In this document: positions 1-64,000 of the stretch, piece after piece | Layout: each line of letters starts with the position of its first letter | How positions within the stretch are numbered: the first letter of the stretch is position 1 | Source of the DNA: Spirosoma luteum DSM 19990 | Lineage (GTDB): Bacteria; Bacteroidota; Bacteroidia; Cytophagales; Spirosomataceae | Reading direction: 5' to 3' | Assembly: GCF_000374065.1 (NCBI RefSeq) | Contig: NZ_KB893312.1 | Span: 62,121 to 126,120 of the forward strand | DNA: 64,000 nucleotides | Notes under the pieces: generated by a model | Told to the model about the DNA's origin: nothing | Seen by the model: only the letters and a program-made list of their open reading frames with translations | Databases searched by the model: none | Position numbers and translations under genes: made by a program

Positions 1-1394
1 TAGATACTTTTGTTGGGGCTGCTGGTACCTGATACCGTAAAGGGCGTTGAGTTACAATTCTGAATCCAGCCGCTGGCCGGATTTTTGACCTGTACAATCT
101 CATCGGCGGTATGCAACCCTTTCCAGTCAGTTTCGGGATTGCTGCCATCTATGGGTTGATTCCAGTCGAACCTGGGGTTACGTTTCGGCATAAAATTACC
201 GTGCCAGTAGGCAATTGTCCCATCGGCATCGGCATACACGGTATTGTTCGACGCATTGCCGTTGAGCTTCATTACGTCCTTGAAACTGGCGTAGTTAGTC
301 GCTTTTGTCCGCAGGTACGATTGTTCCAGCGCATTCAGTGGTGTGTTCATCATGGCAATCGCAATCCATTTGCCATTCTTCTCGCCCACAACGGGGCCAT
401 GCTGCGTCCAGTACATGGTAAATTCTTTGTACTGAATGCCGCTATCGGTTTTATAGGGGAGCTTAACTTTCTGACTCGGAACGGGCTTTATCTGGCCGCC
501 ATGCCGATAAAAAAGTGCCCCGTTCTTCTTTTCAATCGTTTCCAGATATTCATCCATCGAGTCGGCATAGCTGGAGGTATGCATCCAGCCGCAATGCTCG
601 TTGAAGCCCTGATACACGAAGAACTGTCCCCACGTCACGGCTCCGTAGGCATTCAGCCCCTGCTGACTAACCATCTGTACCTCCGACCGGAAATAGAACG
701 AGGTATGCGGATTAATAAGCAGTAACGCATTCTTCGTGGCACTTTTGGCGGGGGCAATTGCAAATCCATTCGACCCGACGGATTCGCGTTCGTAGATATC
801 CGTGTTGTCATTCTTTTGCATCATGGACGTTTTACGCTGCTCGTAAAAGTCCTGTAGTCTGCCAGTGGGAATCACGCTGATATTACCGCCAATACTACCC
901 TCACTGAACATAAGTGGCATCCAGGGCCGAAATCGGGTCAGAAGCCGTGGCTTTACCGTTGGGTGGGTATGCAGGTAATAGTTGGTGCCATCGGCGAAGG
1001 CATCGAGCAGGCTCTTCATCCAGACCGGGCTTTTTTTGTAGAGCGCAACCGCCTGGGTCGTATCCATAAACAGCCGTGCCCGCAAATCGTGATACAGTGC
1101 CGATTCGCCCTCTACTTCGGCCAGCCGCCCAATTGCATCCAGGTAGTTCATCTCAACCCGGTCGAAATCATCCTCGCACTGCGTAAACAACAGGCCAAAT
1201 ACCACATCGGCATCGGTTTTCCCGTAGATGTGCGGCACACCCCAGGTATCGCGGGTGATGGTGACCTGCTTAGCCCGTTGCTGCCAGCGGGCAATATCGG
1301 CTTTGGCGAATGGCTGGGCATGAGTTATGCTTGCACTCAGGTAGACTAACAGACTGAAAATTAAACCGGGAGATTGGAAAACAGGACGATTCAT
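1..1394 (-). CDS. Penicillin acylase family protein (partial, C-terminus outside window)
   Basis: An open frame runs from an ATG at 1394 off the left edge, giving about 464 residues. Residues 1-26 look like a signal peptide ending in THAQ, so export to the periplasm is likely. The early sequence has the TRDTWGVPHIYG segment found near the N-terminus of penicillin/acyl-homoserine-lactone acylases. Around residue 208 there is ESVGSNGFAIAP: in this Ntn-hydrolase family the precursor self-cleaves before the Ser of a SN-G/W motif, and that Ser becomes the N-terminal nucleophile of the beta chain. An alpha part of about 200 residues fits the usual family layout. It should hydrolyse amide bonds of acylated substrates; beta-lactam, acyl-homoserine lactone or another acyl amide cannot be told apart. 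The amidase gene lies upstream on the same strand, separated by a terminator. Confidence 0.88.
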   Translation of the reverse strand, partial: MNRPVFQSPGLIFSLLVYLSASITHAQPFAKADIARWQQRAKQVTITRDTWGVPHIYGKTDADVVFGLLFTQCEDDFDRVEMNYLDAIGRLAEVEGESALYHDLRARLFMDTTQAVALYKKSPVWMKSLLDAFADGTNYYLHTHPTVKPRLLTRFRPWMPLMFSEGSIGGNISVIPTGRLQDFYEQRKTSMMQKNDNTDIYERESVGSNGFAIAPAKSATKNALLLINPHTSFYFRSEVQMVSQQGLNAYGAVTWGQFFVYQGFNEHCGWMHTSSYADSMDEYLETIEKKNGALFYRHGGQIKPVPSQKVKLPYKTDSGIQYKEFTMYWTQHGPVVGEKNGKWIAIAMMNTPLNALEQSYLRTKATNYASFKDVMKLNGNASNNTVYADADGTIAYWHGNFMPKRNPRFDWNQPIDGSNPETDWKGLHTADEIVQVKNPASGWIQNCNSTPFTVSGTSSPNKSI

Positions 1395-1424
1395 TGAGGC
1401 TAGTTTGATGAAATGAAGGGAAAA

Positions 1425-1454
1425 CAGCTATTGGTCATCACTGACCAATAGCTG
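1425..1454 (-). terminator. Rho-independent terminator of the amidase gene
   Basis: Perfect 13-bp inverted repeat (cagctattggtca / tgaccaatagctg) with a 4-nt loop, followed on the minus strand by TTTTCCC. The amidase stop codon (1438-1440) sits in the loop, so the last codons form one arm. Confidence 0.75.
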
Positions 1455-3030
1455 AAAATTGTTTGGGAGCTACACGGCGGTGGGTTTTCTGCTCATAGCC
1501 GTATACGAGTCGAATTAACGTTGGTTCATCGAACATACGGCCCAGAAACTGAATACCAGCGGGAAGATTACCCGTAGTGAATCCCATAGGAATGGTGAAA
1601 GCAGGCTGGCCCGTGGCGGGGGCAATTAACTGGCTATTATCGCCTTTGTAGCCTTTTGCGTCGCCTACCAGAGCGGGTGGATAATTCCAGCTTGGGTACA
1701 CCAGCGCATCCACATGCAGCCGATCCATTTCGGCTTCTATCGCTTTCCGGTACTTGATCCGAAGTGGGTCCGTAAAGGCATCCCCACAGGGAATTTCGGG
1801 GTGACCGGCCCGGCCCGTGTGAGTTTGCTGGTAGGTAATCCGGTCGCGCACAATGTCTGAATAGCCACCCACCCGGATAATATCCTCCAGCGTTTTCAGG
1901 GTATCTCGCTTTACAAAGGTGCGGAGGTAGTCTTCTACGTCGGCTCTGAATTCGGCACACCACTGATTGGCCCGCAGCAAATCGAAATCAGTGATGGTTA
2001 CGTCAATGACTTTAGCACCTGCCTGCGTCATATCCAGCAGTGCCTGATTGAAAAGCTGTTTGATTTCGGGGTGGATGTTTTTATCGGTTATCTGACGCAT
2101 CACCCCAATGTGGGCACCTTTCAGCCCGTCTTTTTGCAAAAACTGCGTGTAGTTTTTAGGGACTTTCCCCTGGCTATTCTGGGTAATCGGGTCGTTGGGG
2201 TCATACCCCGCCGTAATCTCCAGTAGCCGGACGGCATCTTCCACGGTTCGGCACATGGGTCCACCTACATCGTTGCGGGTATAGAGGGGAATGATGCCGT
2301 ATCGACTCACCAGGCCCAGCGACGTTCTAAGGCCCACCAGCGCGTTGTGCGACGATGGCCCCCGGATGGAGTTACCCGTATCAGAGCCAAGCCCCACCGT
2401 GCCCATGTTAGCCGCTACGGCTGCAGCTGTTCCTCCGCTCGATCCGGCGGGTACGTAGGCCAGATTATACGGATTCAGGGTTTCGCCCGCCATCGAACTC
2501 TGCGAGTGCATGGGTGTAAAGGCCCACTCGGCCATGTTCGATTTGGCCAGAATAACGGCACCGGCTTCCCTGAGTTTCCGAACCTGCCAGGCATCTTCCA
2601 TTGGCTCGAACCCTTTCAGGGCAATAGAGCCGCCCGTTGTTTGCAGGCCCTTTGTATTGAAATTGTCTTTCACAATAACCGGAATACCATGCAGAGGACG
2701 AAGTTTGCCGGTTTTTCGGAACTCCGCATCGAGTGCTCTGGCCGTTGCGACAGCGTCCGGATTGATCAGGATAATAGAATTGAGTTTGGTGGGCTGGTCG
2801 TAGGTCTGGATACGCTTAAGGTACTCATTGACCAACTGTTCACTCGTCAATGACCCAGACCGAAAGGCCCGGTGGATATCACTAATGGTCGCTTCGACCA
2901 GTTGAAAAGTAGGAGCAGGAGGGGACTTTGGCCGCGGCTGAGCCTGAACGGACATTAGCCAGTGAAGATGTAGCAGTAGCAAAAACGCATACCGGCATAC
3001 CGGATGAATGATACGAATAGGTTGCTGCAT
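1438..3030 (-). CDS. Secreted amidase (amidase signature family)
   Basis: 530 residues. The N-terminus is basic then hydrophobic (residues 12-31, ending SVQAQ), consistent with a signal peptide. The amidase-signature core is clear: Lys121 in VIVKDNF, the Gly/Ser loop PAGSSGG with Ser197/198, and Ser221 in GSDTGNSIRGP. The Lys-Ser-Ser spacing (121/197/221) nearly equals that of GatA in this window (76/151/175), so the Ser-cisSer-Lys triad looks intact. Unlike GatA it is exported and stands alone, so it is more likely a peptide- or amide-hydrolysing enzyme than a tRNA amidotransferase. Its substrate is unknown. It has its own terminator and follows an intergenic gap, so it is probably a single-gene unit. 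Confidence 0.9.
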   Translation of the reverse strand: MQQPIRIIHPVCRYAFLLLLHLHWLMSVQAQPRPKSPPAPTFQLVEATISDIHRAFRSGSLTSEQLVNEYLKRIQTYDQPTKLNSIILINPDAVATARALDAEFRKTGKLRPLHGIPVIVKDNFNTKGLQTTGGSIALKGFEPMEDAWQVRKLREAGAVILAKSNMAEWAFTPMHSQSSMAGETLNPYNLAYVPAGSSGGTAAAVAANMGTVGLGSDTGNSIRGPSSHNALVGLRTSLGLVSRYGIIPLYTRNDVGGPMCRTVEDAVRLLEITAGYDPNDPITQNSQGKVPKNYTQFLQKDGLKGAHIGVMRQITDKNIHPEIKQLFNQALLDMTQAGAKVIDVTITDFDLLRANQWCAEFRADVEDYLRTFVKRDTLKTLEDIIRVGGYSDIVRDRITYQQTHTGRAGHPEIPCGDAFTDPLRIKYRKAIEAEMDRLHVDALVYPSWNYPPALVGDAKGYKGDNSQLIAPATGQPAFTIPMGFTTGNLPAGIQFLGRMFDEPTLIRLVYGYEQKTHRRVAPKQFSAIGQ

Positions 3031-3385
3031 ACAATACGTCTGGACGGGTAATTGTTTGGTAAAAATACGATTTCCAAGTTGCTGTAAGCTAATGAATAGA
3101 AATTTGCTCCTGTTTATACGGCATACTTTTTAGTTTATAAAATTTATTCTATCTCACCAATTGGAAAGAACCAGCAATTGCCACTAAGAAATACGGGGTA
3201 TAAACCATGTTTTTTTCTGATGTACCTGCTCTATCTGCCAGGGCTATTCGGCCTCTGATTATGTTTGTGTTATCTCTTTGAAATCAGGTAGTTATTTCGT
3301 ATTTTTATCTCCCCAATTTTCAACAGATAACCATACTAATGAGCCGGGTTTTGACCTGAACGCCACTGCCCGGCATTTAATCCGC
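3031..3385. other. Intergenic region with no gene I can support
   Basis: AT-rich spacer between two divergent genes. The plus-strand reading frame of the next gene continues upstream to a TTG at 3278, but no ATG lies in that extension, so I left it out. I see no convincing promoter box or repeat. Confidence 0.5.
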
Positions 3386-4084
3386 ATGAAGAAAGGACGC
3401 TCAAATCCAAATCAACTCCAGATCGATTTTCTGGCGGCCTTCCGCCAGATGCTTGTTAGCCTGGGGAATCCCGAAAACCTACCCGTCAATGAAAGCCTGT
3501 TCATGCGCATGACGGATCAGTGGGAAAATACCCGCGTTATTCCAGCTAACCTGCTCTTTCAGAAAAGCCCTGTGGAGGCTGTTATTTTCCGGCTACAAAA
3601 ACTGGAGCAGGAAAAGGGCGAAGAACGGTTACGGTTTCCCCATGAATTTATAGCCGGTGAAATCCGGGGAGAGCAGGGACTCACGGGATTCTCAGCCCGG
3701 TTTCGGGAGCAGGGGTGGGTCATCCTGCCCGCTGAATTATCCGCTATGTACAAAAATCTGTTTTTGAATATACTGGCGGCTTCCGTAGGCCTTGACCATT
3801 TGTATCCCGCCAAAAAAGAATTGCTGGCCGAAGCCGAGCGCGTAGCGCTGGAAGCGATGCTGCCCGAATCCGAAGTGCGTAAGTTTTTCGGTTTACGCCT
3901 GACTCGTTTTCCCGACAGCTTCCGTAGCGAAGTGGTCAATTACTATAACATTCCGTTCGATTACGTCCTGAAGCGGGCTAATCATCTTGGGATGGTATCG
4001 GAACAGGTGCTGGAAGAATCACGCATTAGTCAGCCCCTACGCTCAACCATTCTACGCCGTCCGCAGAGCAGCCGGGCCGCCTAA
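3386..4084 (+). CDS. Hypothetical protein, about 232 aa
   Basis: I do not recognise the family. The protein is soluble, mixed in composition, with no signal peptide, membrane segment or metal-binding HExxH. The middle is charged and helical (EKGEERLRFPHEF). The C-terminal part contains a stretch (VVNYYNIPFDYVLKRANHLG) that loosely recalls the helical tail of ImmA/IrrE-like proteins, whose members use such a segment after the peptidase core. The peptidase residues are absent, so I do not assign that function. The start was set at the first ATG (3386); the frame stays open to a TTG at 3278, which would add 36 residues. A hairpin follows at 4139. Codon usage is like its neighbours. Confidence 0.6.
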   Translation: MKKGRSNPNQLQIDFLAAFRQMLVSLGNPENLPVNESLFMRMTDQWENTRVIPANLLFQKSPVEAVIFRLQKLEQEKGEERLRFPHEFIAGEIRGEQGLTGFSARFREQGWVILPAELSAMYKNLFLNILAASVGLDHLYPAKKELLAEAERVALEAMLPESEVRKFFGLRLTRFPDSFRSEVVNYYNIPFDYVLKRANHLGMVSEQVLEESRISQPLRSTILRRPQSSRAA

Positions 4085-4138
4085 CGAGGAACTGTATTAC
4101 GAAAGATTAAGGCAGTTGTAAAAACCTAATTGATAACG

Positions 4139-4172
4139 AGCCGGTTAGATACGTGAACGCACTTAACCGGCT
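4139..4172 (+). terminator. Hairpin downstream of the hypothetical gene, abutting the next ATG
   Basis: agccggtta and taaccggct form a 9-bp stem with a 16-nt loop, followed by tcttta. It ends 6 nt before the start codon of the PEBP-family gene, so it could be a terminator of the upstream gene or a structured leader of the next one. Confidence 0.5.
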
Positions 4173-4177
4173 TCTTT

Positions 4178-4771
4178 ATGCGTACTATCTGGCGGATTTT
4201 ACTGGGACTTGTTCTAGTTGTAGTCCTGGTTCTCGTTGGTATGCACTTTTGGGCTGCGAGCGGTCGAAACAAAGAGGAGCAAAAGCTCGTGGCACTTAAT
4301 AAATACATACGTGTTTCGAGCCGTTCTTTTCCCCCAGATGGTGACATGCCCGTCAGTTGCAGTTGTAAGGGGGAGGAGCGTTCTCCCGAAATTTCCTGGG
4401 AAAATGTTCCTCTTACAGTTACATCATTCGTTATTCTGGCCACGGATTACGACGTACCCACGCCTGCATTTCCAATTTTCAACTTGTCGCACTGGGTCGT
4501 TTATAATATACCCACAGCTGTGCGAAGCTTACCCGATGGCGTTACGCCAGCCCAAATGATTGCCTTAGGTGGCAAAGTCGGTAAAAACTCGCTGGGCAAT
4601 TTGAAATTTATTGGCCCATGCCCTCCCCTGGGTCGTCATGCGTATGTGTTCCGGGTGTATGCGCTCGACCAACTGCTTTCGTTCCCGGGTGTACCCGACA
4701 AGCAGGTGGTACTTGATGCCATGGAAGGGCATATTCTTGGATATGGTGAGTTGACGGGCTACTTCCAATAA
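4178..4771 (+). CDS. YbhB/YbcL-type phosphatidylethanolamine-binding (PEBP) family protein
   Basis: 197 residues. Residues 1-25 form a hydrophobic membrane anchor or uncleaved signal (GLVLVVVLVLVGMHFW), so the domain should face the periplasm. The remainder has the PEBP fold landmarks: DGDMPVSCSCKG and SPEISWENVP near the start of the domain, then LSHWVVYNIP, GPCPPLG and HAYVFRVYALD. In this family such residues line a small anion/ligand pocket. Bacterial members are called Raf-kinase-inhibitor-like by homology only, and their cellular role is largely unknown. The ATG at 4178 directly follows a hairpin; a later Met at residue 22 is possible but would break the anchor. Confidence 0.85.
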   Translation: MRTIWRILLGLVLVVVLVLVGMHFWAASGRNKEEQKLVALNKYIRVSSRSFPPDGDMPVSCSCKGEERSPEISWENVPLTVTSFVILATDYDVPTPAFPIFNLSHWVVYNIPTAVRSLPDGVTPAQMIALGGKVGKNSLGNLKFIGPCPPLGRHAYVFRVYALDQLLSFPGVPDKQVVLDAMEGHILGYGELTGYFQ

Positions 4772-5089
4772 TTACTTCCTTGTCTTTCAGCAGACACATC
4801 CCGTCGACAGTACTCCGACTGTCACTACAAGCTACTTTCCATTATCTCATTGCCATCGGCCTATACCTGACAATGTGCTGATATTGTTCATTTGTGACTT
4901 ATTCGGAGAAGGATTTGTCTACAAACAGGAATAATAAACGAATTAGCCTTATTACCTGATTCCGATTTGGAAATTATCATAGAATACACCTGTTTTGTAT
5001 AATCTATCTAATCAATAGATTATAACTACTAAAAGTCTACCGACAACCGGGAGTATAGGGAGTAATACACATCAAACCGTATTTAAGCT
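4772..5089. other. Leader/promoter region of the first TonB receptor
   Basis: 318 bp without a gene. It contains an AT-rich dyad (4998-5024, listed separately) about 65 bp before the receptor ATG, and a short dyad gacagt/actgtc around 4806-4823 that may end the PEBP transcript. No other structure seen. Confidence 0.5.
4998..5024. promoter_or_regulatory. Perfect AT-rich inverted repeat, candidate operator
   Basis: tataatctat and atagattata form a perfect 10-bp dyad with a 7-nt spacer. A TTTG element lies directly before it (4994-4997), so a protein bound here could overlap the promoter of the downstream receptor gene. No matching regulator can be named. Confidence 0.45.
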
Positions 5090-7945
5090 ATGAAACAGCG
5101 AATTTTTACACTACCATTCATCTTTTTGAGTCTGCTTGGTTCACTACCCCTTTTAGCCCAGGACGATTTGGTCTTATTGTCTGGCCGCGTTGATGATAGC
5201 GAAACGCATCAACCCATTCCGGGGGCGGGGGTATTAATCAAGAATACAGTCGCAGGAACCATTACGAACGAGTCAGGGGAATTTACGCTTAGAACAAAAG
5301 TGAAATTCCCTTTTACCCTGGTATTCCAGGTAATAGGCTATGCGCCCAGGGAACTGACCGTAGAGCGGCCGGGTGATAAAATAGCCATATCTCTCAACAC
5401 ACAGGCTATTTTAGGCAAAGAGGTGGTCGTTACAGCCTCCCGAATCGAAGAAGACATTCTTAAGTCGCCGGTCGCAATCGAAAAACTAAATCTTCGGGTA
5501 CTAAAAGAAAGCCCGGCTCCCAGTTTCTACGATGCACTCGAAAATGTGAAAGGAGTGCAAATGACCACATCCAGCCTTACTTTCAAGGTGCCTAACACAC
5601 GGGGCTTCAACATACCGAACAACTTTCGGTTTATGCAACTGGTGGATGGAGTTGATATGCAGGCTGCTACATTGGGTGTACCGCTGGGCAACGCCATTGG
5701 CCCGACTGAACTCGATATCGAAAGTATTGAAATTACACCCGGAGCGGCTTCGGCCTTGTACGGCATGAATGCGATAAATGGGCTAGCCAACCTCCAGACG
5801 AAAAGTGCTTTTCAGTACCAGGGCGTGAGTTTATATCAGAAAACGGGGGTCAACCACGTCGATGGCATTGATCGCAACCCCTCTTTACTAACCGAATCAG
5901 CCGTTCGGATAGCCAAAGCGTTTGGCAATAAATTCGCCTTCAAACTGAATTTTAGCTACTTACAGGGTACCGATTGGCTAGCCAATACGCAAACAGATCA
6001 AAATCCACAGAATAAGACCTCAGCTAACCCCCGTTTTCCGGGTTTATCGGGTGCCAGCAATCCAGCAGCCGATTTATGGAATCGTTATGGTGATGATGGC
6101 AGTTCGCGGTCGGCAATAGCCATACAGTACAAGGGAAAAACGGAAACCTTTAACGTAAGCAGAACAGGTTATTATGAAAGGGACCTCGTTAACCCAGCGG
6201 TTCGGAATGTGAAATTAGATGGTGGGTTATTTTATAAAATCAATGATAAAGTTGAACTGTCGTACGGGTATCGTTACGGGTTGATGGATGGCATTTTTCA
6301 GCGGGGAAACAAAATACAGTTAAAGAATGTAACGGTTCAGAATCATAAACTGGAACTGCACGGAACGGATTTTACCCTTCGTGGTTATACCCTGATTGAA
6401 AACACGGGAAACTCGTATAACCTGAATCCATTAGCCTACAACCTTGATTTGAACAATGGGTCTAACCCTGTTTGGGCGGGCAAATTTCAGAAAGAGCTTC
6501 AGACTCAGGTTGATGCTGGAGCGGATCTGGCAACGGCCATGACTCTGGCCCGATCTGTTGCCGACCAGGGACGCGTACAGCCGGGTACGGCGGCTTTCAA
6601 TGATCTGAAGAATACCATTATTGGCATCAACAACTGGGATATTGCGGTGAATACGCTTGGTGCTACTACCACCGGTGGAGCGGCCCTTTGGCAGCGTAGC
6701 AACACCTACCATGCCGATGCGCAACTGAATCTGCGTCGTTACATAACCTTTGCCGATGTGCTGGTAGGAGCCGATTACCGTCGCTACGAAGTAATTCCCG
6801 ATGGCAACAACTTTGTCGATTTCTCAAAACCTCTCGAGCAGCGTACTACCCCGGGAGGAAAAAATCAGATTTATACAAAATACGGCGCGTTCGTGTCCGT
6901 CACTAAAACGTTTTTAAGTGATAAGCTCAAAACGTCCGCTTCTCTGCGGGTTGATAATAATCCGGAGTTCTCACCCAAAATGAATCCACGTCTGGCATTG
7001 GTCTATACGGCTGCGGAAAAACACAACATTCGATTTACGTACCAGAATGGGTTCCGGTACCCGTCGCTGTTCGAAGCTCTGTCGTACGTTAATAATGCCG
7101 GAGTTCGGCGCGTTGGGGGACTGGCCCGGGTGAATGAAGGGTTAGGTTATCTGGAAAATTCCTACACACTGGCTTCTATCAATAATTTTGTTTCTGTTGT
7201 TAACGCCGATGTAGCCGGTGGTTTGTCCAGGAGTGATGCCGCCTTGAAAAACCGGGCGCAGCTGGCCGTTGCCGGTCTACCCGCTGAACAGCCAGAACAC
7301 ATCAACTCCCTGGAAATAGGCTACAAGAGTGTACTGGCCAAGAACAAACTGGCTGTCGATGCGGATGCATACTACAACAGTTACAGGAATTTTTTGGGTC
7401 AGGTCGATGTAGCCGTTCCTACAAACGGTAATGTGGGTTCCGACGCGGCCGTTCTGGATATGCTGACCCGCACCAAGCAGGTCCGTTACCGGGTATATAC
7501 CAATGCCAGGCAGGTATATTACAGTTACGGGGCTTCGGTGGGAGTGACGTATAACTTCTATCAGAAATACGTTTTATCGGGAAACTTCAATTACAACAAC
7601 CTAATTTCCAATGACAATCCTGATGTGTTTGTAACAGGGTTCAACACGCCCAAATACGTGACGAATATTAGTTTTGGTAATCGCGAAATTGCCAGGAACC
7701 TGGGCTTCAACGTCGTTTGGCGCTGGCAGGATAGCTTTTTCTGGCAAAGCCCGCTGGCCGACGGCGTTATTCCCGCTTATCAAACGGTTGACGCGCAGGT
7801 AACATACCGGGCACCCCAGCCAAAACTGACTTTCAAGCTGGGTGGGTCTAATATACTCAACAATCGTTACGTTCAGTACGCAGCTGGCCCAACCATTGGT
7901 GGTTTATACTACCTGGCTATAACCTGGGATGTGACGCGTTTTTAA
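5090..7945 (+). CDS. TonB-dependent outer-membrane receptor with carboxypeptidase-like regulatory domain
   Basis: 951 residues. A signal peptide (1-24, ending LLAQ) is followed by a CarboxypepD_reg-like beta-sandwich (about 27-105; the SGRVDD...GAGVLIKNT pattern), a plug domain (about 110-235, with ALENVKGVQM, NTRGF and PGAASALYGMNAING) and a large beta-barrel ending in an aromatic residue (DVTRF), typical of Bam-inserted proteins. It should import a bulky ligand across the outer membrane using TonB energy. No SusD-type partner lies next to it, which argues against a standard polysaccharide-utilisation locus and leaves siderophore, cofactor or peptide uptake possible. It is about 30% similar by eye to the next receptor. 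A candidate operator lies upstream and a terminator downstream. Confidence 0.92.
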   Translation: MKQRIFTLPFIFLSLLGSLPLLAQDDLVLLSGRVDDSETHQPIPGAGVLIKNTVAGTITNESGEFTLRTKVKFPFTLVFQVIGYAPRELTVERPGDKIAISLNTQAILGKEVVVTASRIEEDILKSPVAIEKLNLRVLKESPAPSFYDALENVKGVQMTTSSLTFKVPNTRGFNIPNNFRFMQLVDGVDMQAATLGVPLGNAIGPTELDIESIEITPGAASALYGMNAINGLANLQTKSAFQYQGVSLYQKTGVNHVDGIDRNPSLLTESAVRIAKAFGNKFAFKLNFSYLQGTDWLANTQTDQNPQNKTSANPRFPGLSGASNPAADLWNRYGDDGSSRSAIAIQYKGKTETFNVSRTGYYERDLVNPAVRNVKLDGGLFYKINDKVELSYGYRYGLMDGIFQRGNKIQLKNVTVQNHKLELHGTDFTLRGYTLIENTGNSYNLNPLAYNLDLNNGSNPVWAGKFQKELQTQVDAGADLATAMTLARSVADQGRVQPGTAAFNDLKNTIIGINNWDIAVNTLGATTTGGAALWQRSNTYHADAQLNLRRYITFADVLVGADYRRYEVIPDGNNFVDFSKPLEQRTTPGGKNQIYTKYGAFVSVTKTFLSDKLKTSASLRVDNNPEFSPKMNPRLALVYTAAEKHNIRFTYQNGFRYPSLFEALSYVNNAGVRRVGGLARVNEGLGYLENSYTLASINNFVSVVNADVAGGLSRSDAALKNRAQLAVAGLPAEQPEHINSLEIGYKSVLAKNKLAVDADAYYNSYRNFLGQVDVAVPTNGNVGSDAAVLDMLTRTKQVRYRVYTNARQVYYSYGASVGVTYNFYQKYVLSGNFNYNNLISNDNPDVFVTGFNTPKYVTNISFGNREIARNLGFNVVWRWQDSFFWQSPLADGVIPAYQTVDAQVTYRAPQPKLTFKLGGSNILNNRYVQYAAGPTIGGLYYLAITWDVTRF

Positions 7946-8064
7946 ATTGCCCTGCCCAATCCCAGCGGGTTCAGTGAATACCAATCATTACTGTACAGAA
8001 TGGCCTGCGAAACGAAAGGGTAATTACATCGTCATAAGGTGAGCTAAAGTTTTTGGAATTTGTG

Positions 8065-8115
8065 GAAACTGTTTGCGTTATGTGATAAGACGCAAACAGT
8101 TTCTTTGTTTTTACC
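8065..8115 (+). terminator. Terminator between the two TonB receptor genes
   Basis: A perfect 14-bp stem (gaaactgtttgcgt / acgcaaacagtttc) with an 11-nt loop is followed by tttgttttt. It separates the two receptors into independent transcription units. Confidence 0.8.
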
Positions 8116-8166
8116 GTAAATACATTGGTTATTACCAGGTATACTACTGAACCCAACGACGTATTT

Positions 8167-10992
8167 ATGCGCAAACGCATCCCTATACTGCTCTTTTTTA
8201 TGTGCTTAGGTGTGTTAAACACTCAGGCACAGATAAACCTTGCCGGCGTTGTCACTGACGAAAATGAGCAGCCATTGGCAGGAGCAACTATCGTTATTCG
8301 AAATACAAACACCGGTACAACAACACAGAATGACGGTCAATTTGCTTTGCAGACTACGGGCGAGTTGCCATTGACTATCAGCGTATCGTTCATTGGGTAT
8401 CAGCCAAGAAACGTACAGGTGAGAGGGTATAACTTTCGTCATATTGTTGCCATACTCAGTCAGGAAAGGATTCCGGCCCAAGCCCGCGACGGTGTCATGG
8501 TTGCCAGTCGGGTAGAAGAGATTAGTCAGAAAGCTCCCCTGACGGTAGAGAAGCTGGAGGCTGCTCAGTTTCAGCAAGCACCGGCAGTTAGCCCGTTCGG
8601 TGCCCTTCAATACGTGAAGGGTGTGGATTTGATGACGCAGAGTCTACCGTTTCAATCCGTGAATCTGCGGGGTTTTGGGTCTACCAGTAACAGTCGCTTT
8701 CTTCAGCTGAATGATGGGATGGATAATCGCTCCCCGGGTCTTGGGTTTGGATTTGGCACTGTGGCAGGTATTCCTGATCTGGATATCGAACACATCGAAC
8801 TTGTTGCGGGCGCATCGTCTGCTCTGTATGGACCCGATGCCGAGCAGGGGGTTATGCTTACGTCAAGTAAAAACCCATTTACGTATCAGGGGTTAAGTGT
8901 ACGGGCAATAGGAGGTGTCAACAATATCGGGAAAGCGGGTTTCGGGCCGAAATCTTACCGGGATTTTGCCATTCGGTATGCCCGCGAATTAAGTGAACGC
9001 CTGGCAGTCAAAGTAAACGTTCAGCGGCTGGATGCCACGGATTTTATTGCTGACAACTACAACGACAGGCAAACACGTGACCGAAGTGCTGGCTATCAAC
9101 CTAACAATAATTTTAACACAAACTTTCAATACGATGGGGTTAATCGTTACGGCGATGAATTTGTTGGTACGGGTAGTGAATACACCTTCCCTAACGATTA
9201 TGCCAATGTGCTGTTACAGAATAAGCTGGTAACCAGGACGGGTTATGCCGAAGTTGATTTAATTGGAAATAATGGCAAGATGTTCAACAATCGGGCGGAT
9301 GTGTCGCTACATTACCGGTTACCGGGCAATATTGAAGCATCGGTAGGCTGGTATTACAGTAATGGTAACTTCATTCGTACCGCAAATTTCCGGGAGTATA
9401 TACCCAATTACCAACGGAATCAGGTTAAGGCTGAAATACGCGGTGATAACTTTTTCCTGCGCGCCTATACGACTCAGCAAAAAGCGGAAGGCTGGAACAT
9501 TGGCCTTACGGCAGTTGGCATTAACAACAGTTGGAAATCGCTGGGGCAGTGGGCAGCTGAGTTCGGACAGGTTTACGTGGAAAATAAAGTCACCGTTGGT
9601 GAATCCCGCGCCACCGCCGACCGGAATCGCTACGTGCCTGGTTCTGGACAATTTAATTTCGTTCGCGATCTGTTTTCAGCTACCTATAATACCGATTCCG
9701 TTCCGGGCTTTGGAAGTGTTCGCGGAACCCGTTTTCGGGATAATTCTGCTCTCTGGCATTATGAGGGTATGTATAATATAAGCGACATTATTCAGATCGC
9801 TGATGTTGTCGTGGGCGGTAGTATGCGTCAATACGTGCTTAATACGAGTGGAACACTTTTTGCCCTGAAGCCCGATGGAACGGAGTATATGATGAACGAA
9901 TATGGTGGCTACATACAGGTTTCAAAGGAAATTGCCGTTGGCCCTTCCTTAAAGGTGAAGCCTGCGGTGGTTGTGCGATACGATAAAAATCAGTATCTGA
10001 AGGGTATCTTTTCACCCAGAGCATCGGCAGTAGTCAGTATGAAACAGCACCATTTGCGGGCATCCTGGCAATCGGCCTTTCACAACCCCGTGCCGGGGCA
10101 GCTTTTCGCTTCTCCAGCCACGGGTAGGTCGGGTGAAGTTGGTGGTTTGCCCATGGCTTCACAGGCGACTATGCTATTTTTGAACCCTGCCTATCTGGAC
10201 AGCGATGTGAATGCTTTCAGGGAAGGACGTATTTCGGCTGAGCAACTTCAAAATCGCAATTATACACCGTCACCCATCCAAACGGAACAGCTCAAAACCT
10301 GGGAAGTAGGGTACAAGACACTACTTTGGAATAAGCTATCGGTAGATGCTCTTTACTTCCGTAGCTACTACTCCGGTTTTATATCGACCCAACCGGTGTA
10401 CCAGCCCACTAATGGACAGTTGAATGATTTTACCACGAATGCCTATCGTACGCTGCAAATCAGTACTAATAGTTCGAACGATATTTTTGTTGACGGCTGG
10501 GCAATAGGAGGGACGTATACCATAGGTCGTGGGTTTGCCCTAAGTGGTAATTATGCCCATCAGGTTGGTACCGTCACGCTGCGTGATTTGCAGGGGACCA
10601 TCGTGAATGACAATGCGGGAAATCCCATCATCAAACGTAAAATGAGTGATAGTGAGGTAGTGAAAAAAGGCCGTAACTACTTCGATTCTCCCGAAAACAG
10701 GTATACTGTTTCCTTTAGTAATCCGCAACTAACGGATCGGCTGGGCGCATCCGTTGCTTTTCGCTGGACAGACAAAATGTGGTATGAGCAGGGAATTACA
10801 GCGGGAGATGCCTGGCTGCCTTCCTGGAGTAGTTTAGATGCGCAGGTATCCTGTAAAATGCCTCTTCTGAAATCAGTGATAAAAGTAGGCGCGACAAACA
10901 TCCTCAACAAATACTACGCTCAGGGATATGGGCTTGCACAGGTTGGAGGACTATACTACGTTAGCATAACGTTTGATGAGTTGATGAAGTAG
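8167..10992 (+). CDS. TonB-dependent outer-membrane receptor with carboxypeptidase-like regulatory domain (second copy)
   Basis: 941 residues from the ATG at 8167, where a signal peptide begins (MRKRIPILLFFMCLG, cut after NTQAQ). The frame opens earlier at a TTG (8125), but that would put 14 polar residues before the signal. Domains: CarboxypepD_reg-like (about 22-100), plug (about 110-225, with VNLRGFGS and AGASSALYGPDAEQG) and a beta-barrel. It is a paralogue of the preceding receptor. Its C-terminus ends in TFDELMK rather than in an aromatic residue, unlike the neighbour, so the last strand signal may be a few residues inside. Only 33 bp separate it from the Crp-like regulator, suggesting co-transcription. 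The ligand is unknown. Confidence 0.91.
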   Translation: MRKRIPILLFFMCLGVLNTQAQINLAGVVTDENEQPLAGATIVIRNTNTGTTTQNDGQFALQTTGELPLTISVSFIGYQPRNVQVRGYNFRHIVAILSQERIPAQARDGVMVASRVEEISQKAPLTVEKLEAAQFQQAPAVSPFGALQYVKGVDLMTQSLPFQSVNLRGFGSTSNSRFLQLNDGMDNRSPGLGFGFGTVAGIPDLDIEHIELVAGASSALYGPDAEQGVMLTSSKNPFTYQGLSVRAIGGVNNIGKAGFGPKSYRDFAIRYARELSERLAVKVNVQRLDATDFIADNYNDRQTRDRSAGYQPNNNFNTNFQYDGVNRYGDEFVGTGSEYTFPNDYANVLLQNKLVTRTGYAEVDLIGNNGKMFNNRADVSLHYRLPGNIEASVGWYYSNGNFIRTANFREYIPNYQRNQVKAEIRGDNFFLRAYTTQQKAEGWNIGLTAVGINNSWKSLGQWAAEFGQVYVENKVTVGESRATADRNRYVPGSGQFNFVRDLFSATYNTDSVPGFGSVRGTRFRDNSALWHYEGMYNISDIIQIADVVVGGSMRQYVLNTSGTLFALKPDGTEYMMNEYGGYIQVSKEIAVGPSLKVKPAVVVRYDKNQYLKGIFSPRASAVVSMKQHHLRASWQSAFHNPVPGQLFASPATGRSGEVGGLPMASQATMLFLNPAYLDSDVNAFREGRISAEQLQNRNYTPSPIQTEQLKTWEVGYKTLLWNKLSVDALYFRSYYSGFISTQPVYQPTNGQLNDFTTNAYRTLQISTNSSNDIFVDGWAIGGTYTIGRGFALSGNYAHQVGTVTLRDLQGTIVNDNAGNPIIKRKMSDSEVVKKGRNYFDSPENRYTVSFSNPQLTDRLGASVAFRWTDKMWYEQGITAGDAWLPSWSSLDAQVSCKMPLLKSVIKVGATNILNKYYAQGYGLAQVGGLYYVSITFDELMK

Positions 10993-11025
10993 TTTCGCCT
11001 TTTAAGGGTTAATTTCCTCTTTCAC

Positions 11026-11613
11026 ATGGAGCATAATCTGCCCGATATCGTTGCGTCAATTAAGAGAAATTATGCTGATCTCACTACCGAATGCGAACAG
11101 GACTTGATTGCCTGCTGCAAGCTGTTACGGGTTGAAAAAAATACTACCCTGGTAAAAGAAGGTCAGTATGCCGACAAAACGTATTTTATTGTAAAAGGAG
11201 CCGCCCGTGCTTATTATCTGAAAGACGGCCGAGAAATTACCGATTGGTTCGCGTTTGAAGATGCCTTCATTACGTCTGTCAATAGCTTTTTTCTAAACAT
11301 CCCAAGTCCTTACTATATCGAGTTGCTGGAGTCGGCAGTTATTGTAGAAATAGCAAGAAATGCCATGCTTGAGTTATGCGACAAACACCATAGCTTCGAC
11401 CGACTCTGTCGGATCATTGTCACAAGAACTATGCTTCAACTCCAGCAGCGTGTTGTTTCCATCCAGTTTGAATCTGCCCAGCAAAAGTTAGATAATCTGA
11501 TGGCCATTCGCCCTGACATCACCAACCGAGTACCCTTGGGTCATATTGCTTCTTATTTGGGCATTACGCTCGAAACTTTAAGCCGAATCAGGCACCCCAA
11601 AAAGCGAATTTGA
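11026..11613 (+). CDS. Crp/Fnr family transcriptional regulator
   Basis: 195 residues. Residues about 15-115 form a cyclic-nucleotide-binding-like beta-roll (KNTTLVKEGQYADKTYFIVKG, then a jelly-roll strand pattern). A long dimerisation helix (about 120-155) and a C-terminal helix-turn-helix (PLGHIASYLGITLETLSRIR) follow. The cAMP-contact residues of E. coli Crp are not obvious and there is no N-terminal cysteine cluster as in Fnr, so it resembles the Bacteroidota group of Crp-like activators with unknown effector. It probably controls the receptor upstream or the two membrane proteins downstream, since all lie in the same direction with short gaps. The C-terminus is short after the recognition helix. 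Confidence 0.88.
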   Translation: MEHNLPDIVASIKRNYADLTTECEQDLIACCKLLRVEKNTTLVKEGQYADKTYFIVKGAARAYYLKDGREITDWFAFEDAFITSVNSFFLNIPSPYYIELLESAVIVEIARNAMLELCDKHHSFDRLCRIIVTRTMLQLQQRVVSIQFESAQQKLDNLMAIRPDITNRVPLGHIASYLGITLETLSRIRHPKKRI

Positions 11614-11691
11614 TTTATATCAAATGACTTGCAGCTAGCTACTTTGATATTTGCACTAGCTTAATGCCGCTATGTAATTGGGTCGCCGTGC

Positions 11692-12303
11692 ATGAACTAT
11701 AAAACTGTACACCGTATTACCGGGATACTTATTTCCGTATTTATTGCTGCCCACTTGTTCAATCATTTGATGGCCTGGTTTGGTATTCAGACCCATCGGG
11801 ACATTATGGAGTTGTTTCGCAACGTTTACCGCCATCCAGCTATTGAGTGGTTTCTCATCGCTTCTTTTCTGTTTCAGGCGTATAGCGGTATTTCGTTAGT
11901 AGTTGCACTGAAGAAAAAACCTAAACTGACCACGTTCGAACGGCTGCAACTCTATTCGGGGATTGCGTTGGGATTTTTTATTATCCAGCACATACTAGCC
12001 GTTATTGGCCAACGGCTTTATTATCAATTTGATACTAACTTCTATTTTGCTGCCCGAGTCGCAGTTGAGTACCCATTTAACTTGTACTTCGTGCCTTACT
12101 ATTTTATGGGTATTGTCGCGTTTGGCGTACACGTCGGTTTGGCTCATCGGAAGAGAATAATCCAGTTTGTAAGGCCAGGCATAGCCAATGTTCATTTCAT
12201 ATTCATCGTATTAATTTCGATATTCATTGCCTGCATTATATTATACACCTTTATGGGTGGTCGTTATCTGATTGAGATTCCTGAGCAATATGAAGTTTAT
12301 TAA
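11692..12303 (+). CDS. Five-helix membrane protein, cytochrome b-like histidine pattern
   Basis: 203 residues with five predicted transmembrane helices (about 8-27, 50-72, 90-112, 125-150, 165-190). Histidines fall in or near helices (HRITG, AAHLFNHL, IIQHILA, GVHVGLAHRK), a layout reminiscent of the succinate dehydrogenase/cytochrome b-type haem anchors, but I cannot assign it firmly. The polar loop KKKPKLTTFERLQ faces the cytoplasm by the positive-inside rule. It sits between the Crp-like regulator and another small membrane protein, 17 bp before the latter, so the three probably form one operon. Function is unknown; a redox or small-molecule-sensing role would be a guess. Confidence 0.65.
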   Translation: MNYKTVHRITGILISVFIAAHLFNHLMAWFGIQTHRDIMELFRNVYRHPAIEWFLIASFLFQAYSGISLVVALKKKPKLTTFERLQLYSGIALGFFIIQHILAVIGQRLYYQFDTNFYFAARVAVEYPFNLYFVPYYFMGIVAFGVHVGLAHRKRIIQFVRPGIANVHFIFIVLISIFIACIILYTFMGGRYLIEIPEQYEVY

Positions 12304-12320
12304 CTTACAAGATAACCTTT

Positions 12321-12695
12321 ATGAACATCCTTGTTTATCTCTGTGGTATATATTCACTTGGGTTCGCCATATTTCACCTATTCTTCTGGCGACTGTTTGA
12401 CTGGAAAAATGAACTAAAAAAACTCTCACTGGCTAATCGAGCAATCCTGCAAATTGCCAATATTAGGCTGATTTACATTTGTATGCTTGTTGCTTTCCTA
12501 TGTTTTTGCTTCCCAACAGATCTCACGACAACTACGTTAGGCAAGACCTTTTTGGGCGGAATGTCATTATTCTGGTTTGGCAGAACAGTGGAACAGTTCA
12601 TTTTTTTGCGCATTAACAAAACCTTCGTCCACGTATTGACAGCACTATTTATTATCGGGGCAATAATTTTTGCCTTGCCCGTTTTTTTGTCGTAA
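12321..12695 (+). CDS. Small four-helix membrane protein, unknown function
   Basis: 124 residues, almost entirely hydrophobic, with four predicted helices (about 3-22, 47-67, 75-93, 100-122). Charged loop residues are WKNELKK and RINK. I do not recognise a family. It starts 17 bp after the preceding membrane gene and ends just before the bidirectional terminator shared with rpoC, so it is the last gene of the receptor/Crp operon. Confidence 0.6.
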   Translation: MNILVYLCGIYSLGFAIFHLFFWRLFDWKNELKKLSLANRAILQIANIRLIYICMLVAFLCFCFPTDLTTTTLGKTFLGGMSLFWFGRTVEQFIFLRINKTFVHVLTALFIIGAIIFALPVFLS

Positions 12696-12701
12696 AAGCA
12701 A

Positions 12702-12735
12702 AAACCGCCCCAGCCATTAAGGACCGGAGCGGTTT
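12702..12735. terminator. Bidirectional terminator between converging transcripts
   Basis: aaaccgcccc / ggagcggttt form a 10-bp stem with one mismatch and a 14-nt loop. It lies between the convergent membrane-protein gene and rpoC, with A-rich sequence on the left that reads as a U-run for rpoC. Confidence 0.75.
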
Positions 12736-12758
12736 CATATTTAATCCTGATACGACGC

Positions 12759-15700
12759 TTACACCGTCGCCCGTTTCTTGCTGCGGGCGAATGACTCGCG
12801 CGATTCTGTAACTATTTCCAGTTCTTCCTTCGAACCAACAATTGCGTTCTGATAATGACGAAGACCCGTACCCGCTGGAATCAGGTGACCAACGATCACG
12901 TTCTCTTTCAGGCCGTCGAGTGTATCGCGCTTACCCCGAATCGAAGCTTCGCTCAACACCTTCGTTGTTTCCTGGAAGGAAGCAGCCGAGATGAAACTGT
13001 CTGTACCTAACGATGACTGAGTGATACCCATCAGCGTTGGTTGCGAAACAGCGGCCATCGCGTCACGAACAGTTACCAATGCCATGTCACGGCGTTTCAG
13101 ACTTGAATTCTCGTCCCGAAGCTGACGGCTCGTGACAATCATACCCGGCTTGAAATTAGGTGACTCACCGGGTTCCATAACAACCTTAGCATCAAGTACT
13201 TTGTCGTTTTCTTCCCGGAATGACCATTTGTCGACAACCTGACCTTCGAGGAAGTTAGTGTCGCCAGAGTCGATAATTTCAACTTTCTGCATCATTTGCC
13301 GTACAATGGCTTCGATGTGCTTATCGTTGATCTTAACGCCTTGCAGACGGTAAACTTCCTGAATTTCATTCACCAGATACTCCTGAACGGCAGTTGGACC
13401 TTTAATAGCCAGAATGTCGCTCGGCGTAATTGCTCCGTCAGACAATGGTGCACCAGCGCGCACAAAGTCATTATCCTGTACCAGAATAAACTTCGACAGG
13501 GGAACCAGATATTTCTTCTTCGTGCCGTCTCTCGACTCGATAAAGATTTCGCGGTTACCACGCTTGATAGCACCGTAGGTTACCACACCATCAATCTCGC
13601 TTACTACGGCTGGATTGGAGGGGTTACGGGCTTCAAACAATTCCGTTACCCGTGGCAGACCACCCGTAATATCACGGGTTTTACCTACGTTACGTGGAAT
13701 CTTCGCCAGCGGTTGGCCAGCCTTGATTTTCTGCCCTTCCTTCACCACCAGGCGTGAGCCAACGGGTAGGTTATAACTCTTCTGCAACGGACCTCCGTCA
13801 TTATCGGGTAGGTGAAGTGTCAGCGTTGTGGTACCCTGTACAACAATGGCCGGGTTCTTGGCTTTGTCACGAGTTTCGATGATTACCTTTTCCTGGAAGC
13901 CGGTTTGCTCATCAAATTCTTCGCGGTACGTAATACCATCTTCAATGGCATCAAAATTCAGGGTACCAGTCAATTCTGACAGAATAACGGCGTTGTAAGG
14001 ATCCCAGGCGCAAATGTCGTCACCTTTCTTCACCATATCACCATCTTTCACCCGCAGGAATGCCCCATAAGGAACGTTATTGCTGATAAGAATGACGTTA
14101 CGGTCGGCAGGATTCACAATCCGAACCTCACCCGAACGACCCATTACAATCGTTTGAGGATTACCTTCCGCATCTTCCGAAGATACCGTCCGCATTTCCT
14201 CTAACTCAATGAGTCCGTCGAATTTCGCTTTGATCGACGCATCAACCGCAATGTTAGACGCTGTACCACCCACGTGGAAGGTACGGAGTGTTAACTGAGT
14301 ACCCGGCTCACCAATGGATTGCGAGGCAATTACACCCACGGCTTCGCCAATGTCGACCATACGGCCTGATGCCAGGTTACGCCCGTAACACTTAGCACAA
14401 ACACCCTGACGGGATTCGCACGTCAACACCGACCGGATTTCAACCGTTTCGATGCTCGTTTCGTCAATCTGAGCAGCTACTTCTTCCGTTACCAGTTCAC
14501 CAGCTTCGATGATCAACTCCTTCGAGAGTGGATCGTAGATATCGTGAACCGTGGTCCGGCCCAGAATACGCTCCGATAATGGCTCAACGATGTCTTCGTT
14601 ATCTTTCAGCGCTGATACTTGTAGGCCACGCAAGGTGCCACAATCATCTTCACTGATAATAACATCCTGTGCTACGTCGTGCAAACGACGGGTCAGGTAA
14701 CCGGCGTCCGCAGTTTTCAACGCCGTATCGGCCAGACCTTTACGGGCACCGTGCGTGGAAATGAAATACTCCAGTACGTCCAGACCTTCTTTAAAGTTCG
14801 ACAGGATTGGGTTTTCAATAATCTCACCAACCGAACCCTGCAGGTTTTTCTGTGGCTTAGCCATCAGACCACGCATCCCACCTAACTGACGAATCTGCTC
14901 CCGCGAACCACGTGCGCCGGAGTGCATCATCATATAAATGGAGTTAAAACCACCCTGATCGGCTTCGAGCTGCTTCATCAGCGTCTCGGTCAAACGGGAG
15001 TTTACACGGGTCCAGATGTCGATAACCTGGTTGTACCGCTCGTTCTCTGTAATCAGACCCATCAGGTAGTTGTCCCAAACTGTCTGTACTTCAGCCTTCG
15101 CTTCGTCAACCAATCCCTGCTTTGCTTCAGGAATCATAACGTCGCTCAAACCAATTGACAGACCGCCTTTAAACGCCATCTGGAAACCAAGTTCCTTAAT
15201 TTCGTCGAGGAATTGAGCCGTCCGGGCACCACCTGAAATTTTGAAGATCAGCGCAATGATTTGCTGAAGTTTCTTCTTCGTCAGTAACTCATTGATATAG
15301 CCAACCTCTTCGGGAACAGCCTGGTTGAACAACAACCGACCCGCCACCGTATCGATAACTTTATAGACAAGCTCACCACTCTCATCCCGAACTTTCACCC
15401 GGCATTTGATATTGGCGTGCTTGGAAACTTTGCCTTCATTGATACCGATAACTACTTCTTCGGTGCCATAGAATGTCATGCCTTCGCCAGCAATTGGGTA
15501 CTCAGGAATGCTCTTACGGCCTTTAGTCACGTAGTATAGACCCAACACCATGTCCTGCGATGGTACCGTAATCGGCGCACCGTTGGCAGGGTTTAGGATA
15601 TTGTGCGACGCCAACATCAGTAGCGAGGCTTCCAGTACGGCTTCCTGTCCCAATGGAACGTGAACAGCCATCTGGTCACCGTCAAAGTCAGCGTTGAAGG

Positions 15701-17108
15701 CGGTACAAACGAGTGGGTGTAACTGAATAGCCTTTCCCTCGATCAGTTTAGGCTGGAAGGCCTGAATACCTAACCGGTGCAATGTTGGAGCACGGTTCAG
15801 CAATACAGGGTGACCTTTCAACACGTTTTCCAGAATATCCCAGATAACGGGGTCTTTCCGGTCAACAATTTTCTTGGCCGATTTCACCGTCTTGACAATA
15901 CCCCGCTCAATGAGCTTGCGAATGACAAAGGGCTTGAACAACTCAGCCGCCATGTCTTTCGGCAGACCACACTCGTGCAACTTCAGCTCAGGACCAACCA
16001 CAATAACCGAACGACCCGAATAGTCGACACGCTTACCAAGCAGGTTTTGCCGGAAACGCCCCTGCTTGCCTTTCAGCATGTCAGAAAGCGATTTTAGTGC
16101 CCGGTTTCCTTCCGAACGAACGGCGTTTACTTTACGGGAGTTGTCGAACAGCGAATCGACAGCTTCCTGCAACATCCGCTTTTCATTACGGAGAATTACT
16201 TCAGGCGCTTTAATTTCGATAAGCCGCTTCAGGCGGTTATTCCGGATGATAACCCGACGATACAGGTCATTCAAATCAGACGTGGCAAAACGACCACCAT
16301 CGAGAGGAACGAGTGGGCGCAATTCGGGTGGAATAACAGGCACCATTTTGATCACCATCCATTCAGGACGATTTTCAATACGGCCGTTTGCTTCCCGGAA
16401 TGCTTCAACAACTTTCAGCCGTTTCAGCGCTTCCGCTTTCCGCTGTTGCGACGTATCCGTGGCCGCAGCATGACGCAGCGAATAGGATAATTCGTCGAGT
16501 TCTACCCGTGACAACAACATCTCCAGCGCTTCAGCCCCCATCTTGGCGATGAATTTATTAGGGTCTTTGTCGTCGAGGTGCTGGTTTGTACCCGGCAGTT
16601 TGTCAATAATGTCCAGATACTCGTCTTCCGTCAGGAAGTCGAGTTGATTGATACCGTCCTCAGCCTTCACACCGGGCTGAACAACTACGTACCGCTCATA
16701 ATAAATGACCTGATCAAGTTTCTTGGTAGAAAGTCCCAGCAGATAACCAATTTTATTTGGCAGACTACGGAAATACCAGATGTGCGCGACGGGAACCACC
16801 AGTTCGATGTGTCCCATACGCTCCCGGCGAACCTTCTTTTCAGTTACTTCTACCCCACAACGGTCACAGATGATGCCTTTATAGCGTATCCGTTTGTACT
16901 TGCCGCAATGGCATTCCCAGTCCTTTACTGGCCCAAAAATGCGCTCGCAGAACAAGCCGCCCATTTCGGGTTTATAGGTCCGGTAATTGATAGTCTCCGG
17001 CTGTGTCACTTCGCCGTAGGAACTCTCCAAAATAGACTCCGGCGACGCCAGGCTGATTGTTACGCTCTGGAAGTCGCTGTTGAGCTTCTTGTTCTTTTTG
17101 AACGACAT
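12759..17108 (-). CDS. rpoC: DNA-directed RNA polymerase subunit beta'
   Basis: 1449 residues, the length usual for Bacteroidota. The N-terminal zinc-binding domain shows CHCGKYKR and CDRCGVEV. The active-site loop [14 protein letters not shown] carries the three Asp residues that bind catalytic magnesium. The second zinc site is CESRQGVC...CYGRN. The bridge helix/trigger loop region includes [25 protein letters not shown] (read in short pieces). It is the catalytic clamp subunit of RNA polymerase and the last gene of the superoperon, 110 bp after rpoB. The start at MSFKKNKK fits homologues. Confidence 0.99.
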
Positions 17109-17143
17109 TGGTTGGAGATTAAAAGTTAAAAACAGATTGAGTA

Positions 17144-17207
17144 GTTGGTCAGTCTATGAGTTGACCAGTAGCTAACGTGTACTGGATTTACTTACTGACT
17201 GACCAAC
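17144..17207. repeat. Inverted repeat in the rpoB-rpoC spacer
   Basis: gttggtcagtc and gactgaccaac form an 11-bp dyad with a 42-nt interior. There is no U-run, so it is not a clear terminator; it could be an RNA-processing or folding element. Confidence 0.45.
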
Positions 17208-17218
17208 TAACCAACTTA

Positions 17219-20200
17219 CTATTCTAATGTAATTTCAAGGGCGAGACCACGCAATTCGTGAACGAGTACGTTGAACGACTCCGGAATATTAGGCTTCGGC
17301 AGGTTTTCACCTTTCACGATAGCTTCGTACGCCTTTGCGCGACCAACTACATCATCAGATTTTACGGTCAGGATTTCCTGCAGGATATTAGATGCTCCAA
17401 AAGCTTCCAGTGCCCACACTTCCATCTCACCAAAACGCTGACCGCCAAACTGCGCCTTACCACCCAGCGGCTGCTGTGTAATGAGCGAGTAGGGACCAAT
17501 TGAACGGGCGTGCATCTTATCGTCCACTAAGTGACCGAGTTTGAGCATGTAAATGATACCTACCGTAACGGGTTGATCAAAACGCTCACCGGTTAGTCCA
17601 TTGTAGAGATAAGTCCGGCCAAACGAAGGCAATTCTGCTTCATTCAACTCATCTGCCACCTGCTGTTCAGTCGCTCCGTCAAAAATTGGCGTAGCATACT
17701 TCCGATTTAGTTTCTGACCAGCCCAGGCCAGTACGGTCTCATAAATCTGGCCGAGGTTCATCCGGCTTGGTACGCCGAGAGGGTTAAGCACGATGTCTAC
17801 TTTCGTTCCATCTTCTAGGAATGGCATGTCCTCATCCCGGACAATCCGTGCGACGACACCCTTGTTACCGTGACGACCAGCCATTTTATCACCTACTTTC
17901 AGCTTACGCTTCTTGGCGATATACACTTTGGCCAGCTTAACAATACCGGCGGGTAATTCATCGCCCACTTCGAGTGTAAACCGTTCCCGCTTGAATTTGC
18001 CGGTAATTTCGCTCCGACGGTTATTGTAGTTTTTCACTAACGCAATAACCATCTCGTTCGCTTTCTCATCGTCGGTCCAGCTATCCAGATTCAAATCCGA
18101 TAACAGGTTAGCTTCTTCCGGTACAGCGTAACTGCTTTCGTCGCGGTAGGCGTTCTTGTCAGGAAAGAGGTTATCCGTAATATTCTTACGGTTAAACTTT
18201 ACACCTTTGCTTACTACTTCGTCACCAAATTTATGCTTAACACCAGCGCTGGTTTTTCCGTCGAGTAAGTTAACCGTTTTGTCAATCATGCGGGTACGGA
18301 AGTCGTTCAACTCACGACCGTACTTCTTCATCAGCGCCTTTACCTCATCTTTGTGCTTACCCCGGTCTTCTTTGGCCGGACGGGCAAATAATTTGGTGTC
18401 AATAACCACTCCTTTCAGGGACGGTGGCGCTTTCTTGGACGCATCTTTTACATCACCGGCTTTATCGCCGAAAATGGCGCGAAGAAGTTTCTCTTCCGGC
18501 GTTGGATCGCTTTCACCTTTCGGTGTAATCTTACCAATCAGGATATCACCTTCTTTTACTTCCGTACCAACCCGAACGATACCATTCTCATCAAGATTTT
18601 TGACAGTTTCTTCGCTAACGTTCGGAATTTCAGAGGTTAACTCTTCTTCACCCCGTTTGGTATCACGTACTTCCAGTTCAAACTCTTCAATGTGAATGGA
18701 CGTGAAAATATCTTCCCGCACTACGCGTTCCGAAATCACAATAGCATCCTCAAAATTATATCCCTGCCAGGGCATGAAGGCAACCTTCATGTTACGGCCC
18801 AACGCCAGTTCACCTGCCTGAGTCGCATATCCTTCGCACAGCACATCTCCTTTCTTCACCTTCTGGCCTTTCAGCACAGTTGGTTTTATGTTGATGCATG
18901 TATCCTGGTTAGTCCGGCGGAATTTGATCAGATTGTATGTCTTCCGATCTTCATCAAACGAAATAGCCATTGCATCATCGTCAAGGTTGTATTTGACTAC
19001 TATTTTAGTAGAGTCAACCAGTTCGACAACGCCATCTGCTTCAGCAATAACCAGTGTACGGGAGTCAACCGCCACACGACCTTCCAGACCCGTTCCCACG
19101 ATAGGAGCTTCGGGCCGAAGCAATGGAACGGCCTGACGCTGCATATTCGAACCCATCAGGGCACGGTTAGCATCGTCATGCTCAAGAAACGGAATCATGG
19201 AGGCAGCTACCGACACAATTTGGTTGGGAGCAATATCCATGAAGGTAACGTTTGCCGGTTCCGCTATGGGGAAGTCACCTTCAAAACGAGCTTTCAGGCG
19301 ATCTACCTGGAAATTTCCTTTCTTGTCGATGCCCGCATTTGCCTGAGCGATGTAGTGAGTATCCTCTTCTTCGGCAGTCAGGTACATCACTGGCTTATCC
19401 ATCGCAACTTTTCCGTTTTCGATAATACGATACGGTGTTTCGATAAAGCCCATGCTGTTGATTTTAGCATAGACACACAGCGACGAGATCAACCCAATGT
19501 TTGGACCTTCCGGTGTTTCAATCGTACATAACCGACCGTAGTGGGTATAGTGTACGTCACGAACCTCGAAACCTGCCCGCTCACGCGATAGACCGCCTGG
19601 TCCCAGTGCCGACATCCGACGCTTGTGCGTCACCTCAGCAAGTGGGTTCGTCTGGTCCATGAACTGTGACAACTGATTGGTACCGAAGAACGAGTTAATG
19701 ACGGACGACAGCGTCCGGGCGTTAATCAGGTCAACAGGTTTGAAATCTTCGTTGTCCCGAACGTTCATTCGTTCTTTGATGGTCCGCGCCATACGAGCCA
19801 GACCAACGCCGAACTGTGCATATAACTGTTCACCCACTGTCCGGACGCGCCGGTTGCTCAGGTGGTCAATATCATCAACAACAGCTTTTGAGTTAATCAG
19901 ACCAATCAGGTACTTCACGATAGACACAATGTCTTCCGTAGTTAATACCTTCATGTCCGACGAAATGTCGAGCTGCAGTTTCTTGTTAATCCGATACCGG
20001 CCTACATCACCCAGGTCATAGCGTTTATCCGAGAAAAACAGACTCTGGATAATCTCGCGGGCCGTTTGCTCATCAGGTGCATCCGCGTTTCGAAGCTGAC
20101 GATAGATTTGCTCTACCGCTTCCTTCTCCGAATTTGAACTGTCCTTTTGCAGTGTGTTGTAAATGATGTTATAATCGGCCATGTTCATGTCCTCCTTGTG

Positions 20201-21088
20201 CAGGATAACCGATTTCTGCCCCGATTCTGTAATGACATCAATATCATCGGCTGTAATAGCCGAATCACGCTCCAGAAGTACTTCGTTCCGACTGATAGAC
20301 ACCACTTCACCCGTGTCTTCGTCCACAAAGTCTTCCGTCCAGGTGCGCAGAACCCGAGCCGCCAGCCGACGGCCGATTGCTTTCTTCAAATTGGCAGGAG
20401 TGGCCGGGACTTCTTCCGACAAACCGAATAAATCCAGAATGTCTTTATCCGAACCGAAACCAATAGCCCGTAAAAGCGTCGTAACCGGAAATTTTTTCTT
20501 CCGGTCAATGTACGCGTACATGACGTTATTCACATCCGTTGAAAACTCAATCCATGAGCCTTTAAACGGAATAATGCGCGCTGAGTAAAGTTTGGTACCG
20601 TTTGTATGCTTACTCATCGAGAAGAACACACCCGGTGAGCGGTGCAATTGGGATACAATTACCCGTTCAGCTCCATTAATGACAAAAGAACCTTTCTCAG
20701 TCATGTAAGGGATATTGCCCAGAAATACCTCTTGCTCAATCGTCTCAAAATCCTCGTTGTCAGGATCATTGTTAGAAAGACGCAATTTAGCCTTCAGGGG
20801 TACTGAATATGTTAGTCCCCGGTCAATAGATTCATCAACCGAATATTTTGGGGGGTCAACCAGGTAATCGATGAACTCCAGTTTGAAATTCTCACGGGAG
20901 TCGGAGATGGGGAAGTTTTCCTGAAAAACCTTGAACAATCCTTCTTCCGAGCGTTCGCTGGAAGGGGTGTCAAGCTGGAAAAAATCTTTGAAGGATTTTA
21001 CCTGGATATCCAGAAAATCCGGATAGCCGATCACTGGCTGAATCGTCGCAAAATTTTTGCGGGTACTGATTTTCGCGTTTGTCGCCAA
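17219..21088 (-). CDS. rpoB: DNA-directed RNA polymerase subunit beta
   Basis: 1289 residues. The rifampicin-pocket region is recognisable ([20 protein letters not shown], then SALGPGGL), as are the GRHGNKGV motif near the active centre and the C-terminal [10 protein letters not shown] segment. It forms the catalytic core with beta'. The residues of the rifampicin cluster look wild type (Gln, Asp, His, Arg and Ser at the usual places). It follows rplL after a 249-bp spacer that carries a hairpin and a possible internal promoter, so it may be expressed partly separately from the ribosomal protein genes. Confidence 0.99.
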
Positions 21089-21209
21089 GATTGTGCTTCG
21101 TTTAGTGCGTAACCGATTCTTAATGAGTGCGTTGCGAAGATTTGCTACGGCACTCGAACTAAGTAGTCATCTATACCCCGGGCGTCACCCGACCTAAGGG
21201 GTATAAATA

Positions 21210-21242
21210 AACAACATAATGCAATATAAAAAAGTTTGTCTT
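21210..21242 (-). promoter_or_regulatory. rpoB: Possible internal promoter upstream of rpoB
   Basis: On the minus strand a TTG is followed about 17 nt later by TATATTG, near the Bacteroidota pattern TTG-N19-TAnnTTTG but one T short in the -7 box. It lies after the rplL terminator-like hairpin, where a fresh start would make sense. Confidence 0.3.
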
Positions 21243-21266
21243 TTGCAAGTGCTTTAGACAAAAACT

Positions 21267-21314
21267 CTCCAAACAGGAAAAGACCAGACGTTGGCCTGGC
21301 CTCTCCTGTTGGAG
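21267..21314 (-). terminator. Hairpin between rplL and rpoB (attenuator-like)
   Basis: Arms ctccaaacaggaaaagacca and ctggcctctcctgttggag pair over about 17 bases with a few mismatches. On the minus strand the stem is followed by AGTTTTTGTC. Its place matches the partial terminator that tunes rplL/rpoB stoichiometry in many bacteria. Confidence 0.6.
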
Positions 21315-21337
21315 CGATATGCGAAATAGCTATCTGC

Positions 21338-21724
21338 TTACTTAACTTCTACCTCAGCACCAGCTTCTTCAAGCTGCTTGCGGAGTGATTCAGCTTCGTC
21401 TTTAGCAACGCCTTCTTTCACTGGTCTTGGCGCATTGTCCACCAGTTCTTTGGCCTCTTTCAAACCCAGACCCGTCAGGTCTTTTACCAGTTTCACGACA
21501 GCGAGCTTAGCAGCACCAGCTGATTTTAGTACCACGTCGAACGACGTTTTTTCAGCAGCAGCCGGAGCAGCATCGCCACCACCTGTTGCACCACCAGCTA
21601 CCATCATGGGAGCGGCAGCAGCCGGCTCGATACCATACTCATCTTTCAGGATTGTAGCCAGTTCGTTAACTTCTTTAACCGTCAGGCCTACAAGCTGCTC
21701 AGCGAACGCTTTCAAATCTGCCAT
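21338..21724 (-). CDS. rplL: 50S ribosomal protein L7/L12
   Basis: 128 residues. An N-terminal dimerisation/L10-binding helix pair (1-32) leads into an Ala/Gly-rich hinge (about 36-55) and a C-terminal factor-binding domain beginning [12 protein letters not shown] with the typical [12 protein letters not shown] helix. It forms the flexible stalk that recruits GTPase factors such as the EF-Tu encoded upstream. It lies 99 bp after rplJ. Confidence 0.98.
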
Positions 21725-21823
21725 TGTAGTATTCTCTTTATTTGATTGTGATACGATTTTTTTACGATGCGAACGTTATGCCCACATTTAATGTCGGAAA
21801 TTACGGACAGCGCGTCCGCTTCA

Positions 21824-22354
21824 CTATGCTTCCTCGCGCTCCGACAGCGTTTTAAGAATGCCAGCCAATTTGTTACCACCACTCTGCAACGCTGAAATGA
21901 CGTTTTTAGCAGGTGATTGCAATAGACCAATAATTTCACCGATCAATTCTTCCTTGCTCTTCAGTGCGATGAGCGTATCGAGTTGGTCAGCTCCAATGAA
22001 CAGGCTATAATCAATAGACGCAGCCTTCAGTTGTAACTTGTCACTCGTTCTGCGGAATTCCTTGATGAGCTTAGCCGGTGCTTTGCCATTTTCGGGGTGA
22101 AACATCACCGCCGACTGACCATGCAGTACCGCATCGTTGAACGGAGTGTAATCCGTATCCAGGGATTCAAGTGCTTTTTTGATGAAGGTATTCTTCACCA
22201 CTTTGTACTCTATGCCCCGATCAAAACACATCCGACGGAGGTTGTTGGTTTCAGCAACTGTCATGCCGTTAGCCTCCGTGATGTAGAAGAAGGGAATGCT
22301 CTGGAACTTTCCAGTCAATTCCTCAATTATTGCTCCTTTTTCGTCGCGTTTCAT
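21824..22354 (-). CDS. rplJ: 50S ribosomal protein L10
   Basis: 176 residues. The N-terminal rRNA-binding domain (ELTGKFQSIPFFYITEANGMT, LRRMCFDRG, KVVKNTFIKKAL) is followed by the long C-terminal helix that carries L7/L12 dimers. It starts only 3 bp after the rplA stop codon. This leaves no room for the classic L10 leader, so autogenous control, if present, must act elsewhere. Confidence 0.98.
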   Translation of the reverse strand: MKRDEKGAIIEELTGKFQSIPFFYITEANGMTVAETNNLRRMCFDRGIEYKVVKNTFIKKALESLDTDYTPFNDAVLHGQSAVMFHPENGKAPAKLIKEFRRTSDKLQLKAASIDYSLFIGADQLDTLIALKSKEELIGEIIGLLQSPAKNVISALQSGGNKLAGILKTLSEREEA

Positions 22355-22357
22355 GGC

Positions 22358-23056
22358 TTATATACCGGCTACTGTGCCTTTATCAATCGTAACTCCCGGA
22401 CTCATCGTGCTCGACAGATTTATCGTCTTCATGTACGTTCCTTTGGCCGATGAAGGCTTCAGACGCATAAGTGTAGCGATAATTTCCTGTGCGTTTTCGA
22501 CCAGTTTTTCTGGCGTAAACGATACTTTACCAATACTGGTATGAATGATACCGGTCTTATCAACTTTAAAGTCGATTTTACCCGCTTTCACCTCACGAAC
22601 GGCTTTGCCTACTTCTGGTGTTACCGTACCCGATTTTGGGTTTGGCATCAAACCCCGTGGCCCCAGTACTTTACCCAAGCGACCAACTTTGGCCATAACG
22701 TTCGGCATCGTGATAATCACGTCGATGTCCGTCCAGCCCTGTTCGATTTTTTGAATATAGTCATCCAGACCCACGAAGTCGGCTCCAGCTTCCTTCGCTT
22801 CGTTCTCCTTATCCGGGGTGCAAAGCACCAGTACGCGAACCGTTTTACCCGTACCATGAGGCAACGTGGCAACGCCACGAACCATCTGATCGGCTTTACG
22901 CGGGTCGACGCCTAACCGGACGTCAATATCCACCGAAGCATCAAATTTCGTGTACGAGATGTCCTTCAGAATCTCAGCTGCCTGTTGGAGCGAGTATTCC
23001 TTGGCAGCATCGTACTTCGATTGTGCTTCCTTTTGTTTTTTCGTTAACTTAGCCAT
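22358..23056 (-). CDS. rplA: 50S ribosomal protein L1
   Basis: 232 residues with the two-domain L1 pattern: [14 protein letters not shown] near the N-terminus, [17 protein letters not shown] and [13 protein letters not shown], which binds 23S rRNA at the L1 stalk. In many bacteria L1 represses the rplK-rplA message. It lies 26 bp after rplK, co-transcribed. Confidence 0.98.
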
Positions 23057-23082
23057 TTGTGTGTTTGCTTCGGCAAGTCTGT

Positions 23083-23526
23083 TTAGTTCTCAAAGGGCGA
23101 TGCGCCCGACACCGTGATTCCCATGCTGCGGGCCGTACCGGCCACCTGTTTCATCGCTGATTCGACAGTGAATGCGTTCAGATCGGGCATCTTTGTTTCC
23201 GCGATTGTCCGAACCTGGTCCCATGTCACTGATCCTACTTTTTTGCGATTAGGTTCAGCAGAGCCGCCTTTCAGCTTAGCTGCTTCCATCAGCAGAATCG
23301 GTGCGGGTGGTGTCTTGATGACGAAATCAAAGGACTTGTCCTTATAATATGTAATCAAAACTGGCAATACCGTCCCCATCTTATCCTGCGTACGTCCGTT
23401 GAATTGCTTGCAGAATTCCATGATGTTTAAACCCTTGGAACCCAAAGCCGGACCGATTGGAGGTGCGGGGTTAGCTTGCCCACCTTTGACTTGCAGCTTA
23501 ACGTAGCCACCTACTTCTTTTGCCAT
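23083..23526 (-). CDS. rplK: 50S ribosomal protein L11
   Basis: 147 residues. Pro-rich N-terminus [19 protein letters not shown] is diagnostic, and the C-terminal RNA-binding domain contains [17 protein letters not shown]. It forms the GTPase-associated centre of the large subunit. A 176-bp spacer without an evident gene separates it from nusG and could hold the L1-responsive leader, though I could not identify the L1-binding fold. Confidence 0.98.
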
Positions 23527-23702
23527 TGTGGTAATTTAGTTACGACCGCGTGGGCGGCCCCGTTACTGCCTGGGTTTCTTACCGGTTAGTCACATAACCA
23601 GTCCGCACACCTTTCGCAGCGAATCAACTTCTTCAACTTCTTTGGCTGGTCACCCTCTGAGGGAAGCATAGGATGCCAAACCTGGGAAAACTAACCTGAT
23701 GA

Positions 23703-24266
23703 TTAGTTCTCCTTCTCTACTTGTGCGTAACTGAGTTCTACCGGAGTGTTCCGGCCAAATATTTTAACAACGACGTTCAATTTCTTTCGGTCATCGAATA
23801 CTTCTTCTACTGTACCAATAAAACCGCCAAATGGCCCATCGACAACTTTTACGTTCTCTCCTTTAAGATAACTGGCTGTCGGAGCCGATACTACTTCGGT
23901 TTCTTCATCATTCACTTTACCAAGGATTCGGTTTATTTCAGCCTGACGAAGGGGAACCGGAACTTTAGACGTGGTTCCAACCTGCGCATTGCCAAGAAAA
24001 CCCAATACACCCGGCATATTCAGAATCATATCGAGTGCCCGGTTGTTACCCAAATCGGCTGAAATTAAGATGTAGCCAGGGAAAAAGGATTTTTCCCGAA
24101 CGCGCTTCTTACCGTTACGCATTTCATACACCTTTTCTGCCGGGATCAGCACCTGCGGAATGATTTCATCCAGCTTTTGCCGGATAATCTCATTATCGAG
24201 GTAGGATTTGATTTTCTTCTCCTGACCCGACACTGCCCGAATGACGTACCATTGTATGCCGCTCAT
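23703..24266 (-). CDS. nusG: Transcription termination/antitermination protein NusG
   Basis: 187 residues. The NGN domain begins WYVIRAVSGQEKKIKSYL and includes FFPGYILI. The C-terminal KOW motif is GENVKVVDGPFGGFIGTVEE. It binds the RNA polymerase clamp and links transcription with Rho or the ribosome. It starts 15 bp after secE. Confidence 0.98.
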   Translation of the reverse strand: MSGIQWYVIRAVSGQEKKIKSYLDNEIIRQKLDEIIPQVLIPAEKVYEMRNGKKRVREKSFFPGYILISADLGNNRALDMILNMPGVLGFLGNAQVGTTSKVPVPLRQAEINRILGKVNDEETEVVSAPTASYLKGENVKVVDGPFGGFIGTVEEVFDDRKKLNVVVKIFGRNTPVELSYAQVEKEN

Positions 24267-24281
24267 GTTTTGTAGGTCGAT

Positions 24282-24473
24282 TTAGAATGACTGATAAAAT
24301 GTATTCAGTCCATTCTCGAATACTAAATCTATTAACCCGACTAGTAGCGCAAAAATCAGCGAGGCTACCAGCACCAGTGTCGAACTGGATTGGAGGTCGC
24401 TGAATTTAGGCCAAGTCACGTTATGCTGAACTTCCTCCCAGGAGGCTTTCAGAAACGATGTAAACTTGTCCAT
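24282..24473 (-). CDS. secE: Preprotein translocase subunit SecE
   Basis: 63 residues: a short amphipathic N-terminal helix (SFLKASWEEVQHNVTWPKFSDLQ) and one transmembrane helix (about 32-55). This is the single-helix form. The VTWPK motif at the start of the clamp helix is typical. It holds SecY together in the membrane. Confidence 0.96.
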   Translation of the reverse strand: MDKFTSFLKASWEEVQHNVTWPKFSDLQSSSTLVLVASLIFALLVGLIDLVFENGLNTFYQSF

Positions 24474-24490
24474 TTTATGTAAAGGATTTG

Positions 24491-24561
24491 CACGGGTGGA
24501 GAGATTCGAACTCCCATCAACGGTTTTGGAGACCGCTATTCTACCCTTGAACTACACCCGT
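24491..24561 (-). tRNA. tRNA-Trp (anticodon CCA)
   Basis: Minus strand folds as a full cloverleaf: acceptor ACGGGTG/CACCCGT, anticodon loop CTCCAAA, T-loop TTCGAAT, discriminator G. CCA is not encoded. It lies between tuf and secE, a common place in Bacteroidota. Confidence 0.97.
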
Positions 24562-24700
24562 TTATTCAACTGAAAGAAGAGATAAGGCAAAAAGAGAAAA
24601 GACACGGCTAATGCCAATTCATCCTGATTCTCACAACTTTACTCTTACACCCTTAGACATATCCGTCGAAACGGACTGCAAAAGTACGGAATAATATTAA

Positions 24701-24738
24701 AAAACAAGTGCATTTCCGTGAAGAAATGCACTTGTTTT
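24701..24738. terminator. Strong terminator after tuf
   Basis: A perfect 16-bp stem (aaaacaagtgcatttc / gaaatgcacttgtttt) with a 6-nt loop. The plus-strand side ends in a T-run and the minus-strand side ends in TTTTAATATT, so it works in the tuf direction. The genes beyond (tRNA-Trp, secE onward) would need read-through or another promoter. Confidence 0.8.
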
Positions 24739-24752
24739 TATTACGAATTCCA

Positions 24753-25940
24753 TTAATCGAGAATTTCGGTCACCTGACCAGCTCCTACGGTACGACCACC
24801 TTCACGGATAGCGAAACGAAGTCCCTTTTCCATGGCGATTTTGTTAATCAAGGTTACGTCGATTGTGATATTGTCACCCGGCATTACCATCTCAACGTTG
24901 GCAGGCAGCATAATCTCGCCTGTCACGTCAGTGGTGCGGAAGTAGAACTGCGGACGGTACTTGTTGAAGAACGGAGTATGACGACCACCTTCTTCTTTCG
25001 ACAGGACGTAAATCTCAGCCTTAAATTTGGCGTGAGGAGTTACAGAACCTGGCTTACAAATTACCATGCCCCGGCGAATAGCCTCTTTTTCAATACCACG
25101 CAACAGCAGACCTACGTTGTCACCAGCTTCGCCACGGTCCAGAATTTTCCGGAACATTTCAACGCCTGTTACAACTGATTTCAGGTTTTCAGCACCCATA
25201 CCAAGTATTTCAACTTGCTCGCCTGAGTTGATTATACCACGCTCGATACGACCCGTTGCTACTGTACCACGACCCGTGATCGAGAATACGTCCTCTACCG
25301 GCATCAGGAACGGAAGTTCCGTCTGACGTGGGGGCAAGGGGATAAAGCTATCAACGCTGTCCATCAGTTCTTCGATGGTTTTTACCCACTGCTCATCTCC
25401 ATTCAGGCCACCAAGAGCCGAACCCTGGATAACAGGGATGTTGTCACCGTCAAAGTTATAGAAACTCAATAATTCGCGAATTTCCATTTCAACGAGTTCG
25501 AGTAGCTCTGGATCATCGACCATATCCACTTTGTTCATGAAGACAACCAACTGAGGTACACCAACCTGGCGTGCCAGCAGGATGTGCTCGCGAGTTTGTG
25601 GCATTGGCCCGTCCGTAGCGGCTACTACTAAGATAGCACCGTCCATCTGAGCAGCTCCCGTTACCATGTTCTTTACATAGTCGGCGTGACCAGGGCAGTC
25701 AACGTGTGCATAGTGACGACTCGCCGTTGCGTACTCAACGTGCGATGTATTAATTGTGATACCGCGCTCTTTTTCTTCAGGAGCGTTGTCAATCGAGGAA
25801 AAGTCCCGAATTGCGGCCAGACCCTTGCCGGCCAACACTTTCGTAATGGCAGCCGTCAGCGTCGTTTTACCGTGGTCAACGTGACCAATCGTACCGATGT
25901 TTACGTGCGGTTTCGAGCGGTCAAAATTCTCTTTTGCCAT
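24753..25940 (-). CDS. tuf: Elongation factor Tu
   Basis: 395 residues. The GTPase motifs are GHVDHGKTT (P-loop), DCPGHADY (G3) and NKVD (G4). Domains 2 and 3 follow, with the tRNA-binding VTGVEMF and GRHTPFF segments and the usual C-terminal [12 protein letters not shown]. It delivers aminoacyl-tRNA to the ribosome. The order tRNA-Thr, tuf, tRNA-Trp, secE, nusG mirrors the thrT-tufB-secE-nusG arrangement in E. coli. Confidence 0.99.
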
Positions 25941-26113
25941 GTTTTTAAAACGCTATTGTGAATTTTTGTTTGTTAGTAAATGAATTCGCTGAACAGTAAC
26001 TAAACCCAGCGAAGTCATTCCTTTTAAGGTATGACACCATTTGGGCTTAAAACCACACGGGCGTCGGACGGGGTTAACCGTCCCTTCAAAGAGACTTCAA
26101 AAAAGAAGTCCTG

Positions 26114-26185
<72 letters not shown>

Positions 26186-26289
26186 TTGTTTACTATAAAT
26201 GAACGGATCCTGTCAGTACATTTTATACTATCCACTAACACAGCGGAATATGACCGGGCCGCCGAAACAGTTTTGAAGTGGAAAGCCAC

Positions 26290-26338
26290 CCCGACCGTAG
26301 TCCATAGCCTTTAGGGCCATCGCTCTACCTACTAGAGC
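26290..26338 (-). pseudogene. tRNA-Gly-like remnant (D-arm and anticodon arm only)
   Basis: Just downstream of tRNA-Gly on the minus strand, GCTCTAGTAGGTAGAGC forms a perfect D-arm and ATGGC/GCTAT forms an anticodon stem around loop CCTAAAG. The segment GGTAGAGCGAT matches tRNA-Gly exactly and much of the rest is close. The acceptor strand would overlap the real tRNA-Gly, U33 is missing and no T-arm is seen, so it cannot be a working tRNA. It is probably a decayed tandem duplicate. Confidence 0.55.
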
Positions 26339-26408
26339 GGAAGACGGGTCTCGAACCCGCAACCTATAGCTTGGAAGGCTATCGCTCTACCAATTGAGCT
26401 ACTTCCGC
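26336..26408 (-). tRNA. tRNA-Gly (anticodon TCC)
   Basis: Minus strand gives acceptor GCGGAAG/CTTCCGC, D-arm GCTCAATTGGTAGAGC, anticodon stem ATAGC/GCTAT with loop CTTCCAA, T-loop TTCGAGA and discriminator T. CCA is not encoded. Confidence 0.97.
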
Positions 26409-26417
26409 TTATTTATT

Positions 26418-26503
26418 TGGTGGGGAGTGGAGGATTCGAACCTCCGAAGGCGTACGCCAGCAGATTTACAGTCTGATCCATTTGGCCACTCTGGAAACTC
26501 CCC
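26418..26503 (-). tRNA. tRNA-Tyr (anticodon GTA)
   Basis: Minus strand gives acceptor GGGGAGT/ACTCCCC, an anticodon loop with GTA, and a long variable arm, as expected for class II tRNA-Tyr. Discriminator A is followed by an encoded CCA (26418-26420). The other tRNAs here lack encoded CCA. Confidence 0.97.
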
Positions 26504-26555
26504 GAAAAAGGTAAGATAAAGAACATTTCCAAGCCCGCTTCCGGTTTTGGAGTTG

Positions 26556-26585
26556 CAAAATTACATGTTTTTGCGATGTTGTCAA
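26556..26585 (-). promoter_or_regulatory. Bacteroidota-type promoter of the tRNA-tuf-rpo operon
   Basis: On the minus strand TTG (26583-26585), exactly 19 nt, then TAATTTTG (26556-26563). This matches the Bacteroidota primary-sigma consensus TTTG-N19-TAnnTTTG almost perfectly. It lies about 53 bp before tRNA-Tyr. Confidence 0.85.
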
Positions 26586-26619
26586 CAGATGGTCCAAAAA
26601 TAATTTGAAGACCGTTGCC

Positions 26620-27156
26620 TTATTTAAGCATTTTCGTTAATTGCTGATCATTGGGATAGTTTATCTCCGTGATACCCCATCGTCCCGCTACTTGCTGCAT
26701 ATCAATTTTGACTTCTTCGGGTTTGTCTTTGTTCGTAAATGTTACGTACACAATGGCCCGCGTTCCACCAATAGCTGCCGGTTCTACCCACATCTTTTTT
26801 ATATTGGCATCAGGGGCGTTGTACAACAGGTTTGTTTTGGTCCTGTTTACACGGCCTGATGATTTTTGGACATCGTTCCAGATGATATCCGCGGTGGGTT
26901 TCGTGAAAAATTCGTCAATCAATGCCCGATTTTTCTTGTCCCGGAGTGGGTTTTCAGTTTTGTTGTGCTCAAAATAGAGCGCCCTTACCAACCGATCTGG
27001 TACAGTTCTGGGCGCATCAGGACCGGGTCTTTTAGACAGAGCCGTGGCACTATCATCAGCCACAATCGTTTTTTCTTTACTCTCATCCTGCTTTGTTTTT
27101 GTTTGGCAGGCTAAAAAGGAAAAGAGTAAAAGGAGGGATATGCAGGTAATTTTCAT
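26620..27156 (-). CDS. Putative lipoprotein, unknown function
   Basis: 178 residues. The N-terminus is a lipoprotein signal ending FSFLAC, so Cys17 would be lipidated. A charged, low-complexity spacer (KTKQDESKEKT) follows. The rest looks like one small alpha/beta domain with PDRLVRALYFEHNKTEN, FTKPTADIIWND and a C-terminal beta strand QVAGRWGITEINYP, a style seen in small stress- or DUF3828-like exported domains, although I cannot assign one. The gene has its own spacing from the M13 peptidase gene, with a terminator between them. Confidence 0.75.
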   Translation of the reverse strand: MKITCISLLLLFSFLACQTKTKQDESKEKTIVADDSATALSKRPGPDAPRTVPDRLVRALYFEHNKTENPLRDKKNRALIDEFFTKPTADIIWNDVQKSSGRVNRTKTNLLYNAPDANIKKMWVEPAAIGGTRAIVYVTFTNKDKPEEVKIDMQQVAGRWGITEINYPNDQQLTKMLK

Positions 27157-27247
27157 AGCTATGATTTAGGCATTCAGGAGAATCAAATAAGCTGACGGAC
27201 TACAGCGTATTACGGCAGGTAATCAAATTTGATAAGTCCGCATTTGC

Positions 27248-27281
27248 AAAAGCCGCATCCAGGTATGAGGACGCGGCTTTT
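27248..27281 (-). terminator. Terminator of the M13 peptidase gene
   Basis: A perfect 9-bp stem aaaagccgc / gcggctttt with a 16-nt loop. On the minus strand it runs into a T-run and it lies 25 bp after the M13 stop codon. Confidence 0.8.
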
Positions 27282-27305
27282 ACGGATGCGATGAACGCAT
27301 ACTGT

Positions 27306-29327
27306 TTACCAAACCTTAATTCTGTCTTCCGGCTTTTTATACATTTTATCACCCGGCTTCACATCAAATGCCTGGTACCAGGCCGTGATATTTGACAGAG
27401 GGCCATTGCAGCGGTACTGACCCGGGGCGTGCGGATCAACCATAATCAGCTGTGCCTGGGTTTCGGGCAGTACGTTGATACGCCACACCTGTGCCCATGA
27501 TAAAAAGAACCGCTGGTCGGGGCTGAACCCGTCAATCATGCTTTTCTTACCAGATGATTTTCCCTGAGGAGTCTTTTTGAAGGCGTCGTAGGCAATTGCT
27601 AAGCCACCCAGATCTGCCAGGTTTTCGCCTAGTGTTAGCTGACCGTTTACTTTGATTGTGTCGAGCACCTTGAAGCCCGAGAACTGGTCGCGTACCTGAT
27701 CGGCTCGTTTTTTGAAATTATCGGCATCTGCTTTCGTCCACCAATCGCGCAGGGTACCGTCCGAATCATACTGGCGACCTGAATCATCGAAGCCGTGTGT
27801 CATCTCGTGGCCAATTACAGCACCAATGCCCCCGTAGTTGACCGCGTCATCAGCATCGGCATCAAAGAAGGGGAATTGGAGTATAGCGGCTGGGAAAGCA
27901 ATTTCGTTATTGACCGGGCTATAGTAGGCATTCACTGTTGGGGGTGTCATGCCCCACTCCGTCCGGTCGACGGGTTTGCCCAATCGGTTGATCATGTAGT
28001 TATACTGCCACTTCCCTGCTGACTCCATGTTACCGTAGAAGTCAGTACGATTGACAGCAACGCCGTCATAGTTTTTCCACTTGTCCGGATAACCAATTTT
28101 ACGCTTAAAGGCCAGCAGTTTGTTAAGTGCTTTTGCCTTAGTATCCTCACTCATCCAGTCCAGTTTTTTGATATGCTCCTTATAGGATGCTTCCAGATTA
28201 TCTACCAGTGCCAGCATGCGTTGTTTGGCTTCCGGCTTAAAGTACTTCTGAACATAGAGTTGTCCCAGCAAATCCCCCAGCGAGCCATCAATCAGGCTAC
28301 TTACGCGTTGCCAGCGGGCAGTTTGCTCTTTCTGGCCGGACAGCACTTTTGAAAAAGCAAAGTTCTGGTTGACAAATGGACTGCTCAGGTAGGGCGCTGC
28401 TCCCTTGAGAATATTCCAGCGCATGTACGTCTGCCATTCTTCAATGGGTGTGGCTGCTACCAGGCTGTCCAATGAACGATAAAAAGACGGGTTTTGCACC
28501 AGTACTGTATCCTGCCCTTTTACGCCCAACTTCGCCATGTGGTCCATCCAGTTGATGCCAGGTGTTTGCTGGCTGAATTGGGCAACCGTGAATTTGTTAT
28601 AGGTCTTGTAAGGGTCGCGGAGTTCAACGCGGGGCATTTGGGCTTTCGCCAGGGCAGTTTCTACCCGGATAACTACATCGGCATCCTGCGATGACTGCGT
28701 TGGCTCCTCGCCAATCAACCCGAACATTTTGGTAAGGTGATCACGATAGGCATCGCGCACTTTCTGGCTCCGGGCGTCATTTTTCAAGTAATAGTCACGA
28801 TCGGGAAGCGTGGTACCTCCCTGGCTAAACTGCGGCAGGTATTTATTGACGTTTTTACGGTCCTGTCCGACGAAAAAGCCAAATAGCATACCGTTGCTCT
28901 GAGTCCGCTGGTAAGCTAATTCGTTCAGAAAGGCAGCTTTATTGTTTACCTTCTCAATCCGGTCGAGATCTGGTTTGATAGGATCAAAACCACGCTTTTC
29001 AATGGTCAGACTATCCATCCCACTCTCGTAGAAATCGCCTACCATTTGATACAAACGTCCTTTCGTGGTTGTTTTCGACGCATCTTCAAGGAGGGTTTTC
29101 ATGGCATCGAGACTCTTTTCCCGGAGTTCGTTAAAACTTCCCCACGATGTTTTCGACGCAGGAATTTCATTCTTCTTCAGCCAGTTACCGTTGGCATACT
29201 CATAGAAATTGTCACCCGGTTTCACGGACATATCCATGTTTTGCGGGTCAATGAATTTGCGGTTGTCAGCAGCTATAAACCCAATGACTATAGCTGATAC
29301 CACAAGAAAAGACACCTGTTTGGTCAT
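27306..29327 (-). CDS. M13 family zinc metallopeptidase (neprilysin/PepO type)
   Basis: 673 residues. A hydrophobic N-terminus (about 4-20) suggests export. The M13_N helical domain begins with the family mark DNFYEYANGNWLKKNEIPA. The catalytic domain has HEMTH (His507, Glu508, His511), the third ligand in ENLADLGG (Glu568) and NAYYSPVNNEIAFPAAIL just before the HExxH. Family members cleave short peptides on the outer side of the membrane. The C-terminus KPGDKMYKKPEDRIKVW matches the usual end with the substrate-binding Trp. A good -7 box TAATTTTG lies 32 nt upstream. Confidence 0.95.
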   Translation of the reverse strand: MTKQVSFLVVSAIVIGFIAADNRKFIDPQNMDMSVKPGDNFYEYANGNWLKKNEIPASKTSWGSFNELREKSLDAMKTLLEDASKTTTKGRLYQMVGDFYESGMDSLTIEKRGFDPIKPDLDRIEKVNNKAAFLNELAYQRTQSNGMLFGFFVGQDRKNVNKYLPQFSQGGTTLPDRDYYLKNDARSQKVRDAYRDHLTKMFGLIGEEPTQSSQDADVVIRVETALAKAQMPRVELRDPYKTYNKFTVAQFSQQTPGINWMDHMAKLGVKGQDTVLVQNPSFYRSLDSLVAATPIEEWQTYMRWNILKGAAPYLSSPFVNQNFAFSKVLSGQKEQTARWQRVSSLIDGSLGDLLGQLYVQKYFKPEAKQRMLALVDNLEASYKEHIKKLDWMSEDTKAKALNKLLAFKRKIGYPDKWKNYDGVAVNRTDFYGNMESAGKWQYNYMINRLGKPVDRTEWGMTPPTVNAYYSPVNNEIAFPAAILQFPFFDADADDAVNYGGIGAVIGHEMTHGFDDSGRQYDSDGTLRDWWTKADADNFKKRADQVRDQFSGFKVLDTIKVNGQLTLGENLADLGGLAIAYDAFKKTPQGKSSGKKSMIDGFSPDQRFFLSWAQVWRINVLPETQAQLIMVDPHAPGQYRCNGPLSNITAWYQAFDVKPGDKMYKKPEDRIKVW

Positions 29328-29358
29328 GTTTTTGTTTGTTGGGGTTGATGAAAGAAGA

Positions 29359-29366
29359 CAAAATTA
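29359..29366 (-). promoter_or_regulatory. -7 box of the M13 peptidase promoter
   Basis: TAATTTTG on the minus strand, 32 nt before the ATG, preceded by a CTG 19 nt further up, one base off the -33 TTG. Confidence 0.5.
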
Positions 29367-29439
29367 ACAAAAAAAGGAACGCGAACAGAGAGCGGCTATG
29401 TAACCGCGCTGATTCGGGCTCCCTCCTGGAATGACGAGC

Positions 29440-30045
29440 TTACTGCCTGGCTGTCAAGGCAGATTGAACGTTTCTGTAGGTCGTCGTCTTGTACTGGTCG
29501 AAGGGCTCTTTCTTATGATAGTTTTGACCAAAGTAGGTAATTATCTGGTGAAAGGTACGGGGTTCAAGGTATCCGGAGATAGGCTGAATAAGGTTAAATT
29601 TTTCGTCCATAAACACGGTCGTTGGATAGCTCATCTGGTTTTTCAGTAGAGCCGCGGCTAACTCATGAACGCCCCGGCTGCCTCCCCGGACAAACTTGAA
29701 CGTTTGCCCTCCCAGTCGTACATCGGCAGTTTGCTCGGCATTGAACCGAACCGGGTAGTAATTCTCGTTGACATAATCAACAATAGCCGGCTTTGAGAAT
29801 GTTTCCCGGTCCATCACTTTACACCAGCCGCACCAGTTTGTATAGACATCGACCACAAACTTCCGGGGTTTTTTCTGTGTCAGCGCGTAGGCTTCCTCAA
29901 TGCTTAGCCAGTTGATATGCTTTCGTCCATCCGCAGGTTTATGAAGGACTGTTGTTGCCTTCAACTGCCCGTTGGGTAAACTGGTCCGAAAGGAGCAAAT
30001 GGTCAGTAAGATGAAAGCGGCAAAAAAGAAAAAAAGACGGTTCAT
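29440..30045 (-). CDS. Exported thioredoxin-fold protein (CGWC motif)
   Basis: 201 residues from the ATG at 30045. A signal peptide (MNRLFFFFAAFILLTICS) follows this start, whereas the longer frame puts 41 polar residues before it. The thioredoxin fold carries NWCGWCKVM with Cys at the two active positions, in place of the CGPC of classic thioredoxin, and YPTTVFMDEKFN after it gives the cis-Pro. It is close to the DUF255/thioredoxin-like family used in periplasmic thiol redox chemistry. Upstream spacing to the M13 gene is 112 bp with no shared operon evident. Confidence 0.85.
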   Translation of the reverse strand: MNRLFFFFAAFILLTICSFRTSLPNGQLKATTVLHKPADGRKHINWLSIEEAYALTQKKPRKFVVDVYTNWCGWCKVMDRETFSKPAIVDYVNENYYPVRFNAEQTADVRLGGQTFKFVRGGSRGVHELAAALLKNQMSYPTTVFMDEKFNLIQPISGYLEPRTFHQIITYFGQNYHKKEPFDQYKTTTYRNVQSALTARQ

Positions 30046-30337
30046 ACAGATAATTTGGTTCTCCAGGTAAATTCGTTTTACAGATAACGACCAATGGTCG
30101 ATAAAATTCGTAGGATGGACTGTTGGGTCGTAAATTTTGGTGGCCCGGATCACATTCCGTTTGTGCATAGGCTGGAAGACTTTTCAGTCAAAAGCCCTGT
30201 TCCCGCCTATTTCGCTGCACACGACTTCTTGAATGACAGGTAGTCAATATCCCTAGGGGCTGTAATACTGTGACTGGTTGGGCAAATATTTCAGATTGCT
30301 ATACCTCGGGCTGAGCCTTCGGGGCAAAGGCATCATA

Positions 30338-30742
30338 CTAAATCAGGTGAAAGGGGAGGGCTCTTTGCCACTCCTGCAACAGACACTCGATTTTTGTCAG
30401 TATAAAATAAGGAGCGACTAAAACCGGCTCGTTCCTGGGTAATTCATGTACAAAAGGCAGGAGGGAGATGCCGAGCTGCTCACCCAAATCAACCAAGCGG
30501 GCATCTTTTGGCGCCATCGGATACGTGTCGATAGCTATGTAGTTGTCAGGGTATTCGATCCCGTCTCGAAAACTCCAAGTTCGTCTTCAAGGAATTTGGG
30601 AAGGCCGCCAGTAATCATAACTCCATATAACCGCTGCGGTTCCTGACAGGCTCTATAAATGGATGGTACGGTTTTCGGATTCTTTATTGCCAGCCGTGCG
30701 TGAACCGCCGGAAGTTATCAACAGACGAACATCCGCTTTCAT
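30338..30742 (-). pseudogene. Frameshifted pseudogene, about 130 codons, unknown family
   Basis: Three minus-strand segments in different frames join smoothly. Segment 1 starts with an ATG at 30742 (MKADVRLLITSGGSRT). Segment 2 holds YRACQEPQRLYGVMITGG and FLEDELGVF. Segment 3 holds IEYPDNYIAIDTYP, VDLGEQLGISLLPF and PVLVAPYFILTKIECLL, ending at TAG 30338-30340. At least two frameshifts separate them. Codon composition and hydrophobic spacing look like real protein. I do not know its family. The plus-strand 66-aa frame over the same DNA (30446-30646) is its shadow. Confidence 0.55.
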
Positions 30743-30761
30743 AAACTATCACTTTTTAGGC

Positions 30762-30769
30762 TATTTTTG
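30762..30769 (+). promoter_or_regulatory. -7 box of the DUF4293 gene
   Basis: TATTTTTG, matching TAnnTTTG, 24 nt before the ATG at 30793. No clear -33 TTG is present at the right distance. Confidence 0.4.
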
Positions 30770-30792
30770 CGGGTCAAAAAACATCATTACGC

Positions 30793-31266
30793 ATGATTCA
30801 ACGCGTTCAAACAATATTTCTGTTTCTTATTGCCGTGGCCATGGGGGTTGCATTGGCTAATCCACTCTGGGAAAAAGTTGGCGCACAGCCAACGGAAATG
30901 GCGCATTTATCCGCGCTTCAGTATAGTTATCAACAAGGCGTCACAACGTTTGTGGATTCGATCTGGTATTTAGCTTTGTTAATTGCTTTGGTTGGCTTAG
31001 TGTCGACTTACGCCATTTTTCAGTACAAAAATCGCCTGACACAAACTGCCTTATGCGCTGTAAATGCATTGATGCTTACGGCTATCATGGGTATTGTACT
31101 GTATAAGACTTTATACGCAGGGAAAGAATACGGCGACCCTGGCGATCAGGGAAATTTCCTTACCGGGTTCTATGCCATTATTGTGGCGCTGGTATTAAAT
31201 GCACTGGCCAATCGGTTCATTCGGCGCGACGAGAAACTCGTTCGGGGTTCAGAACGACTACGGTAG
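30793..31266 (+). CDS. DUF4293 family membrane protein
   Basis: 157 residues with four transmembrane helices (about 6-24, 52-73, 86-104, 117-137). The N-terminus MIQRVQTIFLFL is diagnostic of DUF4293, a conserved family of Bacteroidota with no known function. The cytoplasmic C-terminus is basic (NRFIRRDEKLVRGSERLR). It stands alone between a pseudogene and a convergent peptidase gene. Confidence 0.88.
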   Translation: MIQRVQTIFLFLIAVAMGVALANPLWEKVGAQPTEMAHLSALQYSYQQGVTTFVDSIWYLALLIALVGLVSTYAIFQYKNRLTQTALCAVNALMLTAIMGIVLYKTLYAGKEYGDPGDQGNFLTGFYAIIVALVLNALANRFIRRDEKLVRGSERLR

Positions 31267-31289
31267 AATTTTTTAAGAGAAAGCAGGTT

Positions 31290-31316
31290 AATAAAGGGCG
31301 TTCAACGCCCTTTATT
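31290..31316. terminator. Shared bidirectional terminator, overlapping a stop codon
   Basis: aataaagggcgtt / aacgccctttatt form a perfect 13-bp dyad around a single central base (in practice an 11-bp stem with a 5-nt loop). It serves the convergent DUF4293 and M28 genes. The M28 stop codon (31302-31304) is exactly at the tip. Confidence 0.85.
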
Positions 31317-33017
31317 CGTTTCTGCGGGAGATGCTTCTTTAAACTTGGTCCCGAAAAAGTCACCGTCGTTCCAGACGGGACGGCTATCGGCCTGGGCAGT
31401 CAAATACCCGATCAGAAACTGTAACTGCACGTGTCGGCCAGCTGCGTTCCAGTCGAAGGGTTGATTCATATCATCCTGAGGAGTGTGGTAGGTAGTGGCC
31501 CGCCAGGCCAGATTGAGTTTAGTCCCATCGCGGGAATCGCCAGTGGTAGAGCCGCTTTTGACGTAGATGGCCGGAATGCCCTGCCGAACAAAACTGAAAT
31601 GGTCAGAGCGCATGAATACAGACTGTTCGGGAATGGGGTCTTTCGCAATCTCGACGCCCACAAACTGCGCAGCTGCCCGTACGGCCCCCGCCATGCTGGA
31701 ATGCTCAACCCCGTAGGGCACGATATCGAGCAGTGGATGGAAGAAAAATGGCATATCAAGACAAAGATTCGCCACTATATTTTCCTTCGGCACCGTTGGA
31801 TTGCTGGCAAAGTAATCGGACCCCAGCAACCCCATTTCCTCGGCAGTAACGGCTACGAACAAAATAGACCGGCGGGGTGCTTTAGGTAGTAGGGTAAACA
31901 GACGGGCAGCTTCCAGATTGATAGCCACACCCGATGCGTTGTCGTGTGCGCCGTTGTTAATAGAATCTCCTTTAACGGGTTTGGTGATGCCGAGGTGGTC
32001 AAGGTGCGAAACATACACTACATATTCGTTTTTCAGCGCCGGGTCGGAGCCGGGTAAAAGCCCCACCAGATTTTCGCCTACCAGGTCGTCATTCAACTCC
32101 GTTTGGGTGGTTGCCTGTATAGATAGGTTTAGAGGAAATGCCTGGGGCTGGTTCTTGCTGGCAGCTATTCGGGCATCATCAAACGGTTTGCTGGCACCGG
32201 CAAACAAGGTGCGGGCGGTGGAGTCGCCCAGCGAGGCAATTACTTTTAGGGTCGGGAAAGTTCGCTGCACCTGTCCTTTGGAATCGACCCAGCGGTAGGT
32301 AGCCTGCCGGTTGCGGGGGGCATTGGACTCAATACGGGCAAACATATCAGTTGGCAAACTGAACGTAATGATTCCAACAGCCCCGTGTTTGGCGGCTACT
32401 TCCTGCTTGGAGGAATTGGAATAAGCTCGTTGGTTGGATGGAAACGAGGTGGGGGCACCATTGAAACAGGCTACAATTTTACCCTGTACGTTAATGTTCG
32501 CGTAATCATCGTATCCCAACTCTGGCGCGGATACACCAAAGCCAACAAACACAACCGGGGCTGATACCTGACTCGTTGCCTGACTAAATTGTGGGCTGAA
32601 AATATAGTTTTTCCCGTAGGTCATCCGCTCTGAGGCACCAACTACTCCATCACTGCTTTGGCGGGTCAGCATCATCGAACTACCCGCTTCGCGCACGATG
32701 GCCCGACGCAACGGCACTTTTTGCCGGTAGGTTCCACCCTGACCCATTGGGGTAAATCCAAGCGTCCGAAACTGTTTTTCAACATACTGAGCGGCCAGTT
32801 CGTAACCGCGCGTACCGGGTTTACGGCCTTCCAGTTTGTCATCGGCCAGATACTGCATGTGTGCTTCAACGGCTGCTGGCTGTACGGCTTTGGCCACTTT
32901 TTGGGCGTCGGCCGGAATGGCTGGTACTGGTGTTGGTGCACTGGTCTTGGGATTGGGTTGAGCCAGTGTTTTACTAAAAGGAGTGACGCAAACGAGAATG
33001 ATCAGGAGGTATTTCAA
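31302..33017 (-). CDS. M28 family zinc aminopeptidase-like metallopeptidase
   Basis: 571 residues. Signal peptide 1-19 (ending KTLAQ). A PA-like insert (about 150-220, with VVFVGFGVSAPELGYDDY and GKIVACF) precedes the M28 catalytic part. The zinc ligands are visible in YVSHLDHLG, NNGAHDNASGV (bridging Asp) and VTAEEMGLLGS (Glu pair), with a later His in MRSDHFSF. It should trim peptides in the periplasm or at the cell surface. It lies between two other exported metallopeptidases of different families but on its own transcript. Confidence 0.93.
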   Translation of the reverse strand: MKYLLIILVCVTPFSKTLAQPNPKTSAPTPVPAIPADAQKVAKAVQPAAVEAHMQYLADDKLEGRKPGTRGYELAAQYVEKQFRTLGFTPMGQGGTYRQKVPLRRAIVREAGSSMMLTRQSSDGVVGASERMTYGKNYIFSPQFSQATSQVSAPVVFVGFGVSAPELGYDDYANINVQGKIVACFNGAPTSFPSNQRAYSNSSKQEVAAKHGAVGIITFSLPTDMFARIESNAPRNRQATYRWVDSKGQVQRTFPTLKVIASLGDSTARTLFAGASKPFDDARIAASKNQPQAFPLNLSIQATTQTELNDDLVGENLVGLLPGSDPALKNEYVVYVSHLDHLGITKPVKGDSINNGAHDNASGVAINLEAARLFTLLPKAPRRSILFVAVTAEEMGLLGSDYFASNPTVPKENIVANLCLDMPFFFHPLLDIVPYGVEHSSMAGAVRAAAQFVGVEIAKDPIPEQSVFMRSDHFSFVRQGIPAIYVKSGSTTGDSRDGTKLNLAWRATTYHTPQDDMNQPFDWNAAGRHVQLQFLIGYLTAQADSRPVWNDGDFFGTKFKEASPAETNKGR

Positions 33018-33123
33018 CGCAGTAACTGGGGTTATTAGTAACTATACAACGTAAGCTATATTTGCCGATTACACGAAACCGCCAATGAATATAACGATTT
33101 CTTCAACTGTCAGTACAAAGTAG

Positions 33124-33153
33124 TTTGGTGAAATCATACTATTAATTCGTTTG
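33124..33153 (+). promoter_or_regulatory. Candidate promoter of the HExxH metalloprotease gene
   Basis: TTTG (33124-33127), 18 nt, then TTCGTTTG (33146-33153), which differs from TAnnTTTG at one position. It lies 36 nt before the ATG. Confidence 0.4.
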
Positions 33154-33188
33154 CCGTATCTTGAGCCTTAATTACAACCCAATTTACT

Positions 33189-35651
33189 ATGCAAAAACAC
33201 GTATTTACACTTCTTAGCTTACTTCTCTCTACTAAACTGCTAGTTGCCCAGCCAGCCCCTGCTGGTAGTATTACTGCCTTCACGTCGGGCATGGAACGCA
33301 ACCCCGGCTTTATGACCTACTACTGGGATGCTAAAAAAGGTAAAATCTGGCTCGAAATAGCTGATCTCGATACCGAACTTCTATACTACCCGACGCTGGC
33401 AGAAGGCGTTGGCTCGAACGATATCGGCCTCGACCGGGGGCGCCTGGGGCAGGAACACATCGTGAAATTTCAGCGCAGCGGCAACAAAGTGCTGATGCTG
33501 GAACCCAACTACGCGTATCGGGCTCTCACTAATGACCCGCTTGAACGTCGGGCGGTGGAAGAATCATTTGCCAAGTCCGTTCATGCCGGTTTTGAGATAG
33601 TGGCAGAGGAGAAAGGCAGTGTGCTGGTTGACCTCACGCCGTTTCTGATGCAGGATGCCGTGGGGGCGGTGCAGGCCATCGCCCGAACCAAACAGGGGAC
33701 GTTTAAATTTGACCCGACGCGGAGTGCCATGTACCTGACCCGCACCAAAGCCTTCCCGCAGAATACGGAATTCGAAACAATTATTACCCTGACGGGCGAT
33801 AATCCCGGTTCTTTTCTGCGCGATGTGGTGCCAACGCCTACGGCCATTACCGTGCACCAGCACCACTCATTTGTTCAATTGCCGGATAACAACTTCAAAC
33901 CCCGGCTGTTCGACCCACGCATTGGGTACGGTGGCATTGAGTTTTTCGATTACGCGACACCCGTTAGTCAACCCATCATGAAACGGTACATCTCGCGGCA
34001 CCGGCTGGAGAAAAAAGACCCATCAGCCGCCCTAAGCGAGGCTGTTAAACCCATTGTGTATTATATTGATCCCGGCACACCCGAGCCAATACGATCTGCT
34101 CTGATGGAAGGTACCGCCTGGTGGAATCAGGCATTCGAAGCGGCTGGTTACAAAGATGCTTTCCAGGTTAAATTGCTCCCGGCCGATGCCGACCCGATGG
34201 ATATTCGGTATAATCTGGTGCAATGGGTGCATCGGTCCACGCGGGGCTGGAGCTACGGAGGCAGTATAAACGACCCGCGCACGGGCGAAATCATTAAGGG
34301 GAAAGTTACCCTCGGCTCGCTGCGGGTTCGGCAGGATTATCTGATTGCGCAGGGCTTGGCGGGCGACTACTCTGGCGCGGCCGCTCCCTCGCTGGACCCG
34401 ATGATGCAGATGTCCATTGAACGACTGCGGCAACTGGCGGCTCACGAAGTGGGGCACACCCTTGGTTTGCCCCATAATTACATTTCCAGTACGCAGGATA
34501 GGACATCTGTTATGGATTACCCGACGATGCTGGCCAAAGTGAAGGGAAACAGTATCGACCTGAGTGATGCGTATGCCAAAGGGATTGGTGCTTACGACAA
34601 ATGGAGCATTCGCTATGGGTACGAGCAGTTCCCGGCTGGGGCAGATGAAAAATCAGCCTTGAACAAAATTGTGACGGATATGCACAAGGCGGGTTTGACC
34701 TTCCTGACCGACAAAGATGCGCGGCCGGAAGGGTCGGTCCATCCCGGTACCCACCTGTGGGATAATGGGGCTGATGCCGTTGACGAGTTGAAACGCGTAT
34801 CGGATGTTCGGCGGGTGGCGCTGAGTAATTTTACGGAGAAGAAAATTCCGATGGGAACGCCAATGGCCACCCTAGAAGAAGTATTGGTGCCGATGTACAT
34901 GTTTCACCGCTATCAGGTAGAGGCAGCGGCTAAAGTAGTAGCCGGGCAAGTTTACACTAATGCGCTTCGGGGCGATGGCCAGCCTGTTATGTCGACGGTT
35001 CCGGTGCAGGAGCAAAAGCGGGCGTTGAATGCATTGATGACTACCATTGATCCGGCTTTTCTGGCCCTTCCCAAGTCGATAGTGGCATTGATTCCGCCCC
35101 ACCCATTTCGCTACAATCCAAATCCCCGCGAGGTTTTCAAACGACGAACGGGATTATCCTTCGATCCAATGGCGGCACCCGAAGCGGCCGCCGGTATGAC
35201 CATTCAGATGCTGTTGAATCCGGAACGGGTCAGTCGGCTGGTTGCGCAGTCGGCACTCGATCCGGCTCAACTCAGTCTTGAGTCGATGCTGGACCAATTG
35301 CTCGCGGCTACCTGGTACAAAGCTGAACCGGCTGACAGTTATCAGGCAGAAGTAAAACGGTTGACGGATAAGCTGCTGTTGCAAAAACTTATCGACGTGG
35401 CAAATAACCCCGAGATAACCCCGCAGGGCCGGGCAATGGCCGGGTTGAAATTAACCCAGTTGAAGAGTAAATTAAATACGGCGGGTGCCAACCCGAAAGT
35501 AGCGGCTCATCACCTGTTTGCCCTTGATCAGCTTCGTCGGGCCGAGGGTAACATTGACGACGTTCGGCCAACAAGCCCCCAAACTCCCCCAGACGGTATG
35601 CCGATTGATCCGGGTCAGGAATGGCTGGCTCCGGCCTGCGACTGGCGGTAA
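33189..35651 (+). CDS. Exported zinc-dependent metalloprotease (DUF5117/DUF4953-type)
   Basis: 820 residues. Signal peptide 1-21 (SLLLSTKLLVAQ). The N-terminal part holds beta strands of the DUF5117 type with GKIWLEIADLDTELLYYP. The catalytic part carries the zinc motif HEVGHTLGLPHN (about residues 418-429): two His, catalytic Glu and a third His after the Gly. Family members are large secreted proteases of Bacteroidota with unknown substrates. The C-terminal region is alpha-helical, with no sorting domain visible. It ends 14 bp before the terminator shared with mdh. Confidence 0.9.
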   Translation: MQKHVFTLLSLLLSTKLLVAQPAPAGSITAFTSGMERNPGFMTYYWDAKKGKIWLEIADLDTELLYYPTLAEGVGSNDIGLDRGRLGQEHIVKFQRSGNKVLMLEPNYAYRALTNDPLERRAVEESFAKSVHAGFEIVAEEKGSVLVDLTPFLMQDAVGAVQAIARTKQGTFKFDPTRSAMYLTRTKAFPQNTEFETIITLTGDNPGSFLRDVVPTPTAITVHQHHSFVQLPDNNFKPRLFDPRIGYGGIEFFDYATPVSQPIMKRYISRHRLEKKDPSAALSEAVKPIVYYIDPGTPEPIRSALMEGTAWWNQAFEAAGYKDAFQVKLLPADADPMDIRYNLVQWVHRSTRGWSYGGSINDPRTGEIIKGKVTLGSLRVRQDYLIAQGLAGDYSGAAAPSLDPMMQMSIERLRQLAAHEVGHTLGLPHNYISSTQDRTSVMDYPTMLAKVKGNSIDLSDAYAKGIGAYDKWSIRYGYEQFPAGADEKSALNKIVTDMHKAGLTFLTDKDARPEGSVHPGTHLWDNGADAVDELKRVSDVRRVALSNFTEKKIPMGTPMATLEEVLVPMYMFHRYQVEAAAKVVAGQVYTNALRGDGQPVMSTVPVQEQKRALNALMTTIDPAFLALPKSIVALIPPHPFRYNPNPREVFKRRTGLSFDPMAAPEAAAGMTIQMLLNPERVSRLVAQSALDPAQLSLESMLDQLLAATWYKAEPADSYQAEVKRLTDKLLLQKLIDVANNPEITPQGRAMAGLKLTQLKSKLNTAGANPKVAAHHLFALDQLRRAEGNIDDVRPTSPQTPPDGMPIDPGQEWLAPACDWR

Positions 35652-35665
35652 AACGTATTACATGA

Positions 35666-35697
35666 AAAATCACCGCCAGGCATCTGGCGGTGATTTT
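35666..35697. terminator. Bidirectional terminator between the metalloprotease gene and mdh
   Basis: A perfect 14-bp stem (aaaatcaccgccag / ctggcggtgatttt) with a 4-nt loop, flanked by A and T runs on each side. Confidence 0.88.
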
Positions 35698-35724
35698 ATT
35701 CCTAAACCAATAACTTAGCATTTA

Positions 35725-36666
35725 CTACACGCCAATGTTTAGCGTGCTCAGAACATTATTCATGTTCCGAACGGCATCGGCCGACTTGTTAAAAGCAGCC
35801 TGCTCTTCGTCACTGAGTTTGTAGTCAATAATTTCTTCCCAGCCGTTGCGGCCCAGTACGACCGGAACGCCCATGCAAATATCCGACTGACCGTATTCGC
35901 CTTCGAGCAATACGCAGGATGGAATTACCCGCTTCTGGTCGCGAACGATGGCTTCCACCATATAAGCACCTGCCGCACCCGGTGCATACCAGGCAGAAGT
36001 ACCAATCAGGCCCGTTAGCGTTGCGCCACCCACCATGGTATCGGCTGCTACTTTTTTCAGCGTTTCGTCGTCCAGGAAGTTGCTGACGGGCACACCCGCT
36101 TTAGTAGCTAAACGTGTAAGCGGAATCATCGTTGTATCGCCGTGACCGCCAATGACTGAAGCCTGCAAATCATTGGGGGAGCATTTCAACGCCAGCGACA
36201 GATAGGTTTTGAACCGGGCTGAATCAAGAGCACCGCCTAAGCCAATAACCCGATTTTTAGGAAGACCCGACGACTTCAGAGCGAGATACGTCATGGTATC
36301 CATCGGGTTCGAGATAATAATGAAAATAGCATCGGGCGAGTGTTTCAGAATATTTTCCGTTACTCCTTTCACAATCCCGGCATTGATACCAATCAAGTCT
36401 TCGCGGGTCATGCCCGGTTTGCGCGGCAGGCCCGACGTGATAACTACTACGTCAGAACCCGCGGTTTTTTCGTAATCGTTGGTGGAGCCGGTCAGCTTGA
36501 TGTCGCAGTCGAGCAGGGTCGATGCCTGTAGCATATCCAGTGATTTGCCTTCGCTGATACCTTCTTTAATGTCCAGGAGAACAACTTCGTGAGCCAATTC
36601 CCGGCGGGCGATGTTATCGGCACAGGTGGCTCCAACGGCCCCGGCGCCTACTACGGTAACTTTCAT
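35725..36666 (-). CDS. mdh: Malate dehydrogenase
   Basis: 313 residues. The Rossmann motif GAGAVGATCADNIA is N-terminal, the substrate arginines sit in GLPRKPGMTRED, and the catalytic His is in IGGHGDTTM. This is the LDH-like MDH type typical of Bacteroidota. It oxidises malate to oxaloacetate with NAD in the TCA cycle. The start MKVTVVGAG fits. A -7 box TACTTTTG lies upstream. Confidence 0.96.
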   Translation of the reverse strand: MKVTVVGAGAVGATCADNIARRELAHEVVLLDIKEGISEGKSLDMLQASTLLDCDIKLTGSTNDYEKTAGSDVVVITSGLPRKPGMTREDLIGINAGIVKGVTENILKHSPDAIFIIISNPMDTMTYLALKSSGLPKNRVIGLGGALDSARFKTYLSLALKCSPNDLQASVIGGHGDTTMIPLTRLATKAGVPVSNFLDDETLKKVAADTMVGGATLTGLIGTSAWYAPGAAGAYMVEAIVRDQKRVIPSCVLLEGEYGQSDICMGVPVVLGRNGWEEIIDYKLSDEEQAAFNKSADAVRNMNNVLSTLNIGV

Positions 36667-36701
36667 ATAGTATTCAGAATTATAGGATTAACAAGCAGGC
36701 G

Positions 36702-36728
36702 CAAAAGTACTGCCCTCATGTAAGACAA
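36702..36728 (-). promoter_or_regulatory. mdh: Candidate promoter of mdh
   Basis: TACTTTTG on the minus strand (36702-36709) matches TAnnTTTG. Upstream TTG elements lie 16 nt (36726-36728) and 21 nt (36731-36733) away, on either side of the preferred 19. Confidence 0.5.
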
Positions 36729-36858
36729 CCCAATCTCGTTAGAATAAAACTTATGGGGGTGATTGATGGTTTATCTATCAAGTAGCGGATAAATGGTTAG
36801 ATAGTGATTCCTGACTACTTTAATAGAACGTTAAGTAGTCTGTCAGTCGATAAACTCA

Positions 36859-37326
36859 ATGAAAAACAAAAGTCTGATAACGCGGATCTTGTCCTCTATT
36901 TTCTTCAAAAAAGCGAATGTAGGGGCTGCCCGTTACGCCCGCGATAAACGAAGTCTTTTTGAGTTAGTGCGGGAAGCATTGGCTAAAAGTGGCAGCTTAT
37001 CGGGTGCCAATTTTGCTACATTTCGGGACCAGTTGGGCATTGTCACGCGTTTGGTAAGGGCCTACGCATCAGGAGAATACCGGGAGTTGCCCTGGAAAAC
37101 GCTGCTCCGGATTATTGCGGTTTTGGTTTATTTTGTGTCACCTATCGACATTTTACCCGACTTTTTACCCATAGTAGGTCTCAGCGACGATATTGCCCTG
37201 ATGTTATGGTTATTTAGTGGTATAAAGGATGACATTGAGAAATTCCGGCAATGGGAATTTTCAACAGCTAATCAACCTCAGGCAGCTACAGCGCCCAAGC
37301 GGATGGAAACCATCAAAATTGGCTGA
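36859..37326 (+). CDS. DUF1232 (YkvA-like) family protein
   Basis: 155 residues. The DUF1232 signature PIDILPDFLPIVGLSDDIA lies at about 95-115 within a hydrophobic hairpin, so the protein is probably membrane-associated. The family is widespread and functionally uncharacterised. A helical N-terminal half carries KSLFELVREAL-like sequence. It stands alone between divergent mdh and tatA. Confidence 0.82.
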   Translation: MKNKSLITRILSSIFFKKANVGAARYARDKRSLFELVREALAKSGSLSGANFATFRDQLGIVTRLVRAYASGEYRELPWKTLLRIIAVLVYFVSPIDILPDFLPIVGLSDDIALMLWLFSGIKDDIEKFRQWEFSTANQPQAATAPKRMETIKIG

Positions 37327-37499
37327 TTTTTACGTATTCCAGCTTTGATTTTTACTGTTCAGGGTTCTTCCCCATTAAAGAAAATTGACGATGATCTTGA
37401 GGAGAACTTCAGAAATTTTAACGGGTGAGCACAAAACTAAACGGTTGGTTAGCGCGTAAGTTTCACTAAGGTTTAATAGATTGTACAAGAGAGTTTTGT

Positions 37500-37507
37500 T
37501 AATTTTG
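37500..37507 (+). promoter_or_regulatory. -7 box of the tatA promoter
   Basis: TAATTTTG 23 nt before the tatA ATG, a perfect match to TAnnTTTG; a TTG occurs 16 nt upstream. Confidence 0.5.
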
Positions 37508-37530
37508 CATACATTCAAATCACAAAAGAT

Positions 37531-37731
37531 ATGATTTCGGCAACCATTTTTGCAATTATGGGTTTGGGCGGCCAGGAAATGATTCTCATTTTCCTCGCTC
37601 TACTCCTGCTGTTCGGCGCTAAGAAAATCCCTGAACTGGCACGTGGCCTGGGTAAAGGCATCAAAGAGTTTAAAGATGCTACCAAGGATGTTCGCGAGAA
37701 CATTGAAGATAGTTTGAAAGAAGAAAAGTAA
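37531..37731 (+). CDS. tatA: Sec-independent translocase protein TatA/E
   Basis: 66 residues: one N-terminal membrane helix, then the amphipathic helix FGAKKIPELARGLGKGIKEF diagnostic of TatA, and a charged tail. It forms the pore-like part of the twin-arginine pathway for folded proteins. No tatC lies nearby. A leading strong promoter box and a terminator make it a single-gene unit. Confidence 0.93.
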   Translation: MISATIFAIMGLGGQEMILIFLALLLLFGAKKIPELARGLGKGIKEFKDATKDVRENIEDSLKEEK

Positions 37732-37747
37732 TATAAGTGATAGTCAG

Positions 37748-37795
37748 CAGACAATCAGGTGGTTCTAAACAGGGCCGCCTGATTGTCTGTTTTTA
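37748..37795 (+). terminator. Terminator of tatA
   Basis: cagacaatcaggtgg / ccgcctgattgtctg form a 15-bp stem with one G-T pair and a 12-nt loop, followed by a T-run. Confidence 0.88.
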
Positions 37796-37907
37796 TTAGT
37801 TTGCATGAGATATATGCGGCAGGATGTATAATATAGTAGTATCTCCAGCGAAAAGCAACTACACATCATACAATTTACCTTGTGTATCCTATTTCATACA
37901 TTAGTCT

Positions 37908-39359
37908 GTGTCCCTCTACCGTAGCTACGCTTCTGTTCAGTCTGATCTCAAAACAGGCACCATCACCTGCCGCCAGCTGGTGGAACAATACCTCGCCCGA
38001 ATTCGGGAAAACCAACACCTAAACGTTTTTACGGAAGTCTATGCCGATGAGAGTCTGACCCAGGCTGATATCGTTGATCAGAAACTGGCGGCTGGTACAG
38101 CCGGGCGGCTGGCTGGTATGGTCATTGGCCTGAAAGACGTATTAAGTTTCGCTGGTCATAGTGTCAGGGCTGGTAGCAAGATACTGGATACGTTCACTGC
38201 GCAGTTTACGGCCACTGCCGTGCAACGACTGCTGGATGAGGATGTTATTGTTATAGGCCGTCAAAATTGCGATGAGTTTGCCATGGGCTCGTCCAACGAA
38301 AATTCATCCTTCGGACCTGTTCTCAACGCAGCCGATACGAGCCGGGTACCCGGCGGGTCGAGTGGCGGGTCGGCCGTAGCGGTGCAGGCGGGACTTTGCC
38401 TAGCCAGCATTGGGTCTGATACGGGCGGGTCAGTTCGGCAGCCAGCCGCTTTCTGTGGCGTAGTAGGCCTTAAGCCTACCTATGGTCGTGTTAGTCGCTG
38501 GGGTTTGATTGCCTATGCCTCTTCTTTCGATTGTATCGGCCCCATTGCTAACACGGTCGATGATGTTGCTCTCCTGCTCGAAATCATGGCCGGCCCTGAT
38601 GAATTCGATAGTACTGTATCAAGCCAACCTGTTGCGAATTATTCAAAAGCTACACTACCGGATTCTCCCCTTCGAATTGCTTATTTGCAGGATGGCGTAC
38701 TGAGTGAGGGCGTTGATGAATCCATTCGGAAGGCTACCCAACTTAAACTAGATGCTCTCAAAGCCGCAGGGCATGTGGTAGAACCGGTCGATATTTCCCT
38801 TTTAGATTATCTGTTGCCAACCTATTACATTCTGACCACCGCCGAAGCATCCTCTAACCTGTCTCGTTTTGATGGCGTACGCTATGGGTATAGGAGTAAA
38901 CCATCGAATGATACACCAGTAATGGATCTTTTGTCGTTGTACAAAAAAAGTCGTACAGAAGGGTTTGGAGATGAGGTGCGTCGGCGGATTTTACTGGGTA
39001 CGTTTGTACTTAGTGCCAGCTACTATGATGCGTATTACACGAAAGCCCAACAGGTACGGCGATTGATTCGGGACGAAGCCGAACGCCTGTTTGAGCAGTA
39101 CGATTGTTTACTCTCGCCTACTACGCCCACAACAGCGTTTCGGCTGGGGGAGAAAACCGACCGGACCGTCGGAGCAGACCCGCTGCAAATGTACCTGGCC
39201 GACATTTTTACGGTGCAGGCTAACGTAGTAGGATACCCGGCAATATCGATACCAAATGGTACCGATTCGACGGGTTTACCTATTGGATTACAACTCATGG
39301 CCCCCGCTTTTGCTGAAGAGAAGTTGGTAGCTATGGCGAAGTTATTGCAGGATTTATAG
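37908..39359 (+). CDS. gatA: Glutamyl-tRNA(Gln)/Asp-tRNA(Asn) amidotransferase subunit A
   Basis: 483 residues starting with GTG (no ATG lies in a suitable place). The amidase-signature triad is Lys76 (GLKDVLSF), Ser151 in GGSSGGS and Ser175 in DTGGSVRQP, with spacing equal to S. aureus GatA. It transfers ammonia to mischarged Glu-tRNA(Gln) with GatB and GatC, which are not adjacent. No signal peptide, unlike the amidase at 1438. Confidence 0.95.
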   Translation: MSLYRSYASVQSDLKTGTITCRQLVEQYLARIRENQHLNVFTEVYADESLTQADIVDQKLAAGTAGRLAGMVIGLKDVLSFAGHSVRAGSKILDTFTAQFTATAVQRLLDEDVIVIGRQNCDEFAMGSSNENSSFGPVLNAADTSRVPGGSSGGSAVAVQAGLCLASIGSDTGGSVRQPAAFCGVVGLKPTYGRVSRWGLIAYASSFDCIGPIANTVDDVALLLEIMAGPDEFDSTVSSQPVANYSKATLPDSPLRIAYLQDGVLSEGVDESIRKATQLKLDALKAAGHVVEPVDISLLDYLLPTYYILTTAEASSNLSRFDGVRYGYRSKPSNDTPVMDLLSLYKKSRTEGFGDEVRRRILLGTFVLSASYYDAYYTKAQQVRRLIRDEAERLFEQYDCLLSPTTPTTAFRLGEKTDRTVGADPLQMYLADIFTVQANVVGYPAISIPNGTDSTGLPIGLQLMAPAFAEEKLVAMAKLLQDL

Positions 39360-39432
39360 CGCTGTGAAGCAGTACATCGAGGAAAACGGATAGTGTAATT
39401 ATAAAAATTCGTAAATAAACCCGTAGTTTGAT

Positions 39433-40974
39433 ATGACTTATCTGAACCGTAGCCTGTATAAGTTGGGGCTGGTGAGTGTGGTGGTGGGAATGGTAACTGT
39501 ATCCCGCGCCGAGACTACGATTCACAAGGACACTACAATTGTCAGTAAGGATACGGTGGTGCTGGTGACCACTGTTCCCGATAGCTTAATTCGCGAAAGA
39601 CTGGCAAAGTTGCAGAAAACCATTCCGCTAAATTATCATACCGCTGTTCAGGGTTATATCGATCTCTTCGTTTTTCGTCGGCCTGCTTACGCCCAAACTA
39701 TGCTGGAGCGTATGCCTCTCTTCTTTCCGCTGTATGAGCGATTTCTAAAAGAGTACGGTTTGCCGGATGAATTGAAATACCTGTCTATTGTTGAGTCGGC
39801 TCTGGACCCCCGGGCGGTTTCCCGGTCGGGAGCAGGTGGGCTTTGGCAGTTTATGCCCGGCACCGGGCGCGAAATGCGCCTGTACCAGGATGATTACATA
39901 GACGAGCGAATGGACCCGGTAAAAGCGACCGAAGCCGCCTGCAAATACCTGCGGGATTTGTATAATATTTTCGAAGACTGGGAACTGGCAATGGCCGCTT
40001 ACAATTGCGGACCAGGCGCTGTAAAACGAGCCATGCGCCGTACAGGAGGAGATTCGTTCTATACTATTTACGATGCGCTACCCAAGGAGACCCGTGGGTA
40101 TGTGCCGCTATTTGTTACGTTCACGTATATGATGAATTATGCGAATGAACATGACATTGTGGCTCAAAAATACGAGTATCCCATTCCGCACGACACGGTT
40201 CAGATAACGGGCTATTTCAACCTCGAGACGTTTGCCAAACACAGTATGATGCCGCTGGCCGATTTGCGAAAAATGAACCCGGCTATCACCACCACCATTC
40301 TGCCTGATTACACAAATCGGTACTCTCTGCGGGTTCCACGACAGCAGTACAGTTACTTTGCTACCAATCGCCGGGCTATTATGGATTCGGCCAGTCGGCT
40401 ACCTTACCGAATGGATCATGTTCTGCTAGCTCATACCGAAGACGTCCGCTATGGGACTGATTCAATGGGGATATGGACGTCGCTCAACCAGAATCCACTG
40501 GCCAAAGCACACCTAGAAGAAGCGATTCTGGCTTCATCGGATGTCGATAGCGACACTGACGAAGAAGAAACCAGGCCGGCCGTCAGCCGCAAATTGCGCA
40601 GCCAAACCTATACAGTCAGAAAAGGTGACAACCTTGGCGATATTGCAGACCGCTATGAGGTAGATATAGACGATCTCAAACACTGGAATCAATTAAGTTC
40701 CACTACCCTTCAGCCAGGACAGGAACTGGTCATTGGGGCAGAGGTAGAAGCCCGGTCCGAACGGCTGGTGAATGAGCGCAAGGAGCAAACGACCAGAAAG
40801 AAAGAAGTTGCGGTTAAGGCCAAACAGTACAAAATCCGCTATCATCAGGTACAGCGTGGTGACACCCTCTGGAATATTGTTCGTCGGTACGATCTAACCA
40901 TCGAACAGCTCAAGAAGATGAATCATATTAAAAATGATGCACTTCGGCCGGGACAGAAGCTGATTGTTGGGTAA
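39433..40974 (+). CDS. LysM-containing lytic transglycosylase (MltD-like)
   Basis: 513 residues. A signal peptide (about 1-26) precedes an SLT (goose lysozyme-like) domain (about 100-240) with catalytic Glu121 in IVESAL and the motifs SRSGAGGLWQFMPGT and AMAAYNCGPGAV. Two LysM domains at the end (about 394-437 and 467-513) contain RKGDNLGDIADRY and QRGDTLWNIVRRY and should bind peptidoglycan. It cleaves the glycan strands during wall turnover. A GatA stop 73 bp upstream and a terminator downstream frame it. Confidence 0.93.
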   Translation: MTYLNRSLYKLGLVSVVVGMVTVSRAETTIHKDTTIVSKDTVVLVTTVPDSLIRERLAKLQKTIPLNYHTAVQGYIDLFVFRRPAYAQTMLERMPLFFPLYERFLKEYGLPDELKYLSIVESALDPRAVSRSGAGGLWQFMPGTGREMRLYQDDYIDERMDPVKATEAACKYLRDLYNIFEDWELAMAAYNCGPGAVKRAMRRTGGDSFYTIYDALPKETRGYVPLFVTFTYMMNYANEHDIVAQKYEYPIPHDTVQITGYFNLETFAKHSMMPLADLRKMNPAITTTILPDYTNRYSLRVPRQQYSYFATNRRAIMDSASRLPYRMDHVLLAHTEDVRYGTDSMGIWTSLNQNPLAKAHLEEAILASSDVDSDTDEEETRPAVSRKLRSQTYTVRKGDNLGDIADRYEVDIDDLKHWNQLSSTTLQPGQELVIGAEVEARSERLVNERKEQTTRKKEVAVKAKQYKIRYHQVQRGDTLWNIVRRYDLTIEQLKKMNHIKNDALRPGQKLIVG

Positions 40975-41026
40975 TAATTCCCTGCTCAAAGACGGTTTAA
41001 ATTTAACCGATATTCATGGAAAACGG

Positions 41027-41059
41027 AACCCACACTTTACCAAAAAGTTGTGGGTTTTT
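41027..41059 (+). terminator. Terminator of the lytic transglycosylase gene
   Basis: aacccaca / tgtgggtt with a 14-nt loop followed by ttt. It sits in the leader of ruvA, so ruvA needs its own promoter inside this gap. Confidence 0.75.
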
Positions 41060-41112
41060 CGTATCTTTACTTATACTTAACAGGCTTGTTCATAAGCCTT
41101 TCATACCTACGA

Positions 41113-41709
41113 ATGATTGCTTATTTAGATGGGGTTTTGTCCTACAAAGAACCTACTCACATAATTATTGATGTAAATGGAGTGGGTTATATGGTTCATA
41201 TTTCACTACAGACCTACTCCATTCTGCCCGGCGGTGGTGACCGGGTAAAACTCTTTATCCACCATCTCTTCCGGGAGGATAATCAATTGCTATACGGCTT
41301 TGCCAATGCCGATGAGAAATCGCTTTTTCTGGATTTGATTGGTGTTTCCGGCGTAGGCCCCAATACGGCTTTGGGTATGCTCTCGGCTATGCAACCCGGC
41401 GATTTGCGGTTGGCTATTCTGGGCGAGAACGTTCGGGCAGTGCAGGCTATCAAAGGCATTGGTGCCAAAACCGCACAGCGCATCATCCTCGAACTCCGTG
41501 ATAAGATGAAACGGGCGGGTGTAGTACCAGGTGGCCCAACCTACAAACAGCAACCAGCCAGCAACGTAGTTTGGGATGAGTCTTTAGCTGCTTTGATGGC
41601 CCTGGGCTTCCCTAAAGCAACTGCCGAGAAAAGCGTTAGCGATGCCCTACAGGCTGACCCTGCCCTAACGGTAGAGGAAGTAATCCGTCGGGCGTTACGT
41701 TCAGCCTGA
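41113..41709 (+). CDS. ruvA: Holliday junction branch migration protein RuvA
   Basis: 198 residues from the ATG at 41113, which matches the family N-terminus MIAYLDGVL; the longer frame would add 21 residues. Domains: OB-fold (1-65), helix-hairpin-helix region with GVSGVGPNTAL and IKGIGAKTAQRI, and the small mobile domain III (SLAALMALGFPKATAEK) that contacts RuvB. It binds four-way junctions. ruvB and ruvC are not in the window. Confidence 0.95.
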   Translation: MIAYLDGVLSYKEPTHIIIDVNGVGYMVHISLQTYSILPGGGDRVKLFIHHLFREDNQLLYGFANADEKSLFLDLIGVSGVGPNTALGMLSAMQPGDLRLAILGENVRAVQAIKGIGAKTAQRIILELRDKMKRAGVVPGGPTYKQQPASNVVWDESLAALMALGFPKATAEKSVSDALQADPALTVEEVIRRALRSA

Positions 41710-42067
41710 TGGCGTCAATCAGTTGAGAACGCTCTATCCTGATATCAGGCTTTTAGACCCACTACTGCGATAGAGCGGTTTCTTTCGTTTCAACTCGATA
41801 GCTGCTTCTATGTCGTTACGATTACTAAAATGAAGCAATGAAAACATAGTGGTTGGTGGTCTACATTTTGACAGTGGAGACCACCAACCACTATGTAAAC
41901 GCGGTGCGGCTGCTACCATCGACGAAGCAGGGCCCGGTCTAACACGACCCCGGTTCCTACATCTATCGCAAAGGCACCCACTTCGTGTGATATCTCTTTT
42001 TCGGCGGGTGGCAACATCGATGGATGATGACCTCACGTATAAAAACATGATGAGTGCAAAACTCTAG
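41710..42067. other. Intergenic region with a long inverted repeat
   Basis: 358 bp downstream of ruvA. It contains the 18-bp inverted repeat at 41845-41895. Open frames on both strands here are short and unlike known proteins. In-frame sequence runs into the CHAT pseudogene, so the right half may be more of its decayed 5' part. Confidence 0.45.
41845..41895. repeat. Perfect 18-bp inverted repeat
   Basis: catagtggttggtggtct and agaccaccaaccactatg are exact reverse complements separated by a 15-nt spacer. No U-run follows on either side, and it is about 136 bp past ruvA, so a simple terminator is not the best reading. Confidence 0.7.
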
Positions 42068-42572
42068 GGAGGTATTCAATACGATTCGACGTGGACAGCG
42101 CGTGATTCGTGGCCTTTTCTACCCGGCACACAGCGGGAAGTGGAAGAAATCGGGCACTTTATCGGACCGAAGGCAATAGTGATGATGGGCTTATCCGCTA
42201 CCGAAAAGAATCCCAAAGCGCAGTCGGGTCAACAGCCGACAGTATTGCATCTGGCAATGCATGGCTTTGCTTTTCCTGACCTATCCGTAGCGTTGAACGA
42301 CACTACGCCGGGTGGTAATGCGTTCCGTGTATTCTCGGGGTAGCGAAGGGGTATTTGGCTTGCAACGGGCCTTCAAAATGGCCGGTGCCGGGTATCTTCT
42401 CACCGGTTTGTGGCCCGTATCCGATCAGGCTACCAGTGACCTAATGACCCGGTTTTACCGAAACTGGAAGCGGTATAAAATAATCTGGACGGCTTTTCAG
42501 CAAACTCAGCAACAAATGCGACAACAGTACCCACCCTCCATTTGGGCTTGGTTTGTACTGATTAAACAATAA
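42068..42572 (+). pseudogene. CHAT-domain protease pseudogene with active-site deletion
   Basis: Two frames reconstruct a CHAT (caspase-like) C-terminal domain. Frame 1 (to TAG 42341) reads GGIQYDSTWTARDSWPFLPG, TQREVEEIGHFI and QPTVLHLAMHGFAFPD, with the catalytic His in HLAMHG. Frame 2, shifted by one base (to 42572), reads RGSEGVFGLQRAFKMAGAG, YLLTGLWPVSD and AWFVLIKQ. In intact relatives about 60 residues with the catalytic Cys (SACETG) lie between them; here they are missing. There is a stop directly before GGIQYD. The gene is therefore dead, a relative of the intact TPR-CHAT gene 4 kb away. Confidence 0.82.
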
Positions 42573-42767
42573 AATGGAGAAGCTCTGGTCCTGCCAGATT
42601 TCCAGATTAATGAAAAGCCTACTCTAGCCTATGGAGTTAGAAAACCCCTCCGCTTAGAGGAAGGTGTACTCAGGAGCGTGGTATTTCACCATTACACACC
42701 CGGAATCTGTGGTGTATAGTGGTGGAAAATAATAGACACGAAGCCTTGACAAAGGTGGCTTTATACT

Positions 42768-42821
42768 CTAAAAGTAAGAAGGGTAGCTGGATCGTGATCC
42801 AGCTACCCTTCTTACTTTTAG
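42768..42821. terminator. Very long perfect hairpin (26-bp stem, 2-nt loop)
   Basis: The 26 bases from 42768 to 42793 (ctaaaagtaagaagggtagc onward) are the exact complement of 42796-42821. It lies 26 bp past the stop codon of the minus-strand Lys-rich gene, so it probably ends that transcript, but the stem is twice the usual terminator length and the loop is minimal. Confidence 0.6.
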
Positions 42822-42847
42822 AACACTTCGCTATGCGTCGACAAATG

Positions 42848-43168
42848 TTAATTAACCCCAGCGGCTTTCTTCTTTTTAGCTTTAGCGATCGCTTTAATTT
42901 CCTTGGAATCAGCCTTCAGCTCTTTCTTTTCGGCCTTATCCATTTTCTTTTCAGCCTTAGCCATTCTGGTTTTTGGATCTGAGATGCCTTTTACCTCTAA
43001 TCCTTTACTCGTTGCAGCATTGGTCTTGAGTTCCTTTGCTTTGGCTACTTTCTTCTCGGCTTTCATTTCTTTTTTGGCGGCTTTCCCTTCCTGTACAGCC
43101 TGAGCAAACCCGTTTTGGGAAAAGGCGAGTGCAGCGCAAATGGATGCAGCAATCAGTGCGTTTTTCAT
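42848..43168 (-). CDS. Small secreted Lys/Ala-rich protein
   Basis: 106 residues. A signal peptide (MKNALIAASICAALAFS, ending GFAQA) leaves a mature chain made almost only of Lys, Ala and Glu (EKKVAKAKELK, MAKAEKKMDKAEKKELK). It should form a highly charged coiled or extended helix, basic at the end. I do not know its function; histone-like, cell-surface or periplasmic charged helices of Bacteroidota have this style. It stands alone in a gene-poor stretch and ends at the long hairpin. Confidence 0.7.
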   Translation of the reverse strand: MKNALIAASICAALAFSQNGFAQAVQEGKAAKKEMKAEKKVAKAKELKTNAATSKGLEVKGISDPKTRMAKAEKKMDKAEKKELKADSKEIKAIAKAKKKKAAGVN

Positions 43169-44245
43169 GATGAACGTTTGTTTTAGTGAATGTATACCTA
43201 CTAGTAAAAGATGTTACTAGCATCTATAAACGGACTGGTTTCACGTTTGTTTAAAAAATCTTTCAGAGACTGTTTGTCTGCCTTCGTTCCGGGCTTTTTC
43301 ACTAATCAATTGCCATTAGGCGTCAAAAATAGCCGACTCATGCTGACTCAGAGTAAATACCCGTTGGGTCTTAGATAGTGAATCCAGTTCATGCGCATTG
43401 GATAAGTTGATGCTATGTGACTAACAAATTTTGTTCATGATTCTTCCAAGTAATTTTTTCAACTCATTGAGCATTAGGTTGGTGTACTCCTGAGTCGTCA
43501 AAAGTGTTAAGCCAGTATCGACCTGGTGGCGATATAGATTGATTAACGTTTTTAATGGGCTACTGGCCCGAATACAGGTCGGGCGAAGTGCTATGCTGGA
43601 TACCTTAATGCCACGATTCGTCACAGAAATACACCCCATGCTCCAGAGTTACCTAAAAATAACAGTCAGGAATCCAGGCGAACATACCTTTTAGTCCTTC
43701 CTTAACACGGCTGGCCCCAAAAGGTAGCACATTTATACTGTTGATTGGCACTTGCGTTTGGGGTGAATTTTAGGTAAACCGAATACTGCGGCAGGCGAAA
43801 CGGCAATATATACTGCTTAGCCACTAGAAGGGCCCAAATAGAGGGCATGAAATTACTACCCTAGCTCCGCCGACTAAACGGTTGAAAGAAGGATACCCAA
43901 CATTGATGACCAACTATCATCGATGGGATGGACTGACATCCATTATTTCCAACCGAATGGTCCGTAAGCCTATTTTTATGGCTTGCCTTTTTTCGTACTT
44001 ACTTACCAGTTTGACGTGAATATACTCCCAGATGCTTTCCTCGTCCATTACTTTTTGGAAGCTTTCTGGTTAGTTTTGTGCTTGGGCATTTGATAGGGAA
44101 ACATTTTGCGGTTTGGTCACTACAAAATTCCTGTTTCATTAAATGCTTTTTCTAAACCCACAGATTTTCAAACAATTTTCAGGAGTTCATGGGTAGCACA
44201 TCGGTCCTTCCCATAACGATTTTATGGTATCGTTCCGCGATGGAC

Positions 44246-44270
44246 TACCGTGTCGGACTACGGTATTTTT
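44246..44270 (+). terminator. Terminator-like hairpin in the gene-poor region
   Basis: taccgt / acggta with an 8-nt loop, followed by ttttt. No gene can be assigned to it. Confidence 0.35.
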
Positions 44271-44392
44271 ATAAGAGATTGTTGTGCTATGGATAGGCTT
44301 AGTGTCCCGCCGGGTCAATAAAAGTAGTAGGGGTATCAGTCAGGTAATGAAATAGAGCTTAACAGCTTTTGACCGGAAAATTAAGGACGCTA

Positions 44393-44408
44393 AACTGGTT
44401 AACCAGTT
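44393..44408. promoter_or_regulatory. Perfect 16-bp palindrome upstream of the sigma factor
   Basis: aactggttaaccagtt, a symmetric site in front of the sigma/anti-sigma pair, about 170 bp before the GTG start used here. It could be an operator; no regulator is known. Confidence 0.35.
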
Positions 44409-44580
44409 GCTGTGTATGGTAAGTGGAAAACTGAACGAGTAAGCGACTTGCCAATAGATATCTACCCTTGAATTGATGGTGTTTATCAATGCCTTCATCG
44501 GTCTGCTTAGCTGTTTCATTTTTTTATTAATTATAGGTTACAATTTATTCTTCTGCTTCGACTTACAAACGTTAATCATT

Positions 44581-45192
44581 GTGCAGACAGTTAAAAATTT
44601 CTCCGATGCTGAATTAATCACGGCTCTAAAAACAGGGGCTAATATTGATAATGCTGTTGGATTTATCTATCGGAGTTACTACCGTATGTTAGAGAATTAT
44701 GTACTAACAAACAGTGGAAATGAGATGGATGCTGAAGATATTATTCAGGAGGTGCTGGTTGTGTTTATTGATATTGTTCAAACACAGCGGTACAGAAATG
44801 AAGCCAGCGTCCGTTCTTTTTTATATACCCTTACCCGAAACCTCTGGATTTCAGAATTGCGAAAACGAACTAGTGACTCTAAACGAGATGGTCTTTTTGA
44901 AGAGAATAGAGAAAAGGAAGAAGAAGATGTGTCAAACTTGCTAATCTATAAGGAAGCTCAGGTACTTATCGCTGAACTTTTTGAACGGATGGGGGAAAAA
45001 TGTAAACAGATTTTAACACTTTTTTACTATGAAAACTTATCTATGAAAGAAATTTTAACACAAACCAGTTACGAAAACGAGCAGGTTCTTCGAAACAGAA
45101 AATACAAATGTCTTAAGGAACTAACCGACATTATTCAACAATCACCCACCATCAGCAACAGCGTCAAATCAGCCTTACAACGATCAAAATAA
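44581..45192 (+). CDS. ECF-type RNA polymerase sigma factor
   Basis: About 203 residues from the GTG at 44581. The frame opens earlier at an ATG (44476), but that adds a 35-residue hydrophobic stretch foreign to sigma factors. Region 2 is clear (FIYRSYYRMLENYVL, AEDIIQEVLVVFID, RSFLYTLTRNLWISELRKR), with the region 4 helix-turn-helix near the end (GEKCKQILTLFYYENLSMKEI). Its stop codon is one base before the next ATG, so the pair is translationally coupled. It would direct RNA polymerase to a regulon when released by its partner. Confidence 0.9.
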   Translation: MQTVKNFSDAELITALKTGANIDNAVGFIYRSYYRMLENYVLTNSGNEMDAEDIIQEVLVVFIDIVQTQRYRNEASVRSFLYTLTRNLWISELRKRTSDSKRDGLFEENREKEEEDVSNLLIYKEAQVLIAELFERMGEKCKQILTLFYYENLSMKEILTQTSYENEQVLRNRKYKCLKELTDIIQQSPTISNSVKSALQRSK

Positions 45193-45193
45193 C

Positions 45194-45991
45194 ATGGAAA
45201 CCCTCGAATTCCTCGACCAATACATCGACAATCAATTAGTGCCCGAACAGATAGCGCAACTGGAGAAAGACCTGCAGCAGGATGCTGATTTACAACAGCT
45301 ACTCGACAGCATTGTTATTTCTCGTGATGCCATCCGGTACAGAGCCTTAACAATTAAAGTTAAGGGCCTTCATCAGCAATACATAAATGAAATCAGAGCC
45401 GACCCGGGTCAGGACTATGACCAGGATGTTGTACGACCTATGCCCGTTAGCCGGGATTACTCATGGGTGCTTCGTATTGCAGCCAGCGTTTTAATTGCCC
45501 TGTTTGGGTACGGGAGCTACCAGTTCACGGCCCTGGACAAAACCCAGGTTTATACCAATAAATTTATTTCCTATCAATTGCTTACCACGCGTGGCAGAGC
45601 CGACCACTTGTCTCCCCTGCGTTCAGCGTATCTATCGGGGAACTACGGATCCGTTATCCGGCAGTTTAGCACCTTATCAGCTAAAGCCCCAATTGACTAT
45701 TTTCTGACAGGAGTAGCCTGTTTGCAACAACACAAATATGCGCAGGCTATCACCCGGTTTACTGAACTTCGGGCAGTCAATAAGCAACAGCAAGTGGTTT
45801 ATTTCAATGAAGAAACGGATTATTACCTTGCTCTGGCCTATCTGGGTGCAGGCAGGTTAGATGAATCATATTCCCTTTTTAAGTCTATTCACGACGCGCC
45901 ACAACATTTGTTCCGTGAATCGGTAACGGAACTCGATCTTGTGAAGCTCAACGTACTTCGTTTAAAAGAAGGTTCTGACTCTGGTAAGTAA
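45194..45991 (+). CDS. Membrane anti-sigma-like protein with periplasmic TPR-type domain
   Basis: 265 residues. Residues 1-90 are cytoplasmic and begin METLEFLDQYIDNQLVPEQI, a short helical segment of the kind anti-sigma factors of Bacteroidota carry. One membrane helix (about 91-110, WVLRIAASVLIALFGYG) follows. Residues 111-265 would lie in the periplasm and look like two or three TPR-type helix pairs (SAYLSGNYGSVIRQF, CLQQHKYAQAITRF, ALAYLGAGRLDESYSLF). Coupling to the sigma gene suggests it holds the sigma factor at the membrane; this follows from gene order and topology rather than from a recognised anti-sigma motif. Confidence 0.72.
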   Translation: METLEFLDQYIDNQLVPEQIAQLEKDLQQDADLQQLLDSIVISRDAIRYRALTIKVKGLHQQYINEIRADPGQDYDQDVVRPMPVSRDYSWVLRIAASVLIALFGYGSYQFTALDKTQVYTNKFISYQLLTTRGRADHLSPLRSAYLSGNYGSVIRQFSTLSAKAPIDYFLTGVACLQQHKYAQAITRFTELRAVNKQQQVVYFNEETDYYLALAYLGAGRLDESYSLFKSIHDAPQHLFRESVTELDLVKLNVLRLKEGSDSGK

Positions 45992-46185
45992 AACGGGTAG
46001 GCGGTGCTATTTCATAAATTTTCGCTGCCTGCCGATTACATTTTTACACGTCACTTCGACTTATGTACGTTGCCAGCTTCAGTAGAGCGAATGAACCATA
46101 GAATACTACTTGAATCGGCCCGATATATTCCTTGACTTTATAACACGAGTATCGCCAATTACTTAACACTTTAAGAATCTGTACT

Positions 46186-46584
46186 ATGAAAAATAGCCTT
46201 TCGAAACACGTTACGACAACTTCAGAAGTTAACACGACTATTTTAGAATGGGTACAGGCTACCGAAGAATTCCACTGTTATCATAGTAAAATCAGTGCGA
46301 TTTTACGGGACGGGAATAGCAGCAGGTATGCAGATTTAACAAGGACTTCGTCTGTAGGCAAGTCAGGTCGTGTACATAGCTTAAACAAGTTGCGTCAACA
46401 CATGAATCATGTGCTTGAAATACTGATGGCCGATATGAACAATTCTCCGCAAGGCTCTCAGTACACCGACAATTGTAGCACTTCATCACGAGTAGGCAGG
46501 CTGGTAACGCACGCCCGGTTACTTAAAGAGATTAACCGAAAAATTAGTCAGGAGTTAGTGCTTTTTACTAGTTATCAGGCTTGA
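46186..46584 (+). CDS. Hypothetical protein, 132 aa
   Basis: I do not recognise the family. It is soluble and rich in Ser/Thr, His and charged residues, with helical segments such as HSLNKLRQHMNHVLEILMAD and LVTHARLLKEINRKISQEL. No signal peptide or membrane segment. It lies between the sigma/anti-sigma pair and the convergent TPR-CHAT gene, 194 bp after the anti-sigma gene, and ends with its own terminator. Confidence 0.6.
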   Translation: MKNSLSKHVTTTSEVNTTILEWVQATEEFHCYHSKISAILRDGNSSRYADLTRTSSVGKSGRVHSLNKLRQHMNHVLEILMADMNNSPQGSQYTDNCSTSSRVGRLVTHARLLKEINRKISQELVLFTSYQA

Positions 46585-46605
46585 TCTCATTTACTTTTCG
46601 CATTG

Positions 46606-46640
46606 AAAATCCCTGACTGGTTACTGGGCAGGGATTTTTT
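46606..46640 (+). terminator. Terminator after the 132-aa gene
   Basis: aaaatccctg / cagggatttt form a 10-bp stem with a 13-nt loop and end in tttttt. Confidence 0.8.
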
Positions 46641-46710
46641 CAAAATAATAAGCTTGCTCAGTGGCTACTCCCCAGCTTGATTAGGTTTTGATATCCATTC
46701 CAGCTATTCA

Positions 46711-49497
46711 TTAACCATTTCTATAACGCCATCCTAAAATTCCTATAATGCTGATTACTACTGTATAGCAGATCCAGAGCCAGTAGGGTGGAATAACCAT
46801 TGTCTCATCGGGTATTCCAACAAACACCAGGTGTGACCAATACTGGGGTGAATGAAACTGGGCATACCGTCCCTCGTGCAACAGGTTGAGTTTCGCTTTT
46901 CGTAAGGCTTCAGGAAAATTGCTCCCTTGTTTTACATACGTATAAAATCGACTGCTGATAAAAGCGGTAGCGTTGTCTTCAGCTCTCCAGAGCGATGTAA
47001 CAACGTTGGTACATCCCGCAGCGGAGAAAGCTCTTGATAAACTCATCACACCCTCACCACTAATAAGTTTACCACTAGCCGTTTCGCAGGCGCTTAGAAA
47101 GATAAGTTGCACACCAGACAATTTCTCATTACGTAATTCATGGGCATATAATTTACTCTCAGCCTTCGTATTGGCGTAAAATGCGATGTAAGACTGGGAT
47201 GGGTCATTATTGTCGGGTACTGCGTGCGTTGCCAGATGAATAGCAGAAGCGGTGTTGGCGTATTTCAAAAAATTCGCCTTAGTGGCTTCCCCAGACCTTA
47301 GCTTTATGCCGTCCAGACCACTTATTTCCGTATCTGAAGCTGGTAAAAAAGTAAATTCGGGATTGTCAGTTTTCCCGATCAAATCAAAAGGAGCCATGGC
47401 TAACATGCGGTCAAAATTAATTGAACCTTTCTCTTCATCCTGCAAAAAAGAAGCTGCGTATTGGTACGTTATATCAAATTTTTCGAGCAGATACGCTTTA
47501 TTATTGTCCATTAAAATGTCGAAGGAAAGCAGGCTAAGCTCATTATGAGGAATAATAATAAGCGAAGATACCGCCCGTAACTCACGCTCGGCCGGGCCAA
47601 TCAATCTATTGTACAGAAAGCGGGCGTTGTCATATCCCTGATAGGGTAGACCGGGCGTCAGATCGCGTAATTGGGCGTTAAGGGTATGCAGAGCTATGCG
47701 GTAAGCCTTGTCTCTGGGTGATGTATAATAATGAATTCCATACTGAGTCAATACAAAACAATACACTACGTCGCCGGTCTGAAAATAGGAGAGGATAGCC
47801 CTGTTTTGTCTGAGTAAATTTTTTCGCAGATAAGGTATGTCGATACGATCGAAACTAAATTTTTTACGGCGGTAGTCAGGATAATCGAGGAGTTTATTGG
47901 CCAGCCGGGATAAGGCCAGCTCATTCTCTTCCATTGCTGCCGTTAGCGTGGACAGTTGTTGATAGTCAACCGACTTCTCAATTTTTATCAGCAGACGTGA
48001 CAGATTAAACTTAAGATCCCGCTCTTTCTTCAGCAAGGAATCTGGAATATTTGCCGACAGTTTTATTTCATTTTCTTTTAGATTAATGTAAAGGGCAATG
48101 GCCTTACTTTTTTCGGCTAACAAAAAAGCTTCTTCCAGATACGATTCTTGTTTTGTTTGCTCAAACGAACCGATCATAAACGTAACGGCTTCCTGGTAAA
48201 CCGGAAATATTTTTTGAACGATAAAAAGTTGAGCATCTTCCATATCGAATGATTTTTCAATATAGTCAGCTAATCTTAATGCGGCCTGATAAGTACTATT
48301 AGTAATTTCCCGATGCTGATCTGTAGGTTTTGCTACATACAACTTCTTCATGCAATTTGCTTTTGCAGCTAAACTTTCAAATAAAGCGTAGTTACGAAAT
48401 CCACCCGTAGCCGTAGCAGGATTATGATAAACTACTGGATCATTAAAAGCATAATCCAGTTGAATGATTGATTGCTGATAATAACCTAACGCCGTTGGTA
48501 GTTTATTCTGTCGACAGGCTATGTCGGCCAGTAGTTTGTAGGTTATGCCAATGTGTTTATTTTTTCGGGGTGGGCTACTTGGTTGCTGATCTATCTTATA
48601 GTAATTAAGTGCTTTATTTAAGTGAGAAATAGCCTCTCTAAATTGATTTTTTTGTAGATAAACATTTCCGAGTGTATTCTCCAGAATGATACGGTTGTTA
48701 CCTTCTACATCACTCACTTTTGATAAGTAATAAAATGCACTATCCGGCAGATTTTTCTCCAGGTAAATTGCTCCTAAATTGATAAATACTTCATTAATAT
48801 TTACAGTGAGTGGGATGAGGCTTTTGTACATGGAGACGGCTGAATTATAATCCCCCATTCGGCGAAGTGCTGATGCAATATTACTTTTATAACTATACGC
48901 TAACGTTTTTTCTCCAGGTTGATTATTTTTTAGATTTAAGTGAACTGCTTTTCGAAAATAATTGATACTCTGCGGATAGTTTCCGGATTCATAATATAAC
49001 GCGCCAAACGAATTATACAAACTTTGAGACCCTTCCTGAGCTGGGAATTTAAGTAAGATGCCTTCTGCTTTTTTAAGATAATATAACGAAGAGTCGAAGA
49101 GACTCAGAGAGAAGCAGGCAGACCCACAGTAGAGGTAAGGTTTGAAGTGGAGTGAGTCAGGAAGATTATACGCCGAACGGCAGGCAATAGCCTTCTGATA
49201 GAAGGCTATTGCCTGCCGGTGAAAACCGTAGGTTTGTTTTATGACCCCGGCTTTTTCGTAACTGTTGCAAATAATAGGTGCGTTTCTTTTTTCTGCCTTA
49301 ACAACTTTAATAACCTGTAAAAATTTATGCAGTGCCAAACTATCCGTATGCGGGCTTGGGTTTGGCTTATTAAACAATGATAAGGCCTCTTTATATATAC
49401 CAGAATCCTTTTTATGGTTATACGCTTCCTGAGCTAACGCATTGAATGTTATTAAATTAAAAGTAAGTGCAAAAAAAAGGGTAAACTTTCTCTTCAT
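46711..49497 (-). CDS. TPR-CHAT domain protein, exported and C-terminally anchored
   Basis: 928 residues from the ATG at 49497 (a TTG at 49515 would add six). A signal peptide (about 1-22, ending FNALAQE) is followed by at least six TPR pairs (about 70-380), a helical linker, and a CHAT domain (about 590-880). Catalytic His758 is in IHLATHAVPD and Cys804 in FLSACETASG, both intact. A C-terminal membrane helix (about 900-922, YWLWICYTVVISIIGILGW) leaves a short basic tail. The protease domain should face the periplasm. CHAT domains are caspase-like cysteine peptidases that cut specific partners when activated. It follows the lipoprotein gene by 60 bp, so they form an operon. Confidence 0.9.
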   Translation of the reverse strand: MKRKFTLFFALTFNLITFNALAQEAYNHKKDSGIYKEALSLFNKPNPSPHTDSLALHKFLQVIKVVKAEKRNAPIICNSYEKAGVIKQTYGFHRQAIAFYQKAIACRSAYNLPDSLHFKPYLYCGSACFSLSLFDSSLYYLKKAEGILLKFPAQEGSQSLYNSFGALYYESGNYPQSINYFRKAVHLNLKNNQPGEKTLAYSYKSNIASALRRMGDYNSAVSMYKSLIPLTVNINEVFINLGAIYLEKNLPDSAFYYLSKVSDVEGNNRIILENTLGNVYLQKNQFREAISHLNKALNYYKIDQQPSSPPRKNKHIGITYKLLADIACRQNKLPTALGYYQQSIIQLDYAFNDPVVYHNPATATGGFRNYALFESLAAKANCMKKLYVAKPTDQHREITNSTYQAALRLADYIEKSFDMEDAQLFIVQKIFPVYQEAVTFMIGSFEQTKQESYLEEAFLLAEKSKAIALYINLKENEIKLSANIPDSLLKKERDLKFNLSRLLIKIEKSVDYQQLSTLTAAMEENELALSRLANKLLDYPDYRRKKFSFDRIDIPYLRKNLLRQNRAILSYFQTGDVVYCFVLTQYGIHYYTSPRDKAYRIALHTLNAQLRDLTPGLPYQGYDNARFLYNRLIGPAERELRAVSSLIIIPHNELSLLSFDILMDNNKAYLLEKFDITYQYAASFLQDEEKGSINFDRMLAMAPFDLIGKTDNPEFTFLPASDTEISGLDGIKLRSGEATKANFLKYANTASAIHLATHAVPDNNDPSQSYIAFYANTKAESKLYAHELRNEKLSGVQLIFLSACETASGKLISGEGVMSLSRAFSAAGCTNVVTSLWRAEDNATAFISSRFYTYVKQGSNFPEALRKAKLNLLHEGRYAQFHSPQYWSHLVFVGIPDETMVIPPYWLWICYTVVISIIGILGWRYRNG

Positions 49498-49557
49498 AGC
49501 GGTACAAGTTTTCAAATATAGAAGAAAACTCGCAGGACTATACCCCAGTGTATCTCA

Positions 49558-50385
49558 TTAACCTACAATTACAATCTCTGGCGGACGAGGTTTTGCTCCT
49601 CCTCCGTCCGCAGCCGACCGTGCACCGGCACTCGATTGGGTAGTTGTCACGCCTACTTTTTTCAGCAAACTGGCTGGTACGTCGCTTACCTTGCTGTAAT
49701 AGGTAAAGCGAAGATCAATGTGGTTGAGCGCGCCCTGACTGGCATCATTAATTTTGTAATATAGCCGAACGGTGGCCGAGGCTCCATTCGCTGGTTTAAC
49801 TCCCAATACACCACTACTTAATGTTTTCTTTAAATTAACGGAACCCGTTCGAGGATTGATTGAGATGCCCTGACTTTGTAAAGTCGTACTGTTTGTCATC
49901 CCATTTACTACGTCGAAACTTAAATTGTTAGTACCAACCATAGCTGGTGCAACCCCCTTAAAGGTAGGAATAGCCAGCGTATCGTTTTGACTCAGATCGT
50001 ATAACGAATTGGCAAAGTCGATCCCGGCAATTGTTATGTTGCGCGTGCAGGTGTCGGTTGTACCAGCTTTAACGTAAAAAACGGTGTATGTCAACCCTGT
50101 CTCACTTGCACTGATGTTGATAGCACCTGTGGCCGGGTCGATGACTAGCCCGTAAGGCTTAGCCCCATAAGCGCCTGCTAAAGTTGTCGTAGGCTTTACG
50201 ATGTATTTCGTTGACTTATTATTAAGGTAAAAAATGGAGTCAGCATAAGCGAACTCCGAACAGGCGGTGGCGCGCAGTCCCCGATCAATTCCAGTCATCA
50301 GCCCATCGGAGGGGATGATATCTTTTTCGCAACTGCTAAGAATAGACAGCAATAGAAACCCGGTGAGTAATTTCGTGAGATGCAT
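49558..50385 (-). CDS. Lipoprotein with immunoglobulin-like repeats, operon partner of TPR-CHAT
   Basis: 275 residues from the ATG at 50385, where the lipoprotein signal begins (MHLTKLLTGFLLLSILSSC; lipobox LSSC). The rest is beta-rich, with two repeats of the kind AIxISASETGLTYTVFYVKAG and NPRTGSVNLKKTLSSGVLG that look like Ig/cadherin-type modules. The tail is Gly/Ala/Ser-rich then ends PRPPEIVIVG, which would be exposed. It starts 60 bp upstream of TPR-CHAT in the same direction, so it is a candidate substrate, anchor or sensor of that protease. The function is unknown. Confidence 0.72.
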   Translation of the reverse strand: MHLTKLLTGFLLLSILSSCEKDIIPSDGLMTGIDRGLRATACSEFAYADSIFYLNNKSTKYIVKPTTTLAGAYGAKPYGLVIDPATGAINISASETGLTYTVFYVKAGTTDTCTRNITIAGIDFANSLYDLSQNDTLAIPTFKGVAPAMVGTNNLSFDVVNGMTNSTTLQSQGISINPRTGSVNLKKTLSSGVLGVKPANGASATVRLYYKINDASQGALNHIDLRFTYYSKVSDVPASLLKKVGVTTTQSSAGARSAADGGGAKPRPPEIVIVG

Positions 50386-50585
50386 GAGTAGGTGTTTTTT
50401 AAAATAGTTTATTAGTAACAACAGGGGGGATTCTCTACAGAGTCGAAGTAGACACAGCATTTGTAATCTCCCCCGCTAAATAATTTCTGATAATTTGTTA
50501 GTTGCAGGGTGTATAAGATTTGATCCCTACACCAATGATCACCAAGTCGGGGATGTGCAGACAGGGCAATCCGGGACAAACTCTA

Positions 50586-50800
50586 TTCATTATCAACACT
50601 GTTGGTCTGGGGTTGAGTATGGTTCAGACAAAAGAAATCGGCGGTTGAAAGGTGACGGATGCAAGTGTAGGCAGCATTGTCACGCTGCTGTCGAAATGGT
50701 TGCTGATGTAAGTGCTGGTTACCAGCATCAACGCATTGCCAATTGCGTGCCACACTATGCACTGCTGGTTGCAAAATTTAGAATTGACATCAAGACGCCA
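50586..50800 (+). pseudogene. Decayed MacB/FtsX-type permease remnant
   Basis: One frame reads FIINTVGLGLSM, then QTKEIGG-stop-KVTDASVGSIVTLLSK, WLLM-stop-VLVTSINALPIA and HTMHCWLQN. The two intact downstream permeases read INIVGLAAGLS near their start and TKEIGVRKVLGASVGSIVTLLSKDF ... WYAMNRWLQGF near their end, so the segments match in order. The middle (about 650 residues) is missing. Two in-frame stops show it is dead. The plus-strand 105-aa frame over the same DNA (50495-50812) is in a different frame and is not real. Confidence 0.75.
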
Positions 50801-50995
50801 GAATTTCGATAAGGGGTAATCCCCTGGGCCAATTACATGAATGCTTAGGGCAACTGTCCGAATGCGTACTTACCTGTACGATTTCGGACATAAACAATGG
50901 TGTAAACGAAGGTAAGTAACTGACAGGTAGTGATTTACTTTGCTGGCATGACTTTGGTTGTTTGCCTAAGCATACTTCTCGGACCCTCAGGAGCC

Positions 50996-53446
50996 ATGCT
51001 GACCAATTATCTGAAAATCGCCTTTCGGAATCTTATCAATAACAAGGTTTTCTCGTTCATCAACATTGTTGGACTGGCAGCCGGGCTTTCCTGTTGCATG
51101 CTCATTTGCCTGTATATCTACCACGAACTCAGCTACGATACCCAGCACAAAGACGTTGACCAACTCTACCAGATGGGGACTATATTCGTGAAACCCGACG
51201 GCGAAACAAAAACGGCAGGTTCGCCCTATCCGCTTGCCGACGCCCTGAAACTGGAATACCCGGAAATAAGTAGTACGACCCGCTTAGTTAGCCTTTTTGT
51301 CGACGATAAAACGCTGCTTCGTACGGACCAGGGAGCTAGCAAACAAACGGTTTTTTACGAAACAAATGGCTACCTGGCAGACGCTGTTTTCTTCTCGTTA
51401 TTCCACTACGACTTCATCGAAGGAAACGCAAAACAAGCCCTGAATAGCCCTAACTCCATTGTTCTGTCGGAGCCAGTTGCGCAAAAATTATTCGGTAATC
51501 AATCGGCCATCAACAAAGTCGTTCATGTGGAAAGCAATACGAACGGTACGGGTAATTATTCCGTTACGGGCGTGTTTCGGCCCGGTATTGTGCCATCGCA
51601 CATCGATGGCAAATTTTTTATCTCGTTTGCCGGGGGGGCGTTGAATCAGTATGTGAAAAGCCAGACTGGTATGGCGGGGAACAATTTGTTTTTCACCTAC
51701 CTGAAACTAATACCCGGCACCGATCCTGAAAAGCTGGAAGCCAAGTTCCCCGCCTTCATCGAAAAATACATGCGGAAGGACTTACAGGCAGCCTCTTTCG
51801 ACAAGAAACAGTTTATGACAGCTGTGAAAGATATTCACCTGCATACCGATCTACCGCAAAACGTAACGCCCAATGGCAGCCTGACCTATCTCTACATTCT
51901 GGCGTCTATTGCCTTATTTACGTTATTGATTGCCTGTATCAATTTTATGAACCTCAGTACGGCGCGGTCGGTCAGGCGGGCGGGCGAGGTAGGTGTGCGG
52001 AAAGTACTGGGTGCGCAGCAAAGTGCGCTTATCCGGCAGTTTCTGAGCGAATCGGTGCTGTTTAGTTGTTTTGCTTTCGTTCTCGCTGTCGGCCTTCTTT
52101 TTATGCTGATTCCGTTATTCGAGCAGGTATCCGGCAAAACAATGCAGTTTTCTCCCGCTCAAAACCTGACGATGTTTGGTGCTTTCTTCGGGTTAAGTCT
52201 GGTAGCGGGTCTGTTTGCGGGTAGCTACCCGGCCTTTTTCCTGTCATCGTTTCGACCTGTTCTGGTGCTAAAGGGTAAAGTGAAAAATTCTCTGGCAGTT
52301 GTCACGTTGCGCAAAGGGCTGGTTGTGGTGCAGTTTACACTATCGGTTGTACTCATCATTGCGGCTGTTGTTATTGGCAGGCAGATGAGTTACCTGCGCT
52401 CGGTCGACATGGGTTTTTCCAAAGATCAGCAACTGGTCATTCCGCTGCGCAGTACAACGGCCAAAGCCAGTTATTACGCCCTGAAAAACGCGTTGACTCA
52501 ATCAACTTACATACAGTCGGTAGGAGCTGCTGCTTATTATCCGGGAATTTTCAACCCGGAAGACGGTAATTACTACGGCGAAGGGCAAAATTCCGCCGAG
52601 GCAATCCGGACGCGCACGAACCGGATTGATATGGATTACCTGACAACCTTATCCATTAAAGCCGTTGCCGGTCGGCTATTTTCGCGCGCCTTCCCTGCCG
52701 ATAGCAATCAGCGCATCATCGTGAACGAGCAGGCGGTGAAAGCCATGGGGTATCGGGCAGCAAAGGAGGCTATCGGCAAAAAAACCTTCACAAACCGGGG
52801 AGAGGAGCGCGCTGAGTTCACCATTGTCGGGGTCGTCAACGATTTTCATTTCGAAGACCTGCACGTACCCATCACGCCCTATGCCTTTACGCTAAACGAC
52901 AGCCCGAATTATAATTATGTGGTGGCCCATGCCAAAGCCGGAGCCATCCAACCGACGATTCAGGCCATCGAAGTCATTTGGCAAAAGCTTAATCCCGGCG
53001 AACCGTTTGAGTATACTTTTCTGGACGACGATTTTCAGAAGAACTACCTGGCCGAAAGTCAAATGTCGGCTATCGTGCGCTACTTCACTATCATCGCCAT
53101 CCTGATTTCCTGCCTGGGGCTGTTTGGCCTGGTTTCCTTCAACGTTGAGCAGCGCACTAAAGAGATTGGTGTTCGGAAAGTGCTGGGCGCTTCGGTCGGC
53201 AGTATCGTGACCCTGTTATCGAAAGATTTCATTAAGCTGGTGTTCATCGCCATTATCGTTGCCAGCCCCCTAGCCTGGTACGCCATGAATCGGTGGCTAC
53301 AAGGCTTTGCCTACAAAGTCGCTATCGAGTGGTGGATGTTTGCCGGAGCAGGCTTACTGGCGGTGGGTATTGCGCTCTTGACGGTAAGTTTTCAGAGCAT
53401 AAAAGCTGCGCTGATGAACCCAGTTAACTCATTGAGATCAGAATAA
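50996..53446 (+). CDS. MacB/FtsX-type ABC transporter permease
   Basis: 816 residues from the ATG at 50996, where TNYLKIAFRNLINNKVFSF begins; AGGAG lies 8 nt upstream. The layout is a first helix (about 20-40), a large periplasmic MacB_PCD domain, then FtsX-type membrane helices (about 295-420) and a second FtsX block at the end with TKEIGVRKVLGASVGSIVTLLSKDF. It is the tandem paralogue of the next gene. There is no ATP-binding partner in the window. Family members act in efflux or lipoprotein handling, often in response to antimicrobial peptides, but the substrate is unknown here. Confidence 0.9.
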   Translation: MLTNYLKIAFRNLINNKVFSFINIVGLAAGLSCCMLICLYIYHELSYDTQHKDVDQLYQMGTIFVKPDGETKTAGSPYPLADALKLEYPEISSTTRLVSLFVDDKTLLRTDQGASKQTVFYETNGYLADAVFFSLFHYDFIEGNAKQALNSPNSIVLSEPVAQKLFGNQSAINKVVHVESNTNGTGNYSVTGVFRPGIVPSHIDGKFFISFAGGALNQYVKSQTGMAGNNLFFTYLKLIPGTDPEKLEAKFPAFIEKYMRKDLQAASFDKKQFMTAVKDIHLHTDLPQNVTPNGSLTYLYILASIALFTLLIACINFMNLSTARSVRRAGEVGVRKVLGAQQSALIRQFLSESVLFSCFAFVLAVGLLFMLIPLFEQVSGKTMQFSPAQNLTMFGAFFGLSLVAGLFAGSYPAFFLSSFRPVLVLKGKVKNSLAVVTLRKGLVVVQFTLSVVLIIAAVVIGRQMSYLRSVDMGFSKDQQLVIPLRSTTAKASYYALKNALTQSTYIQSVGAAAYYPGIFNPEDGNYYGEGQNSAEAIRTRTNRIDMDYLTTLSIKAVAGRLFSRAFPADSNQRIIVNEQAVKAMGYRAAKEAIGKKTFTNRGEERAEFTIVGVVNDFHFEDLHVPITPYAFTLNDSPNYNYVVAHAKAGAIQPTIQAIEVIWQKLNPGEPFEYTFLDDDFQKNYLAESQMSAIVRYFTIIAILISCLGLFGLVSFNVEQRTKEIGVRKVLGASVGSIVTLLSKDFIKLVFIAIIVASPLAWYAMNRWLQGFAYKVAIEWWMFAGAGLLAVGIALLTVSFQSIKAALMNPVNSLRSE

Positions 53447-53503
53447 CGACCGGGGCCTGGTTACTGCTCCGCCCCCGCGTTCTAACCCCAAAACGATACA
53501 ACT

Positions 53504-55933
53504 ATGTTGAGGAACTACATCAAAATTGCGTGGAGAAATCTGCTTCGTAACAAGGTCTTCTCGTTCATTAATATTACCGGGCTGGCGCTGGGCATAGCTA
53601 CATGCCTGCTCATCAGTTTGTATGTGTACCATGAGCTGAGTTACGACCGGTTTCATAAAAAAGCGGACCGTATTGTGCGCGTTACGTTCCGGGCCAACAT
53701 GAATGGCAACAAAATCAACGAGGCTCACGTGATGCCGCCAACCGCCCAAAGCCTGCTGCTCGACTATCCGGAAGTGCTCGAAGCTACCCGGCTGCGGCAT
53801 GCGGGCGAACTCCTGCTGACGAAAGGAAATGACCTGGTTCGGGAGAATGCCGTTGCCTTCGCCGATGCTAATTTTTTTGAGGTATTCAGCTTCCCACTGG
53901 TGAACGGGAACCCCAAAACGGCCCTGCTCAGGCCTAACACAGTGGTGATTGCCGGAAAGATGGCCCGTAAGTATTTTGGTGATACCAACCCTATCGGCAA
54001 AACGCTGGCCCCAAAAGGTAGCAAACAGGTGCTGCAAGTAACGGGTGTTATGGCGGATTTTCCGGACAATTCACACTTTCGCTACGATTTTCTGGTAGCT
54101 ATGGCGGGGGTGAATGAAGCTAAAGCGACTTCCTGGATGCAGTCAGAATTTTTCACCTATCTCGTGTTGCCGGAAGGGTACGACTACAAACAACTGGAAG
54201 CCAAACTCCCGCAGGCAGTAGAGAAGTACATGGGGCCGGAGGTTCAGCAGGCGTTCGGTATGTCTTTCGTTAAATTCCGCGAAGCTGGCAACGACCTGGG
54301 CCTGAAACTGCAACCCCTGACCGACATTCACCTGCATTCCGATTTCGCCTACGACCTAAGTCCGTCGGGCGATATCCGGTACGTGTACGGGTTTGGTGCC
54401 ATTGCCCTGTTCATGCTCCTGATTGCTGCCTTCAACTTCATGAACCTCAGCACGGCGGGGGCCGCCAAACGAGCGGGCGAAGTTGGCATTCGTAAAGTGA
54501 TGGGGTCGGTACGAAGCGCGTTGGTTTGGCAGTTTCTGGTCGAGTCGCTGTTGCTAACGGCTATTGCTCTGTTGCTGGGCATTGGTCTGGTGTTGCTGGT
54601 CCTGCCTGCCTTCAATAGCATAACGGGTAATAGCCTGACCTTTAATTTTTTGGCTATGCCGGTGCTATTGCCGGGTTTGGTGCTGTTTGGGTTGGTAGTA
54701 GGCATTCTGGCGGGGAGCTATCCGGCCTTTTTCCTGTCGTCGTTTAAACCGATTGCCGTACTGAAAGGTGGTACGGCATTCCGGGGGGCGGGGCGGCAAC
54801 GGGTGTCGCTTCGTAGTGCGCTGGTAGTAATCCAGTTTTGTTTGTCGTTCATACTCATTGTTGGTACGGTGATTGTTTCGCAGCAGCTGACCTTTATCCG
54901 AAACACAAAACTCGGTTACACTAAAGAGCGGGTGCTGGTGCTGCACGAAACGGGGCGGCTGGGCAAAAACGAAACATTGTTTCGCCAACAGCTTTTGCAG
55001 GATTCTCGGGTAATAAATGCGAGCGTTTCGGGCTACGTCCCCGCCGGACCTTCCTACAATAATAACTTCCTCGTTTACGGTGACAACAAGGCCGGGCAGT
55101 ATGTGAAAGGTATCCGGTACGATGTTGATGACCGATATATTCCGACGCTGGGCATGACAATGGCTGCCGGACGTAATTTTTTCCCGGCTTTCAGCACCGA
55201 TTCGTCGGGCATCATCCTCAACGAAACGGCGGCCAAACAACTTGGTTGGGGCAACAATGCCATTGGCCACATCGTTACGAGACCCAGCAACGATGGCAGC
55301 AAAGAAACATACCGCGTCATTGGCATCGTGAGGGATTTTCACTTCAGATCGTTACACGAGCGCATCACCCCGCTCATGATGACGCTGGGGGATAACAATG
55401 GTACTATCCTGGTGAACGTGAAGACGGGCGACGTAGCGAACCTGCTGAAAACGATTGGCAATCAGTGGCATGCATTTGGCGTCGATGTACCGTTTGCGTA
55501 TTCATTTTTGACCGACGATTTCAACGCTGTGTACCGGGCCGAGCAGCAAACGGGTCAAGTACTGGGGCTGTTTAGCGGACTGACTATTTTCATTTCCTGT
55601 CTGGGTCTGTTTGGTTTAGCCATCTTTACTGCCGAGAGTCGTACCAAGGAAATTGGCGTTCGCAAAGTGCTGGGTTCCAGTGTAACGAGTATTGTGGCCC
55701 TACTCTCCAAAGATTTCCTGAAACTGGTACTGTTGGCCATCCTCATCGCATCGCCGATAGCCTGGTACGCTATGAGTCAGTGGCTGAAAGACTTCGCCTA
55801 CAAAATTGACATCGAGTGGTGGATGTTTGCCGGAGCGGGCTTGCTGGCGGTGGGCATTGCGCTCTTGACGGTAAGTTTCCAGAGCGTGAAAGCCGCCCTG
55901 ATGAACCCGGTGAAGAGTTTGCGAAGTGAGTAG
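53504..55933 (+). CDS. MacB/FtsX-type ABC transporter permease (tandem paralogue)
   Basis: 809 residues with the same layout as the preceding gene: LRNYIKIAWRNLLRNKVFSF at the start, a MacB_PCD domain, four FtsX helices and TKEIGVRKVLGSSVTSIVALLSKDF near the end. The last 50 residues are almost identical to the neighbour (EWWMFAGAGLLAVGIALLTV), whereas the periplasmic domain differs widely. The gap between them is 57 bp, so they are co-transcribed. It lacks a linked ATPase. Confidence 0.9.
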   Translation: MLRNYIKIAWRNLLRNKVFSFINITGLALGIATCLLISLYVYHELSYDRFHKKADRIVRVTFRANMNGNKINEAHVMPPTAQSLLLDYPEVLEATRLRHAGELLLTKGNDLVRENAVAFADANFFEVFSFPLVNGNPKTALLRPNTVVIAGKMARKYFGDTNPIGKTLAPKGSKQVLQVTGVMADFPDNSHFRYDFLVAMAGVNEAKATSWMQSEFFTYLVLPEGYDYKQLEAKLPQAVEKYMGPEVQQAFGMSFVKFREAGNDLGLKLQPLTDIHLHSDFAYDLSPSGDIRYVYGFGAIALFMLLIAAFNFMNLSTAGAAKRAGEVGIRKVMGSVRSALVWQFLVESLLLTAIALLLGIGLVLLVLPAFNSITGNSLTFNFLAMPVLLPGLVLFGLVVGILAGSYPAFFLSSFKPIAVLKGGTAFRGAGRQRVSLRSALVVIQFCLSFILIVGTVIVSQQLTFIRNTKLGYTKERVLVLHETGRLGKNETLFRQQLLQDSRVINASVSGYVPAGPSYNNNFLVYGDNKAGQYVKGIRYDVDDRYIPTLGMTMAAGRNFFPAFSTDSSGIILNETAAKQLGWGNNAIGHIVTRPSNDGSKETYRVIGIVRDFHFRSLHERITPLMMTLGDNNGTILVNVKTGDVANLLKTIGNQWHAFGVDVPFAYSFLTDDFNAVYRAEQQTGQVLGLFSGLTIFISCLGLFGLAIFTAESRTKEIGVRKVLGSSVTSIVALLSKDFLKLVLLAILIASPIAWYAMSQWLKDFAYKIDIEWWMFAGAGLLAVGIALLTVSFQSVKAALMNPVKSLRSE

Positions 55934-56011
55934 CGAGATTAGCGCCGGTACAAGCCTTTTATCGTTGGCTAGCCAACGCTTGTTAACGGCAGCTCACGAA
56001 TCTGGTTTTCT

Positions 56012-56200
56012 TTGGCTGTCCATGTCAGAAAAACATCTTACGACTTATTACCCTTTCACAAGGAACACCGTGACCCCCTGGACCGTATAGTTCTGGTAAT
56101 GGCACTGACCGATGGATTAGCCGTAGTATCGCGGAACACAACATTGTATTGTACCGTGACCTTGTTGAAACGCTCTGGTAATCTGGTACACTTCCCGTAA
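56012..56200 (+). pseudogene. VapC-like PIN-domain toxin remnant
   Basis: 62 residues. The segment LLPFHKEHRDPLDRIVLVMA followed by LTDGLAVVSRN matches the C-terminal half of PIN-domain VapC toxins, where HRDPFDRL carries a conserved acidic residue and an alpha/beta unit of the LISxD type follows. The N-terminal half with the first catalytic Asp residues is missing and no VapB antitoxin is adjacent, so it is a fragment. The frame continues upstream without resemblance to the family. Confidence 0.55.
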
Positions 56201-56238
56201 AATTTCCGCTAATACCATCGTTTATTAGCCCATCCGGT

Positions 56239-56246
56239 TAATTTTG
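56239..56246 (+). promoter_or_regulatory. pyk: -7 box of the pyk promoter
   Basis: TAATTTTG, a perfect match to TAnnTTTG, 39 nt before the ATG used for pyk. A clear -33 TTG was not found. Confidence 0.45.
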
Positions 56247-56285
56247 CACCGGCTTCTGGCCAATTTTGCCCAATTTTCCCATCCT

Positions 56286-57722
56286 ATGTCTAAGAAAACC
56301 AAGATTGTTGCCACCATTGGTCCGGCTTCCGACACGAAAGAACAATTACTGGCGCTAGCCAGAGCGGGCGTAAATGTGTTCCGGCTGAATTTTTCGCACG
56401 GTACCCATGAAGATCACCTGATGCGGCTAACGCGCATTCGGGAAATAAATGAGGAATACCACTTGAACCTCTGCGTATTACAGGATTTGCAGGGACCTAA
56501 AATTCGAATTGGCAACGTCGAAAACAAGGATGGTGTTACAATTGTGCCTGGCCAGGAACTGGTCTTTACCAATGATGATATTGTCGGCACCGCCGAACGG
56601 GTTAGTACACCCTACAAAAATATGTATCGGGATGTGCATCCGGGCGAGCGTATCCTGATGGACGATGGCAAACTGGAAGTTAAAGTACTGCGTAAAGAGG
56701 GTACCGATGTAGTAACTGAGGTCGTTTACGGTGGTCTGATGAAGTCCAAAAAGGGGGTAAATCTGCCTAATACGAAGGTGTCTATGCCCGCCGTAACCGA
56801 AAAAGACTGGGCCGACCTCGAATTTGGTCTTGAGCATAATGCTGAGTGGATTGCCCTCTCGTTTGTACGCGAAGCATCCGAAATTATCGAGATAAAAGAA
56901 TATATTAAGTCGAAAGGCAAGACGAGCAGGGTTATTGCGAAAATCGAGAAGCCCGAAGCAATTGCCAATATCGACGAAATTATTGCCGCTACCGACGGCC
57001 TGATGGTGGCTCGTGGTGACCTGGGCGTTGAGTTACCCGCCGAAGAGGTGCCGATGATTCAGAAGATGCTGGTTGAGAAGTGCAATAAAGCCGCTAAACC
57101 GGTTATTGTGGCAACGCAAATGCTCGAAAGCATGATTGACGCGCCCCGGCCAACCCGCGCCGAAATCAACGACATTGCCAACTCCGTTATGGATGGGGCC
57201 GATGCCGTGATGCTCAGTGCCGAAACCGCGTCGGGCAAATACCCAATCCTGGCCGTTGAAAGCATGGCCAACACCATCCTGCAGGTAGAAAAATCGACCG
57301 ATAAGATTTACTTCCGCTACCACGCTTATGTGAATGAGCACCCCACCGAAAATGTCCTGAACGACAACGTGGTGATGAGTGCCTGCCGACTCGCCCGCGA
57401 TACTCAAGCCCGCGCTATTATCGGCATCACTAACTCTGGCTATACGGCCGAACGGATTTCGCACCACCGCCCAAAAGGCGATTTGCTGGTGTTCTCCAAT
57501 GATGCCCAACTTCGGAATACGCTTGGTTTGTACTGGGGTATTCAGGTCATTCCGTATGAGCAGGATTTGAGTCTGAGTGTTGATCAAACGGTGGAAGGCA
57601 TCAAAGACATTCTTGTTAGTCAGGGGCGGTTGGATGATGGCGACATTTTCGTCAACACGCTCAGCGTACCCCTCAGCCAATCCCGCCGGACTAATACGGT
57701 GAAACTGAGTATCGTCGACTGA
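56286..57722 (+). CDS. pyk: Pyruvate kinase
   Basis: 478 residues from the ATG at 56286 (MSKKTKIVATIGPAS); an earlier frame start adds 14 unrelated residues. The signature motifs are ATIGPAS, MVARGDLGVE (metal and substrate site), ATQMLESM and PTRAEINDIANSVMDGADAV. The C-terminal domain supports tetramers. It converts phosphoenolpyruvate and ADP to pyruvate and ATP. It stands alone, ended by the terminator at 57844. Confidence 0.97.
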   Translation: MSKKTKIVATIGPASDTKEQLLALARAGVNVFRLNFSHGTHEDHLMRLTRIREINEEYHLNLCVLQDLQGPKIRIGNVENKDGVTIVPGQELVFTNDDIVGTAERVSTPYKNMYRDVHPGERILMDDGKLEVKVLRKEGTDVVTEVVYGGLMKSKKGVNLPNTKVSMPAVTEKDWADLEFGLEHNAEWIALSFVREASEIIEIKEYIKSKGKTSRVIAKIEKPEAIANIDEIIAATDGLMVARGDLGVELPAEEVPMIQKMLVEKCNKAAKPVIVATQMLESMIDAPRPTRAEINDIANSVMDGADAVMLSAETASGKYPILAVESMANTILQVEKSTDKIYFRYHAYVNEHPTENVLNDNVVMSACRLARDTQARAIIGITNSGYTAERISHHRPKGDLLVFSNDAQLRNTLGLYWGIQVIPYEQDLSLSVDQTVEGIKDILVSQGRLDDGDIFVNTLSVPLSQSRRTNTVKLSIVD

Positions 57723-57843
57723 TGTAGCGGGGCCTCCGATTGGGTGAAAAGTTGATGAGTTAATCCGTTTAAAACGTTTTGCGTTGGTCAATGACCAACA
57801 AACCAGTTAACCAATCATCCGGCCAACTGCCGATAAATACTAA

Positions 57844-57880
57844 AAAGCCGCGAAACCAAAGGTCATCGCGGCTTTCTCTT
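57844..57880. terminator. Terminator between pyk and the DUF5606 gene
   Basis: aaagccgcga / tcgcggcttt form a 10-bp stem with a 12-nt loop, followed by ctcttttt. It lies between convergent genes and could serve both. Confidence 0.82.
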
Positions 57881-57935
57881 TTTACTGAAAATGAAGAACG
57901 GTAAGAGGAAGAATCGGTTTGTTAGTTAACCCAAT

Positions 57936-58433
57936 TCAGGCCTTTTCTGTTTTCGATTCCTTATTTTCTTCGGCAACCGGGGGTTCGGTAGCCTCTATTT
58001 CTTCTGATTCTACGGGTTCCTCAGTGGCTACCTCAAATACTTCGGGTGCATGCTGACTCAGGATGGTGTACCAGCTAATCAATTTCTTGATGTCGGCTGT
58101 TCGAACGCGGTCACGGTCGTAAGTAGGGACAACCGATGCCATAAAGTCAGCCATTTCCTCATTCGATCCTTTGGTGTCGGTAGGAAGTTTGTCGTTGTAT
58201 TTCTCCCGGACGGTAAGCAATACATCGCCGAGTGACACGGATTTCTCATCGCTATCATCATCGACATAGATGGAAATATCATTCAATACCGACACACGGG
58301 CCGTTGGCCCCATCATGGTTTTTGCTTTTTTGTCGTCTAATGATTCAACGATAACGCCGGCCCGACCCGGTTTTAAAATTCGGTAAAGGCCACTATAGCC
58401 AGCCACATTGGCAATCTGTTTTAATGCTTCCAT
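57936..58433 (-). CDS. DUF5606 family protein
   Basis: 165 residues. The N-terminus LKQIANVAGYSGLYRILKPGRAGVIVE is typical of DUF5606, a Bacteroidota family with an SH3-like beta barrel (first 60 residues) and no known function. The C-terminal part contains a helical hairpin (ADIKKLISWYTILSQHA) and a long acidic tail (PVESEEIEATEPP). Probably cytoplasmic. It precedes a terminator shared with pyk. Confidence 0.82.
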   Translation of the reverse strand: MEALKQIANVAGYSGLYRILKPGRAGVIVESLDDKKAKTMMGPTARVSVLNDISIYVDDDSDEKSVSLGDVLLTVREKYNDKLPTDTKGSNEEMADFMASVVPTYDRDRVRTADIKKLISWYTILSQHAPEVFEVATEEPVESEEIEATEPPVAEENKESKTEKA

Positions 58434-58531
58434 TAGCGTGATTTTGTAAATTGGTAACGTGTAGTGTAACAGGGGTATTGCTTAAACGGTAAAGAGTGAA
58501 TAGGCAAATGAGCAGAAAATGACATTCCCAT

Positions 58532-59146
58532 TTATTTCTTTTTACCTGTCATATACGCTTCATTCAGGGGTCGGATAAACGATAAAATCTCTTCGCGACC
58601 GGCACTCGTGATGGCTGATGTAATAAAAAACTGGGGGGCTTCTTCCCATTCCTCCAGCAGGGTGGTGCGGTAATTATCAATGGTCGCCTGGAGTTTGGGA
58701 CCACTGAGTTTCTCGGTTTTGGTGAAGACAATAACGAAAGGTAAACCCCGCTCGCCCAGATTACTCATGAAGTCGAGGTCGCGTTTTTGAGGCTCAATCC
58801 GGGCATCGACCAGCACAAAAATGCAGAGCAGATTAGGGCGGCTGGTTAAGTAACCGTCGATAAGAATGGCAAATTTTTCGCGTTCAGTTTTACTGACCTG
58901 AGCGTAGCCATAGCCGGGCAAATCAACCAGATACCACGACTTATCGATAAGAAAATGATTGACAAGTTGCGTTTTTCCCGGCTTTCCCGAAATTTTAGCC
59001 AGTGTTGTCCGGCTCGTCAGCATATTGATCAGCGACGATTTTCCCACGTTTGAGCGGCCAATAAAGGCGTATTCGGGCCGATTGGGTGGGGGACAAAGAG
59101 CCGGGTCGGAATTACTGACCAGGAATTCAGCTTGCTTGACGGGCAT
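58532..59146 (-). CDS. engB: Ribosome biogenesis GTPase EngB (YsxC/YihA)
   Basis: 204 residues from the ATG at 59146; an earlier frame start adds nine residues. GTPase motifs are GRSNVGKSSL (G1), DLPGYGYAQ (G3) and FTKTEK (G4, with Glu where Asp is most common). It is needed for assembly of the large ribosomal subunit. It has no operon partner in this window. Confidence 0.93.
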   Translation of the reverse strand: MPVKQAEFLVSNSDPALCPPPNRPEYAFIGRSNVGKSSLINMLTSRTTLAKISGKPGKTQLVNHFLIDKSWYLVDLPGYGYAQVSKTEREKFAILIDGYLTSRPNLLCIFVLVDARIEPQKRDLDFMSNLGERGLPFVIVFTKTEKLSGPKLQATIDNYRTTLLEEWEEAPQFFITSAITSAGREEILSFIRPLNEAYMTGKKK

Positions 59147-59334
59147 AAGTAGAAGACGGTAAAACGGCCGCAAAGTTCGGAAAGATTAAGCAGAATGGCA
59201 CACGATTTGTAATTTGCATGCCCATCAATATAATTACGGATAAAACGAGCGTTTCAGGGTAGAAACGAAAAACGCCCGTTCGTGCGTTATAGAATCGAAA
59301 ACCTACAAAGACCACCGGCTCGCCGGGTTTGACT

Positions 59335-59805
59335 ATGAAAAAACTATTTTGGTTGTTTGCAATTGCCCTTATCGGCGTTACTGTACTCCCGACTATCGCT
59401 GCTTTTGACCCTATCAAATCAGGCACTACCACTAGCCGAATGGCTCCGAAAGACAGCCCTGAGGGAATTCAGTTTACGGAAGCTTCCTGGAAAGACATTT
59501 TGAAAAAGGCAAAAGCGGAGAAAAAAGTTATTTTTCTGGATGCCTATGCCAGCTGGTGTGGTCCCTGTAAGTTGCTCCAGAAGAATGTTTTCACCAAGAA
59601 ATCCGTTGGCGATTACTACAACAGCAAGTTTATAAACGTGAAAATGGACATGGAAAAAGGCGAAGGCCCGGCTTTAGCGCAGGTTTACCCACTGGAAGCC
59701 TATCCTACATTGCTGTACATCGACGGCAACGGAAAAATTCTGCGGAAGGTCCTGGGCCTCCAAACACCAGAAGCACTGATTGCCATTGGCAAGAGTGTAA
59801 AGTAA
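59335..59805 (+). CDS. Exported thioredoxin-like protein (CGPC motif)
   Basis: 156 residues from the ATG at 59335. An N-terminal hydrophobic signal (about 1-19) precedes a thioredoxin fold with SWCGPCKLL and the cis-Pro loop AYPTLLYID. It is closest to the thioredoxin_7/DUF953-like exported group and should act as a thiol oxidoreductase in the periplasm. It resembles the CGWC protein at 29440. It ends at the terminator shared with the next gene. Confidence 0.86.
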   Translation: MKKLFWLFAIALIGVTVLPTIAAFDPIKSGTTTSRMAPKDSPEGIQFTEASWKDILKKAKAEKKVIFLDAYASWCGPCKLLQKNVFTKKSVGDYYNSKFINVKMDMEKGEGPALAQVYPLEAYPTLLYIDGNGKILRKVLGLQTPEALIAIGKSVK

Positions 59806-59831
59806 GCAGGCAATAAATTTGGTTTGTAACG

Positions 59832-59865
59832 AAAGAGGCTATTTCTCATAGAATAGCCTCTTTTT
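59832..59865. terminator. Bidirectional terminator overlapping the next gene's end
   Basis: aaagaggctatt / aatagcctcttt form a 12-bp stem with an 8-nt loop and end in tttttg. It covers the stop codon region of the convergent sugar transferase gene. Confidence 0.8.
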
Positions 59866-60826
59866 GTGGGCTTATTATTTTCTTTCTGGTAATAACGTAA
59901 CAAATAGAAAGGAAACCCGAAATGAGCACAGCCAGCATAAACTGATGAACAGCAGACCAGTCCAGTGCCCGCAGAACTAACCCATTTATACCAGCCTGCA
60001 TGAAGGCATACCCAGCCGCGACGCCCAGATGTGGCCAACCCCGCTGACTAATCAGTAACTGATACAGATGTGACTGGTGCGCCCGAAAAATGTTTTGTCG
60101 CCGGTGTATTCGATAAACAATGGTGAGAAGGCTGTCTGCGCCGTAGACTGCCAGTAGCAACAGGGGCAGATAGGTATGTTGTTCGTTGATGACGGTAAGC
60201 AGATTGTAGAGCATAATGAAGCCAATGCCGATACTGCCTACATCGCCCGCAAAGCAGATGGCTTTGGGCCGGGCGTTGAAAAAACTAAAAACCAGTAGTG
60301 CTACGAATACGAATGGATATAAAATTGGTGAACGGCTATCCATTTCATCTCTTTGAAGATACCACAGTGTTCCAATGGTGAGGAGACTGTAAAAAGCAGT
60401 CATACCGTTGATGCCATCCATAAAGTTGTACGCGTTGATAATCGCAACTCCCAGCACTAATAATCCAAGAAATAGCCACCAGTCCGTAGAAGAGGTATGT
60501 GTCTGTATCAGTAACATACTGATGGCTATTGACTGGGCAAAAAAACGAAACCGGACTGGGATACCAGCAACGTCGTCGCCGAAACTAATCAGCACCACGA
60601 CGGTCAGGCCACCAAAGAACCAGGGCTGATTGAATGGGACACTCAAAACCATAGTCAATACGGCCAGATAAACGATAATCCCTCCACCCCGAACCGTCCT
60701 GGTAGTTTGGTGCAAACTCCGTCCGTTTGGTACATCGAATAAGCGAAAATGCCGCGCCAGCCGGATGTAAAGAAGTTCTAGCCCCAGTAATAGAATGGTC
60801 AGGAGGCCGTAGTTAGTCAAGGTCAT
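59846..60826 (-). CDS. Undecaprenyl-phosphate sugar-1-phosphate transferase (WecA/MraY-like)
   Basis: 326 residues with about 10 transmembrane helices. Signatures include SFGDDVAGIP (Asp pair, Mg binding), NAYNFMDGINGM, CFAGDVGSIGIGF and the cytoplasmic loop HRRQNIFRAHQSHLYQ. The family transfers a sugar-1-phosphate onto undecaprenyl phosphate, the first step in assembly of a lipid-linked glycan. It is the last gene of the polysaccharide cluster, 21 bp after a glycosyltransferase, so likely co-transcribed. Confidence 0.9.
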   Translation of the reverse strand: MTLTNYGLLTILLLGLELLYIRLARHFRLFDVPNGRSLHQTTRTVRGGGIIVYLAVLTMVLSVPFNQPWFFGGLTVVVLISFGDDVAGIPVRFRFFAQSIAISMLLIQTHTSSTDWWLFLGLLVLGVAIINAYNFMDGINGMTAFYSLLTIGTLWYLQRDEMDSRSPILYPFVFVALLVFSFFNARPKAICFAGDVGSIGIGFIMLYNLLTVINEQHTYLPLLLLAVYGADSLLTIVYRIHRRQNIFRAHQSHLYQLLISQRGWPHLGVAAGYAFMQAGINGLVLRALDWSAVHQFMLAVLISGFLSICYVITRKKIISPQKEAIL

Positions 60827-60847
60827 TTGATTAAATCGGGTAGGTAT

Positions 60848-62068
60848 TCATACCAATTTATTGACGGGTGATTTATTGCTTTTCGGGTGACCCATTGTCC
60901 TGATAATGTGCCGGGCTAGTTCCTGATTGATGGTATGCCGTGCGAACCGTCGTTTGAAGTCAACCCGTTCCTGCGTTCGGTAAGGCGTTTCGCGTAGTTG
61001 CCTGACCAGACTCTCTGCATCGGTAGGGTTGAAAACGAGAGTGTTCGGCAGGTAATACCGGATGAATGCAGCGGCATACCCACTAACCCCGGCCAGAATG
61101 GGCTTATCCGTAGCGCCATACTCAAACAGTTTGGACGGTAACACGCGCTGGCAGGCATCCCAGTTGTTCAGATGTACTAGTAAGTAATCCGCGTTTTGGT
61201 AAGCCGTTATCAACGCCTGTCGGTTGCAGGGAGGACGCAACTCAACGTTGGCACATTGTTTTTCCAGAAGGGCTGCCTCCAGTTTATATTTTGCCCCACC
61301 GTCGCCAATCACAACAAACCTGTACTCATTCTCCAATTGTTTCGCGGCTTCAGGGATGAGTTTATGCAGCCCCTGCCCATCACCGATATTGCCCGCATAC
61401 AAGATGATTTTGGGCCAGCGGTTCAGGTGTGGCCGACTGGCCGGTACGGCCAGAAACGGGGTGTCGATACCATTCGTGCAATAGCTGTACGTGGCTTGCC
61501 GATACGCGTTAAAATAAGGTCGGAAACCTTCCGAAACCAGATTGATGTGCGCGGCATAGCCAAATGTGTAGCGCTCCACACGTTTCAGGAATGGATTCAA
61601 ACAGACGTAAGCGAGTGGGAAACGGACAACCTCGGTTATCGCTTCCCGAAACAAATCGCGCATATCCAGAAAGAGGGGAACCGCTCGTTTGCGGGCTAGT
61701 CTGGCCCCCAGAAAAGCGGTAAACAAGCGGGAAGAAGAGGCAACAACCAAGTCGTAATCTTGCTCTTTCGTGAGCCGGTGAGCGGACCAGAAGTAAGACC
61801 AAAAGGCAACAATCTGACCAGCCAGTCCGCTTTTATGCTTCGGGACGCGGATGCGCTGTACCAGAACCGCACATTGGTCGGTAGGCCATTCATCCTGGTC
61901 AGATGCGGCTGGCGAGTAGGATGCGTACCGGTTTGGGTGGGTAGTAACCACCTGAATCGAGTCATGGGCAGTCAGTTGGCCAGCCAGTTCGCGGACCAGC
62001 GTCGTATTCCGGAAAGAACCGGGGCACAGGTCAGGCTCAAAATAAAAAGTCAGGTAGAGTATCTTCAT
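60848..62068 (-). CDS. GT4-type glycosyltransferase
   Basis: 406 residues with the GT-B two-domain layout. The N-terminal Rossmann domain begins MKILYLTFYFEPDLCPGSFR. The C-terminal domain has KIILYAGNIGDGQGLHKLIP and LPSKLFEYGATDKPILAGVSG (the usual E-rich nucleotide-sugar loop region). It resembles WbuB/exopolysaccharide family enzymes and probably adds a sugar to a lipid-linked intermediate made by the transferase below. It overlaps the heparinase-like gene by ATGA. Confidence 0.9.
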   Translation of the reverse strand: MKILYLTFYFEPDLCPGSFRNTTLVRELAGQLTAHDSIQVVTTHPNRYASYSPAASDQDEWPTDQCAVLVQRIRVPKHKSGLAGQIVAFWSYFWSAHRLTKEQDYDLVVASSSRLFTAFLGARLARKRAVPLFLDMRDLFREAITEVVRFPLAYVCLNPFLKRVERYTFGYAAHINLVSEGFRPYFNAYRQATYSYCTNGIDTPFLAVPASRPHLNRWPKIILYAGNIGDGQGLHKLIPEAAKQLENEYRFVVIGDGGAKYKLEAALLEKQCANVELRPPCNRQALITAYQNADYLLVHLNNWDACQRVLPSKLFEYGATDKPILAGVSGYAAAFIRYYLPNTLVFNPTDAESLVRQLRETPYRTQERVDFKRRFARHTINQELARHIIRTMGHPKSNKSPVNKLV

Positions 62069-63654
62069 TCGATTAGGGTGAGGACTGTTTCTAAGCAGGT
62101 CGAAAAATTAACGACAAGGCAGTGGCCTGACCGCAATTGGTTGAATCCATTGGCCATCTCATAAGCTTTGATGCGCCACACCGGTTTGGTTGCAGAGCGA
62201 AACGTTATGGCCAATGGGCCTGCCCGCACGCCATCGTCGAGCAACTGCCAGATTACGGAAGGATGAAAGTAAAACCGGGCGGTACCCGCCTGCCCGGATG
62301 CCGTTCCGGCTGGCCAGGTCAATAGTTGATCCGTTATCGAAATCGTATCGGCACCAATCGACCAGTTTCGTTCGTGGATAATTCCCCGATGCCGGTACCC
62401 ATCATGCCGGGCTGTCAGTGAAGTAGCCGTATCGGTTATAAGAATCACCCTCGCCCGGCGACCTACCCGAAAGCTTGCCCACAGTTCAGAAGAGTCTGCA
62501 TCCGCTACCGTTACGGTATTGTGAGCCGCCGTGCTGCGTTCCCAGTCCCGGCGTGGGCCATCTTGATACGTGGATGTACTGTTGTCCACAAGTATGGGTT
62601 GGTTATCCACATGTAGCACAAAGGAAAGCGTATCCGCATGGGCGTGACCGGGTTGGTGAGCCGGGCCGACGGAACCAACGCAGGTGATTAACTCGTACCG
62701 TTTTTGCCGGAACATTCGAAAGCCACTATCGGAAAGGGGTACGGGTTGTCGGGTCTTTTCAGGGAGCAACTGACTTGCCTTTTGCCGAAGTTGATTTGTG
62801 GTCGGTGCAAGGTCTGGAGTTGCGTCATTCACCATCGGAACAGTGCCACTCTGAAACGTTACTGCGTCGAGCCAGATCGCCAACGAGATCCCCTTTTCGG
62901 TTAACAAAGCAGTAAGTCGGGTGTTGTCGTATCCGGTGGTAGACTGCAAAATCAGCAGCGTGTCCAGCAGGCGGTCAAGGAGAAGCTGGTGGTACATGGG
63001 GCTACGTTCGTAATGCCCGCCATCCGATAAAATCTGTTTGTCTAACGCCTGATGGAAAAGCCCGCTTGCCTTTCGAATCCAGGGTGTGTGTCGGAAATAC
63101 AACGCTCCCGTCAGTAATGCGAATCCGTTTTCGAGCAGGTGATTACCCGACAGATGATACTCCAGGCGTTGACCCAATAATCGGACCTGAGCGAACAGAT
63201 GTTGGTTGATAGTCTCATCCCGAACCTGATGGCGACTCAGAAACTGCACCCAGTTTATAATGCGTACCGAGGTTGGATAGGCTTCCAGGCCGTCCCGCAC
63301 ATCAGCCGACTGACGAATGAAGTCGCGTATCAATATCAGCCCCCGGTCAACCGGCATACCCGGCTGGTTCAAAAAATCGAAGTAGGTCAGGTTGTAGGTC
63401 CAGAGTTTACCGTGACGGGCGTAATTCCAGTCGATGGCTGACGGGAAAAGCACAGTCAGGTTCAGAAATGTGAATCGCTCCGGTTGCCACGATACGGGTT
63501 TGTTGGCATCGGGTACGGCCAGAAAGCACGTTTCCGGTACCTTGTCAGCAAGGCGCAATTTGGCCGGGCTACGCAGCCGATGCCAAACCTGATACACGAT
63601 TTGCCGACCCGTTAAATGCTGTACCGTCCGCCAGAGTAGCCTGATGTTTTTCAT
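62065..63654 (-). CDS. Heparinase II/III-like protein
   Basis: 529 residues. An alpha/alpha-toroid region (about 60-300, with YNLTYFDFLNQPG and LSGNHLLENGFALLTGALYF) precedes the heparinase II/III beta-sandwich domain with PGHAHADTLSFVLHVD and STYQDGPRRDWERSTAAHNTV. Family members cut uronic-acid-containing glycans by beta-elimination. There is no obvious signal peptide, so a role in capsule or polysaccharide biosynthesis is more likely than uptake. ATGA overlaps at both ends link it to the glycosyltransferase and the oxidoreductase. Confidence 0.9.
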   Translation of the reverse strand: MKNIRLLWRTVQHLTGRQIVYQVWHRLRSPAKLRLADKVPETCFLAVPDANKPVSWQPERFTFLNLTVLFPSAIDWNYARHGKLWTYNLTYFDFLNQPGMPVDRGLILIRDFIRQSADVRDGLEAYPTSVRIINWVQFLSRHQVRDETINQHLFAQVRLLGQRLEYHLSGNHLLENGFALLTGALYFRHTPWIRKASGLFHQALDKQILSDGGHYERSPMYHQLLLDRLLDTLLILQSTTGYDNTRLTALLTEKGISLAIWLDAVTFQSGTVPMVNDATPDLAPTTNQLRQKASQLLPEKTRQPVPLSDSGFRMFRQKRYELITCVGSVGPAHQPGHAHADTLSFVLHVDNQPILVDNSTSTYQDGPRRDWERSTAAHNTVTVADADSSELWASFRVGRRARVILITDTATSLTARHDGYRHRGIIHERNWSIGADTISITDQLLTWPAGTASGQAGTARFYFHPSVIWQLLDDGVRAGPLAITFRSATKPVWRIKAYEMANGFNQLRSGHCLVVNFSTCLETVLTLIE

Positions 63655-64000
63655 ACACCATCCGTGGTTAGCAAATCCGCCTGTTCCATGCCGATAGGGC
63701 CAACATCGGCCCAGCGGTTCTCGCGCAGACTTTGCAGTGCGGCCAGGGTGGTTTGGGTCGTGTTGATTAATTCGGCGAAGGGAATCAGCGCGTCGCCACC
63801 CGTCCTGAGTTGGGTGAGTAACTGCTTCATCTGTTCGGTATGGCCCTTGTTCTGCCTGCCGAAAAGCCCCGAAAAAGGACCGAATTCGTACGTTTTCAGG
63901 CGACGGAAATTGTCCAGCACCAGTGTTCGTTCCTGGGAATACACCTCGACTCGTTCTTTCGGATAAGCTTTGCTGCCGTTGCTGAAATAATTGATAACCC
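63651..64000 (-). CDS. Gfo/Idh/MocA-type oxidoreductase (partial, N-terminus outside window)
   Basis: The frame is open from the right edge to TGA at 63651, giving about 115 residues. The sequence INYFSNGSKAYPKERVEVYSQ and TLVLDNFRRLKTYEFG matches the end of Gfo/Idh/MocA-type enzymes that accompany heparinase-like proteins, often as a bi-domain fusion with an alcohol dehydrogenase part. The start lies beyond the window. It probably oxidises a sugar nucleotide in polysaccharide synthesis. It overlaps the heparinase-like gene by 4 bp. Confidence 0.78.
   Translation of the reverse strand, partial: VINYFSNGSKAYPKERVEVYSQERTLVLDNFRRLKTYEFGPFSGLFGRQNKGHTEQMKQLLTQLRTGGDALIPFAELINTTQTTLAALQSLRENRWADVGPIGMEQADLLTTDGV

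Follow-up and report, generated by a model that had tools for sequence, protein, structure and literature searches.

A recurrent Bacteroidota gene set joining an ECF sigma factor, an anti-sigma-like membrane protein, a lipoprotein and a TPR-CHAT protease with predicted export

In a 64,000-nucleotide stretch of the Spirosoma luteum DSM 19990 genome (contig NZ_KB893312.1; the window), two convergent operons encode an ECF sigma factor with a single-pass anti-sigma-like membrane protein (+ strand) and a lipoprotein with a TPR-CHAT cysteine protease (- strand), and it is well supported that these four genes form a recurrent module whose members lie together more often than by chance. Taken as a whole, we lean, though not strongly, toward explaining the locus as a self-contained envelope-signalling module in which the CHAT protein would be the site-1 protease of the anti-sigma factor. 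The parts are of known kinds, but the arrangement appears to be a variant not described before, and also new are the promoter element shared by its transcription units, an invariant pairing of arginine with a small residue in the anti-sigma loop, and the R-P tail of the lipoprotein. If true, this would represent a new way for Bacteroidota to release ECF sigma factors and a role for exported CHAT proteins, and would suggest a possible origin of the Craspase sigma branch; the locus also offers a CRISPR-free, testable setting for caspase-like sigma control from beyond the membrane. For Bacteroidota, a class I anti-sigma domain is reported in the vicinity of only 6% of ECF sigma factors (PMC7406223).

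Organization and recurrence of the locus

The anti-sigma-like gene begins 1 nt past the sigma stop codon (TAA C ATG, 45190-45196), and on the opposite strand 60 nt separate the lipoprotein gene from the ATG of the TPR-CHAT gene (Table 1). A 132-aa ORF gave no family match in Pfam (E up to 1) or NCBIfam, yet its homologue holds the same place in Spirosoma spitsbergense L217, and it is probably a module member in Spirosoma. S. spitsbergense is also the nearest named relative, with a CHAT protein 86% identical to the focal one. A decayed additional CHAT sequence is seen ~2 kb from the module.

Table 1. Coordinates of the features of the module, numbered from the first letter of the window
Feature	Position	Strand	Basis or remark
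ECF-type promoter-like element RTTACA-N14-TTCGACT	44537..44563	+	before sigma operon; exact match
ECF sigma factor gene, GTG start	44581..45192	+	Pfam and NCBIfam matches
Single-pass anti-sigma-like protein, periplasmic TPR domain (predicted)	45194..45991	+	model; weak Pfam TPR matches
Membrane helix of anti-sigma-like protein, residues 89-113	45458..45532	+	AlphaFold2 model
Arg133-Gly134 of anti-sigma-like protein, candidate site-1 cleavage point	45590..45595	+	conservation; loop in model
Second copy of promoter-like element, before 132-aa ORF	46035..46061	+	exact match
132-aa ORF	46186..46584	+	no family match; homologue in S. spitsbergense L217
TPR-CHAT cysteine protease (predicted exported), C-terminal membrane helix	46711..49497	-	ATG 49497; ORF opens TTG 49515
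His758 codon, catalytic dyad of CHAT	47224..47226	-	alignment
Cys804 codon, catalytic dyad of CHAT	47086..47088	-	alignment
Module lipoprotein	49558..50385	-	lipobox-like ILSSC, by eye
Conserved lipoprotein C-terminal tail KPRPPEIVIVG	49561..49593	-	R-P-x-x-phi-phi pattern
Third copy of promoter-like element, before lipoprotein-CHAT operon	50441..50467	-	exact match

A search with the CHAT protein gave matches in 100 of 121 genomes of the same family. From these we took 80 CHAT regions, chosen largely by E-value rank after excluding the region of the window, several short or broken places, and the weaker matches, and compared them with 40 control regions placed at round coordinates in genomes from the same draw. 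Within 7.5 kb of the 80 CHAT genes, a sigma factor was found in 68, an anti-sigma-like protein in 73, and both in 65, versus 4 controls with a sigma factor and 0 with an anti-sigma-like protein. Both profiles were grown on these same CHAT regions, and the first profile round, from the focal sequence alone, recovered 37 proteins of the anti-sigma family and 68 of the sigma family. The original prediction had proposed that co-occurrence of the four families would bear on it, and these counts speak in its favour.

Lipoprotein matches were found in 16 of the 121 family genomes. For 12 of these, a like-sized protein is encoded directly upstream of CHAT with the sigma and anti-sigma genes in the same region, and the other four are parts of ORFs of 1,129-2,986 aa; at loci L188 and L189 the anti-sigma and sigma genes stand two to four genes further off. 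A second survey, with one genome per species, yielded 80 named loci, in which we found the lipoprotein in 74, the anti-sigma-like protein in 72, the sigma factor in 66, and the latter two together in 65, with the lipoprotein gene directly upstream of CHAT in most. Where the CHAT protein exceeds 600 aa (77 named loci), both sigma and anti-sigma genes lie within 7.5 kb in 60. Some of the missing partners correspond to contig ends. By title, the named loci belong to Bacteroidota, with the exception of one MAG labelled Thalassobius. When genomes were sampled evenly across the phylum, the lipoprotein profile matched 15 of 296, five of them strongly, including that of the window; four of the five have CHAT adjoining the lipoprotein and the anti-sigma gene close by, and the fifth has CHAT and anti-sigma genes some 40 kb from the lipoprotein on the same contig. 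The lipoprotein class is thus widespread but patchy across the phylum.

Moreover, classes differ in what immediately precedes CHAT, which can be a gene for this lipoprotein, a subtilase, a matrixin-like protein, or other exported proteins. The subtilase cluster spans 23 regions (all five scanned members are subtilases) and the matrixin-like cluster six (matrixin-like in the three scanned, with no intact HExxH seen in these three), and the partners of both clusters are without the R-P tail. Here, we noticed that the window's genome carries a second module, of the subtilase type, on another contig.

Predicted properties of the four proteins

By family score, the focal sigma factor places itself in the ECF group, as it exceeds the NCBIfam cut-off for the sigma70-ECF superfamily (59.8 against 42.9 bits) and matches Sigma70_r2 (E 3.6e-12, 46.3 bits, cut-off 24), with Sigma70_r4_2 (18.7 bits) below its cut-off of 25.7. 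In the AlphaFold2 model of the anti-sigma-like protein (mean pLDDT 91), three N-terminal helices (residues 2-69) are followed by the single membrane helix, a loop (124-140), and TPR helices (141-263). TPR-type Pfam models match the focal protein weakly and up to 49 of 56 alignment members, among which Pfam anti-sigma domains are found as zf-HC2 in four and RseA_N in two; for the focal protein, RseA_N gives E 0.17. By a plain hydropathy cut, 13 of 146 such proteins are without a detected membrane helix. With a sigma-coupled gene, N-terminal helices predicted as cytoplasmic, and one membrane helix, the modelled protein has the make-up of a membrane anti-sigma factor, and it would keep its ECF partner bound at the inner membrane.

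The focal CHAT domain (PF12770, E 1.1e-50) is preceded by matches to TPR families in Pfam, and the AlphaFold2 model runs from a signal helix (residues 5-31) through a TPR array and the CHAT region to a C-terminal membrane helix (910-933). These helix limits count from the TTG, whereas His758 and Cys804 are numbered from the ATG and become 764 and 810 (+6) in the TTG count. Among 91 aligned CHAT proteins longer than 600 aa, His758 is present in 89 and Cys804 in 88, and the dyad is kept in 90/90 CHAT proteins of the lipoprotein class, a set that includes some genomes twice. Structural comparison of the model gave Csx29 as the best match (PDB ID: 8eey; Z 34.4, 4.4 Å for 479 residues), along with separase (5u1s; Z 29.8, 9.0 Å for 673 residues), a separase domain (5fc3; Z 26.8, 2.9 Å for 302 residues), and DdvA (8rw5; Z 23.0, 11.2 Å for 563 residues). 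Dyad, TPR array, and modelled fold together identify the focal protein as a predicted TPR-CHAT protease of clan CD, and the models place it on the same, periplasmic side as the TPR half of the anti-sigma-like protein. In these respects the original prediction holds: it had described a sigma gene coupled to a single-pass TPR membrane protein, and opposite to it a lipoprotein-TPR-CHAT operon whose exported, caspase-like protease has a C-terminal membrane anchor and an intact His758/Cys804 dyad, residue numbers that are correct when counted from the ATG.

The lipoprotein belongs to no Pfam or NCBIfam family, and its profile retrieved nothing from the PDB sequences at E 0.1. Its first half resembles repeats within long ORFs of other genomes. 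An R-P-x-x-hydrophobic-hydrophobic tail is present in all 73 distinct lipoproteins longer than 240 aa (85 counting repeats), by a pattern that was written after inspecting the sequences (an earlier, looser one fitted 70 of 75, fragments included). Pro occupies the third tail position in 69, with Arg in two and Ala in two, and the Arg that opens the pattern is situated 9-13 residues from the C-terminus in 72/73. Through this tail, the lipoprotein would likely be a sensor or brake, docking in the CHAT active site or, as alternative places, on the TPR domain of CHAT or that of the anti-sigma-like protein.

A shared promoter element

The element RTTACA-N14-TTCGACT occurs exactly three times in the 6.6-Mb genome, each time inside this locus: ahead of the sigma operon, ahead of the lipoprotein-CHAT operon, and ahead of the 132-aa ORF. 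As the motif was derived from those very sites, it is their confinement to a 6-kb stretch that counts. S. spitsbergense L217 retains the three elements as exact matches, against 0.15 expected, with no fourth in 20.8 kb. Because one element precedes all three units, the sigma factor probably drives its own module, and the freed protein would transcribe its own operon and the lipoprotein-CHAT operon, as well as the small 132-aa gene in Spirosoma, creating a positive feedback. A regulon reaching beyond the locus was considered and rejected, since extra matches are fewer than in the control: with no more than one mismatch allowed, five sites turn up genome-wide (three here) versus ten for the reversed motif, and the looser TTACA-N13-15-TTCGAC has seven (three here) versus 13. 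One of the two extra matches precedes a subtilase lipoprotein gene, which is too little for a claim.

Across 58 loci (the window plus 57 named ones), we found the -35 word ahead of the sigma gene in 51, compared with 7 on the reverse strand, and ahead of other units in the family and control regions in 87 of 607. It also precedes the lipoprotein gene in 35 of the 58, an excess that is modest because the reverse strand has the word in 23. In the 31 usable loci, meaning those with the -35 word before both the sigma and lipoprotein units, the -10 halves agree at 5.8 of 7 positions within a locus versus 4.7 between loci, and 0 of 5000 permutations were as good; this motif-anchored test came after the motif was seen and after a free alignment of the upstream regions, which gave no significant promoter sharing (5 of the 58 loci ranked top where 2.8 were expected).

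Candidate cleavage site, mechanism and alternatives

In the lipoprotein class, Arg133 is invariant in all 72 distinct anti-sigma-like proteins, with Gly (37), Ser (22), Asp (12), or Asn (1) as the next residue. The model places it in the loop between the membrane helix and the TPR helices, where its neighbours are poorly conserved. This conservation makes Arg133 and the small residue after it a candidate cut site for CHAT, although Ala96 is as invariant and Arg133 can be structural instead. As tabulated for clan CD, Arg is the commonest P1 choice (PMC4357240), and in MALT1, gingipain R, and separase, acids of the S1 pocket are described as recognizing Arg at P1 (PMC4357240, PMC4626109, and PMC9729208 among the sources, the last two for separase). 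Near-invariant acids are found in the 90 CHAT proteins of the lipoprotein class at Glu724 (89), Glu/Asp805 (87), and Asp841 (90). The last of these we take, via the separase LWxxxD, to match the separase Asp.

In the subtilase class, the place of Arg133 is held by Met (15) or Leu (3) in 18/18 pairs. The 23 CHAT proteins of this class have Ser (12), Ala (8), Val (2), or Phe (1) at position 724 and Lys (20), Gln (2), or Arg (1) at 805, with Asp841 kept in 12 and changed in 11; the second module of the window's genome fits in with an anti-sigma Met and a CHAT protein having Cys-Lys and Asn for Asp841. From 149 pairs, nine were dropped because the CHAT protein was incomplete, unanchored, or next to a doubtful neighbour; 135 of the remaining 140 have either Arg with Glu724 or neither, the five that break this rule being L107, L114, L117, L134, and one lipoprotein-class pair. 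On a tree of 89 rows, made up of the window, 28 further lipoprotein-class rows chosen at random, and 60 rows from other classes, the Arg changes only once or twice independently, Glu724 at least four times, and residue 805 five times. We rejected this covariation as proof of contact because one or two independent pairs put significance out of reach, and residue 805 is a weak pocket marker, as its changes run counter to expectation more often than they follow it. A reading of the anti-sigma Arg by the pocket acids is therefore suggestive, not proof.

We regard cleavage of the anti-sigma-like protein at Arg133 by CHAT as the most likely mechanism, with a little more confidence than doubt. Once activated, the exported and membrane-anchored TPR-CHAT protein would act as a site-1 protease that cuts after Arg133 in the exposed loop, and an M50-family site-2 protease would complete the release of the sigma factor; PF02163 (M50) has two matches in the genome. 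Overall, the original interpretation, that a periplasmic CHAT protein could cut the anti-sigma protein or the lipoprotein and so free the sigma factor, is partly supported, because the families co-occur, the topology puts both proteins on one side, and the Arg-small pair offers a candidate site. To our knowledge, the site-1 enzyme of pathways of the DegS-RseA-RpoE type is not caspase-like. There, a membrane anti-sigma factor is cut periplasmically and an ECF sigma factor freed, as described in PMC10202637 and PMC10028731, and the words 'CHAT' and 'caspase' are absent from the main text of the former.

Among open-licence papers, the only literature found that joins CHAT and sigma is the type III-E work. 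As in the focal locus, Craspase (CASP) systems have a TPR-CHAT protease (Csx29), a sigma factor, and a sigma inhibitor in one locus, but they work with Cas7-11 and target RNA and cut the substrate after Leu407 (excerpts of PMC10028731 and PMC9729208), whereas the focal CHAT protein is predicted to be exported (signal and C-terminal membrane helix) and its candidate site follows an Arg. The window's genome has no PF03787 (RAMPs) match for a Cas7-11/gRAMP effector, in keeping with the CRISPR-free setting originally proposed. That proposal had also known of no description of such an arrangement, which has to be qualified, as the PDB already includes DdvA (8rot and 8rw5), titled a transmembrane anti-sigma factor, the molecule being a 'CHAT domain-containing protein'. 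Judged by its name, DdvA is presumably the partner of the ECF sigma factor DdvS of Myxococcus xanthus. Like the focal protein, it matches the CHAT profile (E 4.7e-9) and keeps the His, the Cys, and the equivalent of Asp841 in the alignment. According to PMC4374960, DdvS, which activates its own promoter, requires DdvA inactivation; the literature matches listed included none that describes the structure of DdvA. While DdvA combines anti-sigma factor and CHAT in one polypeptide, here there are two genes, with CHAT anchored C-terminally and the anti-sigma-like protein bearing a short TPR domain of its own, and the two are separate genes wherever both were found in the family regions and named loci. 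By analogy, DdvA speaks for a connection between the two proteins that are split here.

Alternatively, CHAT could be the output, with the sigma and anti-sigma pair sensing envelope stress by way of another protease and the sigma factor inducing CHAT and the lipoprotein to act on other envelope proteins. This is possible, if clearly not our first choice: a plain regulon would show the shared element before both units, but leaves unexplained the invariant Arg of the anti-sigma loop, the nearness of CHAT to such anti-sigma-like proteins in classes with other partners, and the union of the anti-sigma and CHAT roles in DdvA. It seems improbable that CHAT instead processes the lipoprotein, for example by trimming its tail, with sigma release being indirect. 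CHAT does follow directly on the lipoprotein gene (12/12 family loci and most of the 80 named ones), and the lipoprotein tail has a conserved Arg, yet that Arg precedes Pro in 73/73, and R-P bonds are expected to resist cutting by such proteases, making the lipoprotein the less likely cut partner; the upstream subtilase or matrixin-like partners of other classes also lack the tail. Pro follows Arg133 of the anti-sigma-like protein in 0/72, and this contrast suggests that the lipoprotein may be a brake and the anti-sigma-like protein a substrate. Least probable is a defence (conflict) island in which triggered CHAT harms the cell and sigma amplifies, as suggested by the nearby decayed CHAT and by the anti-phage role given to type III-E TPR-CHAT in parts of PMC10028731 and PMC9729208, given that the four module proteins have no match among PADLOC families at E 0.01, CHAT is predicted to be exported, and the genome has no PF03787 effector.

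Starting from CHAT as the site-1 protease, a bolder and rather doubtful reading would be a periplasmic switch resembling separase and securin. Securin is a pseudosubstrate of separase. In like manner, the R-P tail would place its Arg in the CHAT S1 pocket as a pseudosubstrate made uncuttable by the following Pro, and the anti-sigma-like protein would offer a cuttable Arg-Gly/Ser/Asp; loss of the brake under envelope damage would free CHAT to cleave the anti-sigma-like protein, and the sigma factor would then restore lipoprotein and CHAT. CRISPR-free sets of this kind could also be the stock from which Csx29, Csx30, and CASP-sigma of type III-E arose. Separase shares helical repeats and a caspase-like domain with the focal CHAT protein by fold match, but it is eukaryotic, and inhibition by a tail is an analogy only. 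In the source excerpts, the Asp of the separase S1 pocket is a Lys in Csx29.

Further copies of module elements in the genome of the window

Besides the module in the window, the same genome carries a second module, of the subtilase type, which comprises sigma, anti-sigma, S8 protease and CHAT genes. Here, the anti-sigma protein has Met at the position of Arg133, the candidate cut site in the window anti-sigma. A copy of the sigma motif (RTTACA-N14-TTCGACT) with one mismatch starts 81 nt upstream of an S8 subtilase lipoprotein gene, the product of which has a fervidolysin-like prodomain. Moreover, a short way ahead of the window module, we observed the remains of a further CHAT gene, consisting of two blocks with a CHAT match, one of them containing a TAG.

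Features in the genome of the window
Feature	Region	Coordinates	Strand
Second module	L297 (contig C21)	6256-12337	all genes same strand
Sigma motif copy, S8 subtilase lipoprotein gene	L215 (contig C23)	1501-2979	
CHAT remnant	window	41936-42563	+

Exported partners upstream of CHAT in relatives

At three loci (L100, L106, and L110), the gene upstream of CHAT encodes a matrixin-like partner, in which no intact zinc-binding HExxH was seen, and which is perhaps a non-catalytic sensor. Other exported proteins found at this position (L101, L088, L089, L090, L092, L094, and L095), like the module lipoprotein, have proline-rich C-terminal tails, among them PPLPIISNG and PPPTAGTE, without the Arg-Pro conserved in that lipoprotein.

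Additional genes at the CHAT loci

Alongside the anchored CHAT in L091, L096, L097, and L098 is a second CHAT protein (1,102-1,215 aa), which is without a C-terminal hydrophobic stretch. In L243, L239, and similar loci, an additional lipoprotein-like gene sits between CHAT and anti-sigma; that of L239 gave no family match, and that of L243 belongs to DUF4382.
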